Under the pieces are notes generated by a model, which made no database searches, had not been told where the DNA came from, and was given only the letters and a program-made list of their open reading frames with translations. The translations under genes and the position numbers were made by a program. This document shows, in pieces, positions 1 to 31,857 of a DNA stretch of 31,857 nt. This stretch comes from a virus. The stretch's first letter is position 1, and each line of letters begins with the position of its first letter. The stretch covers positions 1 to 31,857 of the IMG/VR virus record IMGVR_UViG_3300033064_000625, one strand, 5' to 3'.

Positions 1-608
1 GCCGAGTCCTCACTGAATACAATATTCAGATCGTGGGCCTCTTGCCGCATCGCATCTATAGCTTCAGAACCATCATCCAGCATTGGCAATAACTTTGTAC
101 CAGCATCGCCGAACAATTCAAAAGCCGCCGCCGTTTTTTCTGCCGGGTCTTTAATATCACCGATAGCCTTGGCTATTTCAAAGAATTTCTGCTCTTGTGG
201 TAAAGCCAAAAATTCCTCTATAGTAAATCCTAACGCCTCCAGCCGTTTAGTATATGAGTTATCAAGCCCTTGCCCAGCCATATCAGCCACACGTGATATG
301 CGGCGAATAGCTGCCTCCATATCTCCTAGACTGCTTCCCGATAATTCAGCCACATGCTTTAACTCACTGAGTGATTCAGTCGTAAAACCAGTGCGCTTGG
401 ACATCTTAGATATTGCATCGCCAGCTTTAGAGTACTTATTGGTCAAGGCAAGTAGCCCGCCGCCAATGGCCGTACTTATGCCTACCATAGCGAGTCCAGC
501 CTTCTTAAACTTGCCGGACATCTTATCGATGTTCTTGCCTATCTTGCCCAGCTTAGAACTGGCCTGGTCTTTAGCGCCTACGTGTACATCTATCTCAGCT
601 TTTGCCAT
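1..608 (-). CDS. Tape measure protein, N-terminal part (runs off left edge)
   Basis: The frame stays open from an ATG at 608 to the window edge, giving about 202 residues. The product begins MAKAEIDVHVGAKDQASSKL and continues with repeated Lys/Gly-rich amphipathic segments, a short hydrophobic stretch (AMVGISTAIGGGLLAL, about residues 42-57) and a segment with TGFTTESLSELKHVAELSG. These are typical of the N-terminal part of TP901/lambda-type tape measure proteins, which set tail length and help deliver DNA. The ATG shares one base with the stop of the chaperone gene (TAATG), so translation is probably coupled. Its position directly after the chaperone is the normal order in long-tailed phages. 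The rest of the gene lies outside the window, so total length is unknown. Confidence 0.88.
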   Translation of the reverse strand, partial: MAKAEIDVHVGAKDQASSKLGKIGKNIDKMSGKFKKAGLAMVGISTAIGGGLLALTNKYSKAGDAISKMSKRTGFTTESLSELKHVAELSGSSLGDMEAAIRRISRVADMAGQGLDNSYTKRLEALGFTIEEFLALPQEQKFFEIAKAIGDIKDPAEKTAAAFELFGDAGTKLLPMLDDGSEAIDAMRQEAHDLNIVFSEDS

Positions 609-1144
609 TACACCATCCTGGAAATAGCTACTACCACGCTTTCAAATACACCGCCCGTTAATAGCTTGCCGACATCGTTCTTGGTCAGGTTGGGATAAGT
701 CGGATTGAGCAGATAATATAACAGGCTCTTGAGAGTCTTTATCCGTACATTGGTCATTAGCTGCTCCCAGCCCTGATTGAATTCCTCCTCAAGCTGCTCC
801 ATGATATTGGCATCCAGCATGGCCAGGTGGTAACTGTTCCCGTCACCCAGCACTACCTCAAAAGGTTCCTTTGACTTACCCATTGCTACCTCCGTTCGTT
901 TTGGCATTTCGCCCACAAAGTCCTGGGCTTTATACGTGCGATTCTTACCGCTGGCAGTCATGGCCAATAGCTGGCCTATCCTGAATTCTATGCGGTACAG
1001 TTCCACGGCCCGCTGGTACTCGAAGTCAGCTACTAATTGTTTTAGCCGTCGAAACGATAGCAGCCCGATATACTCTAAAGACCAGCCAGTATGTCGGGCC
1101 ACCATAGCGGTCATTTCCTTAGTTCGCATTATGTGGTCGGCCAT
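608..1144 (-). CDS. Tail assembly chaperone, possibly two fused domains
   Basis: This is a 178-aa protein between the tail tube and tape measure genes, where tail assembly chaperones normally sit. Residues 1-86 include LSFRRLKQLVADFEYQR and a Lys/Arg-Tyr-x-x-x-Asp-Phe-x-Gly pattern, which resembles gpT-like chaperone tails. Residues 88-178 (MGKSKEPFEVVLGDG, then LEEEFNQGWEQL and RIKTLKSLLYYLL) resemble the gpG-like first chaperone. If correct, the domain order is reversed from the usual one. An internal ATG at 883 (Met88) has an excellent GGAGG five bases upstream and would give a separate 91-aa product. The first start is uncertain: ATG at 1144 overlaps the upstream gene by 16 nt, while ATG at 1129 forms a TAATG coupling. 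Family assignment is by pattern and position. Confidence 0.62.
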   Translation of the reverse strand: MADHIMRTKEMTAMVARHTGWSLEYIGLLSFRRLKQLVADFEYQRAVELYRIEFRIGQLLAMTASGKNRTYKAQDFVGEMPKRTEVAMGKSKEPFEVVLGDGNSYHLAMLDANIMEQLEEEFNQGWEQLMTNVRIKTLKSLLYYLLNPTYPNLTKNDVGKLLTGGVFESVVVAISRMV

Positions 1145-1947
1145 TCCAGTGCGTGTATGCCACGGAAGTCGTAGCTATACATCACAAGTCCATCGACGGT
1201 AACTGCTGGCCTCAGATTGGTAATGATAGCCGAGCCCCGCCATTGCTGCGTAGCCGTAGAGCTTTCCCTTAACTCCAGAGCCACTACGGTTCCGATAGCC
1301 AGGGGAGCGCCATCCTTGAAGCCGTCAAACGAGCCCGACCATTCCATCTGTGTGACGGTGAATACCTTGTCCTGACCGTCTGAATAGCTGGTACTGTCCT
1401 CCACATTGGCCGCTACGTCCAGGCTCCAGGCCCTGATACCAGCCACTTGTGCCGCAGCAACGATATGGTCTAGCCATAATGTAGCCGCTCCAGGGTCGTT
1501 TGCAAAGAGCTGAATAGCTATAGAGATTGGCAACGTGGAATTCGTAAATAGACCCGCTACTACAGGGCATTGGCAGAATTTCCAGACATTCGCCACCAGT
1601 ACGGGGAGGCTACATTGTACCTCTGGAGTGGCAGCCAAGGCATCGTTATCAATCAATATGCGGTAGTCGTCAGCCGTGTTGATATTAACGCTTGATTTTG
1701 CCCAGCAGAACAGTATCGTGTAAGCGGCCAAGGTTCCTAGAGCTATGACCTCAGACCCAAGTATATCCCCGTTGCCCAATCCAGCGGCTTGCACAAACTT
1801 AGCGGAAGCACTACCCACCTTATAGTCCAGTGTATCAGCCGTGGGGGTTACATCAGCGTCTGAAAACTCGTTCCAGATGTCCTCACAGTCCTCTACCACA
1901 AGACTGCCGACAAAGACGTTGCCGCCGTATCCTACTAATCTCGCCAT
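1129..1947 (-). CDS. Tail tube protein paralogue with a large inserted domain
   Basis: This 272-aa protein matches the next gene upstream (the 121-aa tail tube protein) at both ends. Both begin MARLxGYGG, and both share GIRAW, NVED, WSGSF, GFKDGAPLAIGT and VDGLVMYSYDFRG in the same order. The extra 151 residues lie at about 15-167. The insert has alternating hydrophobic strands, three cysteines (Cys113, Cys125, Cys127) and a pattern (VGSASAKFVQAAG, then CWAKSSV, then TLWLDHI) like carbohydrate-binding or LamG-type beta-sandwiches; this fold is inferred. The likely role is a minor or alternative tail tube subunit that displays a binding domain on the tail. A clear AGGAGGG precedes the ATG. Tail tube identity rests on position between terminator and chaperone. 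Confidence 0.7.
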   Translation of the reverse strand: MARLVGYGGNVFVGSLVVEDCEDIWNEFSDADVTPTADTLDYKVGSASAKFVQAAGLGNGDILGSEVIALGTLAAYTILFCWAKSSVNINTADDYRILIDNDALAATPEVQCSLPVLVANVWKFCQCPVVAGLFTNSTLPISIAIQLFANDPGAATLWLDHIVAAAQVAGIRAWSLDVAANVEDSTSYSDGQDKVFTVTQMEWSGSFDGFKDGAPLAIGTVVALELRESSTATQQWRGSAIITNLRPAVTVDGLVMYSYDFRGIHALEWPTT

Positions 1948-1956
1948 ATCGCCCTC

Positions 1957-2322
1957 CTATGCAGTCGCCACAGTCAACGCTCCCGTGCCACGGAAATCGT
2001 AACTGTACATTACGAGGCCGTCTACGGTACTCGATGGCCTGAAATTCGTTATGAATACATTGCCCGTATGCAATTGATTTGCCACAGCACTCTCAAGGAA
2101 TTGACCCGCCAGAACCGTTCCAATGGCCAGCGGTGCCCCGTCCTTAAAGCCCTCAAAGCTACCGCTCCATTCCCGTTGGGTAACGTCGAAGGTCTTATCC
2201 TGGCCAGTATCAAAGCCGCTGGAATCCTCCACGTTTGCCACGTAGTCTATATTCCAAGCTCGTATTCCCACGATAGCGCCAGGCATGAGTAATGACCCGC
2301 CATAACCAGCTAATCTCGCCAT
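1957..2322 (-). CDS. Major tail tube protein (short form)
   Basis: This 121-aa protein lies between the tail terminator and chaperone genes, the usual place for the major tail tube protein, whose hexamer rings stack along the tape measure to form the tail. It is beta-rich, with DKTFDVTQREWSGSFEGF and a C-terminal MYSYDFRGTGAL, and about 120 residues is at the small end for this class. It is colinear with the 272-aa paralogue downstream except for that protein's insertion. The ATG has AGGAGG nine bases upstream. The paralogue could have arisen from a tandem copy followed by domain capture, or this gene could be the version that lost the domain. Confidence 0.65.
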   Translation of the reverse strand: MARLAGYGGSLLMPGAIVGIRAWNIDYVANVEDSSGFDTGQDKTFDVTQREWSGSFEGFKDGAPLAIGTVLAGQFLESAVANQLHTGNVFITNFRPSSTVDGLVMYSYDFRGTGALTVATA

Positions 2323-2337
2323 GATAAGCCTCCTTTA

Positions 2338-2748
2338 TTAGCTCCAGACTTGTAATTCAAATTCTGTTGATAGATACATTGTGTTTCCCCAGGCTGTGCT
2401 CCCTGCTCCCGTATGACTGTCCAGCTTGGAAGCACTACATGAGCCGTCCAGCGTCCTATCCGCATCGAGGGCGGCGAAGATACTTTTCGCACCCGTATTG
2501 TCTATGTAATTCAGTAAGCGGTTGAAAGCCTCCGGGCTATCCTGTTTAGCCAGGCATAATATCAATCTGTACGTTTGGTCAAAGTCAGGGTCAAAGTCCG
2601 TAGCGAATTTACCAGCGCCCAGCATGATAATCACGCACGGCAATTCCAGGGTATCAGGTATCTCATTGGTAGCATATACCCGCAGACCCGTGGGGATGGC
2701 CGCCAGTATCGTGGTTTTAATGCCCGTGCCTATGGCTTCAACGCCCAT
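2338..2748 (-). CDS. Tail terminator-like protein
   Basis: A 136-aa protein with the gpU / minor tail protein pattern: an N-terminal helix (GTGIKTTILAAIP), then strands with PCVIIMLGAG, FDQTYRLILCLAK, a helix with AFNRLLNYID and a final strand ending FELQVW. Tail terminators cap the tail tube and join it to the head. Its start overlaps the stop of the HK97-gp10-like gene (TGATG), so the two are translationally coupled. Position between gp10-like and tail tube genes supports the call. Sequence similarity within this family is low, so the assignment rests on pattern plus gene order. Confidence 0.6.
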   Translation of the reverse strand: MGVEAIGTGIKTTILAAIPTGLRVYATNEIPDTLELPCVIIMLGAGKFATDFDPDFDQTYRLILCLAKQDSPEAFNRLLNYIDNTGAKSIFAALDADRTLDGSCSASKLDSHTGAGSTAWGNTMYLSTEFELQVWS

Positions 2749-3140
2749 CAGTCAAACCTCTTTTCAATCTCTACGTGTATGTCGTGCCCTTCCTTGTCCA
2801 TCCACTCCCGTAACAGTCCCAGTGCAAAACCAAACATACCCTGTCCCAGCCGCTTCGTTCCGCCCTCCATGTGTCTGGCTTCCATACGGGAGGTGCCCCA
2901 TTCTACGAAGGGGGCATACTGAACTTGAGTACCTACCCGGGCACTTGTGGCACCTATCTCTTGTGTTATGCTTGAGCGAAGTTCGCCAGTCTTCCATACC
3001 GTGGCTTTCTTGACCAGGCCCGCATACTTCAGGGCTATCTTCTTAATGCCACTAGCTACCGGCTTGCCTATAGTATCCTTGTCGGTCAGCTTCTTAGCCA
3101 GCTTATCAGCGCCTATGAGCTTGAAAGTTAGTCCTGTCAT
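2748..3140 (-). CDS. HK97 gp10-like head-tail joining / tail completion protein
   Basis: The 130-aa sequence has the hallmarks of the HK97-gp10 family: a Lys-rich N-terminal helix (DKLAKKLTDKD), a second helix (IKKIALKYAGLVKKAT), the segment TGELRSSI, then VGTQVQYAPFVEWGT, which matches the family's conserved Tyr-Ala-xx-Val-Glu-x-Gly-Thr motif. It ends with a Phe/Leu-rich helix. These proteins act at the head-tail interface or in early tail assembly. It overlaps the connector gene upstream by 4 nt and is coupled to the terminator gene downstream. Length is normal for the family. Confidence 0.85.
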   Translation of the reverse strand: MTGLTFKLIGADKLAKKLTDKDTIGKPVASGIKKIALKYAGLVKKATVWKTGELRSSITQEIGATSARVGTQVQYAPFVEWGTSRMEARHMEGGTKRLGQGMFGFALGLLREWMDKEGHDIHVEIEKRFD

Positions 3141-3958
3141 AGATACCTAAAATAGTCTTTGATTATTCCCTTCACATAGGGGTCTTCGTCCTTATAAGAT
3201 ACGACCAGGCCAGTGTCCGGACTGCCCACGACGTCCTGAAAAGCCGAGTCTTTCCGCTTCCATGCCCGCATAGCAATTACCAGTGTAGCTTCTCTGATAG
3301 GCTCCGGGACCATGTAAATGCTTATCGGGGTAGTCAGTATATGGGCCGCCGCTGTGGTACCATTCATGTGACGCTCTACGTTGCACGTAGTGGCATTGAT
3401 AATATCAAGGATATAGACTTGCTCATCCTCGATGCGTAACGTCATGCCAGCGCCCAGTGTGACCGTTGAGGTGACGGTTAGAACCAAGGCCACAGCCGTC
3501 AATGGATTGTCCTGCACTGTCTGACTTGAGGTGTAATATGGGGTAGCACTTTCACCGTCACCATATCCGTGGACTCCAGTCATTTCTATGCCCTGGCGCA
3601 CGCCTCTAGCGAAAGAGCCATAATCACCCTGGTTGCTTAATTCAATCCGTTCTTTCGGGTAACGATTAGCGGGATAAAGAACGTAGTCGGTAGCGGCCAT
3701 CGTAGCCTCATAGACACCATCGCCATCCTCGTCCAGTTTGAGGGTAGTAATACTCAGGAAATCGTCAATGAGTAGATTGCCATACTTGCCATCGTAATAC
3801 TTGGCACCCTCCCAGGCGTAGAACTTGCGATGCGTTCTTTTATCCATGTGGCGGCTCGCGCTCTCAAGTATCTGGCGAAACCGTCCCTGCTCCAAATTTT
3901 GCTCTATATGGGCATACTCCGGGCTTTTCAATTCAAGGACATTAGCGTAAGCGTTCAT
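3137..3958 (-). CDS. Head-tail connector (adaptor) protein
   Basis: A 273-aa protein located where gp6/gp15-type adaptors are found. The N-terminal half contains a helix with RQILESASRHMDKRTHRKFY and a segment LLIDDFLSITTLKLDEDGDG that matches the phage connector pattern (Asp-Asp-hydrophobic-Thr-hydrophobic), followed by TDYVLYPANRYPKERIEL. The C-terminal part ends in a helix with REATLVIAMRAWKRKDSAFQ, also typical. Residues of about 150-230 form a beta-rich insert (LTVTSTVTLGAGMTLRIEDE) that most small adaptors lack. The gene starts directly after the stop of the upstream gene (TAAATG). The adaptor ring would sit under the portal. Confidence 0.72.
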   Translation of the reverse strand: MNAYANVLELKSPEYAHIEQNLEQGRFRQILESASRHMDKRTHRKFYAWEGAKYYDGKYGNLLIDDFLSITTLKLDEDGDGVYEATMAATDYVLYPANRYPKERIELSNQGDYGSFARGVRQGIEMTGVHGYGDGESATPYYTSSQTVQDNPLTAVALVLTVTSTVTLGAGMTLRIEDEQVYILDIINATTCNVERHMNGTTAAAHILTTPISIYMVPEPIREATLVIAMRAWKRKDSAFQDVVGSPDTGLVVSYKDEDPYVKGIIKDYFRYL

Positions 3959-4243
3959 TTACGGCTCCAATACAAAGGTGTCTTTTTGCTTGGTAATTAT
4001 CGCCCCGTCTGTAGCTATGTAAAGCACGATGTACTCCCCCGCCACGACTGTCAGGGCCGAGGTATAATCATAATGGTCTAGGCCCACGCCGTCATTAGTC
4101 ATAGCTACAGCAGAAACCACTTCCACCCCATTAGGATTAGAGATAGTAATAGTTATGGAGGTGGCCGGGTCGACTAATGTACCAGCCGCATCCCTGATTT
4201 CTATTGAGCATCTAATTGTCTCACCAATTTCAAACAAGGCCAT
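3959..4243 (-). CDS. Small beta-sandwich virion protein
   Basis: This 94-aa protein consists of alternating hydrophobic strands (CSIEIRDAAGTLVDPATSI, then TITISNPNG, then GEYIVLYIATDG) that resemble a single Ig-like or baseplate BppU-N-like domain. Such domains decorate virions or join fibres to the particle. It is coupled to the 667-aa gene upstream through a TAATG overlap and directly abuts the connector gene downstream, so it is probably made with that protein. No catalytic residues are seen. Function is inferred only from fold-like pattern and location. Confidence 0.55.
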   Translation of the reverse strand: MALFEIGETIRCSIEIRDAAGTLVDPATSITITISNPNGVEVVSAVAMTNDGVGLDHYDYTSALTVVAGEYIVLYIATDGAIITKQKDTFVLEP

Positions 4244-6246
4244 TAACGCACCGCCATACTTGATTTTATAGTCAGGAGTGTGGATATACTACTCGTTATA
4301 ATTAACTCAGTGGCATTGGATTTTGTGAAGAATAATAGCTGTGTTAACTGTGACGCTACATTCAAAACCGTAGCCGTGAACTTGGTTATGTTCAGGACTG
4401 TAGCCAACTGCGAGGTAATGAACAGGATTGTTCCAGCCTTGATAGCAGCCAGAACTCCAGCCATGCCCACTGCACCACTTCCTACTGCAATCTTGATTGT
4501 CCTCCCTAGAGTGCCAGCCATACCCACGGCACCGCTACCCACGGCAAGTTTGAATACCTTAGCGACGACTCCAGCTATGCCCACGGCACCGGCACCGACG
4601 GCCAATCTAGTTAATCGAGCCAGGGTTCCCGCCATGCCCACAGCCCCAGCACCAATACCTATTCTCGTTAGCAGACCTAAAGCGCCAGCCATACCGACTG
4701 CGCCCGCACCTAAAGCTATTTTGATTAGTCTATTTAAGATACCAGCTATACCAACAACCCCGGCGCCTACGTCTATTCTAGTTAACAGAGCCAGCGCACC
4801 AGTCGGGGCTAGAGTACCCGCTCCAACAGCCATAGCGATAGCTCGTCCCAAAGCTCCAGCTAATCCTACCGCTCCACCACCCACAGCTAAGGAGAATTTA
4901 AACACGGTAGTCAGCACACCTGCCATAGTGACCGCCCCACCACCTACCGCTTGCACAAAGCCCTTTACTGCTCCCAGTACGCCGCCCATTGTAACAGCGC
5001 CCTCACCTACGTCAATAAAGGTATATAGACCAAGATTGCCCGCCATAGTGACAGCGCCACCACCTACCGCCTTGGCTGTAAACCCGCCGCCTGCTGTATA
5101 TTCGACATGAAGTTGAGGTGCTTCGGGGTTCGATAGATTGTGAGAATGGCCACCCCTAATAGCACTAGCACTACTACGATTGTCATGGTCTTCCCAGAAG
5201 ATAACTATGTCTTGGCCAGTTGCCCAACCACCTCTATCAACTATCTCTTGAATTACGGTCTTTATTTCAGGAGAAGTATATTCAACCCCATCAGTCCATG
5301 CGGCTATACCATCCCAAGCTATCTTAGCCGTAGTTCTAGCTCTCCCATTATAATTGGCATAAGTAGAAAAGGCCGCTGCATCGTCGGCATCTTCCCCTTG
5401 GATATAACTTTTTACAGTTGTCGATGATTTAGTTCCTGATGCTGTTATTATTAAAGAGGCAGTATCTATTGTTTCGGCTTGGGCTAAGGCCACAGTCTGA
5501 AAGCGTTGTCCTGTGCCGGAGTGAGTAAACCCCCAAACAGTTTTCTGGCCTACTGTATGAGAATTCCCATCTTGAAACGCCCAAGCAGCTCCAGGGTACG
5601 TCTTATATACCCAGCAATCATCTGCATTTGCGCCTACTTGCTCATCAACATCAACGTCAACGAACACTGGAAAGATTGCTGTCTGAAGCCATGAGTAAGG
5701 AGTGCGAATACTGATATATAGTTTATTCCCTCTCTTCTCAAGAGTAGCTATTGATTGACCCTTATTAAAGTCAACTGGCTCAGAGGGGACGGTGTAAGGT
5801 TCACCATCATCATCTAAAAATATCTCAGGTTCAGGAGAAACCATATCACCAGGATTACTACCCCAATACCTGAGAGGCATAAAACCCCAGAGAACTTCAC
5901 CATTCTTTCGGAACTCGATAATATTGAAGGTCTGAGTCTTGCTCTTTTTGTCCCAAAGCTCACCATCAACAAAGATGTCAAGGTCATTGGAGGGGTCAAA
6001 TATAAGGTTCAATCGTAGGACAGGATTGCCACCATCAATGATGTACTGCTGTGGTGTGGGCAGACTAGCCAGTGAATCTATCTCAAGTATCTTGGCTAAC
6101 CGAGTAGGCGTACACTTCCACTCAAAGTCAATGCATGTGCTATAGGCATCATCCCACCTGATAGTCCCTTGATGCGAAGGCATACCCACCCTTGGAAGCA
6201 GGTCAACTATGGGATTGGTAATTACGGGAGTGACATCTTGTGGCAT
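4243..6246 (-). CDS. Large virion/adhesin-like protein with two repeat arrays
   Basis: A 667-aa protein in three parts. Residues 1-385 are beta-rich and non-repetitive, and end with WEDHDNRSSA, then SNPEAPQLHVEYT, a pattern seen at the end of DNRLRE/disaggregatase-type beta-sandwich domains. Residues 393-605 hold eleven units of about 19 residues with consensus AVGAGAVGMAGxLxRLxKI. Residues 608-667 are six exact 10-residue units with consensus LxITxxxATx that run to the last residue. No signal peptide or catalytic motif is seen. The repeats suggest an elongated fibre or shaft, with the N-terminal part as attachment or binding domain. The ATG at 6246 has no good ribosome binding site. Function is not established. 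Confidence 0.6.
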   Translation of the reverse strand: MPQDVTPVITNPIVDLLPRVGMPSHQGTIRWDDAYSTCIDFEWKCTPTRLAKILEIDSLASLPTPQQYIIDGGNPVLRLNLIFDPSNDLDIFVDGELWDKKSKTQTFNIIEFRKNGEVLWGFMPLRYWGSNPGDMVSPEPEIFLDDDGEPYTVPSEPVDFNKGQSIATLEKRGNKLYISIRTPYSWLQTAIFPVFVDVDVDEQVGANADDCWVYKTYPGAAWAFQDGNSHTVGQKTVWGFTHSGTGQRFQTVALAQAETIDTASLIITASGTKSSTTVKSYIQGEDADDAAAFSTYANYNGRARTTAKIAWDGIAAWTDGVEYTSPEIKTVIQEIVDRGGWATGQDIVIFWEDHDNRSSASAIRGGHSHNLSNPEAPQLHVEYTAGGGFTAKAVGGGAVTMAGNLGLYTFIDVGEGAVTMGGVLGAVKGFVQAVGGGAVTMAGVLTTVFKFSLAVGGGAVGLAGALGRAIAMAVGAGTLAPTGALALLTRIDVGAGVVGIAGILNRLIKIALGAGAVGMAGALGLLTRIGIGAGAVGMAGTLARLTRLAVGAGAVGIAGVVAKVFKLAVGSGAVGMAGTLGRTIKIAVGSGAVGMAGVLAAIKAGTILFITSQLATVLNITKFTATVLNVASQLTQLLFFTKSNATELIITSSISTLLTIKSSMAVR
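4246..4425 (-). repeat. Six tandem 30-bp units encoding decapeptide repeats
   Basis: These encode residues 608-667 of the 667-aa protein. Units are LFITSQLATV, LNITKFTATV, LNVASQLTQL, LFFTKSNATE, LIITSSISTL and LTIKSSMAVR. The period is exactly 10 residues with no gaps, and the last unit ends at the stop codon. Position 1 is always Leu and position 4 is usually Thr. Period and composition fit a beta-solenoid or intertwined beta fibre tip, which is an inference. Confidence 0.8.
4432..5070 (-). repeat. Eleven tandem ~57-bp units encoding a Gly-rich 19-residue repeat
   Basis: These encode residues 393-605 of the 667-aa protein. Units start at residues 393, 412, 433, 454, 473, 492, 511, 530, 549, 568 and 587; most are 19 residues and two are 21. 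The core VGxGAVxMAGxL is nearly constant, while the second half of each unit varies and often ends Lys/Arg-Ile. The later units (530-605) are the most alike, which suggests recent expansion at that end. Confidence 0.85.
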
Positions 6247-6279
6247 ACCGATTGGCTGTATTTGGTCAAGGTCATTAGT

Positions 6280-6582
6280 TCACTCAAGAGCCATCGGCTG
6301 CAACTCTACAGTCTCCCCTTGAGTCTCGAACTGGATAATCTGGCCAGCGGTGAGGTTCTCCTTTACCCGTATGTGATAGGCAGCCTTGACCATCTCCCAG
6401 TCCCAGGGCGCAGACGCAGGCAGGAACTCATTATCTATGTTCTGCCATCCATTATCAGGATAGTGGACTGAGCCAATGGTAACATCGACAGCAAAATGGT
6501 TAGCATCAGCAGAATCTACTCGCTTCTTACCGTTACGAGTACGTTTGTCTGCCTGCTCTATCCATGTACCTTTCGCTGCCAT
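6280..6582 (-). CDS. Hypothetical phage structural-region protein
   Basis: A 100-aa soluble protein that I do not recognise. It has a basic N-terminus (TWIEQADKRTRNGKKR) and a beta-rich middle (FAVDVTIGSVHYPDNGWQNID), followed by WDWEMVKAAYHIRVKENL. It lies directly downstream of the 183-aa-type structural gene and upstream of the 667-aa repeat protein in the virion gene block, so a virion or assembly role is likely. The start has GAGGATAG just upstream. No signal peptide, membrane segment or catalytic motif is seen. Confidence 0.5.
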   Translation of the reverse strand: MAAKGTWIEQADKRTRNGKKRVDSADANHFAVDVTIGSVHYPDNGWQNIDNEFLPASAPWDWEMVKAAYHIRVKENLTAGQIIQFETQGETVELQPMALE

Positions 6583-7122
6583 CTATCCTCCAGGTGTGAA
6601 GGTTATCGTGAACGTGAACTCTATTTGATTTGTGGCTACCACGTTGATGGCACCGAATACTGTCCTGTCCATCAGGATACCAGCAGCAGCGATGTTAAAC
6701 AGGCCGTGCTCAGTGATAGCAAAGCCGCCCGCATAGGTATTAGTGGCCACCGATGTGTAGGTCTGCCCGCCATCGACTTGAGTACCCACGTCCCTGGCCT
6801 CACCGCATGGAGTACCCAGACCAGCATCGGCCACATTCTCAGCACCAACACCCGTCCCGCTATCGTGGAACTTGAAGTCACCAAAGGCAGCTAATTCAGC
6901 CACCAGGTTATCGACGATATACTCTACGAAGTCGTCAGTAACCACATGACCGAATACCTGCCGGTCATCCCCTGTGTAAACGTACAGGCCAGTCTCAGGG
7001 TCTTTCACCAGCTTCCTGGCTGTCAGGCATGTATTGAAATTGATGCGCCCGGCACCGAAGCCGGTGAATCCCAGGCCACGCTTATTGATATAGTTCGCTA
7101 CGAATCTGTCAATTAAATTCAT
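6583..7122 (-). CDS. Conserved phage virion protein, function unknown
   Basis: A 179-aa protein starting at ATG 7122 (MNLIDRFVANY), which has GGAGG five bases upstream; a longer frame to 7134 would use a TTG covering that ribosome binding site. The sequence GDFKFHDSGTG, then SVATNTYAGG, then ITEHGLFNIAAAG, then LMDRTVFGAINV looks like a compact beta-rich domain that recurs in phage structural gene blocks, but I know no defined role for it. It lies between a zinc-ribbon gene and a 100-aa gene, and is probably part of a fibre or decoration set. Confidence 0.6.
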   Translation of the reverse strand: MNLIDRFVANYINKRGLGFTGFGAGRINFNTCLTARKLVKDPETGLYVYTGDDRQVFGHVVTDDFVEYIVDNLVAELAAFGDFKFHDSGTGVGAENVADAGLGTPCGEARDVGTQVDGGQTYTSVATNTYAGGFAITEHGLFNIAAAGILMDRTVFGAINVVATNQIEFTFTITFTPGG

Positions 7123-7134
7123 GGGAGCCTCCAA

Positions 7135-7359
7135 TTAGCTTTCATAATTCCAGCCTGTATTTCTCTGATAAGGCCAGCCACAGAACGAGCAATGAGACTC
7201 GCCCGTTAACGGGTGCTTGTCTAACCGTTCTGAGCATATAGGGCACGCTGTCATTTCCACAGCGGGAGTATTTAATATAGAACGCCTCAAGGCGGCCAAT
7301 GCTTTGAAATCCATATGCGCTCCCGGGAGTCCTAATCTTATTGGTAATCCACCGGGCAT
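7135..7359 (-). CDS. Small zinc-ribbon phage protein
   Basis: A 74-aa protein with two CxxC pairs, ACPICSERL at about residues 38-46 and CSFCGW at about 57-62, forming a zinc ribbon. The N-terminal half (MPGGLPIRLGLPGAH, then FKALAALRRSIL) recurs in small proteins of phage virion gene clusters. The ribosome binding site is AGGAGA, seven bases before the ATG. Zinc binding is well supported by the four cysteines; role in the virion or its assembly is inferred from location. Confidence 0.6.
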   Translation of the reverse strand: MPGGLPIRLGLPGAHMDFKALAALRRSILNTPAVEMTACPICSERLDKHPLTGESHCSFCGWPYQRNTGWNYES

Positions 7360-7368
7360 GGCATTCTC

Positions 7369-8697
7369 CTATGGGGCAGTAGCCCAGCCCCAGTCTTGAT
7401 TATTAACAGCGGTAACGTAGATGTTAGCCGCATCAGGAGCTGCGCTGTGATAAGGGAATGCTCCGTTCTCTATACACCAGAGCATGATGTCGGCTGCGGT
7501 CGGCGTGAAGGATAGGCCATGAGCTATGGTCTGCTGTGCCCCCGTGCCGGTAGAGCTACCATGATTCTCGGTGACATAACCTTGATTATGGCGGATTTCA
7601 TTGTTGCCCCCAGCACTATTAAGCAGAGGCCCCGTTTGGTTATCTCTTAGATTATTATTGGCTATCAGATTGTCATAGGCACCAACGCCAACTTCTACCC
7701 CATAATCTTGGGTCTTAGTCCCCTGATCATCCCAGCACCGATTATTCGTGATAATATTGTCGTGGGCAGTATCGCTAAATCGAATTCCATGTCCTGTCGC
7801 ACTCCTCCCATTTGCCACACAGATATTCCCTGAAGCAATACACTCATGGCTTGTACCACCAATATCCAAGCCATGAGTACCATTAGCCCCAAGATACGGG
7901 CAATTCTCAACACTAACGCCCTTGACGCTATAGAGATATACCCCACGAGTTGTATTCTGGTCAGCAATTAGCTCACTAATTGAGCCTTCCCCTCCACTTT
8001 CAATCGTCATCCCTCGGTTATTAAGAAGCATATAGCCAGCCAGAACTCGGAAGGCATAAACTGTTTTAAGATATATCCCGCTACTACCACAAGATTGTGC
8101 ATTAACATTAATTAAAACGGGGTTGTTTGAATTTTGAACACCACCGTCAGCGAATACTCCATGCCGATAGGCATTGGCTATCTTGATATTTTCAAGTGTA
8201 AGGCTAAGTAAGCCAGTAAAATCAATAACATCACCAGCAGTTTGATTGGCCTTATTACCATCTATGCGGAGGTTAGCTAATCGGCAATGATACCGATTAG
8301 CTCCTGAACCTTGAAATAAATCATCGTTTACCCCATTGGATAACCAAATTACTGTACCCGCATTAGCTTCAATATTGATATAATTGGCGTTGAGAAGAAT
8401 GGGATTGGCACAGTAGAAATTACCTCTTGATAACCAAACATCTAGATAGGCAACTGCGGCATTTATCTCGAAATCATCATCTACCCCATCACAGAGCCAT
8501 ACAGGATAGCCGCTATTTTGTAACACCAGCGCATAATCTTTAATGACAGTTGGTGCATCGTTAGCTACTACCCAAGCTGATGCCCCCAGAGAGCCGAGGA
8601 AAACACCCTCATGGGTATCTGTGTTAATCCAGTCATCATGGTCAAGGATATATTCCCCTCTGACGATTGGTAATGTTTTGTGGTGTATTCCAGCCAT
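7369..8697 (-). CDS. Right-handed beta-helix tailspike-like protein
   Basis: A 442-aa protein. Residues of about 60-100 (VWLCDGVDDDFEINAAVAYL) match the start of pectate-lyase-type phage spike domains. Residues of about 130-370 contain repeated rungs such as LANLRIDGNKANQT, LENIKIANAYRHGVFADGG, CIASGNICVANGRSATGHG and NIITNNRCWDDQG, with regular Asn/Gly ladders typical of right-handed parallel beta-helices. A C-terminal domain of about 55 residues (TIAHGLSFTPTAADIMLW, then DAANIYVTAVNN) probably folds or caps the trimer. Such proteins bind or cut surface polysaccharide; no catalytic residues can be named with confidence. It directly follows four LamG genes. Confidence 0.75.
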   Translation of the reverse strand: MAGIHHKTLPIVRGEYILDHDDWINTDTHEGVFLGSLGASAWVVANDAPTVIKDYALVLQNSGYPVWLCDGVDDDFEINAAVAYLDVWLSRGNFYCANPILLNANYINIEANAGTVIWLSNGVNDDLFQGSGANRYHCRLANLRIDGNKANQTAGDVIDFTGLLSLTLENIKIANAYRHGVFADGGVQNSNNPVLINVNAQSCGSSGIYLKTVYAFRVLAGYMLLNNRGMTIESGGEGSISELIADQNTTRGVYLYSVKGVSVENCPYLGANGTHGLDIGGTSHECIASGNICVANGRSATGHGIRFSDTAHDNIITNNRCWDDQGTKTQDYGVEVGVGAYDNLIANNNLRDNQTGPLLNSAGGNNEIRHNQGYVTENHGSSTGTGAQQTIAHGLSFTPTAADIMLWCIENGAFPYHSAAPDAANIYVTAVNNQDWGWATAP

Positions 8698-8699
8698 AA

Positions 8700-9368
8700 T
8701 TAAGCCCCGTCAAATAGATAGCATTCTGAAGCGTATATAGCGTTTATCTGGTCTATGGTTAACTCATAGTTATAGAGAGTAGCCAAAGCCATTTCGATAT
8801 TACCAAAGCTCCCACCATTTACAGCACCAAATTGAAGGTCGGCTGTCGTAGTATCTGGCACGGTATAAACCGCATCTGTATTGGCCACGACTCCATTCTT
8901 GCAATGCTGCGCCAGGTTCCCAGCAGCATTAAGCGTAACGGCATAGTGAGCCCATGTGCCGACAGTATATGTAGCATTTATAAAGGCATGACTGACTCCA
9001 CCTTGCCTGATAAGCCAGATAAAGTTCCCCGTATCCATATAAACCGACATTCGATTATCGGCATGAATCCACTTGCCCCATATACGCCTGTACTGAGTGT
9101 AAGTAATTATCTTTACCCAGTACGTCATGGAGTAACCGTTACCGAATGCTATGGACGGGTCAGCAGTAATGGCTATCAAATCATTGGTACCGTCAAACTG
9201 TGGCACCCATAGGCCAGAGGATAGCTGCTGCCAGTCTGGTTGACCCGCTCCCAGGAATGCACCATCATTACCATACCGGCTCTGGTCAGGCCAGGCATCG
9301 GCTGGCTGTGCCGTACCGTATGGACTCCAAAAGCGGGGAGATTCAAATACAACGCCTCTAGTTATCAT
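8700..9368 (-). CDS. LamG-like (concanavalin A-type) surface protein, copy 4
   Basis: A 222-aa protein with the LamG jelly-roll pattern: DQSRYGNDGAFLGAG, then LSSGLWVPQFDGTNDLIAI, a central MTYWVKI strand, a WAHYAVTLNAAGN strand, and the terminal LYNYELTIDQINAIYASE. It is a paralogue of the three genes upstream. The fold binds glycans or proteins on cell surfaces. Its ATG overlaps the stop of copy 3 by 4 nt. There is no signal peptide, so it is expected to be assembled onto the virion in the cytoplasm. Confidence 0.72.
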   Translation of the reverse strand: MITRGVVFESPRFWSPYGTAQPADAWPDQSRYGNDGAFLGAGQPDWQQLSSGLWVPQFDGTNDLIAITADPSIAFGNGYSMTYWVKIITYTQYRRIWGKWIHADNRMSVYMDTGNFIWLIRQGGVSHAFINATYTVGTWAHYAVTLNAAGNLAQHCKNGVVANTDAVYTVPDTTTADLQFGAVNGGSFGNIEMALATLYNYELTIDQINAIYASECYLFDGA

Positions 9369-10063
9369 CGGGCAAAAAACCCCCGTTCGTTCTGGAACAT
9401 CCTGTAGATTTGCGCCTGGGTAAGCACGTAGTTATAAACACGAGGCGGTGAAACAAGCCCCTCGATATAATCAGCTATGCCCGTATTAAGAATAGCCCCC
9501 ACTGAGAGGTTATCTCGAATATCGAATATGGCGTCAAACCAGTTGCCCGTGTTCGCCCCAGAAGTAACCGTGAGCCCCTGCACTACCGCATCGACATAAA
9601 GTATCCAGGCTCCCGCTGTAGTATCTCCCATGACTGCGCACTGGTGCCATAGGCCGTCACCGCAGGCCACATCACCCGTGATCTGATTGAGAGCCCCGCC
9701 ATCCCTTTGCACTATCTCCAGAAAGCCAGTAGTCTGTACTAGCCGTAACTGTAGAAAGTTGGTATCTGTGCCCGTATCCGATGTGGCGAATATAGTCTGG
9801 TTGCCCGTCAGTATAGAGCTATTTATCCAACCGACAATAGTTCCCGCCCCGTCATAGTCACGCCAGCGTGCCTCATTCAAGGAAGCGTAGTCACTATTAC
9901 CATCGAGAGTTAAAACCCACAGGCCGGATACCAAGCGAGTCCAGGCAGCGGTAGCAGCGAAGGCCATATCAGTGCCAAACCTCGACATATCCTCCAATGT
10001 AGCAGGAGGAGGCGTTGCGCCTGTATACCGCCTGGGATTAAAGACGTTACTTGACACTCTCAT
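9365..10063 (-). CDS. LamG-like surface protein, copy 3
   Basis: A 232-aa LamG-like protein with DMSRFGTDMAF, then LVSGLWVLTLDGNSDYASL, a central TIVGWINSS strand, WHQCAVMGDTTAGAW, and the shared C-terminal signature RVYNYVLTQAQIYRMFQNER. The first and last signatures match the other three copies while the middle strands differ strongly, as expected for paralogues with diverged binding faces. The ribosome binding site is GGAG nine bases upstream of the ATG. Confidence 0.72.
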   Translation of the reverse strand: MRVSSNVFNPRRYTGATPPPATLEDMSRFGTDMAFAATAAWTRLVSGLWVLTLDGNSDYASLNEARWRDYDGAGTIVGWINSSILTGNQTIFATSDTGTDTNFLQLRLVQTTGFLEIVQRDGGALNQITGDVACGDGLWHQCAVMGDTTAGAWILYVDAVVQGLTVTSGANTGNWFDAIFDIRDNLSVGAILNTGIADYIEGLVSPPRVYNYVLTQAQIYRMFQNERGFFAR

Positions 10064-10066
10064 AGT

Positions 10067-10741
10067 TTAGACTCCAAGGAGATACCGCTCGGTTTCAAAT
10101 ATATTGCGGGCCTGTCCCGCTGATAACGGGTAATTATAGATTCTCGGTAATGACACACCACCTGATAAATCAGAGGCATTCAGATTGCTTACCCTAAGCC
10201 CACCAAAGCGCAGATAATCAGGGGAGGCTATATCACCAAACCATTCCCCGTTATTGGCTCCGGCAGCCACAGTCAGCGCCTCTAAAACGCCATCGACGTA
10301 AGCTACCCAGGTGGCACCATCTGTTGAGAGTACGATATGCTGCCAGGTATTTATTACTGGTGTGCCCCACGTAATAGTATCTCTGGCTCCAGCGCTCCAC
10401 GTGTCGAGCCTGTATTTATTGGTATTAAAGATTAAATATAGATATTCGTTGGCCGCCGCTCCCTGACTTTGAGATATGATAACCCCTTCGCCATCTATCG
10501 CCGCCCCTGGGTTAGCCCAGAGCGAGATAGCACCCCTCAAGTCGGTCAAGACATTAGTCAGGTCAGTGTAATCATCCGTACCATCGTATAATAGATACCA
10601 GAGGCCAGAAGGTAACTGTGTCCACGTCGCCCCGGTTATCGTGCCGTCATTACCATAGCGGGAGGTATCCAAAAGAGTAGCCGCACCAGGCTCCAGGTCT
10701 ATACTGCGTTCACCATCGAATACGTATCCGTTAACTATCAC
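10067..10741 (-). CDS. LamG-like surface protein, copy 2
   Basis: A 224-aa LamG-like protein with LDTSRYGNDGTITGATWTQL, then SGLWYLLYDGTDDYTDL, a central AISLWANPG strand, NTWQHIVLSTDGATW, then VAYVDGVLEAL and RIYNYPLSAGQARNIFETER. This copy is the closest to textbook LamG, with the Trp-x-His-hydrophobic strand and the Tyr-Val-Asp-Gly turn. Its start overlaps the stop of copy 1 (ATGA), so translation is coupled. Confidence 0.76.
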   Translation of the reverse strand: MIVNGYVFDGERSIDLEPGAATLLDTSRYGNDGTITGATWTQLPSGLWYLLYDGTDDYTDLTNVLTDLRGAISLWANPGAAIDGEGVIISQSQGAAANEYLYLIFNTNKYRLDTWSAGARDTITWGTPVINTWQHIVLSTDGATWVAYVDGVLEALTVAAGANNGEWFGDIASPDYLRFGGLRVSNLNASDLSGGVSLPRIYNYPLSAGQARNIFETERYLLGV

Positions 10742-11457
10742 GAGGCTACCCCCACTAGATATTTCTCAGCATGGTACCTGGCTCTGATTTGGGCAGGTGA
10801 CATTATGTAATTGAACATGCGAAGACCACCCATTTCGCTCTCATACCAGTTAGCATCAGTGGTAAACCGTGTGCCGATAACCAGGTCTTGAGTAGTAGAC
10901 TCGAAGTCACGTACATTACCAGTTGACGATGTAGTGGCCAAGACTACGCCGTTCCTATAATGCAAGCACTCCATGCCGTTGCCTTGGAACACCACGGTAA
11001 AGAAATAACTTGTTTCAGGTATCCAGCCCACAGAATTAGTGGCGGACCGTGGGTGCGTGTCGACAATAGTACCGGCATGATGATGCCGTTGGGTTAGGTA
11101 ATACACCCCTGCGTTTTCAGTGAGGTAAAGTTCCCAGCCACCAACATCAAGCTCATAGCGGGCTATTATAATTTCAGACTGTGAAGTATCAATCCACTGG
11201 CACCAGCCCATAATAGTATAGCCCTCGAGCAAACCGCCAGTGATGCCCATAGCTTCCGTGCTGGCGTGGGTAGCATCCATATAAGCAGACGTGCCATTAA
11301 AGAGGGGGATCCAGACACCCGTATGCCCCTGCGTCCACGTCACGTTATGCAAGGTCACGTCATGGTGCCAGCGGCTATGATCGTAAGAAGTCACTAGCCC
11401 TGGTGAAGCCCCGCCTTGCTGTCGGAATAAATCTAGTATACAGCCTGTAGTACGCAT
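10738..11457 (-). CDS. LamG-like surface protein, copy 1
   Basis: A 239-aa LamG-like protein, the first of four tandem copies. It shows YDHSRWHHDVTLHNVTWTQG, then VWIPLFNGTSAYM, a central YTIMGWCQWIDTSQ strand, YFFTVVFQGNGMECLHYRNG, and GLRMFNYIMSPAQIRARYHAEKY. It is the most diverged of the four, with several His in the middle. GGAGCGAAG precedes the ATG. A coiled-coil gene lies just upstream and could encode a partner or chaperone for assembly. Confidence 0.7.
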   Translation of the reverse strand: MRTTGCILDLFRQQGGASPGLVTSYDHSRWHHDVTLHNVTWTQGHTGVWIPLFNGTSAYMDATHASTEAMGITGGLLEGYTIMGWCQWIDTSQSEIIIARYELDVGGWELYLTENAGVYYLTQRHHHAGTIVDTHPRSATNSVGWIPETSYFFTVVFQGNGMECLHYRNGVVLATTSSTGNVRDFESTTQDLVIGTRFTTDANWYESEMGGLRMFNYIMSPAQIRARYHAEKYLVGVAS

Positions 11458-11465
11458 CTTCGCTC

Positions 11466-11672
11466 CTATGGATGTTCTACTGGTGCGGGTGTCGGGTCGG
11501 CTATGTCCCTCTTGAGCGCATCGTGCTTGGCCTTGAGGGTCACGTTAGCCGCTTTAATAGCTATTATATGTGCCTCAAGCTCGGCTATGTCCTTTAAGTT
11601 CGCCTCATACTTAGCCAGCAGCGTTTGCCGTTGCTGCTTGACCACCTGTTTGGTCGTTTCGCTTATTGCCAT
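11466..11672 (-). CDS. Small coiled-coil protein
   Basis: A 68-aa protein that is almost entirely one predicted coiled coil. Residues of about 5-58 show heptad spacing of Leu, Ile and Ala with charged residues between (KQQRQTLLAKYEANL, then AELEAHIIAIKAANV), followed by a Pro-rich tail (DPTPAPVEHP). It lies between a 164-aa structural-type gene and the LamG set, with AGGAGG seven bases before the ATG. It may be a fibre oligomerisation factor or assembly chaperone; function is not known. Confidence 0.55.
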   Translation of the reverse strand: MAISETTKQVVKQQRQTLLAKYEANLKDIAELEAHIIAIKAANVTLKAKHDALKRDIADPTPAPVEHP

Positions 11673-11684
11673 TGTCGGCCTCCT

Positions 11685-12179
11685 TTATGCGGCCTCTACC
11701 AGACCGTTCACACTAACATCTCTCCAGTCCACCATCCACTGAATGGCCCCGTTTGTGGCCACGCCCGAATAGGTGGCTCTGATATAGGTGGCTGTGCCGT
11801 CACTTTGAGCCCCACAGATGGTTTGAATAGTCGGCTCTCTAAAGCTGGCATTCTCCTGAATAAACGGTACTACCGCACTCTTGAGTATAAGAGCATCGGT
11901 AGCATCAGTTGCTTTGATAAACATACTGCCTACTGGAGCCGTGGCACTATCAACAAGGGTAGCCAATGCTACCGGAGCCCCACCCGTAGGAAACAGGTCT
12001 AAGCTCAAGTTGTCAACATTAGCGTTTAGAATTGTTATAACAATTCCATAGATATGGATAATCTCAACAACGCCCTTTACCCGAAATAAGTTTGTAGAAC
12101 TGCCACCACCACCCGCAAAGGTTTGAATTTTCATTACGTGATAGTCAAGAGTGTCGCCTACACTAGAATTCATAGCCAT
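11685..12179 (-). CDS. Hypothetical virion protein
   Basis: A 164-aa beta-rich protein that I do not recognise by family. It has VKGVVEIIHIYGIVITIL, ALATLVDSATAPVG, TIQTICGAQSDGTA and a C-terminal GAIQWMVDWRDVSV. The gene lies in the run of small structural genes after the capsid gene. Composition (many Thr, Val, Ala, Gly, no catalytic motif) fits a decoration or fibre-base subunit. Only GGTGG about six bases upstream serves as ribosome binding site. Confidence 0.45.
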   Translation of the reverse strand: MAMNSSVGDTLDYHVMKIQTFAGGGGSSTNLFRVKGVVEIIHIYGIVITILNANVDNLSLDLFPTGGAPVALATLVDSATAPVGSMFIKATDATDALILKSAVVPFIQENASFREPTIQTICGAQSDGTATYIRATYSGVATNGAIQWMVDWRDVSVNGLVEAA

Positions 12180-12181
12180 AA

Positions 12182-12808
12182 TTATCCACCTCTTAAAGCG
12201 TCAAACCATTCACATGGTAACGTGTTCCAGCCGCCGCCGACTGCGCCTTGCTGGGCTGTTATTCTAACGCCATACACGTTATGCATTATCCTGGGTACGC
12301 ATTGGGTATTTATATCTCTGGGATGCGGTGTAAGTACAGGGACAGGCACCGCCGCCGCCAAGAACACTTCCTCATAGAGCAGACGTAAAACACCGCCTGG
12401 CTCAATCATTTTGTAGGCTCTTATGCTGGTATCCTCAAGGGCACCAGCATTAAGGCCAGTCCAGTCAATATATCCGCCGCCAAAGATAAACGGATGTATA
12501 TCGGCTTGGTCATAAAGCGTTAACTCGGTACCGTCCATCAGGGTGTCACCGCTCTGAGGGCTGCGAGCCAGGTCTGGCATTGACTGGAACTGCTCCATTA
12601 AGTCCTGTATGGTATATGCCCCGCCCTGCACGTTGAGAATGTGGACGGGCATAATCACCCAGGCCACGCCGTTCCACAGATAGGTGCGACCGGTATCAGT
12701 TTCGTAATAGGTCGAGCCGACAAAGGTCGGAGCGGCGGGCTTGGCATCACCGCCCGCTACACTCAGACCCTCCCAGCGCTGAATGGTTGACATCATTTGA
12801 ACCGCCAT
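12182..12808 (-). CDS. Virion protein with tail-fibre-type YETDT/WNGxAW motif
   Basis: A 208-aa protein. Residues 1-55 carry MAVQMMSTIQRWEGLS, then STYYETDTGRTYLWNGVAWV, a short motif common in phage fibre and fibre-base proteins. The C-terminal part is beta-rich with several Pro and Cys residues (VPVLTPHPRDINTQC). The N-terminal 55 residues are repeated in the gene directly upstream (12819-13034). AGGGGGTGA precedes the ATG. A structural role is inferred from motif and location. Confidence 0.5.
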   Translation of the reverse strand: MAVQMMSTIQRWEGLSVAGGDAKPAAPTFVGSTYYETDTGRTYLWNGVAWVIMPVHILNVQGGAYTIQDLMEQFQSMPDLARSPQSGDTLMDGTELTLYDQADIHPFIFGGGYIDWTGLNAGALEDTSIRAYKMIEPGGVLRLLYEEVFLAAAVPVPVLTPHPRDINTQCVPRIMHNVYGVRITAQQGAVGGGWNTLPCEWFDALRGG

Positions 12809-12818
12809 GAGTCACCCC

Positions 12819-13034
12819 CTAGTATCCACTTTCGTATTCTATAAATGGGAAGATATGTGCTAACCAATAGACAGGTCCCACCCAAGCCACGCCGTTCCAC
12901 ATATAATGAAAGTAGGTATCTGTTTCGTAGAACATATACCCAGCTAGAACAGGCAAAGTTATTCCTGGTGTGGGTTTCGCATCGGTACTTAATCCCTCCC
13001 ACACTACAGCAGGGTTACACATTTGAACTGCCAT
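12819..13034 (-). CDS. Short paralogue of the downstream fibre-type protein
   Basis: A 71-aa protein that aligns with the first 55 or so residues of the 208-aa protein encoded next: MAVQM, WEGLS, DAKP, YETDT and WNGVAWV occur in the same order and spacing. After that it ends in PFIEYESGY, without the larger domain. It has its own AGGAG and ATG, so it may be a functional small subunit. It could also be a truncated tandem duplicate. Confidence 0.5.
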   Translation of the reverse strand: MAVQMCNPAVVWEGLSTDAKPTPGITLPVLAGYMFYETDTYFHYMWNGVAWVGPVYWLAHIFPFIEYESGY

Positions 13035-13137
13035 AAGTCAATCTCCTGGTATTTCGAGCGTAGGGCGGAGCCAATCCCGCCCTACCACTCTATAAAGAAA
13101 GGAGGTAACAGCCCTGCCCGTGGAGGGCAGGCTCCCC
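13035..13137 (-). other. Intergenic gap with two strong hairpins
   Basis: This 103-bp gap holds two inverted repeats: 13060-13068 with 13077-13085 (9 bp, GTAGGGCGG arm) and 13113-13119 with 13125-13131 (7 bp, CCTGCCC arm). Neither is followed by a run of T on the minus strand, so they do not look like ordinary terminators. On the minus strand the segment between them contains ACCTCCTTTCT, which resembles the 3' end of bacterial 16S rRNA. They may be mRNA stability or processing elements. Confidence 0.5.
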
Positions 13138-13626
13138 TTAGGCTACCGTGATATAGGCTCCATCATCGATTGGTAAGTAGAATATTACCCACCGCCATCC
13201 ACCGTTAGCCGCTGTAGCCACCAGGCCGATAACACCGGCATTCATGACAATACCCTTGCCCATCGTAGAACCTAATACGTTAAGCCCTACATGCCCACCC
13301 AGCGGGCCAGTAGCAGGGGCACCGACTACCACGGCCACGTCACCGACTACCGAGGCAGTACCCAGGTCGGTTGTCGCTGTGATAGCGCTATTAGCACCAG
13401 TCCCGGCAGCAGGGTTAAGCTCAAACGACATTGTATTTGCAACGCCGCCATGAGTTGTCGTGCATACACCGAGCAACCCTGTTACAAGAACAAGCCCGCC
13501 CGTAATAGTGTATATTGGGAGGCCAGGGGTAGCCGTTATTGCGATTAGCTGTGCGGCCCTCGGTACCGCAATACCCATCATCAGCTTTCGCAGTTGTACT
13601 CCATCTATGTATCCTTCACCAGCCAT
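13138..13626 (-). CDS. Hypothetical capsid-associated protein
   Basis: A 162-aa protein rich in Gly, Ala, Val and Thr, with alternating strands (AQLIAITATPGLPIYTITGG, then VANTMSFELNPAAGTG) and an aromatic C-terminus (WRWVIFYLP). It is the second gene after the major capsid protein. Composition resembles phage head decoration or small structural proteins. It has a strong GGAGGAGGA ribosome binding site, a leader hairpin and a possible local promoter, all fitting high expression. No family is recognised. Confidence 0.5.
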   Translation of the reverse strand: MAGEGYIDGVQLRKLMMGIAVPRAAQLIAITATPGLPIYTITGGLVLVTGLLGVCTTTHGGVANTMSFELNPAAGTGANSAITATTDLGTASVVGDVAVVVGAPATGPLGGHVGLNVLGSTMGKGIVMNAGVIGLVATAANGGWRWVIFYLPIDDGAYITVA

Positions 13627-13638
13627 TGAGTCCTCCTC

Positions 13639-13665
13639 CCGCCTTATAGTTAGGCGGCGATTTTA
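13639..13665 (-). promoter_or_regulatory. Possible extended -10 promoter with leader hairpin
   Basis: On the minus strand an extended -10 (TGCTAAAAT, with ATTTTA at 13660-13665 on the plus strand) lies upstream of the 162-aa gene. The -35 region is poor. Just downstream, 13639-13644 and 13652-13657 form a 6-bp hairpin directly before the GGAGGAGGA ribosome binding site. This could make a short, stable mRNA for the 162-aa protein. Confidence 0.3.
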
Positions 13666-13684
13666 GCATTTTGTCTTGGGTAGG

Positions 13685-13721
13685 AAAGGCCAGGGCCTTT
13701 CTACGAGCCCTGGCCTTTTTT
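13685..13721 (+). terminator. Intrinsic terminator, strongest in the plus direction
   Basis: A perfect 12-bp inverted repeat (13685-13696 and 13707-13718) encloses a 10-base loop and runs into TTTTTT at 13716-13721 on the plus strand. Read on the minus strand the same hairpin is followed only by TTTCC. It would therefore stop antisense transcription efficiently and may weakly reduce or process late transcripts between the 164-aa and 162-aa genes. Confidence 0.65.
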
Positions 13722-13758
13722 AGTTTCTTTAGTTCCTCAGCATCCACGCCTCACCTCA

Positions 13759-14253
13759 CTACACTACGGCTGACGGCATTAACGTGGTGGCATAGCGTGG
13801 TAGGCTACATATAGCAATAGCCGTAATTATGCCAGCCGTACCAGCCGCACTCAACACGGGAGTCGCCCACTGATATGCAACCGCCGCCACCACCATATCA
13901 GCGGCATCCCACTCAAAGACGTACATACCGCTCCTGATATACGCCTCGGTCAGGGTAGCGGATGCACCCGAAAATACTGCCGACAGAACATCAGAAGTAG
14001 TAGAAGCAACATCGGTAATGGTATAGCGGTATGTAAATGTTATGGCCGCCGTTTCAGCCGCATTGGTCAGGCCCGCCATTATCGTGACAATGCCAGCACC
14101 AGCGGCGGCCACATCCCCCACCATTATAAGGGTAACGTGGTCGTACAGGGCCATATTGATACTGTCCATTGACATGCCCGCATTGTAGTTGTCAGCTACG
14201 ATAATGGTTTCGTAGATAATATCGTTTTTCTGTGTAAACTTTGGACTCGGCAT
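13759..14253 (-). CDS. Hypothetical protein next to the major capsid gene
   Basis: A 164-aa protein encoded directly after the major capsid protein. It begins MPSPKFTQKNDIIYETIIV and is rich in Ala, Thr, Val and Met, with strand-forming segments (DHVTLIMVGDVAAAG, AAITFTYRYTITDVAS). The position suggests a head decoration or capsid-stabilising protein, but no family is recognised. The ribosome binding site is AAGGAGG, eight bases upstream. Confidence 0.5.
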   Translation of the reverse strand: MPSPKFTQKNDIIYETIIVADNYNAGMSMDSINMALYDHVTLIMVGDVAAAGAGIVTIMAGLTNAAETAAITFTYRYTITDVASTTSDVLSAVFSGASATLTEAYIRSGMYVFEWDAADMVVAAVAYQWATPVLSAAGTAGIITAIAICSLPRYATTLMPSAVV

Positions 14254-14395
14254 TATACTGCCTCCTTATTTATTTTTGCTATGCCTTTTCTCTGTAGCCC
14301 TTTAAGCGGAGTGCTGGGGTTCGCTTTGTCCGCATAAGACTACGGGTGTGGAATCGGCCCCCGACGACATAGCGTCCAACAGTTTATTTTACGAT
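14254..14395 (-). other. Intergenic gap after the capsid gene
   Basis: A 142-bp gap holding no convincing gene. A 22-codon frame starting near 14370 has no clear ribosome binding site. A weak 5-bp inverted repeat (GCGGA/TCCGC) with an 18-base loop is present without a T-run. No promoter is evident. Confidence 0.4.
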
Positions 14396-15649
14396 CTACG
14401 GTCGGCCAGCCAGGATAATGAACGGGCTCAGCGTGTTCGTACCACGCTTCGGGGTCAGGTCGGACAACCACCATGGCTGACCATCATAGCGCAGCACGAA
14501 GCGGAAAGTCTGCTCATCATAGTTGAAGTGGTAGTGCATACTGGACGCCGTTTGCAGAGCTCCGCCCGCCTTTGACGCTACCAGATACTGGGAGAAGTCA
14601 CCGAGACCAATATCTCCAGCGGTGGACAGTGCTTGCATCTTCTCTGTCAGGAACAGAGGACGGCCCATAAGAGATCCGAATGGGGTACCAGCCACACCAT
14701 TGGCAGGCATCCACACAGGGACACCACCAGCACCTACGGCCATCGCCATGCTTGCCAGTTGAGGAAAGCACTCGTTGTTGGCTACCCATACCGCATTCTT
14801 CATCGAGGGCGGATGCAGTCGTGCCCACATATTAACGATGTTCTGCCACAGGATAGTGTTGATTGGCTGCGCTGCCTCAATCGCCACCGTTATCAGGGAA
14901 GGGTTACCGGCATTGAAAGCGCCCAGGGGCCGAGCCACACCAGTGCCCTGTAAGTAGTCGTCATCTTCCTCGAAGGCGATGGCGGCACCAAACATGGCAT
15001 TCAGTATGGGCGGAATAGATATAGGGCTATCCTCCAGCAGTTCGTCGGTGACATAGACCATACCGGTCATTTTGTGGAGTGTCAAGGCTACCTGGTGAAA
15101 TGCAGGCTTCATTGCGGTCTTACCTGCGTGCTCCGCTGTCCGTGTTGGGATTATCCCACCAAAGTAGTTGGTTGAGTGGTCACTATCCACCACAGCGGGG
15201 ATGGTAATGCGGTTCGTCTGCATGGGTATCTGGGTAGCCCGAGCCTTCACGATGGAAGCCTCAAGCGCTGTCTGAAGCAGCTGCTCCCGGAATTCAACGG
15301 GCACCAGGTATCCACCCTGGGACATATCGCCTTCGTTCATAGTACCGGCGATTTTGGTAACAGCTCCATTCCAGGCCCTCAGCTTGTCAAAGTGCGTCTG
15401 CCCATAATACTTGGAGCCTTTGCCAGCGATAGCACAGATAAACTCGCCATGATCCTTAAAGCCGCCTTTCGGGTCAGCAAAGACTTTATCCTCCGGGCTA
15501 TCACCCATTACGAGTACGGGTTCCTTCTCGTCTGCCGTAATATCGCCTGGGCCGAATTTATGTACAGGGTCTAGTAAACCACTAGCCCTTATGCCAGCCG
15601 TAACGATGTCGGCTATTTCTTGTTTTTCTTCCAATGTCAATTCGGACAT
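14396..15649 (-). CDS. Major capsid protein, HK97 fold
   Basis: A 417-aa protein with the HK97-type arrangement: an N-terminal region of about 100 residues that probably acts as scaffold (delta domain) and is removed by the protease encoded upstream, then the family signature GDMSQGGYLVPVEFREQLLQ at about 108-126, ITIPAV at about 148, MYVTDELLED-like segments, a FEEDDDYLQGTG loop and IGLGDFSQYLV near the C-terminus. Order protease then capsid is standard. The ATG has AGGAGGAC ten bases upstream. The mature subunit would start near residue 105, which is an estimate. Confidence 0.93.
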   Translation of the reverse strand: MSELTLEEKQEIADIVTAGIRASGLLDPVHKFGPGDITADEKEPVLVMGDSPEDKVFADPKGGFKDHGEFICAIAGKGSKYYGQTHFDKLRAWNGAVTKIAGTMNEGDMSQGGYLVPVEFREQLLQTALEASIVKARATQIPMQTNRITIPAVVDSDHSTNYFGGIIPTRTAEHAGKTAMKPAFHQVALTLHKMTGMVYVTDELLEDSPISIPPILNAMFGAAIAFEEDDDYLQGTGVARPLGAFNAGNPSLITVAIEAAQPINTILWQNIVNMWARLHPPSMKNAVWVANNECFPQLASMAMAVGAGGVPVWMPANGVAGTPFGSLMGRPLFLTEKMQALSTAGDIGLGDFSQYLVASKAGGALQTASSMHYHFNYDEQTFRFVLRYDGQPWWLSDLTPKRGTNTLSPFIILAGRP

Positions 15650-15662
15650 TATCGTAGTCCTC

Positions 15663-16604
15663 CTATTTTATTCGTTTGCCTTTGAGTTTAGCGATAACAA
15701 TGTTGACCACTTCGGCCACGTCCCTGGCCCGCTGTTTGGCTATTGCCACGGGGTCAGGTTCTGGCTCTGGTTCAACTTGCTCGGCTACCACATCGGCAGC
15801 CTTTAAGAATATATCATCGGGTATGTCGGCACCCGTAGACCGCTTAATTATTTCCCTGGCCATATCAAAGGCCAGTGCTTCCGTGTCGGGAGCCATCCCA
15901 TTCTCCACGATGGCCTTGTGCAGATAGTCAATATCATCCCGTAACTGTTCCTGACTGATAGCGTTTGGCTGCGAGTGAGCAAGAGCCAAGAACAGCTTGT
16001 CTATATCTATAGGCTCTATTTCCTCTGCCTCGTCGGTTTCCTCTGGCTCGGTAACGGTTACAATCGGGTCGGGAGCCAGTAGTTGTACGGCTACGCTCTC
16101 GAATTCCTTGACCGTTATAAATCCCTGGTCACGTGCATCAACCAGAGCATAGGGATTAGCTGGTACGGGCACCGCTGATAACTCAAGCAATTCCTGGCTG
16201 GTGAATATGTTGCCCTCCCACTTCGGATAAGGATGCTCGTCGCCCTTGCCGTCCCAGTCCAGCGGTATGAAGCCCACTGAGGTAGCATGCAGGAAGTTGC
16301 CCTTATAGAGCTTGAATATGGTATCGGCAAACTCGTAGACATCAGGGCTCGCAAACTCAACCTTGAACATCAGGCGCTTGGTTTCTTTGTCTATCCACAC
16401 CTTAGTCGCCCGCCCGATGGGCGGCATGCTGTAATCGTGCACCCACATAAAGACAGGATTTGCCTTGAACTGCTTTAGCTTCCACCCACTAGCACGGATA
16501 ATATCGCCTACACGGTCTTTGTCCTCGGTAGAGCCCGCTATCTCAAGTATCCGCTCGCCAACTTCCTTAACCTGAACGGTAACAAGTTTTCGCATCATAT
16601 CCAT
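15663..16604 (-). CDS. HK97-family prohead protease with long acidic C-terminal extension
   Basis: A 313-aa protein. Residues 1-160 are the U35/HK97 protease domain: catalytic candidates are His56 in WVHDYSMPPIGR, Ser109 in HATSVGFIPL, and a conserved Glu in LLELSAVPVPANP. It cleaves the capsid scaffold domain during head maturation. Residues 161-313 are an extension with acidic, Pro-rich linkers (TVTEPEE at 183-189 and VEPEPEPDP at 277-285) and a helical end rich in Lys/Arg, perhaps a scaffold-like portion. The 25-bp DNA coding for the first linker occurs again in the ERF gene. AAGGAGG precedes the ATG. Confidence 0.88.
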   Translation of the reverse strand: MDMMRKLVTVQVKEVGERILEIAGSTEDKDRVGDIIRASGWKLKQFKANPVFMWVHDYSMPPIGRATKVWIDKETKRLMFKVEFASPDVYEFADTIFKLYKGNFLHATSVGFIPLDWDGKGDEHPYPKWEGNIFTSQELLELSAVPVPANPYALVDARDQGFITVKEFESVAVQLLAPDPIVTVTEPEETDEAEEIEPIDIDKLFLALAHSQPNAISQEQLRDDIDYLHKAIVENGMAPDTEALAFDMAREIIKRSTGADIPDDIFLKAADVVAEQVEPEPEPDPVAIAKQRARDVAEVVNIVIAKLKGKRIK

Positions 16605-16614
16605 GAAAGCCTCC

Positions 16615-18516
16615 TTAGTCCACCACGGGAATCCACGTACATCGACACTGAGGGTGAACGGGTATAACCCCGTGCATTTCGTTTATCGGATACTCCCCTA
16701 TTAAAGACAAGCATTCCTCACAAGCATCACCGGCCGGATAAAACTCTACTTTCTCCACACCCTCAGCCTCGTAACCTTGTAAAGCCCCTTCATTGCTGGC
16801 CGCTATTACCTCAGTACGAGCTACGATTTTGGCTCTCCTCTCGTAACCGTTCTCATAGTAGCCTTTAATGCGTCGGGTAATCTGCTCCATACTCTCACCG
16901 CTCTCGAAACCGAGAGCTAGTTGCTCCCGCAATTCAACCAGGCTAGTACCGTTGACCATCTGGGCCATTGTTAATGAGCGGGTAGCTATCCATTCCAGGG
17001 CTCTTACATCTAGCAAGCCAAACTGTTTGCCCCTATGCGCAGGAGCTACTTCACCGCCACCAGTAGCCAGTACAAAAGACTCCTCAAATATCAGATTAAT
17101 GAGAGGCCTGAATTCCTCATCCCATATATTAGCGGCTACGTCCACGTCCAGTGCGTCATCCAAATTAGCCAGCTTGGAGTAAGACTTGATAACATCATCC
17201 ATCTGCTCAAACCATAGCCGCTTGAATAACTGCTTGAATAGCGCCTCGTCCTCGTCGGCCTGGTTAGCATATTGCCGCCATAAGATTTCTTTCTGCTCGT
17301 CGGTAAATACCTTGATACTAAGTGACTCATGGTATCGTTGATTCGCTAGTCCTACGGGAGCAGCGGGTAATGGCGCAAATGTTTCACCCGCAGCGGGCTT
17401 GGCATCTTTACCCAGCATGACACGGGATTCCTCAAGCGTATAAACCCCGATAGGATATAATTTCTCGACTTCAATTATTATTGCTTCCCGATTCTCAGGT
17501 ACAGGATCTTCAAAGTCAAATATGTAACCGTCATCAAACAGCGGTACCAATTGCTCATTCAGGGCTTCTTTAATCCTGGTCAGGGCGGGCTTAACAGTGT
17601 ATTTGGAGAATATCAGCTCGTCAGCCTCTACCCTGGCACGACTACCAGGCCCCTCAAGTCCCAGCATACTAGTCGGTATGCGATAAGCCCCTATGATAAT
17701 CTCACGGCTCATCTTACGCAGCCGCCAGAACTCCATGTCCCGGTTAGTCAGGGCTATGGTGTTGGCTTTGGCACCACCCCACAGGAAGCCCGTCTTACGT
17801 GCATTACGCCAGCCTTGATGTATCTCGTTCCACTCTTTGCGTATCTTATCCCGCTCATCCTGCTCTGGTATTTCGGGATATTCGATAATCAGCCCTGGTG
17901 TCGCATCATTGTAGAATAGCCTGTTCTGATAACGGGAGGCGTTCTTTTCACTGTCCAGGTCTACCGATATGCTCTGGGCGACACCCAGGCCACGGTATGG
18001 ATTATGCGGATTCGGATTGTAGATATGTATTACCTCGGGCACTTCAAGCCGTAACCGTGCCCATTCCCGACGGTACTCGTAATGACTGATGTACGTTATG
18101 GGGTCGGGGATAATATACATAAACTGAGGCGGGGCTAACCACATCTCAGCGGGCACGCCCAGCCGATTGAAGTTAAGCACTATGAAAGCCTCGCCCACCA
18201 AGCCGAGGTACAACTGCAACAATTGCATGAATTCGTACTTGGTCTGGAACGGATTAACGAAGGCCCACATATCCAGGAGCGGGTGAGTTTCTACCAGGTC
18301 GCCTTGCTGACCACCATCCTTCTCGTACAGGTGCCACTTAACGTCTGCCACGCTTTCTGAGATAAGGTTATTGGCCGCAAACAGCCAGCCTACTTCGCCA
18401 TAGATTTTAAGGTATTGCTCATAACTCCAGCCAGGCGGTATCTCCATTAGACTGATAGCCGAGCCGCCGAGCTTGTAATTTATGCCCTTAAACCAGTTCT
18501 TAAAACTGAAAGCCAT
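16615..18516 (-). CDS. Portal protein fused to MuF/SPP1-gp7 head morphogenesis domain
   Basis: A 633-aa protein, longer than typical HK97-type portals (roughly 400-500). Residues 1-390 are a portal: LFAANNLISESVADVKWHLY, VGEAFIVLNFNRLG, GVAQSISVDLDSEK, and REIIIGAYRIPTSMLG with VEADELIFSKYTVKP. Residues 410-633 match the MuF/SPP1-gp7 type: VNGTSLVELREQL, ARTEVIAASNEGALQGYE, then a putative zinc site Cys599, Cys602, His621, Cys624, Cys626 (DACEECLSL and VHPQCRC). The portal forms the DNA channel; MuF proteins are minor head proteins delivered with DNA. No stop or shift separates the halves. It lies between terminase and protease. Confidence 0.88.
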   Translation of the reverse strand: MAFSFKNWFKGINYKLGGSAISLMEIPPGWSYEQYLKIYGEVGWLFAANNLISESVADVKWHLYEKDGGQQGDLVETHPLLDMWAFVNPFQTKYEFMQLLQLYLGLVGEAFIVLNFNRLGVPAEMWLAPPQFMYIIPDPITYISHYEYRREWARLRLEVPEVIHIYNPNPHNPYRGLGVAQSISVDLDSEKNASRYQNRLFYNDATPGLIIEYPEIPEQDERDKIRKEWNEIHQGWRNARKTGFLWGGAKANTIALTNRDMEFWRLRKMSREIIIGAYRIPTSMLGLEGPGSRARVEADELIFSKYTVKPALTRIKEALNEQLVPLFDDGYIFDFEDPVPENREAIIIEVEKLYPIGVYTLEESRVMLGKDAKPAAGETFAPLPAAPVGLANQRYHESLSIKVFTDEQKEILWRQYANQADEDEALFKQLFKRLWFEQMDDVIKSYSKLANLDDALDVDVAANIWDEEFRPLINLIFEESFVLATGGGEVAPAHRGKQFGLLDVRALEWIATRSLTMAQMVNGTSLVELREQLALGFESGESMEQITRRIKGYYENGYERRAKIVARTEVIAASNEGALQGYEAEGVEKVEFYPAGDACEECLSLIGEYPINEMHGVIPVHPQCRCTWIPVVD

Positions 18517-18518
18517 TA

Positions 18519-19790
18519 TTAAACCTCAAATACCAGCCTGCGTCCCGCCAGGTCAGCTTGTATGTAGCGTTCCGCATCCATAAAGTGGTAGGACGCCTTT
18601 TTGTCTATCGCTTCCGTAGGCTCTTGATTCTCGTCCAGCTTACGGTGGTATTCCTCTTTTTGGGCCAGGGTATGCGGTACCGACTTCTTGAAGTAGACAA
18701 TGCTGTTGGAGGCATGCTTGCCGTACACCCGGTCAATGCCTACTTCTACGTCAGTGACTTTGCACTCCTGGAGGTGCCAGCCTACTTCGCTGAACTCCCG
18801 CCGCCATTGCCGTTCTGAGGCAAGTCCGGAGGCAACCTTCCGCACTATGTTCTCACCCTTGCTTAACTTTTTAAGGTCGAGGGAGTGTTGTTTGATGCTC
18901 TTGTTGCCCTCAAGGTATTCCCGATAGCAGAACATGGTACCGGCGGGCCAGCCTTTATAGGCCTTTGGTGCCTTAGCATACCAGAGTACAGCGGTATGAA
19001 CGGGGCCGTAATCCTGGCCCACGTAACGGGGCCAGTCCTTTGGTATCCGGAAAGGTTCGATAACGCACTTCTCAGAATTAAAGGAACTGTATATCATGCC
19101 CGTAGGCCGCTCAAATAACGCATCGTACATCATGCGAAATCGGTGCGCTTGCATAGCATTAGGGCCGCTTCTCATTTCCTCGTAGACGTGCTTCGGGAAG
19201 CGAGGATTATCTATGCTGCGCCAGCGCTCCACGTGTATGTAGTGGCCATCGTGCTTGTCATAAACCTCAGTCTTGAGCCATCCACGATTGTACGGCGTGG
19301 TGCTGATAAACTCTTGCCCATCATAAAAGGACACCCGCTGCAAAGCCGTCTGGTGAGCTTCCAAGCTCATCATGCCGCCCTCATCCAGCCAGTAGCCTTT
19401 GAGAGCGGGGCCTTGCATGGTGTCGGGATTATCAGCGCTCCCCAAGTAGAGAACCCCATACTTGGTCTGTAGAATGCGGGGCACAGCTTTCCAATCCACG
19501 TATATGCCGACTTGCTTAGTCCAATCAATCAGGCTGGGACGTTCAGGATCAGGGGAGTTAATCAGAATCTTCTCAAGCATCTGGTAGGTCGGCTCGGCTA
19601 CTCCCCAGCCGTAGCCAGGGTATTGCCTCATGCGGGAGTAGAGCCACCAGTAGCCCAACTGTGTCTTACCGCCGCCGGTACCTGCTATTGCCGCCAGTGT
19701 ACGGGCTCGGTAGTCAGCCAGTAGCGCACTCTGCCCGTATATAGGATAGATATGTACTTCAGGCTGTACTGGGTTTGTCGCCGTTACCAT
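18519..19790 (-). CDS. Terminase large subunit
   Basis: A 423-aa packaging motor protein. The ATPase has Walker A GTGGGKT (residues 37-43) and Walker B YWLDEGG (133-139; Asp136, Glu137), followed by the coupling motif STTPYNRGW (163-171). The nuclease part starts with GQDYG (258-262), where Asp260 is a likely metal ligand, and continues to a C-terminal HFMDAERYIQ. It packages and cuts concatemeric DNA at the portal. The start overlaps the small terminase gene by 32 nt and the portal follows after 2 nt. Confidence 0.92.
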   Translation of the reverse strand: MVTATNPVQPEVHIYPIYGQSALLADYRARTLAAIAGTGGGKTQLGYWWLYSRMRQYPGYGWGVAEPTYQMLEKILINSPDPERPSLIDWTKQVGIYVDWKAVPRILQTKYGVLYLGSADNPDTMQGPALKGYWLDEGGMMSLEAHQTALQRVSFYDGQEFISTTPYNRGWLKTEVYDKHDGHYIHVERWRSIDNPRFPKHVYEEMRSGPNAMQAHRFRMMYDALFERPTGMIYSSFNSEKCVIEPFRIPKDWPRYVGQDYGPVHTAVLWYAKAPKAYKGWPAGTMFCYREYLEGNKSIKQHSLDLKKLSKGENIVRKVASGLASERQWRREFSEVGWHLQECKVTDVEVGIDRVYGKHASNSIVYFKKSVPHTLAQKEEYHRKLDENQEPTEAIDKKASYHFMDAERYIQADLAGRRLVFEV

Positions 19791-20232
19791 CTTGTCCTAT
19801 CTCGGCGGGGTCGCCGTGGCCGTTAGCAGGCGGCTTCATAACGGTTCCATCGGCCATGTGAAATATCAGAGCGGGTGGTGCGGGTGGTATTAACGGCTCA
19901 CCCTTATCTCCCGTAAACTCCTGGCGTTCGATATAGCCCCTGGCCTTGCCTTGAGTCTTGAGATAGAAGATAATGGCGGTCATATTGTTTTTAGAAATCT
20001 GAGCAAAGAGTTTCCCCTCTGCGAAGTCCAGCATCTCATCCTTAGCATCTACTACAGCCTGGGCAACAGAGGGATACTCCTCCACATAGCGGCAGACGGT
20101 ACGATAACCGATACCAGCATTCTTAGCCGCCAGCGTAAGTAGTCCGTGTGACTTGTGCAGAGATTCAATTATCTTCTGCGCTGTAAACTCTCGCTTTTTA
20201 GAGCCATTGCCATTTTTGCCGTTAGTTACCAT
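19759..20232 (-). CDS. Terminase small subunit
   Basis: A 157-aa protein with an N-terminal DNA-binding HTH of the small terminase type (FTAQKIIESLHKSHGLLTLA, then AAKNAGIGYRTVCRYVEEYP), a central helical region (LDFAEGKLFAQISKNNMTAI, then FYLKTQGKARGYIER) typical of this family, and a Pro/Gly-rich tail. It recognises packaging sites and loads the large subunit encoded next. The start overlaps the methyltransferase stop, with GAGGATAG as ribosome binding site. Confidence 0.88.
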   Translation of the reverse strand: MVTNGKNGNGSKKREFTAQKIIESLHKSHGLLTLAAKNAGIGYRTVCRYVEEYPSVAQAVVDAKDEMLDFAEGKLFAQISKNNMTAIIFYLKTQGKARGYIERQEFTGDKGEPLIPPAPPALIFHMADGTVMKPPANGHGDPAEIGQDGNGDKPSTA

Positions 20233-21418
20233 CTATCCTCACCGCCTCTTGCCCTGTAAAGTCCTGCCACCTCTTGATTATCACGTCACAATATGCCTCT
20301 GAAATCTCCATCATAAAGCACCTGCGGCCTAGCTTCTCACAGGCTATTAGAGTGGAGCCTGAGCCGCCGAAGAGGTCAAGGATGATATTGAAAGTATCTG
20401 CGGAATTATTTAATGCTCTGGTTATAAGTTCAACCGGCTTGGCTGCAAAGTGTTCTCTTTCGGCAACCTTAACAACATCAAAAGCCCAAACATTACTATC
20501 ATAAACGGTTCTTTGCTTTGATTTGTCTTTGTTAAACATCTCTTTCGCTTCTTTAACATTAGCTCCAAACATCATTAACTCGTGATGATTGAAATACATT
20601 GAACCGCTAAAATTACCGCCTTTTTTTGTCCAAACTATAAGATTCTTAATTGCCCCTGTAGCCTCACCAACAAGAGTGGGATACGAACGCCAATCACAGC
20701 ATACATAATAATGACCATTTAATTTCAATGTCTTTTGAATGGTTGAGAACACGATACGGAAAAATGGTTGTATCATTTTATCATCAGCTATATTTGGAGC
20801 TATCCCTGTTGAGCTACCATAAATAGCATAAGGCGGGTCAGTAAATACCATATCCGCCTTCTCACCACCCATCAGCCTCTCCACATCGGTTATAACAGTC
20901 GCATCCCCACAGAGTAGCCGATGATTCCCGAGACTCCATAAATCACCTCGCCTACAAATCGATTCTGTGGCCTCTGGTACGGCATCATCATCGGTAAGCC
21001 CTTCTTCAGGCACATGAAACTGTGTCATCAGGTCTTCAATCTCTTTCAGGTCGAAGCCTGTTATCTCCATATCGAACTCGCCGGTATCCAGTTCCTCCAG
21101 TAAGTCCTTGAGCATGGGCATATCCCACTCACCGCTAATCTTGTTAAGCGCCAGGTTGAGAGCCTTCTCCTTGACCTCCGAGAGGTCTACTACTGACACC
21201 TCGACATGCTCTATACCCAGTTCCTTCAAGACCTTTAAGCGCTGATGACCTCCCACCAGGTTGCCCGTTCTCTTATTCCAGACAAGGGGCTCCACCATAT
21301 CAAACTCAAGGATAGACTTCTTGAGCTTGTCATATTCAGCATCACCGGGCTTTAAGTCTTTACGTGGGTTATACCTGGCCGGGTTTATCCGCTCAAGTTC
21401 TACTGTCTGTATATCCAT
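20222..21418 (-). CDS. ParB-domain DNA methyltransferase (beta-type, N6/N4)
   Basis: A 398-aa fusion. Residues 1-130 are a ParB/sulfiredoxin-like domain with INPARYNPRK (11-20) and GGHQR (56-60). Residues 155-390 are an amino-methyltransferase with the catalytic DPPY at 194-197 placed before the SAM-binding DLFGGSGST at 348-356, the order of the beta group. It methylates adenine N6 or cytosine N4 and probably protects phage DNA from host restriction. Such fusions are common next to phage terminases. The start follows the 45-aa gene stop directly (TAGATG). Confidence 0.9.
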   Translation of the reverse strand: MDIQTVELERINPARYNPRKDLKPGDAEYDKLKKSILEFDMVEPLVWNKRTGNLVGGHQRLKVLKELGIEHVEVSVVDLSEVKEKALNLALNKISGEWDMPMLKDLLEELDTGEFDMEITGFDLKEIEDLMTQFHVPEEGLTDDDAVPEATESICRRGDLWSLGNHRLLCGDATVITDVERLMGGEKADMVFTDPPYAIYGSSTGIAPNIADDKMIQPFFRIVFSTIQKTLKLNGHYYVCCDWRSYPTLVGEATGAIKNLIVWTKKGGNFSGSMYFNHHELMMFGANVKEAKEMFNKDKSKQRTVYDSNVWAFDVVKVAEREHFAAKPVELITRALNNSADTFNIILDLFGGSGSTLIACEKLGRRCFMMEISEAYCDVIIKRWQDFTGQEAVRIDGN

Positions 21419-21556
21419 CTACCTCTTAATTACCCATTTCAGCGCTTCGATAAACCCCTCACAATAGGTTAAAACATGCCCTTCCTTACCCTTCGCTTCC
21501 TCCCGGGTCTCGTCTATCTTCTGCTTGATTTCCTGCTCTGTCTTCACGCACGTCAT
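21419..21556 (-). CDS. 45-aa hypothetical protein
   Basis: A short gene read directly from the sequence. The ATG at 21556 has GGAG five bases upstream, and the stop abuts the ATG of the ParB-methyltransferase (TAGATG). The product is mostly one charged helix (KTEQEIKQKIDETREEAKGK) followed by HVLTYCEGFIEALKWVIKR. Helix-forming composition, ribosome binding site and exact adjacency support a real gene. It overlaps the 3' part of the zinc-ribbon frame by 71 nt. Function is not known. Confidence 0.6.
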   Translation of the reverse strand: MTCVKTEQEIKQKIDETREEAKGKEGHVLTYCEGFIEALKWVIKR

Positions 21557-21662
21557 CCTGCTCCGATTGCATCATTATACAGGCAAATTTACTACGTCCG
21601 CACTCGACACAATAGGTCGCCGCTTCAAGACTCAATCGCTGACAGTGTAAACAGGCTTTCAT
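21486..21662 (-). CDS. 58-aa zinc-ribbon protein, first gene after the late terminator
   Basis: The start is ATG 21662 (MKACLHCQRL) with GGAGG six bases upstream; longer readings extend into the terminator and are unlikely. The N-terminal half has CLHC and CVEC pairs forming a zinc ribbon. The C-terminal part (SEQDDVREDRAGNQAEDRRD) is hydrophilic and overlaps the next short gene in another frame. It lies 34 nt after the hairpin at 21697-21727, so it would be the first gene translated when that terminator is read through. Function unknown. Confidence 0.55.
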   Translation of the reverse strand: MKACLHCQRLSLEAATYCVECGRSKFACIMMQSEQDDVREDRAGNQAEDRRDPGGSEG

Positions 21663-21696
21663 ATTACCTCCAATTGGTGGGCTTGGCTGTAAAAGT

Positions 21697-21727
21697 AAAA
21701 GCACCCGACTGATCCTCGGGTGCTTTT
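21697..21727 (-). terminator. Strong symmetrical terminator at the early/late boundary
   Basis: A perfect 12-bp inverted repeat, AAAAGCACCCGA (21697-21708) and TCGGGTGCTTTT (21716-21727), with a 7-base loop. It carries a T-run in both directions. In the minus direction it lies after a TTGACA promoter and before the whole late operon, so it can act as an attenuator or antitermination point. Confidence 0.85.
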
Positions 21728-21775
21728 AAGAAAAGGAGATGAAAGGTGAGTAGAGAAATGTTCGCCTTAGTTGTC

Positions 21776-21804
21776 AAGGTATCACATGAGTGTAGAATTG
21801 TCAA
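21776..21804 (-). promoter_or_regulatory. Putative late promoter upstream of the terminator
   Basis: On the minus strand TTGACA (21799-21804) is followed after exactly 17 bp by TACCTT (21776-21781), with an extended -10 TG two bases before it. Predicted start is near 21769. A second perfect TTGACA (21772-21777) has only a poor -10 (TCTACT). The transcript would meet the terminator hairpin after about 45 nt. The first strong late features (methyltransferase, terminase) lie beyond. Confidence 0.6.
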
Positions 21805-21848
21805 TACCCCGCCTCAAATCGTACAAAATCGCTTCCATCAGACTCAAT

Positions 21849-22238
21849 TCAAATAGCTACCCAGTCCTCCCCTGTCCATCGCTTCGAGTAAAGTTCCTTC
21901 ATTACGAAGGCCAGCCATAGTTGCTCCATTGACTTAGGGTATTCTTTATATCCAGATTGCGGATAGGAGATATCGTGACAGAAGTCATTGAATCGCCATA
22001 CCAAGTGCAGTAAATCCGTGGTTCCCATCATCGCCTGCAACTGGCCTTGGCGAGGAAGCCAGATAGTCTTAGGAAAGAAATAGTTAACCTTCATCTCCAC
22101 ACAAAGCCCAATTACTCCATGCTCTGGGTCTTTAGCATGAGGAGGTCGATACCATAAATCACCCCATGCAGGCTTCCATCCATCCTGTATCTCCACCGCC
22201 TTCTCCAACATCTTGATATTTGTCTCTGTGAAGTCCAT
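21849..22238 (-). CDS. Conserved phage early-region protein, function unknown
   Basis: A 129-aa protein with TIWLPRQGQLQAMMG, FCHDISYPQSGYKEYPKSM, then EQLWLAFVMKELYSKRW. The combination of a Pro-Arg-Gln-x-Gln-Leu-Gln segment and a C-terminal SMEQLWLAFVMKE helix recurs in small phage proteins that I cannot assign a function. Good ribosome binding site (AGGAGGTAAAT). It is the last gene before the early/late boundary. Confidence 0.6.
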   Translation of the reverse strand: MDFTETNIKMLEKAVEIQDGWKPAWGDLWYRPPHAKDPEHGVIGLCVEMKVNYFFPKTIWLPRQGQLQAMMGTTDLLHLVWRFNDFCHDISYPQSGYKEYPKSMEQLWLAFVMKELYSKRWTGEDWVAI

Positions 22239-22240
22239 AT

Positions 22241-22738
22241 TTACCTCCTATGATAACCGCGGCTGATACCACGCCGCCGCTTGAATTCCTCGTATTCTAT
22301 CGGCTTCCTATTCCCTGCCTGTGCCAACCATTTTCTGGCGAAACCGCTACAGTACCAGACCACCGTACTCAGACGCCATTCTACCCAGTATACGTCACGG
22401 TGCTTTAGGTCGGCCATAGTCTGACTATCCACGCCCTGGCTGTAGCAGACTAAGGCCATGAGTCCATCATCCCCGCACACGTCCAGGCGGCTAGTGACTT
22501 CTGCCGCTGCGCCCACGGGAGTCTCGAAGTAGGCCCGCCGTCTAGTCCTGGTAGCCGGGTCACCGGTATAGCCGGTATCCACAGGGTCAGGCGGCCAGCG
22601 TCCAGATTGTAGCATGTGTAACCGTTCCAACAACCACAGCACTTGATTAGGGCAGGGGATAATAGCGGCGGGTAAGTACCAGTCAATACCACCAGGGCAT
22701 TTACTCCAGTCCTTGCAGCCGCTACACTGGCCGCTCAT
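22241..22738 (-). CDS. Hypothetical Cys-containing protein
   Basis: The start is set at ATG 22738 because it overlaps the stop of the methyltransferase gene as ATGA; a longer frame would overlap that gene by 115 bp. The 165-aa product begins MSGQCSGCKDWSKCPGG with a compact set of three Cys that may bind metal, followed by CPNQVLWLLERLHMLQ. The C-terminal half includes LKHRDVYWVEWRLSTVVWYC and a basic tail (FKRRRGISRGYHRR). No family is recognised. The basic end suggests nucleic acid contact. Confidence 0.5.
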   Translation of the reverse strand: MSGQCSGCKDWSKCPGGIDWYLPAAIIPCPNQVLWLLERLHMLQSGRWPPDPVDTGYTGDPATRTRRRAYFETPVGAAAEVTSRLDVCGDDGLMALVCYSQGVDSQTMADLKHRDVYWVEWRLSTVVWYCSGFARKWLAQAGNRKPIEYEEFKRRRGISRGYHRR

Positions 22739-23343
22739 AACATCACCTGCTGCATTAAATATTTGCCTATGTATTCGGTATAGGCCGGCGGAATTGCTTG
22801 AGTTAACTCTTGTTTTGTCATCCAGTCTATCCCCATAGCTTCCGCCCATTGATTATAGTTTTCAGTAGGACGAACTAATGAGCCATGCCCAAACACCTGA
22901 AAGACCTTACCACTATTCCTGACTTCAAAGTATAAAGGGAACTCAAAACTACACTCAAATAATCTACTGCGTTTTAACTTTAAGCCAAACATACCACCTG
23001 ACAATTTAATGGGATGTAATAACTGGGCCCCGACCACATTTTCAATTACATAGGGTTGCCCCGTTAGTTTCAATAATTCCCTTGTGGGTGTGATTAACTC
23101 AGGATAGTTGTAACCTAACCCTCGCCACTGCCGATTAGCTCGTGATGCGTGTTGACACGGCGGGCTAGCATGGTAAGCATCAAAGCCCTCCAGCGGGTAG
23201 GTGAGTGCATCAGCCTGGTGAAACTCAAATGGATAGTGGGGTTGAGGCTCGATGTCCACCCCTACCACTTCAAAGCCGGCACGATGGTAGCCCATCGCTG
23301 CTCCACCAGCACCACAAAAGAGGTCTAATAGTCTAGGCTTCAT
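22735..23343 (-). CDS. Short cytosine-C5 DNA methyltransferase without a target domain
   Basis: A 202-aa protein with the C5 methyltransferase motifs: I LLDLFCGAGGAAMGYHRAGF (5-23), Asp30 after VVGV, IV PPCQ (61-64, catalytic Cys63), VI ENV (101-103), and X near QAIPPAYTEYIG (182-193). Normal family members have about 300-400 residues because of a target-recognition domain; here the region between motifs VI and X is too short for one. It could have relaxed specificity or work with a partner. It is translationally coupled to both neighbours, which suggests a role in DNA protection. Confidence 0.8.
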   Translation of the reverse strand: MKPRLLDLFCGAGGAAMGYHRAGFEVVGVDIEPQPHYPFEFHQADALTYPLEGFDAYHASPPCQHASRANRQWRGLGYNYPELITPTRELLKLTGQPYVIENVVGAQLLHPIKLSGGMFGLKLKRSRLFECSFEFPLYFEVRNSGKVFQVFGHGSLVRPTENYNQWAEAMGIDWMTKQELTQAIPPAYTEYIGKYLMQQVML

Positions 23344-23537
23344 ACCTTCCGCCTTCTGCTCGGCTTCTGCCGCATGATTTTGTCTATCTCCTCAACGGGT
23401 TCGATAATGGTATGCAGCAATACCAGCCTGGCCTCCTCGGGCGGTATTAACTCTTCCTGGTAATGAAACCACTGGTAGTCCTGTAACCGTTCCCGTGTCT
23501 CGTAGGTCAATCCCTGACAGTACCATAGTGGGGGCAT
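23340..23537 (-). CDS. 65-aa hypothetical protein
   Basis: A small, charged, soluble protein (MPPLWYCQGL, then RLQDYQWFHYQEELIPPEE) with a strongly basic C-terminus (MRQKPSRRRKV). It overlaps the methyltransferase gene by 4 nt and has GAGGGA upstream. No domain is recognised. Tight coupling to the methyltransferase may indicate a linked role, but that is inference. Confidence 0.45.
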   Translation of the reverse strand: MPPLWYCQGLTYETRERLQDYQWFHYQEELIPPEEARLVLLHTIIEPVEEIDKIMRQKPSRRRKV

Positions 23538-23539
23538 TG

Positions 23540-23725
23540 TTACATTCCCTCCAGTACTTCATCATTCACCCAGCTATTAACTTCCCCATCCTCCACCAAT
23601 TCATATCTATATTTATTATCATTATGAAAAAAACCCATACCCTTAAGAGCCAATATCCGCCTCTTTTTACCTAGCAGAGTTAAGGCAGAGAAAAGCCTAT
23701 CACTATTAGTTAATCTTCTCATCAT
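23540..23725 (-). CDS. 61-aa hypothetical protein
   Basis: A short protein beginning MMRRLTNSDRLFSALTLLGK and ending in an acidic part (YELVEDGEVNSWVNDEVLE). The start overlaps the stop of the NinG-like gene and is preceded by GGGAGGG. Composition is alternating basic then acidic. No family is recognised. Confidence 0.45.
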   Translation of the reverse strand: MMRRLTNSDRLFSALTLLGKKRRILALKGMGFFHNDNKYRYELVEDGEVNSWVNDEVLEGM

Positions 23726-24093
23726 CCCTCCCGTAGCCAGTCTATTTCTGGCTGTACCAATTCCTTTAACTTCACTGTGTAATAGAGCTTTAGCCCTTCT
23801 TTGTCAGGCTTCTCTCTGATTCTCTCTCGGGCTCTGAGCAGGTCCACCTTATCCTGACCTAGTTTGTCGGTAAACCACTCCACGAACTCTAATGGATGCG
23901 CTGTGAAATAAGCATGGCATCCGAAGCAAAGACAAATAGCATTGTCGTCATCCCACCGGACTGATCTTCTAGCTCGGCCAATAAAATGACACGCCTGCAA
24001 TCCCGAACTACTACCACACCGCTGACAGTATTTATCTCTTGCCCTGATATAACGGCTGAATAATATGTCCAGGGAATCACGCTTTATCCTCAA
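23722..24093 (-). CDS. NinG/Rap-like recombination protein
   Basis: A 123-aa protein starting at TTG 24093 (good GGAGGTGAC upstream, 17-nt overlap with the previous gene). It shows the NinG order: LFSRYIRARDKYCQRCG with a CxxC, then LQACHFIGRARRSVRWDDDN, CLCFGCHAYFTAHP, and a helical C-terminal half with basic residues. Zinc ligands are Cys and His in the first half. NinG/Rap proteins act on branched recombination intermediates, so it could work with the ERF annealing protein. The HNH-like zinc fold is also seen in other phage nucleases. Confidence 0.72.
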   Translation of the reverse strand: MRIKRDSLDILFSRYIRARDKYCQRCGSSSGLQACHFIGRARRSVRWDDDNAICLCFGCHAYFTAHPLEFVEWFTDKLGQDKVDLLRARERIREKPDKEGLKLYYTVKLKELVQPEIDWLREG

Positions 24094-24295
24094 TAGTCAC
24101 CTCCCGTAACCGTTCCAAACACTTAGTTCTAAGGATATATGTAGCCTCGGCCATCATACTTTCAAAACCAGATAGGAATTCGTTTAACGGCATGAGTTTT
24201 GCGTATGTTACCTTCTCGCCCATAAGTTCAACTGTTATCCTCATCTCAACAGCCCCATTACTTCCACGCCACGGTACTATTTCTATTTTTAACAC
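24077..24295 (-). CDS. 72-aa hypothetical protein
   Basis: This starts at GTG 24295, seven bases after AGGAGG. The product is an alpha/beta protein (MLKIEIVPWRG, then MRITVELMGEKVTYAKLMPL) with a C-terminal helix (ATYILRTKCLERLREV). It overlaps the NinG-like gene by 17 nt. No family recognised. Confidence 0.5.
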   Translation of the reverse strand: MLKIEIVPWRGSNGAVEMRITVELMGEKVTYAKLMPLNEFLSGFESMMAEATYILRTKCLERLREVTIEDKA

Positions 24296-24305
24296 TAGTC
24301 ACCTC

Positions 24306-24530
24306 CTATCCTAACTTTCTTGGTCTACCGACTTGACCGCCCGTCAGGTATTTGTCCCATGATTTGGGCGTCCTGGGCTTTGTGCCTGACCCCATACCGT
24401 TACTAACCAAGTCCAGCACCACCAGTTTTTCGTCCTGTCTATAACCGCATTGTAGACAACTCCATTGTCCTGGCGCTTCAAGTAATAAGGCGCCGGCGCA
24501 CCGTGGGCAACCGCCTATTCTATAAGGCAT
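24306..24530 (-). CDS. Zinc-ribbon protein with AT-hook-like tail
   Basis: A 74-aa protein. Residues of about 8-32 form a zinc ribbon (GCPRC, then CLQCGY). The C-terminus (LTGGQVGRPRKLG) contains a Gly-Arg-Pro-Arg-Lys core like an AT-hook, suggesting DNA binding. The ribosome binding site is GAGGTGA. It may be a regulator or accessory DNA-binding factor; function is inferred. Confidence 0.55.
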   Translation of the reverse strand: MPYRIGGCPRCAGALLLEAPGQWSCLQCGYRQDEKLVVLDLVSNGMGSGTKPRTPKSWDKYLTGGQVGRPRKLG

Positions 24531-24532
24531 GT

Positions 24533-24835
24533 CTACTTCACCTCTGGATTGAACTGGCCGAACTGCTTATGCCCTGGGAGTACTATCCCGCTCGGTGTCT
24601 CTTGCTTCTTGATTTGGATTTGCGGCAGCAGCCACATCATAAACTGCGCCAGGTCAAGGTGCCTGGTACAGAACGGCGGCACTGACAGGGGCTTGGTCAG
24701 ATCGGTATTCTCGTCTATCAGGAATGTTGACTGGCACGGCGGGAAAGTACACTTCATGCGCTTCTTGCCTTTCGGGGTGTCCTGGTTGCGGAACGGTTCT
24801 GTTTGGGCTCGCTCTATGTTTTTAGATTTAGCCAC
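24533..24835 (-). CDS. Hypothetical zinc-binding protein
   Basis: A 100-aa protein starting at GTG 24835, with AGGAGG seven bases upstream. A basic N-terminus (MAKSKNIER, then TPKGKKRMK) precedes a CxxxxxC pair (CTFPPC) and a later FCTRHL segment, a plausible C-C-C-H zinc site. The helical segment LAQFMMWLLPQIQIK is hydrophobic but too short and charged to be a clear membrane segment. Function unknown. Confidence 0.5.
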   Translation of the reverse strand: MAKSKNIERAQTEPFRNQDTPKGKKRMKCTFPPCQSTFLIDENTDLTKPLSVPPFCTRHLDLAQFMMWLLPQIQIKKQETPSGIVLPGHKQFGQFNPEVK

Positions 24836-25199
24836 TGTATACCTCCTTCTTTTGTTTTATACCTCTGATTTCGAGGGGCTTATATCCTAGTGGCCGCATA
24901 ACTATCTCGCCCAGCCTGAAACTCCACCGCACCCGCCATGACGGTATTGCTGGTTCGGGCTCAGGTTCCGTTACGGGCGCAGGCTCCATCATAGCTGATA
25001 TAGTCTCATTCTCTCGCTGCATTTCGACTAGCGTCAAGGCGTCTGACCATAGCATTAAAGGCGGTGGCTCCACCCAAATAAAGGTCAGACCGCACATAGC
25101 ACAGTCCCACTGGTTATTACTCGTCCTGGTCATTGTCTGAGTATTGCAGCGCGGGCAATAGTTCCAGCGGCCCTCTTTGAGTAGGCTACCAAGATTCAT
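24828..25199 (-). CDS. Zinc-ribbon protein with Pro-Glu linker
   Basis: The start is set at ATG 25199 because it overlaps the upstream stop as ATGA; an upstream start at 25235 is less likely. The 123-aa product has a zinc ribbon near its N-terminus (NYCPRCNTQ, then CAMCGLTF), a Pro-Glu linker (PAPVTEPEPEPAIPSW) and a basic C-terminal part (RGIKQKKEVYSG). The VTEPE-type linker resembles those in the protease and ERF proteins. Confidence 0.55.
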   Translation of the reverse strand: MNLGSLLKEGRWNYCPRCNTQTMTRTSNNQWDCAMCGLTFIWVEPPPLMLWSDALTLVEMQRENETISAMMEPAPVTEPEPEPAIPSWRVRWSFRLGEIVMRPLGYKPLEIRGIKQKKEVYSG

Positions 25200-25558
25200 G
25201 TCTCTATCCCCCACTCTTTGAGTTTGGCTTGCCACTCCGTATTAGTAAATTCTATTCTTGCTATGTATTCCGCTGTCTCAGGAGTTATCCCTCTCAACAT
25301 AGATTCTAATTCGTGTTCCTTCATCCACTCCACCACTTCCCTAATAATTAAAGGGGGTCTTTGTCTCACCCTCTTAATTATGCCCTGTATCGGGGCGTTG
25401 GCTTTCTCAGCAGCTTCAATCAACTGCGAAATACTAATACTCTTAACGACCACAAGGGCGAGGATTTCGTCGGCTAACTTACGGCATACCCTGCATGGCT
25501 CCTTCTCTCCATGAGCAACCCCTATTGTTTCCGCTATTGCCTCTCTCGCTTCTTTCAT
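25196..25558 (-). CDS. Hypothetical helical early protein
   Basis: A 120-aa protein whose ATG overlaps the upstream stop (ATGA) and is preceded by GGAGGAG. It starts MKEAREAIAETIGVAHGE, has one CxxC (PCRVCRKLADEIL) and is otherwise alpha-helical and charged. Its start region is a 21-bp perfect repeat of that in front of the next gene upstream. No family recognised. Confidence 0.5.
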   Translation of the reverse strand: MKEAREAIAETIGVAHGEKEPCRVCRKLADEILALVVVKSISISQLIEAAEKANAPIQGIIKRVRQRPPLIIREVVEWMKEHELESMLRGITPETAEYIARIEFTNTEWQAKLKEWGIET

Positions 25559-25569
25559 GACTCCTCCTT
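25549..25569. repeat. 21-bp repeated translation start region, copy A
   Basis: Identical over 21 bp to 25713-25733. It covers the ribosome binding site (GGAGGAG), the ATG and the first codons (Met-Lys-Glu) of the 120-aa gene. Confidence 0.85.
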
Positions 25570-25722
25570 ACCATGCTTAAAGAAGTGAATGGCAGCTTCT
25601 ATATAGAGATATTCCATTAAGCTAAGGTATCTTTCTGGTAAAGATGGATCAAGTTTTACTATAATACCTCTGGTATATTCCCAATGATCCCCTGCTATCT
25701 TCTCCCTGGCTTCTTCTTTCAT
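25555..25722 (-). CDS. 55-aa hypothetical early protein
   Basis: The start is set at ATG 25722, which overlaps the upstream stop as ATGA and has GGAGGAG before it; a frame reaching 25749 would place the ribosome binding site inside the gene. The product (MKEEAREKIAGDHWEYTRGI, then YLSLMEYLYIEAAIHFF) is helical. Its first residues resemble those of the 120-aa protein downstream, which suggests shared origin of the start regions. Confidence 0.5.
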   Translation of the reverse strand: MKEEAREKIAGDHWEYTRGIIVKLDPSLPERYLSLMEYLYIEAAIHFFKHGKEES

Positions 25723-25733
25723 GACTCCTCCTT
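25713..25733. repeat. 21-bp repeated translation start region, copy B
   Basis: Identical over 21 bp to 25549-25569. It covers the ribosome binding site and start of the 55-aa gene. Confidence 0.85.
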
Positions 25734-25985
25734 CAATTGCTTCCAGCATTCAGGACATTCCCGCTTGGTAAATAAACCACCGCCTTTTCTGTGATCAAAG
25801 CAGGGCTGTATACCCCACTCCTCCACTTCATGTATACCTGCCTTGTAAGCTATCTCCCCTGTGATTACAGCCTGGATACTGGCTAAAGCTATTAGTTGAC
25901 CAGGAAACTTGTGCATCTGGGTGTGCCCCACAATTTTTATAATTTCTCCCTCTGACAGTACCGTTTCTTTCCAACTCTCACTCAT
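25719..25985 (-). CDS. 88-aa hypothetical early protein
   Basis: The ATG overlaps the stop of the 54-aa gene. The product has a helical N-terminal part (EGEIIKIVGHTQMHKFPGQL, then ALASIQAVITGEIAYKAG) and a C-terminal Cys/His set (CFDHRKGG, then ECPECWKQL) that could bind zinc. It is part of the run of small coupled genes. No family recognised. Confidence 0.5.
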   Translation of the reverse strand: MSESWKETVLSEGEIIKIVGHTQMHKFPGQLIALASIQAVITGEIAYKAGIHEVEEWGIQPCFDHRKGGGLFTKRECPECWKQLKEES

Positions 25986-26142
25986 TCTCTACCTCCTTCA
26001 ATCGCTTCCATGATTCACTGTCCATAAAGACAGCGACACAATCAACCGGCATCTCCCCGTTGTTTAGATCCTTGTCGAATACCAGTAACACTTCCCCATC
26101 CACCTCAACCGTTGCCCCTAACGCTATAATATTAAGTTTCAT
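25978..26142 (-). CDS. 54-aa hypothetical early protein
   Basis: A short gene read directly from the sequence. ATG 26142 overlaps the stop of the DUF433-like gene by 11 nt, and its own stop overlaps the next gene by 8 nt. The product is beta-rich (MKLNIIALGATVEVDGEVLL) followed by PVDCVAVFMDSESWKRLKEV. It fills what would otherwise be the only long gap in the packed cluster. Function unknown. Confidence 0.65.
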   Translation of the reverse strand: MKLNIIALGATVEVDGEVLLVFDKDLNNGEMPVDCVAVFMDSESWKRLKEVENE

Positions 26143-26452
26143 TTACCTTCTTCTCCCTTTCCTGATAATACTTCTCCCAACTCTCACTAACAATCTGATT
26201 CAATCGCTTCTGAACACTTCGTTTCGCAAACTTCCGTCCAGCTTCAAAACAGTAGGCCGCAAACGCCTGCAGCTCTGTAATCCCATAATTGTCCCAATCC
26301 TTGTCTATGTTTCTATCGGCTACCCAGGTTGATACTCTCGTTCCTTTGATGGTTGGCTCACCAGCATGAATCCCACTATGAGCGACAATATAACCAGATA
26401 CCAACTCCATTATTCTCCAGACCCCATCATCGTATTCCTCGAATTTCATCAT
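26132..26452 (-). CDS. DUF433-like small protein
   Basis: A 106-aa protein. Residues of about 25-60 (HSGIHAGEPTIKGTRVSTW, then DNYGITELQAFAAYCFEAG) resemble the DUF433 domain, with its Gly-x-Pro-x-Ile-Lys-Gly-Thr-Arg core. DUF433 proteins are small winged-helix-like factors, some of them antitoxins. The C-terminal part is a charged helix (SWEKYYQEREKKVNE). No toxin partner of a VapC or other known type is next to it. Two adjacent ATGs (26452, 26449) are possible starts. Confidence 0.55.
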   Translation of the reverse strand: MMKFEEYDDGVWRIMELVSGYIVAHSGIHAGEPTIKGTRVSTWVADRNIDKDWDNYGITELQAFAAYCFEAGRKFAKRSVQKRLNQIVSESWEKYYQEREKKVNET

Positions 26453-26472
26453 CTCCCCCTTATCCTTTCTAA
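26450..26472. repeat. 23-bp repeated start region, copy A
   Basis: Identical over 23 bp to 26709-26731. It covers the ribosome binding site (AAGGGGGAG on the minus strand) just before the DUF433-like gene. Here it is mostly non-coding. Confidence 0.8.
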
Positions 26473-26485
26473 ACTAATGGGCTTG

Positions 26486-26707
26486 TCAACATTCCCTCCA
26501 CTCCCTTCTATAGATATGTTCGGCTAATTCGCCAGTAAGCTTTGATTCTTTGATGGGGCGGATAGGGTGGAAGCAATACTCTGTATTTTGTGGTGCGTAA
26601 TCTTTATCCACATCCCGCCTATTCTGGTAGTGTTTCTTGGTTACGAAGTAAGACGGATAGCACGTCTCTTGGTTATCCATGACCAGCCATTGACTACAAC
26701 TAAACAT
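26486..26707 (-). CDS. 73-aa hypothetical early protein
   Basis: The ATG at 26707 lies just after AAGGGGGAG and overlaps the 46-aa gene by 8 nt. The product begins MFSCSQWLVMDNQETCYPSY and is rich in Tyr, Arg and His (HYQNRRDVDKDYAPQ). Several Cys and His are scattered and no clear zinc pattern is seen. Function unknown. Confidence 0.5.
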   Translation of the reverse strand: MFSCSQWLVMDNQETCYPSYFVTKKHYQNRRDVDKDYAPQNTEYCFHPIRPIKESKLTGELAEHIYRREWREC

Positions 26708-26840
26708 TCATCTCCCCCTTATCCTTTCTAACCTTCTTGAGTTCTTCCAGGCTCATGCCAATCTTGTAGGGGTAGTCGCATAAACCCTCTTTAGCGTACT
26801 TACAATCGTGGCAATCCTTAATCTTCAATGGGCAGGTCAT
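26700..26840 (-). CDS. 46-aa Cys-rich protein
   Basis: A short gene read directly from the sequence. ATG 26840 overlaps the helicase-loader stop (ATGA), and the end overlaps the next gene. The product (MTCPLKIKDCHDCKYAKEGL) has Cys at 3, 10, 13 and 21, a spacing that fits a small zinc or metal site, followed by a charged helix (MSLEELKKVRKDKGEM). The last codons contain the 23-bp repeat. Function unknown. Confidence 0.65.
   Translation of the reverse strand: MTCPLKIKDCHDCKYAKEGLCDYPYKIGMSLEELKKVRKDKGEMNV
26709..26731. repeat. 23-bp repeated start region, copy B
   Basis: Identical over 23 bp to 26450-26472. Here it codes for the end of the 46-aa protein and carries the ribosome binding site of the 73-aa gene. 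Confidence 0.8.
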
Positions 26841-27478
26841 AGCTTCACCTTCTTTGGCCGGTAGTCAGGGGCTTCGTTAAGTAATAAGAAACTGATAATC
26901 TTATCGTTGAGGCGGGATTGGACTCGTTCCGGTAATGACTCAATATCCCTGTTTGTAGACATTATCGTGAGTAGTTGCTGGCCGTACCGTGCACAGACGA
27001 TTGTCTCTAATATCCTGTCTGCAAACTCCGTGTCGCTGCCGGCGGCGCCGATATCGTCTATAATCAATCGGTCACCGTAGCAGTAGTTACTCAGGATTTG
27101 CTCATAGTCCATACTGGCATCCTTGATTGCCCGTTTGAGAGTCGAGAGCATCTTGGCAAAGCTCATAACCCGGGCGAACTTGCCTTGCTCATAGAGTTCA
27201 ATCGCCGCCGCTTCGAGGAGGTGTGTTTTACCGTTTCCGACCCCGCCATATATCAGGAGTAGGGAAGCATTACCGGATATGACTTGTTTGAAAGCCTGCA
27301 GCATCTGAGTCCTACCCGGCACCTTTTGAAAGCTATCAAAGGTATGTGCCGGGTTAACGTTCAAATCCGGCGCTATTTCAATCAGGCTCTTCCGTAATGG
27401 AATCAAGTCTGGGGTCGGGGCCCGGCTTGGTATAGTGTGTTGGGAGTTTCGTTGTAGAGCGCTGCTGATGTGCTCCAT
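26837..27478 (-). CDS. DnaC-like helicase loader (AAA+ ATPase)
   Basis: A 213-aa AAA+ protein: Walker A GGVGNGKT (78-85), Walker B LIIDDIG (138-144), sensor-1 TIMSTN (171-176) and Arg-finger segment RVQSRL (185-190). A segment before the core (HTFDSFQKVPGRTQML) is typical of DnaC/DnaI proteins. It loads the replicative helicase at the origin. The start at 27478 has a strong GGAGGAGGG upstream, so its first 101 bp overlap the end of the replisome organizer gene in another frame. No phage helicase is visible in this window; it may recruit the host one. Confidence 0.85.
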   Translation of the reverse strand: MEHISSALQRNSQHTIPSRAPTPDLIPLRKSLIEIAPDLNVNPAHTFDSFQKVPGRTQMLQAFKQVISGNASLLLIYGGVGNGKTHLLEAAAIELYEQGKFARVMSFAKMLSTLKRAIKDASMDYEQILSNYCYGDRLIIDDIGAAGSDTEFADRILETIVCARYGQQLLTIMSTNRDIESLPERVQSRLNDKIISFLLLNEAPDYRPKKVKL

Positions 27479-28172
27479 TATTTCTGCCCTCCTCCTGGTC
27501 TCTCCTGGCCCAGTTTAATATTGCATGGTAATCACTATCATACTTATACTTATTAGGCTTCGCAGCCTTGCCAGATGATAATATCTCTATCCATTGGTCG
27601 GCACCGGTCGACGTAAATTTTGTTTTTAACTTCTCATATTCATCTAAGGTCAGTAATACATTTAATGATTCACCAAATTTTTGTTTGTTATTACTATTCT
27701 TATTTACTTTCTCTACTCTACTCTTCTTTACTTTACTTTGTGTACTAACTACCGTAGTTATTGGATTCCTTTCTGTAGTTATTGGATTCCTTTCTGTAGT
27801 TACAGGTTTTTGGGGTAATTCACGCCGTCTGTTTTTATAAACTTCGGTTAGATTATTGACTAAATTCTGGCACCAGATTAGCTTTAACTCCCATAACTCT
27901 TTGTCGATGGCTTGCATTTCTACAAGTAGATTGAGCATTTCTACAGTAGTTATTTCATCAACACCCATTTTAGAGATGAATATTTGCCACTTTATAGGAT
28001 TATTACAATCAAGACAATGGCCTTCAGTCGATGCTAATTTCTCCAGGAGTTTGAACCAGAAGGCATATCCATCATTACCAAACCGGCTCTGCAATACCGT
28101 TAACGTGTCTCCGGAACTAGCAGAAGCATCGTGAGGGAAATAACTAACAATGTCCTTTTGGACTCTCGCCAT
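27378..28172 (-). CDS. Replisome organizer (DUF4373-like) replication protein
   Basis: A 264-aa protein. Residues 1-105 match the phage replisome organizer N-terminal domain: SYFPHDASASSGDTLTVLQS, then FGNDGYAFWFKLLEKLAS. A middle linker (about 118-165) contains two copies of TERNPIT and a Lys/Asn-rich stretch. The C-terminal part (DQWIEILSSGKAAKP, then KYDSDYHAILNWARRD) has the Tyr-x-Ser-Asp-Tyr-x-Ala-hydrophobic-x-x-Trp pattern of these proteins. It binds the origin and works with the loader encoded next. The linker-coding DNA contains the iteron-like repeats. Confidence 0.82.
   Translation of the reverse strand: MARVQKDIVSYFPHDASASSGDTLTVLQSRFGNDGYAFWFKLLEKLASTEGHCLDCNNPIKWQIFISKMGVDEITTVEMLNLLVEMQAIDKELWELKLIWCQNLVNNLTEVYKNRRRELPQKPVTTERNPITTERNPITTVVSTQSKVKKSRVEKVNKNSNNKQKFGESLNVLLTLDEYEKLKTKFTSTGADQWIEILSSGKAAKPNKYKYDSDYHAILNWARRDQEEGRNNGAHQQRSTTKLPTHYTKPGPDPRLDSITEEPD
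27661..27802. other. Candidate replication origin: iteron-like repeats beside an AT-rich tract
   Basis: Two perfect 21-bp repeats (27754-27774 and 27775-27795) plus 7 bp of a third lie next to a tract at 27661-27750 with 22 G/C in 90 bases. Within it, 27691-27739 has no G on the plus strand. The region is inside the replisome organizer gene, as the lambda origin is inside gene O. Origin function is inferred. Confidence 0.45.
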
Positions 28173-28343
28173 TTATCCACCCTTCTTCTTTGAACCATTA
28201 CCGTGAAGAATACGCCAGACTCTACTTTGTGATATGTTAAATACCTGGCCGATTTCTTTTAGAGATAAGTCTGGATGCGATTCCACGTATTCCCGCAGCA
28301 TTATGTTCCGTTTAATTTTTCTCATACTATCGTATCTAGCCAT
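28173..28343 (-). CDS. Small helix-turn-helix protein, probably from a leaderless mRNA
   Basis: A 56-aa protein with a C-terminal HTH: SLKEIGQVFNISQSRVWRIL, followed by a basic tail (HGNGSKKKGG). The N-terminal part is basic (MARYDSMRKIKRNIML). A longer frame starting with TTG at 28379 is unlikely because that TTG is the -35 box of a strong promoter and the codons that follow span its spacer and -10. The predicted transcription start falls at or next to ATG 28343, so translation may be leaderless. It may regulate the replication genes directly downstream. Confidence 0.68.
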   Translation of the reverse strand: MARYDSMRKIKRNIMLREYVESHPDLSLKEIGQVFNISQSRVWRILHGNGSKKKGG

Positions 28344-28379
28344 ATCGTCTATCATAAACCTTATTAAAGACTTTGTCAA
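28344..28379 (-). promoter_or_regulatory. Strong sigma70-type promoter for the replication genes
   Basis: On the minus strand TTGACA (28374-28379) and TATGAT (28351-28356) are separated by exactly 17 bp. The predicted start is near 28344, directly before ATG 28343. It would drive the HTH gene, replisome organizer, loader and the packed early cluster. Confidence 0.8.
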
Positions 28380-28636
28380 CCCCTTGTGGAATTATTATTC
28401 CTCCTTATCCCTGAAGGGGAGTGCCGGCTAGTAGCTGGCATCCCTCCCAAGCCCTTCTTGGGCGGCTGGCCACCTCTGACATTTATCCTCGGCTGTGCCA
28501 ATCCGAAGCACTACCATCCAGCACCCCCTCCAAGTTGCCTGAGCCTACTACTCCCTAGCTAGAATCCAATCTCTAACACGGCTTCGGCTCAGGCGGTGCC
28601 AGCTTATTTTCACCTCTGGCGACAATTCTCAATTTA
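28380..28636 (-). ncRNA. GC-rich intergenic block, candidate structured RNA
   Basis: A 257-bp gap with 107 G/C in the 180 bases 28421-28600. Inverted repeats are: 28537-28545 with 28586-28594 (9 bp perfect, GCCTGAGCC arm); 28518-28525 with 28595-28602 (8 bp, two G-U), stacking directly on it; 28433-28440 with 28597-28604 (8 bp perfect); 28503-28509 with 28581-28587 (7 bp perfect, CCGAAGC arm); 28422-28440 local hairpin; 28451-28463 local hairpin. Several compete or could form a pseudoknot. Only very short ORFs are present; the best is 29 codons near 28515-28426 after GGAGGGGG. Strand is assigned by neighbours and is uncertain. Confidence 0.4.
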
Positions 28637-28813
28637 CTAATGAGTTTTTAGGAACTCTATTGCATCTAAGAGTAATAAGCGTCCTATAGTCACCTTCAGT
28701 TGAGGGAAGCGCACTATATCAATTTCCTCCTCAACATTATGTTCCACTTCGACGATAAGAGGTTTATTGCTAACATTATCATCAGAGCCTATTAGCACGA
28801 TTTGTCCTTGCAT
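28637..28813 (-). CDS. 58-aa hypothetical protein
   Basis: A short gene read directly from the sequence. ATG 28813 follows an excellent AAGGAGG by six bases. The acidic product begins MQGQIVLIGSDDNVSNKPLI and continues with VEVEHNVEEEIDIVRFPQLK and a hydrophobic end (IGRLLLLDAIEFLKTH). A possible promoter lies just upstream. It separates the ERF gene from the GC-rich block. Function unknown. Confidence 0.7.
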   Translation of the reverse strand: MQGQIVLIGSDDNVSNKPLIVEVEHNVEEEIDIVRFPQLKVTIGRLLLLDAIEFLKTH

Positions 28814-28833
28814 AATACCTCCTTTCTTGCGAC

Positions 28834-28862
28834 ATTATAACATGGCTGGGCAAGTCACCAAT
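28834..28862 (-). promoter_or_regulatory. Possible promoter for the 58-aa gene
   Basis: On the minus strand a consensus TATAAT (28834-28839) is preceded, 16 bp further up, by TTGGTG. It overlaps the end of the ERF gene. The start would be near 28827, giving a leader of about 14 nt that contains the ribosome binding site. The -35 is imperfect. Confidence 0.4.
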
Positions 28863-30006
28863 TCATCATAGTTTTGACGTCAGCATAGAGTTTAGCCCGT
28901 AAGGTATCATCTTTGAGGTCGTCAGGCGTTACATGGAACTGGTTAGATAACCAGGTCGGGCCGTACTTCTTGCCATGCGAGGATACCCACGTTAAAAATG
29001 CCTGCATGTCGGCGGGCACTTCCTCTGGCTCGGTAACGGTTACAGGTTCGGGCTTCATAGTAAGCCCTTCCTGGTTCAATCCCGCTTCCATTTCGGCATT
29101 CTGTGGGGCTACCTTGCCCAGCCAGCGGCCAGTATTCGGATCAGATTGGTGCCATACTATCACTTGCTCAGTTTCAACAATGGTCAATTCCTGACCTTCA
29201 TATTCGCCCATCGGCAAATGCTCTTTCTGGCCGATATAGGTAATCTCTTTTGGCTCTGGCACTTCTGTTTCGGGCTCGGTGGGCGCCACTATCTCGGCTT
29301 CTGGTGGCTTACTACTGTACTCCCCCTTAGTAGGGCTCTGTGTTGATTGTGAGGGCTCTGGTGTATGTTCTTGGCACCATAACGGTTTTCCGTTACCGTC
29401 ATAGGTTTGGTTATCCTCGCTGTCTTTAACCGGGTGGGCAAAGGACTTCATCTTGCCCTTCATAAAGAACTCGGTATCATGCTCTTTGCACCAATGCTCT
29501 TGAGTCGGTGATTTCTCAGGTGGCTTCCCGGGTGGTTGATTGAGTGGACTCCCATCTTTCATTGGTGGCTTAAACTGTGCCGGTGCCTCCGCCTTTTGGC
29601 TGAGAGCATCGTCATCCTCATCGGCTGATACTCCTAATATACTAGACAGGCCATATCTACGCCCATAGGTTATTAGTGAACCCATAGCTTGTGGGTCGTT
29701 AGCAGTGCCCGTCATAGTGAAGCTACTAGACACCCACTCTCCCGAACTATGGCAGAGCACGGTCTCTATCACCACCCTTTCATCTTTACCACGTGTCCAG
29801 ATATGTTGCATCACACTCAATTCGTTATCAGATAATGGCTTCTTGCACGCCTTGATAATATCAGGTAGCGGGGCATAGGAGTACTTGATTTTAGCCCCTG
29901 ATTTTGTAGTAAAGTCTACCTTAGAAGTACGTTCTATGGCTGGGAATTGCCCCTGTGCTTTGGCCAGTGCGCCAGCAAGAGTAGCAATCGTATCAGACTT
30001 CTTCAT
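28855..30006 (-). CDS. ERF-family single-strand annealing protein with zinc-like insert and long tail
   Basis: A 383-aa protein. Residues 1-135 are the ERF domain: TLAGALAKAQGQFP, YSYAPLPDIIKACKKPLSDN, then GTANDPQAMGSLITYGRRYG and a DEDDDA end. ERF proteins anneal complementary strands in phage recombination and end repair. The rest is unusual: a Pro-rich linker, a Cys/His set (Cys173, His176, Cys211, His214) that may bind zinc, acidic linkers, a motif PQNAEMEAGLNQEGLT (301-316) shared with the 367-aa protein, and a C-terminal helical domain (MQAFLTWVSSHGKKYGPTW). GGAAGGTGAG precedes the ATG. Confidence 0.85.
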   Translation of the reverse strand: MKKSDTIATLAGALAKAQGQFPAIERTSKVDFTTKSGAKIKYSYAPLPDIIKACKKPLSDNELSVMQHIWTRGKDERVVIETVLCHSSGEWVSSSFTMTGTANDPQAMGSLITYGRRYGLSSILGVSADEDDDALSQKAEAPAQFKPPMKDGSPLNQPPGKPPEKSPTQEHWCKEHDTEFFMKGKMKSFAHPVKDSEDNQTYDGNGKPLWCQEHTPEPSQSTQSPTKGEYSSKPPEAEIVAPTEPETEVPEPKEITYIGQKEHLPMGEYEGQELTIVETEQVIVWHQSDPNTGRWLGKVAPQNAEMEAGLNQEGLTMKPEPVTVTEPEEVPADMQAFLTWVSSHGKKYGPTWLSNQFHVTPDDLKDDTLRAKLYADVKTMMNW

Positions 30007-30010
30007 ATTC

Positions 30011-30205
30011 TCACCTTCCTTGCCTTAAATCTGCTAAGGTTCGTGTCAAGTCCATGGAAGCCCGCTTACATGATGCGGATTCTTTGGTCGGGCTGTTTAT
30101 ATATTTTGGTGGTCTACCACCATATTCATAGTAGCCTACGTTCTGGGCTAACTCTATGAATCTCTGCGCTTCGGCTATCGCCCTCTGGAGTGTATCATAG
30201 TTCAT
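30011..30205 (-). CDS. 64-aa hypothetical protein
   Basis: A small basic helical protein (LQRAIAEAQRFIELAQNV, then GRPPKYINSPTKESASCKRA). It lies 4 nt before the ERF gene, with AGGAGGTGACC upstream, so it is probably co-translated with the recombination genes. The Gly-Arg-Pro-Pro-Lys segment could contact DNA. No family recognised. Confidence 0.5.
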   Translation of the reverse strand: MNYDTLQRAIAEAQRFIELAQNVGYYEYGGRPPKYINSPTKESASCKRASMDLTRTLADLRQGR

Positions 30206-30214
30206 TTCTTCTGG

Positions 30215-31318
30215 TCACCTCCTATTAGTTACCTGAATAATTGGCTCATTGTAAAAGTGCACTCCAGGTATGGGCTTCTGGTCGTGGTGCTTCTTGGCTA
30301 TGGCGGATAGCTGTGAGCTATCTATTACCTTGTACGCATCGGGTACAGCAGCGAAGTCAACTACCTCCCACTTCCAGGCATCCCTCATACCGGCGCTGCC
30401 TATATCAGTATGTACCGTCTTTGGGGCTTCTGGCTGTACTTCCACCAGGTCAACCGACTCGGTGAGTTCGCCCTTCAGTTCCATTTCTTTCTGGGCTGCT
30501 TCCATTCTCAGCCGGTTAATGTTCTCCTGTTCCCGGCGCTGGCGCTTCTGGTCCGCATTAAATGCCAGCATCTTGCCGCTGGTTATTATGTCGGCCTGCT
30601 CTATCGGCTCCATGAGGGATTTATAAGCCTCGTTGGTATCTTTTACGTGGTCCTGAAAGGGCTTGAGATATTCCTTCCTCTTTTCCTCCATGCCCTTCTT
30701 CACCTTACGGATGATAATTAGATCATCGTTAGCTGGAATTAAGTCATCAACAGTGGCAATAGTCCTGGCCTCAGCATATCGCAGCAATTGGCGACCTTCA
30801 GCGTAGAATGACATTACCGTTTCATCGGCTTCAGGTTTAACTATGGCCAGAGTTATGGCCTCAGGTTGCAGGTCATCATGGGCATCTGGTAGATATGGAG
30901 CATTGTCATTGCTTTCCATAAACAGCGTTAATCCTTCCACATTAAGACCATCTTCCATTTCATCGTTTTGCGGTTCGATACCTGATGCCCGGCGCTTTGC
31001 CTCCACTGGTATCGTTTTTACCTTGTCTTTAAAGCTGGCTATCTCAGCAACGGGGACATTTATGGCTGATACTTTCGCCTTCGCAAAGGTATCCCGCACG
31101 GGAACGGTTACGATGTCGTCCACTTTGAGTAGAGCCTCTGAGTAGTAGGTATATTCTCGTGAGCTTAATTCCTGTGTCGTTTCCGAAAAGTACAGCACCT
31201 TCACTATGTTGGTATCTGGCTCCTGGTCAGTCAATCTGTATTCCGCGATACATTGCGGGCACCCCGCTAATAGATTGAATGGGCCGTGTTTGCATTGGCT
31301 TGTCTGTTCCTGTGTCAC
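30215..31318 (-). CDS. Zinc-ribbon/coiled-coil protein of the recombination module
   Basis: A 367-aa protein. Residues 9-23 hold a putative zinc site (Cys9, His11, Cys20, Cys23). Residues 38-104 form a small domain (VKVLYFSETTQEL, then VPVRDTFAKAKVSAINVPVA). Residues 116-131 carry PQNDEMEDGLNVEGLT, nearly the same as a motif in the ERF protein. Residues 205-290 are a long Lys/Glu coiled coil, and 313-358 (AWKWEVVDFAAVPDAYKVID, then PGVHFYNEP) match a C-terminal module common in phage proteins encoded near recT/erf. It may be an accessory factor for annealing; the function is not established. Confidence 0.62.
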   Translation of the reverse strand: MTQEQTSQCKHGPFNLLAGCPQCIAEYRLTDQEPDTNIVKVLYFSETTQELSSREYTYYSEALLKVDDIVTVPVRDTFAKAKVSAINVPVAEIASFKDKVKTIPVEAKRRASGIEPQNDEMEDGLNVEGLTLFMESNDNAPYLPDAHDDLQPEAITLAIVKPEADETVMSFYAEGRQLLRYAEARTIATVDDLIPANDDLIIIRKVKKGMEEKRKEYLKPFQDHVKDTNEAYKSLMEPIEQADIITSGKMLAFNADQKRQRREQENINRLRMEAAQKEMELKGELTESVDLVEVQPEAPKTVHTDIGSAGMRDAWKWEVVDFAAVPDAYKVIDSSQLSAIAKKHHDQKPIPGVHFYNEPIIQVTNRR

Positions 31319-31539
31319 TATTCACCTCCGAATACATATTCCATTATATTCCATTTGATTTCGGGGAGTACCTTGCCCAGCACCGTCAGAGTGGCTACCT
31401 GTGTTATCTTACGCTGGCCTGTCTTGAAGCGGCTGAATACACTCTTGTGGATGCCTAGCTTCTCGGCTAGTTGGGTGTCAGTCCAGCCCCGTTCCTTTTG
31501 GCAATATGCAATACTGGTTAGCAAACTCATAAGCTTCAC
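31318..31539 (-). CDS. XRE-family helix-turn-helix regulator
   Basis: A 73-aa protein with one HTH of the Cro/CI type: GWTDTQLAEKLGIHKSVFSR, then FKTGQRKITQVATLTVLGKV. The recognition helix is about residues 29-40. It overlaps the YopX-like gene by 4 nt (ATGA) and shares one base with the 367-aa gene. Its small size fits a Cro-like regulator, but a lysogeny role cannot be judged without the flanking region. Confidence 0.8.
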   Translation of the reverse strand: MKLMSLLTSIAYCQKERGWTDTQLAEKLGIHKSVFSRFKTGQRKITQVATLTVLGKVLPEIKWNIMEYVFGGE

Positions 31540-31838
31540 CTAGCCTCCAGTAATTCAGGGTTCTCGTAGATGTTGCCGATAACTTCATAGGGCAAGCCCT
31601 CCTTGGCACATTCTGTCCAAGTTTCATATAGCCTGCCAAAGCTAACTCCCTTATCAAACTTTCGTCTTAGATACCAACAACCTTCCAAAAGGCAAACTTC
31701 AAAATTGCCTGCATTTAACCTAACTATATCCCCCTCGAATATCTCCACCCCGTTCTTATCGAGGAGGCCGGTGAACTGCATGACTTCAAACTCTGGGCGT
31801 TTACTCATCTCAACTGCTCGTTCCACGTTAGCCATCAT
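31536..31838 (-). CDS. YopX-like protein (start uncertain, may extend past edge)
   Basis: A protein of at least 100 aa with the YopX-family core: VMQFTGLLDKNGVEIFEGDI (about 18-37) and the C-terminal YEVIGNIYENPELL. YopX domains form small beta-barrels of unknown function that are common in phage early regions. The first Met (31838) lacks a good ribosome binding site, and the frame stays open to the window edge, so the true start may be outside or at an internal Met (for example Met10). Confidence 0.8.
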   Translation of the reverse strand: MMANVERAVEMSKRPEFEVMQFTGLLDKNGVEIFEGDIVRLNAGNFEVCLLEGCWYLRRKFDKGVSFGRLYETWTECAKEGLPYEVIGNIYENPELLEAR

Positions 31839-31857
31839 TCGTCTAAGTAGATTATCC

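Follow-up and report, generated by a model that had tools for sequence, protein, structure and literature searches.

A conserved gene pair for plain and decorated homologues of the siphovirus major tail tube protein

Why does a phage carry two tail tube genes side by side, one of which is longer by a single block? The locus lies in a 31,857-base linear viral contig (IMG/VR record IMGVR_UViG_3300033064_000625, positions 1 to 31,857), and this whole stretch is called the window below. The gene order on the minus strand is portal, capsid, LamG and beta-helix proteins, connector, tail terminator, short tube, long tube, chaperone, and tape measure. Thus, the tube gene pair sits between the terminator and the chaperone/tape measure genes, as is the case for siphovirus major tail genes. 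The features of the locus are as follows.

2338..2748, minus strand: tail terminator protein gene (neighbour); phrog_17840 tail terminator, E = 3.8e-14
2329..2335, minus strand: Shine-Dalgarno sequence AAGGAGG of the short gene, read from the sequence; hybridisation energy -12.0 kcal/mol
1957..2322, minus strand: predicted short (plain) major tail tube protein, 121 aa; phrog_1407 major tail protein, E = 7.5e-8; profile of its relatives against R4C 8gtb, E = 6.9e-11
2170..2241, minus strand: predicted beta2-beta3 (inter-ring) loop, short protein residues 28-51, from the R4C alignment and PMC10276861; matched to its partner within phages
1953..1958, minus strand: Shine-Dalgarno sequence AGGAGG of the long gene, read from the sequence; -10.7 kcal/mol
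1129..1947, minus strand: predicted long (decorated) major tail tube protein, 272 aa, tube domain plus a 151-aa insert; phrog_1407, E = 6.7e-7 (residues 167-271); AF2 mean pLDDT 82.6; Foldseek matches to R4C/monocin/GTA tubes and to CBMs
1453..1899, minus strand: predicted CBM-like jelly-roll insert, long protein residues 17-165 or so, beta1-beta2 loop; AF2 pLDDT 97.8 (71-row alignment); Foldseek CBM16/30/4, E = 3e-5 to 1e-4
1342..1413, minus strand: predicted beta2-beta3 (inter-ring) loop, long protein residues 179-202, from the R4C alignment and PMC10276861; matched to its partner within phages
608..1144, minus strand: tail assembly chaperone-type gene (neighbour); phrog_2115 tail protein, E = 4.5e-4; Pfam Phage_tail_T below cut-off
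1..608, minus strand: start of the probable tape measure gene, which runs out of the window; from position and sequence character

The two ORFs, of 121 and 272 aa, were found exactly where a sequence-only reading had placed them, on the minus strand and each with an ATG start. Nine bases separate the short gene from the long one; the stop codon of the short gene falls within the long gene's Shine-Dalgarno sequence (TAGGAGG), and the last 16 bases of the long gene overlap the chaperone gene. The proteins are colinear and share both ends, as had been claimed: residues 1-9 are identical at 8/9 positions (MARLxGYGG), residues 17-116 of the tube domain (100 aa) show 66% identity, and the length excess of the long protein is exactly 151 residues in a single block. 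The alignment of the two paralogues (E = 6e-44) and the recurrence of the pair in 56 other non-identical records exclude chance. The insert had been placed after residue 14. It does precede the shared GIRAW, but the exact residue cannot be fixed, since MAFFT opens the gap after residue 10 and positions from about 10 to 17 are all equivalent. A frameshift origin of the pair was rejected, because there are two complete genes, each with its own ATG and Shine-Dalgarno sequence. The tape measure extends past the window and is 458 aa long in a near-identical contig (L004:6667-8043). The chaperone-type ORF (608-1144, minus strand) is a single gene of 178 aa in the window; relatives such as L013, L107, and L114 have instead two separate genes (about 100-116 aa each) and, ahead of them, a third gene of about 103 aa which is absent from the window. 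Elsewhere on the minus strand of the window, a 667-aa protein without a family match (4243-6246) has C-terminal G/A-rich repeats of about 24 residues (GAGAVGMAGALGLLTRI), and an N6/N4 DNA methylase is fused to a ParB-like domain (20222-21418).

Are these really tail tube proteins? A profile built from the window protein together with 25 plain relatives matched the R4C major tail protein (8gtb) over the full length with an E-value of 6.9e-11, followed by monocin (2e-5) and, weakly, the GTA tube protein. In direct searches against known phages, the short protein found only Rhodobacter phages and DSL-LC06, and the long protein found no matches. The AF2 model of the long protein (11 alignment rows) has a mean pLDDT of 82.6, lower in the tube part (about 65-84). 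A tube beta-sandwich with a long beta2-beta3 loop is present in this model, which was made for the long protein only, and Foldseek linked the tube part to the R4C, monocin, and GTA tube proteins. Thus, the tube identity read from the sequence was borne out by phrog_1407, by the 8gtb profile match and, for the long protein alone, by the structure prediction that had been proposed as a check. It is confirmed at the level of sequence and model that both genes encode homologues of siphovirus major tail (tube) proteins.

What is the insert? Modelled alone by AF2 with a 71-row alignment, it reached a pLDDT of 97.8. The best Foldseek matches were CBM16 and CBM30 at an E-value of 3e-5, and CBM4, CBM11, and CBM22 were also found (3e-5 to 1e-3); the TM values of about 0.5 mean a common fold, not close kinship. 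The full-length model of the long protein gave the same families for the insert (CBM30, 16, 4, 22, and 11). The insert as modelled is a CBM16/30/4/11/22-type (galactose-binding-like) jelly roll. The sequence-only reading had suggested a carbohydrate-binding or LamG-type beta-sandwich; the CBM-type fold held, whereas a LamG/ConA-like identity was rejected, since there is no Laminin_G_3 match and hhalign gave a probability of 0.3% against a LamG protein of the window. The insert of the window matched no Pfam or NCBIfam family and so belongs to no curated CBM family, and no match to it came from the sequences of the PDB; CBM_6 and Mann_GBD_bact profiles matched single distant members of the insert family only. 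Seven residues (Cys21, Trp25, Gly45, Trp82, Pro115, Trp122, and Asp160) are conserved in at least 94% of 47 inserts. Sugar binding is suggested by the modelled fold, although a CBM fold does not prove ligand binding. As a separate observation, four neighbouring genes of the window (8700-11457, minus strand) encode proteins of 222-239 aa, three of which match Laminin_G_3; the virion may carry several further lectin-like proteins.

The domain is not confined to this tube family. It occurs in L052, a tube protein of PF18906, a family unrelated to the window tube proteins; there it occupies residues 25-169, and the PF18906 match resumes at profile position 21 after the domain. From the sequence, this N-terminal site looks equivalent to the beta1-beta2 loop. 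Another PF18906 tube protein, L077, has the domain at a second site (residues 99-243). Non-tube virion proteins with the domain are a gp80-like fibre (L061), a beta-helix protein (L063), and phrog_3287 head proteins (L072 and L079). The tree of inserts requires several exchanges between tube and non-tube proteins. A single origin of the insert was not supported, since the inserts of L068 and L031 group with non-tube proteins, that of L068 with the non-tube protein L093. The L068 gene (L068:1548-2588) encodes a decorated tube protein of 346 aa with an extra segment between the CBM-like and tube domains.

Might the domain be a structural part? Many CBM-like folds bind no sugar. The tube ring of YSD1 is stabilised by domain2, a beta-sandwich set within its major tail protein (PMC8718954), and the insert might likewise brace its neighbours in a mixed tube and bind no host glycan. 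This proposal rivals the adhesin reading developed below on function only and overlaps with it on assembly. It is possible but doubtful, since plain-only relatives form tubes without the insert, and a domain whose relatives are found at differing sites of fibre-like, beta-helix, head, and unrelated tube proteins looks more like a portable surface module than a specific brace.

Is the pair common? I scanned with the short and long alignments and analysed all ORFs of the fetched loci with profiles. The pair is present in 57 non-identical records (the window and 56 others), always in the order short then long and never reversed. The gap is usually 8-33 bases. L042 has an intact pair with a 690-base gap, and L125 has an endonuclease-like ORF (L125:3061-3501; LAYVAGLVDGEGNIG) between the two tube genes of an intact pair. 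Six records have two plain tube copies, while seven (L101, L103, L104, L109, L121, L122, and L128) have one plain tube gene with the chaperone gene immediately after it. A prophage on a 1,521,287-base contig holds one of the pairs, and the genome of this contig falls in the class of a Dehalococcoidia MAG; downstream are RidA-, RecN-, and ABC-transporter-like host genes, named from their sequences by eye. The window phage may have a Dehalococcoidia-type host, judging by kinship to the prophage pair. To my knowledge, Dehalococcoidia phages are almost unstudied. The 57 natural pairs can be set against relatives with one or two plain genes, a comparative data set in which tube sharing by two subunits, side-on adhesion to glycans by tails, and what binds Dehalococcoidia are testable.

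Could the pair be a recent, dispensable duplication with a neutral insert? The seven single-gene relatives indicate that the plain protein alone can serve. However, 57 non-identical pairs exist, the long proteins diverge to 35-40% identity with frames intact in the complete copies, and the seven insert residues have been kept, which together make such an origin extremely improbable. On the other hand, one ancient duplication with clean clades of short (S) and long (L) proteins was not recovered. The 109-column tree mixes S and L, and the two proteins of the same phage sometimes pair (L012, L039, L048, L049, and L117). In L036, the short (2872-3255) and long (3267-4088) genes share an identical run of 51 nucleotides, which is a sign of probable recent gene conversion in that phage.

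On which side of the tube would the insert lie? The beta1-beta2 loop contacts the external Ig domain in lambda and the sheath in the T6SS tube (PMC8718954). Since this loop faces outside in these solved tubes, the insert would, by analogy, point outward. Moreover, a lumen that holds the tape measure and lets DNA pass would scarcely have room for six additional domains, each of about 150 residues, in every ring. The beta1-beta2 loop may be a site where tail tubes naturally accept domains for display on the outside.

How much of the long protein is made? The mean predicted anti-Shine-Dalgarno energies are -12.1 kcal/mol for the short gene, -11.7 for the long gene, -7.5 for the upstream gene in the terminator position, and -4.0 for the next gene. 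As expression proxies only, these energies differ between the long and terminator genes (p = 6e-5) and not between the long and short genes (p = 0.27). The terminator is a one-ring protein. A six-copy protein would be expected to resemble the terminator, and the long gene is far stronger; therefore, by this proxy, an abundant long protein is favoured. Alternatively, the long protein may form one or a few specialised rings, for example beside the tip or the terminator, as a local CBM-like collar on an otherwise undecorated tube. Specialised rings with a tube fold are known (Dit), but Dit-type genes come after the tape measure gene, while the long gene adjoins the plain tube gene ahead of the chaperone and tape measure genes. 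A collar of this kind seems unlikely, since the predicted ribosome site of the long gene equals that of the short gene in strength and greatly exceeds that of the terminator gene.

Do the two proteins meet in the same tube? Taken over 47 complete pairs, the two proteins of one phage show 62% identity in the tube domain, compared with 49% across phages, and 10,000 shuffles of partners gave at most 52.5%. The excess is concentrated in residues 28-51, the beta2-beta3 loop (68% within a phage and 40% across phages), and in residues 93-107 (64% and 44%), as opposed to residues 65-92 (45% and 42%). Among orthologues, the loop is the divergent part (S-S identity of 43% in the loop and 55% outside), whereas it is the conserved part only for co-resident paralogues (68% and 61%). 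S-S and L-L pairs chosen to have the same identity outside the loop served as a control: in the loop, co-resident pairs reached 0.68 and the controls 0.44 (sd 0.024; maximum 0.52 in 5000 draws). Codon agreement at identical loop residues is 0.38 within a phage and 0.36 across phages. Recent gene conversion was ruled out as the cause of the matching at residues 28-51 by this codon comparison and the divergence-matched controls, while raised codon identity at residues 93-121 shows that some gene conversion is visible there. The phages compared are not independent data points, and after thinning to nine divergent lineages, loop matching was seen in eight of the nine.

In R4C, the beta2-beta3 loop touches three subunits of the next disc via V33, W36, M38, F46, and T48; W36 is held by V49 and K107, and K107 packs on W36 of the next disc (PMC10276861). 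These contact residues (V33, W36, M38, F46, T48, V49, and K107) align with short-protein positions 32, 35, 37, 45, 48, 49, and 100, respectively. Positions 45, 49, and 100, the last of which aligns with K107, are among those with the strongest partner matching (excess 0.41-0.46). The simplest reading of the loop matching is that both proteins would dock in the same sites. This pattern would fit a mixed tube and a single special ring alike, since matching is also expected if a long ring stacks on short rings. Could each tail instead be all plain or all decorated, giving two virion types? The two ribosome sites are equal, the data do not directly separate mixing within tubes from mixing between tubes, and a common terminator and tip could account for part of the matching. 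However, proteins that never meet need no inter-ring compatibility, and yet the inter-ring loop is the part best matched within a phage, which makes alternative tubes very improbable.

In summary, plain and decorated subunits probably co-polymerise into a mixed tail tube of a siphovirus-type tail, with outward CBM-like modules serving as glycan adhesins. Such a mixed tail had been raised in the sequence-only reading; the inter-ring loop matching and the equal predicted strength of the ribosome sites, both sequence-based, speak for it. The short protein would be the plain tube subunit, and the long protein its paralogue with a CBM-like jelly roll in the beta1-beta2 loop, outside the tube. The strong ribosome site of each gene would supply both proteins in large and similar amounts without frameshifting. 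If the same beta2-beta3 loop and docking surface are used for stacking, both proteins would join the same tube. As a rule of thumb, a 458-aa tape measure would give about 17 rings or 100 subunits, and the tail could display tens of modules. Before the tail tip makes contact, these modules might adhere to glycans of the host surface, each with low affinity but together with high avidity. A stricter form of the idea is an obligate two-component tube, with defined alternating plain and decorated positions (hetero-hexamers or alternating rings), co-evolving inter-ring loops that keep the register, and neither protein able to build the natural tail alone. I know of no obligate two-component tail tube, and I consider this form quite unlikely.

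Decorated tail tubes are known mainly as single proteins or frameshift products with C-terminal domains. Unlike these, the conserved gene pair described here separates a plain from a decorated subunit. That the decoration is N-proximal and comes from a second gene, in contrast to lambda and SPP1, was upheld by the position of the insert before GIRAW and by the two full genes. A literature search that covered few subscription papers revealed no paper on such an arrangement. Each element is known by itself. In the literature searched, no description turned up of all of them together: a paralogous gene dedicated to the decorated subunit, a CBM-like module inside the beta1-beta2 loop, and a pair that has long been conserved with its loops matched.

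SPP1 gp17.1/gp17.1* resembles the pair in having a plain and a decorated subunit, known in SPP1 to share one tube with an auxiliary decoration (PMC8718954) and proposed to do so here. It differs in using one gene with a frameshift, a C-terminal FN3 domain, and a 3:1 ratio (PMC8718954). Here, each of two genes has a strong start of its own, and the CBM-like domain is internal; the window pair has no frameshift, an N-proximal decoration, and colinear C-termini. The lactococcal 936 MTP-TpeX also has a CBM-type module on part of the tube subunits, and the isolated extension of TpeX binds host cells (PMC6669499). However, that module is C-terminal, frameshift-encoded, and BppA-like, following an Ig-like domain (PMC6669499), whereas the module here belongs to another CBM type and sits inside a paralogue. 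Lambda gpV and T5 pb6 share a beta-sandwich decoration, theirs on the tube exterior, but carry it as a C-terminal Ig fold on every subunit (PMC8718954). Domain2 of the YSD1 major tail protein is, like the insert of the long protein, a beta-sandwich inside the tube domain, but it lies between alpha1 and beta4 on every subunit and acts as a brace (PMC8718954). Evolved Dit proteins have, like the long protein, an internal CBM in a tail protein of related fold, but form one or two rings at the tip, not a tube (PMC6669499). The R4C major tail protein (PDB 8gtb), the closest solved homologue of the tube domain, is by contrast a single undecorated tube protein (PMC10276861).
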